Assembly (NCBI GenBank): GCA_026417415.1
Contig: JAOADG010000031.1
Location: 1 to 15,826, forward strand
Direction of reading: 5' to 3'
Length of the DNA stretch: 15,826 nt
From: a bacterium
GTDB taxonomy: Bacteria; Electryoneota; JAOADG01
Shown: piece after piece, positions 1 to 15,826 of the stretch
How the letters are laid out: every line of letters begins with the position of its first letter
Numbering within the stretch: position 1 is the stretch's first letter
Notes under the pieces: generated by a model
The model's database searches: none
Seen by the model: the letters and a program-made list of their open reading frames with translations, nothing else
What the model was told of the DNA's origin: nothing
Made by a program: the position numbers and the translations under genes

Positions 1-638
1 ATCTTTCAATTGCCTACCCCGATTTAGGGGATTGCGAACATTCAAAACCCTTCAATCCGACCGCAAAGCAAAGGGATAATGCTAATGTGTGAGGTTCAGT
101 AGGATCTGTATTCGGATTTAGGGGAGTGAGGCCTACCTAAATAACAGCTCCCCAATAACAGGGTGTGACGTTTGTCAACGTGTATCCTCATGTTTTAGAT
201 TGTGCTGGATAAGATTCAGAACCTACCGTATTTTTGTTCTTGGTGGAATAGGATAAACAACGCAAAAATGTTGTGAATATTGAGCCCGCTAATTTCGTAA
301 GGAATGGAAAAAGAAGAAAATGTATGGTGGAGCTTTATGAACGTCAATGTCGGTCGTAACGTTGGATATTTCTTAGCAAAGGAAAAAGGTAGCAAAGTGT
401 AACCCAGCGAAATTCTGTTGGTTTTTCTAAACGGTAAGTGATGGGAATAAAATGAAGACCTGCCTTTTAGAAATGGATTTCACGGATGGAAAATGATTGT
501 CCTGCGCTGGGGGAATACCCCGACTAAAACAGTCCATCCATCCGAATGGACGGATTGAACGCTATTATCCGAAAACGGTTTGAGCGGATCAAACAAGCAA
601 TTGAACAGATGGAAACGTTTAATTCACAAAAAGGGGGG
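1..638. other. gene-poor leader region
   Basis: No convincing gene or RNA lies here; all frames are broken by frequent stops. Visible structure is limited to a CCCC/GGGG hairpin around 17-30, an 11-base direct repeat GATTTAGGGGA at 21-31 and 115-125, a GGGG/CCCC hairpin at 509-521, and an inverted repeat GTCCAT/ATGGAC around 532-551. These could be the decayed end of something upstream, but none has a recognisable identity. Confidence 0.5.
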
Positions 639-667
639 TTGCAAGGATTAACGAGAGTGATTATATT
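639..667 (+). promoter_or_regulatory. sigma70-like promoter for the gene at 700
   Basis: A -35 hexamer TTGCAA (639-644) and a -10 hexamer TATATT (662-667) are separated by exactly 17 bases. The predicted transcript start, near 674, falls about 25 bases before the TTG start at 700. It also falls inside an overlapping open frame at 546-806, which argues against that frame being the real gene. Inferred from sequence only. Confidence 0.45.
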
Positions 668-699
668 GTATCTTATTAATAAAAGGCAAAAGAAATCAC

Positions 700-2145
700 T
701 TGGTTCTAATCCGCTTAATGGTTACGGTATGGCTGTTTGGTGGGGTTGGGATGGCGTTATCCAACCCGATTCGGCTGCTCGATCCTTGGATCCATTGGTT
801 TCCTAAGGATTACGGGGTTAAAGACAAACCGCCGAGGTTGCTAACGAACGGCACCTCTTCGCAACTTCATTTGACGACACAACTCATTGACCTTTACCGA
901 AAGGGCGCATTAGGACAAACCAACTCGTCGTATCAATGGAATCAAAGGTTGCAGTGGGATACTCCTATCAAAAAGCCAATTCCAATTCAATTTCAGTTGA
1001 TTCTCATCCGCAATCAAACCGTTATTCAGCACCAATTGATGCAAAATCAAGGTGAACTGGAAACCAGCGAAGAAAAAGGGGGACTGGGGTTTACCTATCA
1101 CGCCCCTATCCAATGGAGCATCCACATCAATACCCACTTTTCAAAAGGCAAATCGCCTGCTTATGGCTTGTGCTCCCAATGGAGTTTTTGGAAAAAGGGA
1201 AACCTGTCTGCTTGGTATGGGACTCAAACGGACAGAACCCAATTTTCAGGCAGTATCCGAAATAATCCCCTTATCCTTGAGTGGCGTAGCGCTCAGGAAT
1301 ATCACGGGTTTCAAACGCAAATTGCTTTACCTACCGAACAGAGCGAATGGGTGTTTACCTATGATAAAACCATCCCTTTTCTAAGACACGACAACCCCAA
1401 AAGCCCAACCATTGTCCCGTTTGGTTATGAACAAAAACTGGAAGGAGCGTTTTTCCAACGATTTCAGCATGGGGAAGCATCAATTCGCGGCATGCAAAAG
1501 ATAGGACGCCTACAATCCTATGGCTACCAAGGGGAGATGGATTTTGCTAAATTCACACGTCTTACCACCGAACATACGCAAATAGCTTTCTCAGCGATCC
1601 TCACGATTTGGGAACGTCGTCCCATCGGCGTAGAAATTGCCCACTCCCGTTGGAGGGGTTACATACGAGGCCATTTGGATTTTTGGCCCTTTACCAGTGG
1701 ATTGATTGAACTGTTAGGGAATAGACGCTATTTTTTAGGTGAGCTTACCACTCGGCTCAATGAAGTGAAATTACATTTTGGCTCCCTTTCTCCATCCCCG
1801 AGCCGTCCAGTGAAAGCATTTTATGTGGAATGTTTAGGGTTGGATTTATCCCCTAGTTTGAAATTCAACCATTGGAGACCACAGTATCTAATTTTTGGTA
1901 AAGCCGATGAGCAGATTTATTTTTGGAATGTTCAACGCTGGCAAGGAATACAACTAAAAGTTCAACAGTCGGTTCCGCTAAGGCAGTTTCAAGTCAATGG
2001 CTCGGTTTCTCAAATTGTGCCTCTCAGAGTACAAACGAAATCAACTCCATCCACATCGTTACCAACCCAACCACAACCCAGCAAACAAGCCCGCGGATAC
2101 GGAGGCGGTGCAATCCGTTTGGATCTAATTTACTTTTTTGAGTAA
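700..2145 (+). CDS. exported beta-strand-rich protein, possible outer-membrane barrel
   Basis: I do not recognise the family. The protein is 481 residues. Residues 1-20 form a signal peptide: a short start with one Arg, then a hydrophobic run with WLFGG and an A-x-A-like end. The rest is rich in Tyr, Trp, Phe and Gln in alternating patterns typical of transmembrane beta strands, and the C-terminus ends in a strand with aromatic residues (LDLIYFFE). An outer-membrane or periplasmic location is inferred. The first codon is TTG at 700, with an in-frame ATG at 718. Neither has a good ribosome-binding site; TTG is preferred because it keeps the basic n-region. It stands alone, with a promoter about 35 bases upstream and the lipoprotein gene 120 bases downstream. 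The start could be wrong if a frameshift separates an upstream helical segment (546-700) from this frame. Confidence 0.65.
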   Translation: MVLIRLMVTVWLFGGVGMALSNPIRLLDPWIHWFPKDYGVKDKPPRLLTNGTSSQLHLTTQLIDLYRKGALGQTNSSYQWNQRLQWDTPIKKPIPIQFQLILIRNQTVIQHQLMQNQGELETSEEKGGLGFTYHAPIQWSIHINTHFSKGKSPAYGLCSQWSFWKKGNLSAWYGTQTDRTQFSGSIRNNPLILEWRSAQEYHGFQTQIALPTEQSEWVFTYDKTIPFLRHDNPKSPTIVPFGYEQKLEGAFFQRFQHGEASIRGMQKIGRLQSYGYQGEMDFAKFTRLTTEHTQIAFSAILTIWERRPIGVEIAHSRWRGYIRGHLDFWPFTSGLIELLGNRRYFLGELTTRLNEVKLHFGSLSPSPSRPVKAFYVECLGLDLSPSLKFNHWRPQYLIFGKADEQIYFWNVQRWQGIQLKVQQSVPLRQFQVNGSVSQIVPLRVQTKSTPSTSLPTQPQPSKQARGYGGGAIRLDLIYFFE

Positions 2146-2265
2146 AAGTTTAACAAAGATTTTTGAAGGTATAAAAAAAAATAGCGTTTTGTTTTTTAGT
2201 TTTTTTTAATTACCTTACAAGTAACCTGTGTTTTAGCAGGGTTGAATTTCTAAATGGAGCGAATT

Positions 2266-3957
2266 ATGAAAGTATTCTCTATTTTTCTTTTAACTTTTTT
2301 AACGCTATGGTTGATAGGGTGTGGTGAAGATGAATCAAGTTCATCCAATGTTCCAACGACCACTGTACCGAATGAATTGGTCGGGACCTGGAATGAAGCA
2401 TTTTACATTGAACAAACCGGCACCAATACCTACCAAACGGAGTTGATGCAACCTCCACATAGCGCTAGTTTAACCCTTCAATCCAATGGAAATTGGGTCT
2501 ATACCGCGACTCATCCTCCGGTAACCATTCGCGAAACAGGCCGAAGCCGTTGGTTGGGCAATTCGCAGTTACGCGTCTATTTTGATACAGTTTCTACGGG
2601 AAGCGGACATCAAGCAGGCGATTCGGTTACATTTACCTGTCTTTACACCAATGAACAGATGAGTTTAACCGCACCACTTCCCGATCAGCCGCAATTTACG
2701 AGCACCACCGTTTTTATGAAACAGAACGCCACGAGCGGCAGTTTAATTGGTTTGGTTAGGGACAATCAAGGCCGTGGGATACAAGGTGTAGTGATCGCTT
2801 TGGATAACCCAACGGTAGATGTTCCAGCGCCGCGTGACACGACGGATCAATACGGTTTCTTTTCTGTCGGTGGGCTTGCGCCAGGGACGTATCCACTGAT
2901 TGCTACTTACCAAAATCAAACCCGAAACGCCAATGCTGTCATTACTCAAGGTGGCATGACCAGTTTGGTCTTGACCATGAGTGGAGGTGGTGGAGGCGGT
3001 GGAACAGGAACCATTAGAGGAACCATCCGCGATGTGAATACCTCTGCAGCGTTAAACGGTGTAACCGTAACTACCGACAATCAACAATCCACCACTACGA
3101 ATGCAAACGGTGAATATACATTAACCGTGAGTGAAGGTTTAAGAATCCTTACAGCAACGTTGAACACCTATCATACCGCTACTGCAGTGGTTTTCGTGAA
3201 CGCAAATCAGACGGTGCAGCAAGATCTGTATTTAGCATCAGTTCAAGCGACGCCGGGTACAGTGACAGGAACGGTAACCAACGCAGTGAACAATCAACCC
3301 ATCCAAGGCGCAACGGTGCAAGTTTCTGGAGGACCTTCTACCACTACCGATGCCCAAGGAAATTATACCTTGACTGTAGAAGCAGGATCGCGCGCTATTT
3401 TTGTAACGAAAACTGGGTTTTATCCCAGCAACGTGACCATATTGCAAGTGATGAGCAATCAAACCGTCACTCAAAACTTTTCATTATCTCCTGAATTTGT
3501 TGGCGGTAGCGGTCGTTTTCGTTTGGTATTACGATGGGGAACAAATCCTCGGGATTTAGACAGCCACTTACTTACTCCGAACAACGGTCATGTAGCATAC
3601 TTCTCACCCGGAGATAGTTTAAATTCGCCGTATGCACGGTTGGATGTGGATGATACCGATGGTGAAGGACCGGAAACCATTACCATCTATCAATTTCAAA
3701 ATGGTACCTACAGGTATTATATTCATAACTATAGTGGTACGCCAGACATTACGACCAGCAATGCGGTGGTGTACATTTATGATGAAAATGGGTTGTTGAA
3801 TCAATTGTCCATTCCTACTTCTCCAGTAAATGGAAGTCGCTATTGGTATGTGTGTGACATTGATGGTGCTACGCGAAGATTAACCGTGGTCAATCAACTG
3901 GTATCCACACCACCTACGCTTGATGATGATTGGATTTGGGCTCATCCCAAAGAATAA
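2266..3957 (+). CDS. multidomain surface lipoprotein (carboxypeptidase-regulatory-like repeats, YfaP-like C-terminus)
   Basis: Predicted lipoprotein of 563 residues. A lipobox LIGC places the lipidated cysteine at residue 19, followed by an acidic and serine-rich linker. Residues 37-150 resemble a lipocalin-like beta domain (start ELVGTWNE). Three carboxypeptidase-regulatory-like beta-sandwich domains follow, at about 157-240, 248-325 and 330-408, each with the GxVxDxxxxxxIxGAxV and TDxxGxYxL signatures. A seven-glycine run lies between the first two. Residues 414-543 resemble YfaP/DUF2135-type domains (LRWGTNPRDLDSHLLTP). No catalytic residues are evident; a binding or scaffolding role at the cell surface is inferred. 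An ATG at 2254 is also in frame, but GGAG at 2256-2259 sits 6 bases before the ATG at 2266, which therefore is chosen. The gene stands alone and ends at a strong terminator. Confidence 0.85.
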   Translation: MKVFSIFLLTFLTLWLIGCGEDESSSSNVPTTTVPNELVGTWNEAFYIEQTGTNTYQTELMQPPHSASLTLQSNGNWVYTATHPPVTIRETGRSRWLGNSQLRVYFDTVSTGSGHQAGDSVTFTCLYTNEQMSLTAPLPDQPQFTSTTVFMKQNATSGSLIGLVRDNQGRGIQGVVIALDNPTVDVPAPRDTTDQYGFFSVGGLAPGTYPLIATYQNQTRNANAVITQGGMTSLVLTMSGGGGGGGTGTIRGTIRDVNTSAALNGVTVTTDNQQSTTTNANGEYTLTVSEGLRILTATLNTYHTATAVVFVNANQTVQQDLYLASVQATPGTVTGTVTNAVNNQPIQGATVQVSGGPSTTTDAQGNYTLTVEAGSRAIFVTKTGFYPSNVTILQVMSNQTVTQNFSLSPEFVGGSGRFRLVLRWGTNPRDLDSHLLTPNNGHVAYFSPGDSLNSPYARLDVDDTDGEGPETITIYQFQNGTYRYYIHNYSGTPDITTSNAVVYIYDENGLLNQLSIPTSPVNGSRYWYVCDIDGATRRLTVVNQLVSTPPTLDDDWIWAHPKE

Positions 3958-3980
3958 TCACCTAATCCATGATTAAGAAA

Positions 3981-4015
3981 CAAGGGGCGAATTCTGATTC
4001 GCCCCTTTTCTTTTG
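3981..4015. terminator. bidirectional rho-independent terminator
   Basis: A perfect 9-bp stem (GGGGCGAAT, 3984-3992, with ATTCGCCCC, 3997-4005) closes a TCTG loop and is followed by TTTTCTTTT. On the opposite strand the same stem is followed by TTGTTTCTT. It lies between two converging genes, the lipoprotein and the DUF1598-like protein, and can serve both. Confidence 0.9.
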
Positions 4016-4040
4016 TCATGTTGAGCGGTCCGATGGTTGG

Positions 4041-5414
4041 CTATTTTTTATAGTAAGTGTTGGAGTTGACTTTCCAATACACCGCGTCACTATCGGGTCT
4101 GGCTTGTATGCATTTGTTTTTGAGGGAGTCCAGTGCTTGGTTTTTACGTCTAAAAAACTGCTTTTCGGTCATAGGAAAACTCATATCTATCCCACCATAC
4201 ACGATAGGAAACTGGAGTACGTTGTACAATTCTCCAAACTGGTCTTTGGCTTCTACTAATGTGGATTGATGGTTCACCAAAGCGGGCAAAGTTTCAGGCA
4301 TCGGTTTTCGTTTGAGTGGGACGTATTCGTGTTGGATGGAACGGATAGGAAAATTGACTTGCTCAAAAGCACCTACGAAAACCATCGCACGCACCAATGC
4401 ATTGAGTTTGAACAATTCCTCTAGTGCTGCAAATTTTTCTTCTTTTTGTTGAATGGCATCCCATTGGTTGGAAAAGTCCACCGCATATGCTTCGGCAAAG
4501 GGGTCGGTTTTGTTGGAATCGGGGTGTGCTACACCGAAGACGTCGTAAATTTGTTTTTCAGTCAGCAGCACCACGGGGCAATCTAACAGTTGCACCACAA
4601 ATTCACTGCGTTCAAAATGGGGGAACGGTACGCGGGCAGAATCGATCGGATTAAAGGACTGAATGTGAAACCAAAACCGCACGCTGTTAACGGTGTTAGC
4701 GGCTTCAATGATAGAAATTCCATACGCTTCAGGGTTAAGCATCCGCTCTAGATAGGAATCCAGCCCTTCAAAATGCACCAAACCGTGGGTGTTTTTTTTC
4801 AGTAGATAGTCCGCATCCACCATCAGATGGGCATGATGGCTTTCTCGCCCAATGCCACCAATGCGTACCTTTTGGGTTTTCCAAACCGATTTGATTTGGG
4901 CTAAGCGTTCTTTCATCTCAGTTAGGAATTGAAGTTCATCGTTTGCAAGAATGGGTTTTTCTAAAATTTTTCGTACCAGATGGATTTCATTCGGAATGGG
5001 ATCAATGGAGCAAAATGGCGAGAAGGTGCTATCTAAGGCATTGTTCAGAACTTCAACCCAATCATCCAAATGCAAAGCATACCCCTGTTGGGTTTTCATG
5101 CCCACCAACAAGATGTCTTGATTGAGGGTATCAATCACAAATCCGTCAAGTTGCGTAATCCCGCCGAAATGGTACAGCAGTGGGTCTGCAGCATCCGGTA
5201 AGGAGGCATACAGAGAGGCCTGCTCAAAAGCATTTTTGAGAGAGTAGGCGATGTACTCTTCTTCAACGTCACTTTCTTCTTGGGATTGGCTTTGGGTGAT
5301 GGTTTGAGCAACGCATACCGCAGCAAGGAGTAACCAAAAAACCAAAAACCGAAAGCGATTGGCAAAAACAATGGTGTTTACAAATGGTTTAGGATTGTGG
5401 TTGGGTTGTTTCAT
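4041..5414 (-). CDS. exported DUF1598-like protein
   Basis: 457 residues. A long basic n-region is followed by a hydrophobic core and signal-peptidase site at about residues 21-37 (FLVFWLLLAAVCVAQ), so the product is exported. The body resembles DUF1598, a family of unknown function best known from Planctomycetes. The resemblance lies in a segment around 83-120 (FGGITQLDGFVID, ILLVG, LDDWVEVL), FCSIDPIP at 134-141, and RIGGIGRESHHAHLMVDADY at 184-203, then an aromatic core RFWFHIQ. Tandem acidic residues (SDVEEEY) follow the signal peptide. The gene is monocistronic, with a plausible promoter upstream and a shared terminator downstream. No Shine-Dalgarno sequence is visible before the ATG, unlike its neighbours, but no alternative start would keep the signal peptide. 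The DUF assignment is from memory of the motif pattern and is moderately sure; no function is known. Confidence 0.75.
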   Translation of the reverse strand: MKQPNHNPKPFVNTIVFANRFRFLVFWLLLAAVCVAQTITQSQSQEESDVEEEYIAYSLKNAFEQASLYASLPDAADPLLYHFGGITQLDGFVIDTLNQDILLVGMKTQQGYALHLDDWVEVLNNALDSTFSPFCSIDPIPNEIHLVRKILEKPILANDELQFLTEMKERLAQIKSVWKTQKVRIGGIGRESHHAHLMVDADYLLKKNTHGLVHFEGLDSYLERMLNPEAYGISIIEAANTVNSVRFWFHIQSFNPIDSARVPFPHFERSEFVVQLLDCPVVLLTEKQIYDVFGVAHPDSNKTDPFAEAYAVDFSNQWDAIQQKEEKFAALEELFKLNALVRAMVFVGAFEQVNFPIRSIQHEYVPLKRKPMPETLPALVNHQSTLVEAKDQFGELYNVLQFPIVYGGIDMSFPMTEKQFFRRKNQALDSLKNKCIQARPDSDAVYWKVNSNTYYKK

Positions 5415-5444
5415 TTGTGGTTTGAACGTGATTTTTGAAAAAAG

Positions 5445-5473
5445 AATGTAATCAAAGGATCAAGCATTTCCAA
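5445..5473 (-). promoter_or_regulatory. candidate promoter for the DUF1598-like gene
   Basis: On the minus strand, TTGGAA (5468-5473) and TACATT (5445-5450) are separated by 17 bases, about 30 bases before the start codon at 5414. The match is moderate. The 300-base gap 5415-5714 holds this site and the divergent plus-strand promoter at 5638, and nothing else I recognise. Confidence 0.35.
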
Positions 5474-5637
5474 ATAAGAACGTTTCAGAAAATTTTTTGG
5501 ATCATCCTTTGCCTCTAAGAGAATTTCATTTTACAATCAACTTCTGTCGCTTCAACAATAGTATACAACACTCATCTTAATTCTAAAAGGCAATCAACCA
5601 CGATGGGATTTAGGTTTGCGAATGATATACATTATTT

Positions 5638-5666
5638 TTGACATATTGTAATTCCTGATGTATATT
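5638..5666 (+). promoter_or_regulatory. strong sigma70-like promoter for the 5715-7025 operon
   Basis: TTGACA (5638-5643) and TATATT (5661-5666) are separated by exactly 17 bases, with a consensus -35. Predicted transcription begins near 5673, giving a leader of about 42 bases before the ATG at 5715. It is the best promoter match for the small-gene/decoration-protein operon. Confidence 0.7.
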
Positions 5667-5714
5667 ATTATTAGTCATTTGGTTATTAGTTATCAACATA
5701 AATGGGAGGTAATC

Positions 5715-6134
5715 ATGAGTGTTTATCAACAAGCAATACCCAATCCGATACAGAAACCCTCTAATGAACCAATAGAAATTGAAACCGATGATGCACAACT
5801 AGAAATTGAGTTTCCTCAGCTCCCTTCCGTGGTTCAAAAGCGTGTTGCGAATCGCAAAGAAGGCCATTCCAACCGCCGTTGCTGGAAAGGGTCACCAGTG
5901 TTTGCAACCCTTCTTCCGTGTGGGTTGTACACGGATACTTGGAAAATTTGTTATGCGGATGGTTGCTATCTCCGTGGAAAATGTGCTTGCTATCAAGGTG
6001 CATCGCCCAGAAGTGAAGTGATTTTGCCACTTCCACCTTATCTGGAAAGCATTAGCAGTTATTTGTTTTCGGATTATGGCAGAAGTTGGGAGGTTGAAGA
6101 GGAAGACGAAGAACCATTAGAGTCCGTCATTTGA
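5715..6134 (+). CDS. small six-cysteine protein, unknown function
   Basis: 139 residues, family not recognised. The open frame extends upstream to 5658, but GGGAGG (5704-5709) lies 5 bases before the ATG at 5715, which is taken as the start. The N-terminal 50 residues are Pro/Glu/Gln-rich and look disordered. Residues 54-95 hold six cysteines (56, 69, 79, 84, 90, 92), four of them in the tight pattern C-x4-C-x5-C-x-C, with many Tyr, Trp and Arg residues. The tail (about 125-136) is strongly acidic. No signal peptide or membrane segment is present, so a cytoplasmic location is expected and the cysteines would suit metal or Fe-S binding rather than disulfides; this is inference. It is the first gene of a three-gene operon (25 bases to the next gene) that ends in a phage decoration-like protein. 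It could be a structural partner, a cargo of a capsid-like shell, or unrelated. Confidence 0.7.
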   Translation: MSVYQQAIPNPIQKPSNEPIEIETDDAQLEIEFPQLPSVVQKRVANRKEGHSNRRCWKGSPVFATLLPCGLYTDTWKICYADGCYLRGKCACYQGASPRSEVILPLPPYLESISSYLFSDYGRSWEVEEEDEEPLESVI

Positions 6135-6158
6135 TACGAAAAAAAAGGATTTTTACTT

Positions 6159-6545
6159 ATGAACCCTACCCAAATCATTGACCTCGACCGATTGCTGGAT
6201 GGATTAAACTCTCCTGGCCAACACCCTCCTTCGCAAACCCCATCCAGCAATTTGGAGCCCCTGATCCAAGATAAATACGGAAATGGTGAACCGGTAGAGC
6301 AATCTTTGCAAAAGCTGGAGCAGTTGCTGCGTCTATTTCAAGATGAACTGATTGCCAAAGCCCGCTTGCTCAACTGGAGTGTAGAAGAGATCCAAGCCAT
6401 TCCATCCATTCGCAGCATAGAGCAATTGCAAGGGTTGAAAAATAGAATGAGTAGAGAGTTGATTCAACGATTTCAACCCAATACCATTTTATCAACCGAA
6501 GAATCCACGACTTATCAACATTTTAGAATTGAATACTATAGTTAA
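6159..6545 (+). CDS. small helical protein, unknown; possible capsid-assembly partner
   Basis: 128 residues, family not recognised. AAAGGA lies about 9 bases before the ATG. Residues 18-45 are Pro/Ser/Gln-rich and probably disordered. Residues 46-107 are predicted largely alpha-helical with heptad-like leucines (SLQKLEQLLRLFQDELIAKA, then a second helix near RSIEQLQGLKNRMSRELIQR). No signal peptide. It sits in the same operon as, and directly before, the decoration-like protein, in the position where phage head modules often encode a scaffold or assembly helper. That role is suggested only by position and helical character. The C-terminus (HFRIEYYS) does not match a known encapsulin cargo-loading peptide that I recognise. 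Confidence 0.65.
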   Translation: MNPTQIIDLDRLLDGLNSPGQHPPSQTPSSNLEPLIQDKYGNGEPVEQSLQKLEQLLRLFQDELIAKARLLNWSVEEIQAIPSIRSIEQLQGLKNRMSRELIQRFQPNTILSTEESTTYQHFRIEYYS

Positions 6546-6584
6546 TTTGTTTAATAAATGTAAACAATAGTAGGAGTTTATTGT

Positions 6585-7025
6585 ATGCCTTCGTCATTTC
6601 AATTTGACAACGAAAATATCGGAATTGGTCCGCTCCTTACCTGCCACGTCTCCACTGCTACCAATCAATCCTTTGTGCAAACCGATTTAGACGCCAATTA
6701 TACCGCTTGTGCCATCGTAGGCGACAATGTAATCGGCAAAGGTGCTGCCGGTGATCGCTTGTTTGGAAAAGTGGTCTGGTTAAGCCCTGAAAAAGTTGCA
6801 GGGACGATTGTGCCGATGATCTGCTCGGTACAAGCCCGTGGCGTCGCCCGTTTCAAATATGCCAACCCTGCACCCAACGTCGGTGATATGGTAGAACTGG
6901 CAGGCAATGGAAAAGTGCGTCAAGCATCTACTTCTGAAACGGTTCCCGCTGGTGGCGCACGCCATCGGGGTGTTGTGATCGCAAAAGATACCGTGGCTTC
7001 TACCGTGGATGTATGGTTAGGATAA
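6585..7025 (+). CDS. phage head-decoration/capsid-cement-like protein (DUF2190-like)
   Basis: 146 residues, Gly/Ala/Val-rich and predicted all-beta, no signal peptide, no transmembrane segment. The layout resembles small phage proteins encoded just before the major capsid gene. A central ARGVARFKYANPAPNVGDMV is followed by a strand with NGKVRQA, then RHRGVVIAKDTVASTVDVWL at the C-terminus, matching the way DUF2190-type head proteins end (GD..., G-V-A..., V-x-V-x-L). Known members decorate or cement HK97-type capsids. The start is supported by TAGGAG 9 bases upstream. It is the last gene of the operon, 39 bases after the helical protein and closed by a hairpin. The likely partner, the capsid protein, lies 2.35 kb downstream on the same strand, beyond a two-gene minus-strand insertion. 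The family call is by pattern and moderate in strength. Confidence 0.6.
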   Translation: MPSSFQFDNENIGIGPLLTCHVSTATNQSFVQTDLDANYTACAIVGDNVIGKGAAGDRLFGKVVWLSPEKVAGTIVPMICSVQARGVARFKYANPAPNVGDMVELAGNGKVRQASTSETVPAGGARHRGVVIAKDTVASTVDVWLG

Positions 7026-7041
7026 AGAAAAAATGGAACGA

Positions 7042-7086
7042 CAAACCCCTTCCACTCTTGTGTGTACAAGAATGCAAAGGGGTTTG
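7042..7086. terminator. hairpin between convergent operons
   Basis: A 10-bp outer stem (CAAACCCCTT, 7042-7051, with AAGGGGTTTG, 7077-7086) encloses a smaller stem CTTGT/ACAAG. It lies 16 bases after the stop of the decoration-like gene and 17 bases from the stop of the converging secreted-protein gene. No clear U-run follows on the plus strand; on the minus strand a T-rich stretch follows a few bases later, so it suits the minus-strand operon better. Confidence 0.55.
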
Positions 7087-7103
7087 GGATGTTTAGCAAA
7101 ATC

Positions 7104-7919
7104 CTATTTCAGATAGTGAATGACTCGTGAACTTTCGTGTTGATTCACTTGCAAACGCACAATGTACGTTCCACTGGACAATCCACTGGCATTCCATTGG
7201 ATTTGATGGACCCCTGCGGACATCCGTTCTTGTACTGGTGTGGCGACCAAACGACCTTGCAAATCATACACCTTCAAGCTAACCCAATCCTCTTTCGGTA
7301 AACTAAAGGAAAAGGTGGTGCTTGCATTAAAAGGATTAGGATAGTTGGGTAGCAGTTGAATCGCTTGCGGAGTTGCGGTCGTTGGGACATCGGGAGCATT
7401 CACGACTTGCATCACCGCACCGGTCATCATATTCAGGATGATGAGCAAATTTTCAAAATCATCATAAAATTCCACATACCACACCGAAGTGGTGGGATTT
7501 TCTTCATACACGGTAAGGTACATATCTACCGACGCATCGGGGTGTGTGGCTAAAAATGCATTTCCACCAGCATTGGCAGCATTGTTGTAAATGGTTGGGC
7601 TGTTCATAAAGTTGTTGGGGATAGTCGGTAAAAGGGAGAGATACTCACCGGGTAAATAGTTTGGAATGGATTGACCTGCCGTTACTAAAACCGCAAGACC
7701 AGTATCCAGTGATGGGGAATAGAAAATTACACTCCAAACCGCATAAACACCTGGTGAAATCATATCGTTGATACTGCTGATGGCTTTTAGTTGAAAGTCA
7801 CTGGAAATACTGTTGGCAAGCGTTGCAGCTGAACTACGGGCTTGTTGAGCGGTTAGTTGGGCAAACAGAGTAGATGCCATCACCAGCAAAACGAGAAAAG
7901 CAACAACCAAACGTCGCAT
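7104..7919 (-). CDS. secreted protein with T9SS C-terminal sorting domain
   Basis: 271 residues. Residues 1-20 are a clear signal peptide (basic MRR, hydrophobic core, cleavage after LFA). Residues 21-185 are an unrecognised module of small helices and strands; the stretch around 147-172 (WYVEFYDDFENLL then MMTGAVMQV) recalls PepSY-like folds, weakly. Residues 188-271 are a T9SS type-A/FlgD-like sorting domain: PNYPNPFN at 191-198, VSLKVYDLQGRLV, AGVHQIQWNASGLSSGTYIV, ending in HYLK. The product is therefore probably exported across the outer membrane and anchored or released. An AAGGAGG sequence directly precedes the ATG. It lies 45 bases after the LVIVD gene stop with no room for a promoter, so the two are cotranscribed. 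Confidence 0.8.
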   Translation of the reverse strand: MRRLVVAFLVLLVMASTLFAQLTAQQARSSAATLANSISSDFQLKAISSINDMISPGVYAVWSVIFYSPSLDTGLAVLVTAGQSIPNYLPGEYLSLLPTIPNNFMNSPTIYNNAANAGGNAFLATHPDASVDMYLTVYEENPTTSVWYVEFYDDFENLLIILNMMTGAVMQVVNAPDVPTTATPQAIQLLPNYPNPFNASTTFSFSLPKEDWVSLKVYDLQGRLVATPVQERMSAGVHQIQWNASGLSSGTYIVRLQVNQHESSRVIHYLK

Positions 7920-7964
7920 AAATCCTCCTTAGTGAATATTGAACCATTTGAATTCCGTAGGATC

Positions 7965-9260
7965 CTATTTCAACAAAACCATCGGAATCGTCTTCATCAA
8001 AGAACGTTGAGTAGAATGAGTGTTTGCCGATAACCTTAAAAAATACACTCCACTGCATAGATATTCGCTTTGAAAGGAAAAGCGATGGATACCTGCCTCT
8101 TGGAGTACATTGTGTAAGAAAGTACGTACCTGTCTGCCACTTGCATCGTAAAGCGTTAACGTGACCATCATCGGTTTGTATAACCGATACTGAATCTGTG
8201 TAGTACTATTGAATGGATTTGGAAAATTGGGATACAATTCAAAATCGTTTGGGATCGCCGTTTGATCCTGTGGATCATCTTCTATCCACAACGCAGGGGA
8301 TACATCATAAATGGACATCTGACCATTTTCTAACGTGTAACAGTAAGGTCCTATGGGCAAGGTTTTCCAAACATTGGGGATTGGGTTGTAATACCCAACA
8401 CGATGAATTGGATTGGGCTGCAGCAAGACATTCAAGACATGAAACCCACTACTATATCCTGCCACATAAGCGTACGAGTTGCTAACCGCAACATTCATCA
8501 AGCTCCCGACCGCAGTATAATTGTGCAACAGTTGTGGGACCGAAGGATTTGCAACAGAATATAGGTTTAGACCGTTATACCCACTTACAATGTAGAGCCG
8601 ATCGCCTTGGACATCAAGATTGAGTGCAGAATACTGGCCATTGTTGCCACCTAATTCAACCAAAGCGTTAGGATTACTGCAATCATAGATGCGAAACCCT
8701 GCCAAATTGTCGGCTACATAGAGACGGTTCCCTTGGACCTTCACAGCCACCGCATCACCAGTGGTGGGATACATTCCGACAACCGTGATGGAATCTAAAT
8801 TGGCAAGCGAAAGCACGGTCAGCGAAGACCACGCAGCCACGTAAGCATAAGGAGCAGAAATGGCAAGATCTAAAGCAATCCCAACATTTGGGATGGACTG
8901 TACCACCATCGGCTGAGAAGGTTGACTACAATTGACCACATCCATACCACTATCGTTTAAGGTCACGAATGCATATTGCTGATATAGCGCCAACCCATAG
9001 GAAGCCGCACTGCGTAGCGTGCATTGGCCCACGACAGTGATGCTGTCCAAATGGGTAAGATCAAGAATGCGAAACACACCGGCATCATCGGTTACATAAG
9101 CAAACGAACCTTGTACCGCCAAGCCCATCGGGTTATTTTCGCCAAACGAAAAACTTGCTATTCGTGAAATGTTCAAACTGTCTGACAGTGGTTGCGCCAC
9201 AAGGGATAGATGGATCATGCATACCGCAAGCCCAACGATAGTGAACCGAAACAACTTCAT
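7965..9260 (-). CDS. secreted seven-bladed LVIVD-repeat propeller with T9SS sorting domain
   Basis: 431 residues. The signal peptide spans residues 1-22 (cleavage after SLVA). Seven LVIVD-type repeats of about 40 residues follow, each with the pattern of a hydrophobic strand (LAVQG or NVAVS), a Y/F-A-Y-V-A/T strand and a G-x-x-I/V strand. Seven repeats suit a single seven-bladed beta-propeller. The repeats are far more divergent than those of the paralogues at 12084 and 14784. A T9SS sorting domain ends the protein (LYPNFPNPFNSTTQ; TLTLYDASGRQVR; SGVYFLRLSA; ending VLLK). LVIVD proteins are surface or secreted repeat proteins of mostly unknown ligand. GGAG lies 6 bases before the ATG. It is the first gene of the operon with the gene at 7104-7919, driven by the promoter at 9303-9331. 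Confidence 0.85.
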   Translation of the reverse strand: MKLFRFTIVGLAVCMIHLSLVAQPLSDSLNISRIASFSFGENNPMGLAVQGSFAYVTDDAGVFRILDLTHLDSITVVGQCTLRSAASYGLALYQQYAFVTLNDSGMDVVNCSQPSQPMVVQSIPNVGIALDLAISAPYAYVAAWSSLTVLSLANLDSITVVGMYPTTGDAVAVKVQGNRLYVADNLAGFRIYDCSNPNALVELGGNNGQYSALNLDVQGDRLYIVSGYNGLNLYSVANPSVPQLLHNYTAVGSLMNVAVSNSYAYVAGYSSGFHVLNVLLQPNPIHRVGYYNPIPNVWKTLPIGPYCYTLENGQMSIYDVSPALWIEDDPQDQTAIPNDFELYPNFPNPFNSTTQIQYRLYKPMMVTLTLYDASGRQVRTFLHNVLQEAGIHRFSFQSEYLCSGVYFLRLSANTHSTQRSLMKTIPMVLLK

Positions 9261-9302
9261 AAGTACTCCATAATTTTAGTGGTCACGTATCTTCTTAATC
9301 TA

Positions 9303-9331
9303 AAATTACAAGCATTCTTTCAATTTGTCAA
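9303..9331 (-). promoter_or_regulatory. sigma70-like promoter for the 9260-7104 operon
   Basis: On the minus strand, consensus TTGACA (9326-9331) and TAATTT (9303-9308) are 17 bases apart. The predicted transcript start lies near 9296, about 36 bases before the LVIVD gene start. The same 115-base gap must also hold the divergent capsid gene promoter, for which I see no good match. Confidence 0.65.
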
Positions 9332-9375
9332 GTGAAATGCAATCCAAAAAACATTTTTTAAAAGGAGAGGAATAG

Positions 9376-10449
9376 ATGTTTGATTTAACTAAAGCGACCT
9401 CGTTGAAACCGATTATTCGCGATGCATCGCGTAGTGGATCGGTTCAACTGTATCACGAAGCACAATCTCGTAATCTGTCGCTTAGTGAATACTTAGAGGA
9501 GTTGGATCCGTCCCCGCGCACTGCGGATGGCAAAATCACAGTACCGCTGGATGCTTTTGAACGTCAATTGGCGGTTCACGACATTCGGATTGGTGGGCGA
9601 AATGCGTTGTCCGTGGAGCAGTTTTTGATGTCCGATGCATCCATTTTGGCACCGGAATTTATCGTACGTGAAATCAAGTACGGAATGACGTTACGACAAG
9701 ATCCCAGTGAACTTTGTGGAGTCATGGTTTCTGAACAAGGTCCGGCAGTGAAACCGCTTTACTTTAAGACCGAAACAGTGCAGAAACCATTGGCAGAACA
9801 TGGCGAAGGTGCAGCGTTTCCGGTGGTGACGGTGGGGTATCGCGAAAAGTCGGCCTATATGGTGGATCGCGGACGGCAGTTTGATTTTCCCTATCGGGTC
9901 ATTCGCAATCAAAAGTTGACTGAGTTTCGCACCCTTTTGTGGGCGATTGGAGCACAGATGGCGGAAGACGAGGTCAATGAGATTTATCGTATTCTTAGAC
10001 GTGGTGATGGGACCAGTGGTGAACCGCCGAATGTGTTTAACGGGAATCCCGGTGAATTGACGTATGCCGATTTGGTGCATTTGACCTTATCCTTCAAAGT
10101 ACCGTCGCATATGACGCATCTGCTTTGTTCACCCGAAGATTTAGAAAAGATCCTCAATTTGCCCCAATTCCAAGACCCTATGGTATGGCGCGATGCTCAG
10201 TCCTTTAGTAAGGTGGGGGATTACCAAGCGCTTAGCCCCTTTGGGAGTAAATTGGTTCGGGTAGATGGAGCGGAAGTGACGGAAATGATCGCGATGGATA
10301 AACGTTTTGCCATTCGTGAAGCGGTGGCTCAGCCCCTGTTGGTAGAAGCAGAAAAAATTATCAATGCAAAAATGGAAAGTGCAGTGGTTTCCAAAGAATC
10401 GGTGTACACTTTAATGTTAGAAGATGCTGTGAAATTATGTGATTATTGA
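9376..10449 (+). CDS. HK97-fold phage-type major capsid protein
   Basis: 357 residues, in the size range of phage major capsid proteins and larger than classical encapsulins (about 260-310). No signal peptide. Residues 25-45 form an N-terminal arm with LSLSEYLEELDPS. Residues 74-104 include RNALSVEQFLMSD and ILAPEFIVREIKYGM, typical of the arm before the E-loop. EGAAFPVVTV at 144-153 is followed by the strand-and-spine-helix region at 160-209 (FDFPYRVIRNQKLTEF, then a long helix to RILRRGDG). An A-domain-like segment (TYADLVHLTLSF, LLCSPEDLEKIL, 229-260) and a C-terminal part (MIAMDKRFAIREAV, ending KESVYTLMLEDAVKL) complete the fold. The start has an AAGGAGAGG ribosome-binding site 5 bases upstream. 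It is transcribed alone and has its own terminator. No terminase, portal or protease gene accompanies it here, so phage remnant versus domesticated shell is open. Confidence 0.85.
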   Translation: MFDLTKATSLKPIIRDASRSGSVQLYHEAQSRNLSLSEYLEELDPSPRTADGKITVPLDAFERQLAVHDIRIGGRNALSVEQFLMSDASILAPEFIVREIKYGMTLRQDPSELCGVMVSEQGPAVKPLYFKTETVQKPLAEHGEGAAFPVVTVGYREKSAYMVDRGRQFDFPYRVIRNQKLTEFRTLLWAIGAQMAEDEVNEIYRILRRGDGTSGEPPNVFNGNPGELTYADLVHLTLSFKVPSHMTHLLCSPEDLEKILNLPQFQDPMVWRDAQSFSKVGDYQALSPFGSKLVRVDGAEVTEMIAMDKRFAIREAVAQPLLVEAEKIINAKMESAVVSKESVYTLMLEDAVKLCDY

Positions 10450-10537
10450 TCCTTTACGGTTTGACGCTTCAACCCTTAAGAAAATGATCCTGTTGATCCG
10501 ATTTTAGTTCTTTCATTTGCCTCCTATAACACGATTG

Positions 10538-10568
10538 GCCCCTTGTAACACGAGGGGCTTTTCGTTTA
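10538..10568 (+). terminator. rho-independent terminator of the capsid gene
   Basis: A 9-bp stem (GCCCCTTGT, 10538-10546, with ACGAGGGGC, 10550-10558, one G-U pair) closes a 3-base loop and is followed by TTTTCGTTT. It lies 88 bases after the capsid stop. It works in the plus direction only, since no T-run follows it on the minus strand. Confidence 0.85.
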
Positions 10569-10668
10569 AGGGGATAGATGTGAAATATGGTATTTGAAGC
10601 GTTTTTCCGCTTGCGCAAGTCAAATTGGGTAGAAAAGCAAAGTGGAATTCCTTCAGGCAAACAAGGTA

Positions 10669-11682
10669 CTAAAACCGCACACTCAACCCAATTCCACGGG
10701 GCTGAAGCCCCACTCCCACGGATACATTCCCCTTTGTTGAAGCGAACATCGCCCCAGTACCGGCTAAATCGGTAGGGATGACCAATCCTAATGCAAATCC
10801 AGCCAATGCATAATAGCCAGCATCAGGGAACGAATTGCGAGCAGTAATCTTGGAAAAGTCAAAGTCGTAATTGTAAGCAGCAGCCAAAAAATAACCCCCA
10901 AAGGTATAGGTTGCTAAGGCCGTAGCATTATACAAGCGTTTTTCCATTGGGGAAAGGGTGTCGGTAAAATCGCGCTCAATGGTTACCGAGCCATCAGGAG
11001 AACGGCGGATGCGTTGTTTGTGTTTTTCCAATTCCTGAATCCGATCAGAAGAAGGGGGGTGGGATAGGAAAACTTTCATCATCCGAATATCGCCCACTTT
11101 ACTGCGCCACATCTGGATTAGCGCATCGGGGTTGTAGCCACATTTTGCCATGAGAAACAGCCCCTCGCGGTCGGATTCGTATTCTTCTACCCGTGAAAAC
11201 CCTTGTTGAACAATGGTAGCGAACAGGTTGGCTTGGGTGGTATCCCACTCTTTTTTGTTTTTGTTAAGTGCCCATAGTGTTCCAAAAATCAACAGCGACG
11301 TGGTTTGTTTTTTAATCCCATGCTTTTTATCGTTGTGGATGATTTCGTGGGCGACTACACCTGCCAATGCGTCCTCATTGGGCATATCATTTAAAAGACC
11401 GCTTAGTACGCAAACGAGATCTGGTGTCACGAATCCACTGGTCGCAAAGGCGTTCCAACTGTTGTCTTGTAGGACATAGTAACGGTATTGACGTCCATAG
11501 CCATTCTGGTGAAAGCGCGAGATGACGTTGCGCAGCATTTGACTGTTGGTGCCGCTGTATTGATCGGCAGAATAATAGGGCTTTCCGGGAAAATACTGTT
11601 GAAAAAACTGCTCTGGCGTTAATGCCAATGCTTGCAGCGTAAAACCTAAAACAATCACTACCACAGAAACAAAAGGTTTCAT
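10669..11682 (-). CDS. exported M48-family zinc metalloprotease with C-terminal extension
   Basis: 337 residues. A signal peptide (1-20, cleavage after ALA) sends it to the periplasm. The zinc site is clear: HEIIH at 112-116 gives two His ligands and the catalytic Glu, and EYESD at 167-171 gives the third ligand (Glu167). The downstream SHPPSSDRIQEL (207-218) is the conserved M48 substrate-groove/His region. This layout is that of periplasmic M48 proteases such as the BepA and LoiP/YggG group, which degrade misfolded outer-membrane proteins; the role here is inferred. Residues 245-337 are an extra tail of Gly/Ala/Tyr-rich hydrophobic segments ending in alternating strands and a final Phe (NVSVGVGLQPRGIGLSVRF), like a membrane-interacting or barrel-end segment. 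AAGGAGA precedes the ATG. It stands alone, convergent with the capsid gene. Confidence 0.9.
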   Translation of the reverse strand: MKPFVSVVVIVLGFTLQALALTPEQFFQQYFPGKPYYSADQYSGTNSQMLRNVISRFHQNGYGRQYRYYVLQDNSWNAFATSGFVTPDLVCVLSGLLNDMPNEDALAGVVAHEIIHNDKKHGIKKQTTSLLIFGTLWALNKNKKEWDTTQANLFATIVQQGFSRVEEYESDREGLFLMAKCGYNPDALIQMWRSKVGDIRMMKVFLSHPPSSDRIQELEKHKQRIRRSPDGSVTIERDFTDTLSPMEKRLYNATALATYTFGGYFLAAAYNYDFDFSKITARNSFPDAGYYALAGFALGLVIPTDLAGTGAMFASTKGNVSVGVGLQPRGIGLSVRF

Positions 11683-11711
11683 TGGTTCTCCTTTTCTTCT
11701 TAGGTTTTTCT

Positions 11712-11740
11712 AAGATATGTTGTTTAACTTTCATTTGCAA
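11712..11740 (-). promoter_or_regulatory. candidate promoter for the M48 protease gene
   Basis: Minus-strand TTGCAA (11735-11740) and TATCTT (11712-11717) are 17 bases apart, about 30 bases before the start codon. A short inverted repeat, CTTAG/CTAAG (11699-11714), overlaps the -10 and could form a small hairpin at the transcript's start; whether it matters is unknown. Confidence 0.4.
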
Positions 11741-11980
11741 ATGGTTGAGTTGATTGTACCGAAAAGATTAGTAAAAACCGCTGCTTGCACGAATGAAAAG
11801 AACATAGATAGAAAGTGTATCAGATCAAATGGGTCCATAGCAAAGAAAAATATCCCTTTGTTTGACAACAAGATTGATTGAATGATGGGTAGATGGACGA
11901 TGCTGTTTGAGTGTAGAACAGATAGATCGTCAACCTTTCTTTATTCCTCTTAGAAAAAATTCTTTACATCCATTTTTTGC
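11741..11980. other. intergenic region without a gene
   Basis: Part of the 401-base gap 11683-12083 between divergent genes. It holds no open frame worth calling. The only structure seen is an imperfect inverted repeat with GACGAT (11896-11901) and ATCGTC (11926-11931) arms and a short inner TGTT/AACA match. It is a possible operator or just chance. Confidence 0.4.
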
Positions 11981-12009
11981 TTGACTTTTGGCGTAAAAAG
12001 ACCTATTAT
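11981..12009 (+). promoter_or_regulatory. sigma70-like promoter of the first LVIVD gene
   Basis: TTGACT (11981-11986) and TATTAT (12004-12009) are separated by exactly 17 bases, a near-consensus pair. The predicted start near 12016 gives a T-rich leader of about 68 bases before the ATG at 12084. It also makes the in-frame ATG at 12021 an unlikely start, as it would leave only about 5 leader bases. Confidence 0.7.
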
Positions 12010-12083
12010 ATTTCGGGATTATGGTCAATTCGTTGTTTTATTTTTATTGTTCGTTAATTCGTTTTGATGTTATGGAGGTTGTT

Positions 12084-14297
12084 ATGAGTCACGCAAGGCA
12101 AGCTTTGAGTTTTCAAATTTCTTATTGTAGGTGGTACACTTATTTTTTTGTCTTATGTTTTTTTTGGGCGGTACTCTCAGAGGTCTTTGCACAAGACAGT
12201 TTGAATGTTCGTTGTTTAGGGAGGATTTATCAAACCAATTCAAAAGATGTCGCAGTTTCAGGAAACTATGCCTATGTGGCCGATGGTAGTTCAGGTCTTC
12301 GCATTATTCATATCAGCAATCCCAGTAATCCCACTCAGGTAGGTTTTTGTAAAACTGCTGGCATGGCTGAAGGGGTCGTAATTTCTGGAAGTTATGCCTA
12401 TGTAGCGGCTGGGAGCGCAGGTCTTCGCATCATCCAAATCAGCAATCCCAATAGTCCTATAGAGATCGGATTTCTTGATACCCCCGGTTTTGCGCGTGAC
12501 GTAGTTGTTTCTGGAAATTATGCCTTTGTGGCGGATGGTAGTTCAGGCCTAAGAATAATCAATATCAGCAACCCCAATAATCCCATAGAAGTGGGCTCTT
12601 ATGCAACGCTTGACTGGGCTTTAAGTGTTGCTATTTCAGGACACTATGCCTATGTTGCAGCAGGTGATTCGGGGCTATGTATTGTCAATATTTTTAACCC
12701 TACAAATCCTACACCTGTGACTTATTTGAATACACTTGGCTATGCAAGGGGAGTAGCCGTATCTAATCAATATGCTTATGTTGCGGATGGGGATTATGGT
12801 CTTCGTATTATCCAAATCCGTAATCCCAGTAACCCCATAGAGATCGGTTTTTTTGATACCTTCGGTAGTGCAAATGGTGTTACTGTGGTGGGTAACTATG
12901 CTTTTTTGGCGGATTATGATGCAGGGCTTCGCATTATACAAATTACCAATCCGTATAGTCCCACAGAAATCGGCTTCTGTGACACCCCCGGTGAGGCGTG
13001 GAATGTTGCTGTTGCTAATAATTATGCTTATATTGCGGATGGTGAGTATGGCCTCCGCATCATCCAAGTGAGCGATCCCCTTTTCCCGACATGTGTTGGT
13101 TTTTATGAGGTAAACGGGTTAGCGGTGGGTGTTGCAGTTTCGGGAATCTATGCCTATGCAACGTATCTTGATGTAGGGATGCGTGTTATCCAAATAAGCG
13201 ATCCAAGTAACCCTACCCAAGTCGGCTTCTTTGATAGCAGCCGCTTTGCGAAAGACATCGTGATTTCAGGAAACTTTGCTTATGTTGCCGACTATAGTGA
13301 GGGTTTTCACATTATCCAAATTAGCGACCCTACCAATCCTGACCAAGTCGGTTCTTTGGATACTCCCGGCTTGGCATTTGGGGTGGCTGTGGCTGGAAAC
13401 TATGCCTATATTGCCGATTTTGATGCAGGTCTAAGAATTGTCAATGTTAACAATCCGCGCAATCCTTACCTGGTAAGTGTTTTTGATACCCCCGGTGAAG
13501 CGATGCGCGTTGCCGTTGAAGGAAATTATGCGTATGTTGCTGATGGTTATACCGGTCTTCGCATCATTAATATTAGCAATCCCAGTGGTCCGGTAGAAGT
13601 GGGTTTCTATGATACCCCCGGTTATGCTTGGGACGTTGCTGTTGCGGGTAATTATGCCTATGTAGCAGATGGGGAGTATGGTCTTCGCATCATCAATATC
13701 AATGCTCCTAATAGTCCCACAGAAGTCGGATTTTATGATACTCCCGGTTCTGCTTGGGACGTTGCTGTTGCAGGAAACTATGCTTATGTAGCGGATTATG
13801 AAAGTGGCTTACGCATTATCTATATCGGTAACCCGAACAATCCCACACTGGTTGGCTACTACGATACTCCCGATGTAGCTTGGGGTGTTGCGGTTTCTGG
13901 GAATCGTGCGGATCTGGCGGCAAATCAAGAGTTTGGGATCTACGACTGCTCCCAAGCGCTCCCAGTGATTGAGCGCGATCCCCATTTCAATGGGGACAAC
14001 CTCCCCAGCGAGTACTCCCTCTTGCAAAATTATCCAAACCCGTTTAACAACGAAACCAAGATCCGTTACACGCTCCCACGCACTTCCGTCGTCCATCTTA
14101 CACTCTACGACATGCAAGGTCGTGAGCTGCGCACGCTGATCCGTGGTCTTACGCAGGATGCGGGTCTCTACACCGTTACTCTCAACGGAAGCGGTTTATC
14201 CAGTGGGGTCTATCTGGTGAAACTGAATGCTGCTGCAACCAGCACCCTCACGCCCACCCTCTTCACCACAAGCAGAAAGGTGGTGCTACTCAAGTAA
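12084..14297 (+). CDS. secreted 14-repeat LVIVD double-propeller protein with T9SS sorting domain
   Basis: 737 residues. ATGs at 12021 and 12072 are in frame, but GGAGG (12074-12078) lies 5 bases before the ATG at 12084, which is chosen. A long hydrophobic signal peptide ends after residue 36 (VFA, then QDS). Residues 56-601 are 13 LVIVD-type repeats of exactly 42 residues, with consensus [22 protein letters not shown] and VGFYDTPG; a shortened 14th follows at about 602-622 (IYDCS end). The mature N-terminus ([10 protein letters not shown]) supplies the strand missing from the last repeat, as in propeller 'velcro' closure. Fourteen units suit two seven-bladed propellers; this fold is inference. 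Residues about 643-737 are a T9SS sorting domain ([39 protein letters not shown], end VVLLK). The protein is probably exported to the cell surface; its ligand is unknown. The gene is monocistronic. Confidence 0.9.
12249..13946 (+). repeat. 126-bp coding tandem repeats, 13 units plus a partial 14th
   Basis: The GGAAACTATG-like core recurs in strict register: the first (12261) and last (13899) cores are 1638 bases apart, exactly 13 times 126. No insertion or deletion has accumulated, although codons have drifted. Units 11-13 are closest to the consensus shared with the downstream paralogue; units 4-9 are the most diverged. Confidence 0.9.
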
Positions 14298-14676
14298 GTT
14301 TTCTGTCAATTCCGAGGTAGGAGTGAACTGCATAATCCTTATGTTCCCCCGCTGAAACGTGGGGATAAATAGACACATCTTTTCTTACCAAAACGGGGTA
14401 TAAACTGGTGATAACCTTTTAGCATTTATGTGTGATAGAGGGCAAACGGTTATACTTCAACGTCCATTGGGTAGGAAAAGAATGATTTAGCATTGAGAGT
14501 ATAGTATGGTATTCCTAAGAAATGGGTATGGTAGTCGGAGATTGTACTGGAAGAGTTGCAATTTTGGTTACTTACGAAAGGTAAAAACGTTGAGTGACTT
14601 GAAGTAAAATGGAATACTCAGAGTCACTTATGGAAGGAATAAGCAATCAAAAAAAATCATAAATGCTATTTTTCTC
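14298..14676. other. intergenic region between LVIVD paralogues
   Basis: The 486-base gap between the two LVIVD genes contains no plausible open frame. A CCCC/GGGG hairpin at about 14346-14364 may be a weak terminator for the upstream gene, but no T-run follows. Alternative short inverted repeats lie near 14591-14628 (TGAGT/ACTCA and GTGACT/AGTCAC), mutually exclusive as stems. The 3' part (14677-14783) holds promoter-like sequences listed separately. Confidence 0.4.
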
Positions 14677-14705
14677 TTGACAATTCGTTTTTCAATCGTT
14701 ACCTT
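14677..14705 (+). promoter_or_regulatory. candidate promoter of the second LVIVD gene
   Basis: Consensus TTGACA (14677-14682) and TACCTT (14700-14705) are 17 bases apart. The distance from the -10 to the start codon (79 bases) is close to that of the upstream paralogue (75 bases). A second TTGACA at 14716-14721 is an alternative -35, but its best -10, TACAAT, is 20 bases away. Confidence 0.5.
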
Positions 14706-14715
14706 GTTTAACCAT

Positions 14716-14732
14716 TTGACACTTCTTGTCAA
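14716..14732. promoter_or_regulatory. TTGACA/TGTCAA dyad, possible operator
   Basis: A perfect 6-bp inverted repeat, TTGACA-cttct-TGTCAA, lies just past the candidate promoter and about 50 bases before the start codon. Its position suits repressor binding near the transcript start. No such dyad precedes the upstream paralogue, so the two genes may be controlled differently. Functional meaning is inferred. Confidence 0.3.
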
Positions 14733-14783
14733 CTTTGATTCTACAATGTGTTGTTTCTTAATCTTGAAAATACGGAGGCTAAA

Positions 14784-15826
14784 ATGAAACAACATCACTA
14801 TCCACACAACGCATCAATTTTATTTCGCACATCATTTTTTTCTTTAATCACGCTCATTTGTTTTGTGATATTCCTCCCCGAGTCCTTTGCACAAGACAGT
14901 TTGAATGTTCGTTGTTTGGGACGTCTTTCGTGTATGAATTCAAAAGATGTCGCAGTTTCTGGAAACTATGCCTATGTGGCGGATTGGCTGTATGGTCTTC
15001 GCATCATTAATATCAGCAATCCCAGTAGTCCTACCCAAGTGGGTTTCTATGATACACCCGGTGAAGCTTGGGGTGTAGCCGTTTCAGGAAACTATGCCTA
15101 TGTGGCGGATGATGAAGCAGGTCTTCGCATCATCAACATCAGCAATCCCAGTAATCCGGTAGAAGTGGGTTTCTGTGTTACCTCTGGTTATGTTTATCGT
15201 GTTGCGGTTTCAGGAAACTATGCCTATGTTGCGGATTGGCCGTATGGTCTTCGCATCATTAATATTAGCAATCCCAGTAATCCCACTCAAGTGGGTTTCT
15301 ATGATACCCCCGGTGAAGCTTGTGGTGTTGCCGTTTCAGGAAACTATGCCTATGTTGCGGATGGTGATGCAGGTCTTCGCATCATCCATATTAGCAATCC
15401 CAGTAGTCCGGTAGAAGTGGGTTTCTATGATACCCCCGGTTCTGCTCATGGTGTTGCGGTTTCAGGAAACTATGCCTATGTAGCTGATTATAATGCAGGT
15501 CTTCGCATCATCCATATTAGCAATCCCAGTAATCCGGTAGAAGTGGGTTTCTATGATACACCTGGTTCTGCTTGGGGTGTTGCGGTTTCTGGAAACTATA
15601 CCTATGTTGCGGATGATTATGCAGGTCTTCGCATCATCAATATTAACAATCCCAGTAGTCCGGTAGAAGTGGGTTTCTATAATACCCCCGGTTCTGCTCA
15701 TGGTGTTGCTGTTTCAGGAAACTATGCCTATGTAGCGGATGATTATGCAGGTCTTCGCATCATCGATATTAACAATCCCAGTAGTCCGGTAGAAGTGGGT
15801 TTCTATAATACCCCCGGTTCTGCTCA
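14784..15826 (+). CDS. secreted LVIVD-repeat protein, 3' end outside the window
   Basis: The open frame runs without a stop from the ATG at 14784 to the window edge (347 complete codons). GGAGG (14774-14778) lies 5 bases before the start. The signal peptide ends after residue 36 (ESFA, then QDS), at the same residue as in the upstream paralogue although its sequence differs. From residue 56 the protein consists of identical-length 42-residue LVIVD units ([36 protein letters not shown]); six are complete and a seventh is cut 4 bases short of completion. The missing end would be expected to carry more repeats and a T9SS sorting domain as in the paralogue; this is inference. The repeats are much more alike at the DNA level than in the upstream gene, suggesting recent expansion. 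Probably a surface-exported propeller; ligand unknown. Confidence 0.85.
14949..15826 (+). repeat. near-identical 126-bp tandem repeat array, cut by the window edge
   Basis: Repeat cores (GGAAACTAT) occur at 14961, 15087, 15213, 15339, 15465, 15591 and 15717, exactly 126 bases apart each time. Long stretches, such as the segment coding VEVGFY and GLRII, are identical between most units; differences cluster at a few codons (for example WLYG, DEAG, GDAG, YNAG and DYAG at the same loop). High identity in register makes copy-number change and assembly collapse likely. Confidence 0.95.

Follow-up and report, generated by a model that had tools for sequence, protein, structure and literature searches.

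The capsid locus

The 15,826-bp window analysed here is the complete contig C18 of the G000 genome (2.2 Mb in 40 contigs, rated 100% complete); hence, the sequence directly beyond either of its ends cannot be read. The features under study are, in order along the contig:

5638..5666, plus strand: promoter-like site TTGACA-17-TATATT, preceding the c10-coil-decoration run and agreeing with the consensus at 11 of 12 positions
5658..6134, plus strand: c10, a Cys-rich open reading frame with ATG 5715 as its likely start, conserved 5' of the module in five genomes besides G000
6159..6545, plus strand: COIL, a small helical or coiled-coil protein, encoded immediately 5' of the decoration gene
6585..7025, plus strand: DEC, a capsid decoration/cement-like protein (PHROG 4588 virion structural protein, E 2e-5)
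7104..9260, minus strand: two exported T9SS C-terminal-sorting proteins (Pfam Por_Secre_tail), one of them an LVIVD propeller, lying outside the module
9376..10449, plus strand: MCP, a predicted HK97-type major capsid protein (PHROG 3922) with an N-terminal helical region of about 105 residues
10537..10559, plus strand: terminator-like stem of 10 pairs, 3' of the MCP gene; scan totals slightly exceed the shuffled expectation

As the original prediction had held, the capsid gene (357 aa, with AAAAGGAG 5' of the ATG) and the decoration gene (146 aa, with AGTAGGAG upstream) are both full, intact open reading frames that match phage profiles. The same prediction claimed separate transcription signals: the promoter at 5638 and the stem at 10537-10559 were indeed recovered, but the scan totals barely exceed those of shuffled sequences (for promoters, 13 versus 9.9 +/- 2.8, a statistically weak excess). 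Pfam and PHROG searches bear out its statement that the window is devoid of terminase, portal, protease, tail and integrase genes; ARAGORN found no tRNA, Rfam gave no match in the window and PADLOC no defence-system match. Its description of all other neighbours as exported proteins does not hold, since c10 and COIL are non-exported and part of the module.

Homologues of c10 lie upstream of the module in G001, G006, G010, G011 and G023, and the protein might act as a regulator or an assembly factor. In related phages and a second phylum, COIL stands where a scaffold gene would (protease-coil-decoration-MCP), and judging by this position it is a candidate scaffold protein. DEC is 49-62% identical to nine homologues adjoining the MCP gene in relatives, and a match to its HMM adjoins the MCP gene in 19 of the 20 fetched Electryoneota genomes, the exception being G011, near a contig end. 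In G000 the two exported T9SS-type genes on the minus strand come between decoration and MCP; G001, from the same family, has the decoration, MCP, c4 and connector genes together.

The MCP matches the PHROG 3922 major head protein profile (E 5e-48) and Pfam Phage_capsid_4 (E 4e-6), which was its sole Pfam match at E-values up to 1, with no encapsulin family recovered. Its AlphaFold2 model is moderately confident (pLDDT 61.6). Foldseek by itself left the model unplaced (best E 0.17), and VIA-align matched it to HK97, encapsulin and RcGTA capsids with Z-scores of 5.8-7.3, which cannot separate encapsulins from HK97 capsids. Thus, the structural comparison that the original prediction had proposed places the protein in the fold without discriminating between the two groups. 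Profile searches of PDB sequences with the MCP, protease, decoration protein and portal retrieved no relative. Taken together, the family profile and the modelled fold argue for an HK97-type MCP. Detection of homologues in genomes and viral contigs required alignment queries, a single MCP sequence retrieving nothing.

Packaging genes on other contigs

The original prediction suggested searching the flanks for packaging genes. They are not adjacent, the window being a whole contig, but reside on two other contigs of the same genome: C17 encodes the connector, an amidase, the portal, the protease and c4, and C36 the large terminase (17397-18725), complementing COIL, DEC and MCP on C18. The terminase, portal, connector and c8 (the protease) are each a single intact open frame. 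PHROG profiles directly identify the G000 terminase and portal; in a relative, the corresponding E-values are 2.5e-34 for the terminase large subunit and 6.5e-32 for the portal. The terminase Walker B (WDEMAF) and nuclease aspartates (in IDFGY, DPAG and DH..DALRY) are invariant, G000 included. Its P-loop region is of a KSRQ type in lieu of the usual GK(S/T), presumably comparable to the deviant Walker A of lambda gpA. No small terminase was identified.

No Pfam family matches c8, and the only PHROG that it hits carries no name. AlphaFold2 modelled it with a pLDDT of 81, and the model matches gp21, the capsid assembly protease of T4, with a Foldseek probability of 1.00 (E 3.8e-3) and a VIA-align Z of 12.4 (3.6 A over 149 residues of 5jbl), with herpesvirus assemblins as the next best structural matches. 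H83, S138 and E183 are invariant in 21 sequences, including those from other phyla (one row being cut at its start). The order His, Ser, Glu is the one expected for HK97-type proteases, and by the S78/HK97-type pattern these residues would form the catalytic triad. Between the Ser and the Glu lies an invariant Cys/His cluster, which may bind zinc. The predicted fold and the conserved residues point to c8 being a prohead protease of the T4 gp21/assemblin type.

Lysis-type genes are also found in the vicinity: an Amidase_2 domain is encoded at C17:10181-10636 of G000 (E 5e-11), and relatives have XhlA-like (holin-like) small proteins near the module (E 9e-4, below Pfam's cut-off). Of the two tail families searched, tape-measure PF10145 and sheath PF04984, neither occurs in G000, and both are only sporadically present in the phylum; a short tail is compatible with a search covering these two families.

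Inheritance, spread and phage relatives

A search of 60 relatives with the MCP recovered a single homologue in 34 of 39 same-phylum genomes (50-66% identity) and in 1 of 22 genomes from other phyla. Across the 39 Electryoneota genomes the core genes each occur as one full-length copy, nearly always intact (MCP 34, terminase 33, portal 33, protease 35, connector 35). The core genes are absent from G013 (97% complete) and G036, and the MCP gene of G023 has an internal TGA. Neighbourhoods of up to 20 kb in 19 Electryoneota genomes, plus G046 of another phylum, display a fixed order: coil-decoration-MCP-c4-connector-terminase-portal-c8. Host genes, often coding for T9SS propeller proteins, are inserted into the module to a varying extent; despite these insertions, order and orientation are kept, with the locus spanning 54 kb in G006 and 28 kb in G003.

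Maximum-likelihood trees were built from 30 MCPs and 32 terminases; in both, every represented family with at least two members forms one clade. When the eight families are mapped on the two trees, 7 label changes suffice, which is the minimum; label shuffles need about 20, and none of 200 was as low. NG86 dN/dS is below 1 in all pairs of MCP, terminase and portal, mostly 0.07-0.2 with a maximum of 0.32, these values being only upper bounds where dS is saturated. The module has been vertically inherited and has co-diversified with its hosts. The cross-genome comparison advocated by the original prediction yielded both conserved synteny and purifying selection, and the domestication that it had surmised is strongly supported by the single copy, the phylum-wide vertical inheritance, the purifying selection and the interspersed host genes.

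Three further phyla also have the portal. Almost always in a single copy, it is found in 87 of 98 genomes of the G046 phylum (two of which hold it as two contig pieces), 12 of 14 of the G278 phylum and 5 of 6 of the G189 phylum; a broad sample of 174 genomes from outside the phylum has it in only 7, some of them from these same three phyla. The G046 phylum is Zixibacteria-type, for the MCP of a locus named as Zixiibacteriota (L152) falls within its MCP clade, and that locus has the same flanks. Its gene order is portal-terminase-protease-holin-like-coil-decoration-MCP-propeller-connector, and the host flanks, namely a PD-(D/E)XK nuclease, a TPR lipoprotein and a secreted protein, are common to approximately 13 of 20 fetched loci (each flank family occurs in 13 loci, L152 included). 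The P-loop of the Zixibacteria-type terminase is canonical, and the Electryoneota terminase profile does not match this protein, which suggests that the terminase was exchanged in one line.

The identical order portal-protease-(coil)-decoration-MCP recurs in many IMG/VR contigs, and in two of them (L198 and L195) the head module runs on into sheath and tape-measure genes, suggesting that the ancestor was a tailed phage. These PHROG 3922 tailed phages (IMG/VR L193-L198; human-gut Bacteriophage sp. MT835508) share the order portal-protease-coil-decoration-MCP, but differ in possessing the tail genes, as read in L198 and L195, and in not being vertically fixed; moreover, their MCPs share only about 22-34% identity with the window MCP. 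A tree of 119 MCP rows supports the Electryoneota and Zixibacteria-type clades at 99 each and joins them at 100, with the phage contig L194 as sister to the Electryoneota MCPs. Either a single capture or two captures from close relatives would fit this tree. Pieces of the module locus have themselves been catalogued as viral genomes (L155-L159), a warning that fragments of endogenous loci are being listed as such.

A probable GTA-like viriform and its alternatives

We consider it probable that the capsid and decoration genes belong to a GTA-like viriform, that is, a tailed-phage head and packaging module that was captured and has since been vertically inherited. Gene transfer agents (GTAs) are recognised by caudoviricete-derived particles, endogenised loci, vertical inheritance, the packaging of mostly random host DNA and a small head that does not package the full gene set (PMC9662315). 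Three of these five traits can be read from the genes alone, and we accordingly speak of a GTA-like system rather than a GTA: the homology of the particle proteins is seen in the MCP, terminase and portal by PHROGs and in the protease by its fold; the genes are endogenised at multiple loci (C17, C18 and C36 in G000, 54 kb in G006); and vertical inheritance is as described above. The dispersal over several loci also makes it unlikely that the whole set is packaged in one piece.

The established functions of these families suggest how particles might be assembled, filled with host DNA, released and delivered. On the portal, the MCP and decoration protein would assemble round the coiled-coil scaffold; maturation of the prohead would fall to the gp21-like protease, whereupon the terminase would pack the prohead with fragments of host DNA and the connector would close the filled head. 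The holin-like protein and the amidase, encoded near other module genes, might then lyse the producer. With no long-tail marker detected, the DNA would have to reach recipients through a short or unrecognised tail, or be taken up after its release. To our knowledge, all characterised GTAs have tails. The lack of a recognised tail gene and of a small terminase, the genomes G013 and G036 devoid of the core genes and the TGA of G023 count against a GTA reading. That the module is a head-only (tailless or short-tailed) GTA, which became fixed in each of at least four related phyla before these radiated, and perhaps already in an ancestor common to them all, is a tentative proposal that we would not yet favour.

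A domesticated DNA-packing head could also serve purposes other than gene transfer, such as DNA release or storage, the supply of nutrient or biofilm DNA, or the PBSX-like packing of undelivered DNA. The conservation of head and packaging genes, with tape-measure and sheath genes not found in G000, and the proximity of lysis-type genes would suit such roles; however, positive evidence for any of them is wanting, short tails would escape the two families searched and a tailocin-like killing role is improbable in the absence of a tail. We regard this alternative as rather unlikely. The encapsulin-like compartment favoured by the original prediction, built from a phage capsid and a cement protein and operating without DNA packaging, draws on the shell genes standing alone in the window and on the MCP model fitting encapsulins as well as HK97. 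Yet that likeness is not discriminating because encapsulins share the HK97 fold, the MCP matches no encapsulin family, there is no cargo gene, and an intact terminase, portal, connector and prohead protease are co-conserved with the MCP in the same genomes, G000 among them. We accordingly dropped this idea, which is largely refuted and scarcely credible by now.

The original prediction also entertained a fragment of a larger element beyond the window. Such an element does exist, but its genes are scattered across several contigs and it is no ordinary prophage. A normal or decaying prophage, or repeated reinvasion by related prophages, could be invoked because an identical head module occurs in tailed phages and L194 is sister to the Electryoneota MCPs. 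The single copy, the congruence of the trees with host families, the purifying selection, the host flanks common to loci of the second phylum, the scatter over several contigs and a window free of integrase and att all oppose it, and the module is near-universal in the phylum rather than sporadic; we set this explanation aside as very improbable. It is equally hard to believe that ancient phage genes were each kept for unrelated cellular functions, with the shared order as a relic: the location on at least three G000 contigs among unrelated neighbours implies that co-expression is not required, but the whole functional set is retained together, and order and orientation persist even with intervening host genes. 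On balance, a dispersed DNA-packaging head of the GTA-like viriform kind is a likelier account than an encapsulin-like compartment or an ordinary prophage.

GTAs have been formally classified only in Alphaproteobacteria and Brachyspira (PMC9662315), and evidence for one was recently presented in Faecalibacterium (PMC12946183). RcGTA (Rhodogtaviriformidae), BaGTA (Bartogtaviriformidae) and BhGTA (Brachygtaviriformidae) resemble the Electryoneota module in their caudoviricete-derived head, terminase and portal (PMC9662315), and likewise in being endogenised at several loci, vertically inherited and under purifying selection. The module differs from them in occurring in four phyla, none a described host as far as named, in a protease of the T4 gp21 type into which a Cys/His cluster is inserted, in a locus that host genes interrupt across tens of kilobases and in having no recognised tail module. 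FpGTA of Faecalibacterium is likewise GTA-like, found outside Alphaproteobacteria and arranged in separate operons, and is reportedly podovirus-like (PMC12946183); its host phylum differs from Electryoneota. Compared by description only, it comes closest to being a precedent for GTAs that lack a long tail. In the open-access literature, to which our search was confined (subscription papers and preprints lay outside it), we found no earlier report of the present system and no paper linking gene transfer agents with Electryoneota or Zixibacteria; PMC10439189, which names Electryoneota, makes no mention of phage, virus or capsid. Most likely, this is a previously unreported gene transfer agent, one that would pack DNA of its host into heads resembling those of viruses.

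A GTA-like system near-universal in Electryoneota and in three further phyla would, if true, imply that hosts have controlled DNA packaging for far longer, and far more widely, than had been supposed; it would also provide a route of gene exchange for lineages without cultured genetics, and a natural test of whether a GTA needs a tail. Should the head-only reading prove true, the module would rank among the most deeply inherited viriforms and, for these lineages, would be the first whose DNA heads are set free by lysis and have no long tail.

Module-bearing contigs in viral collections

The GTA-like head and packaging module is also present on five IMG/VR contigs of 6-10 kb each (L155-L159), where portal identity is 48-52%; these are probably pieces of Electryoneota-type bacterial chromosomes wrongly catalogued as viruses. 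Relatives of its terminase-portal-protease-MCP genes were found on two human-gut phage scaffolds (L161, MT835508; L162, MT836604), both unverified records.

Candidate regulators and an interrupted capsid gene

Eight related genomes (G004, G006, G009, G010, G011, G018, G022 and G023) carry a single XRE-type regulator or a pair of them, encoded divergently upstream of the module; these are candidate module-control proteins. In the last of these genomes the MCP gene (G023:C85:43104-44153) is split into two ORFs by a single in-frame TGA, which may reflect a pseudogene, an assembly error or recoding.

Exported and propeller-like proteins

It is unusual for a phage-derived cluster to include an exported protein such as the short secreted beta-rich one that follows the protease gene in G002, G004, G010, G020, G021 and G028. 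Propeller proteins of the LVIVD type that are exported and bear T9SS sorting domains form long runs both inserted within and surrounding the module:
Window, 7965-9260, exported LVIVD propeller/T9SS run
Window, 12021-14297, exported LVIVD propeller/T9SS run
Window, 14748-15826, exported LVIVD propeller/T9SS run
G006:C16, 84-130 kb, exported LVIVD propeller/T9SS run

Elsewhere in the source genome, genes resembling cas2 and cas1 by appearance adjoin c4, the module gene that follows the MCP in the Electryoneota order (G000:C17:496-1886, L115). In the second, Zixibacteria-type phylum the c4 slot is filled by a propeller-like protein of about 470 residues, lacking a signal peptide and conserved between the MCP and the connector (loci L152, L160 and L174-L190), which is possibly a head-attached adhesion protein.
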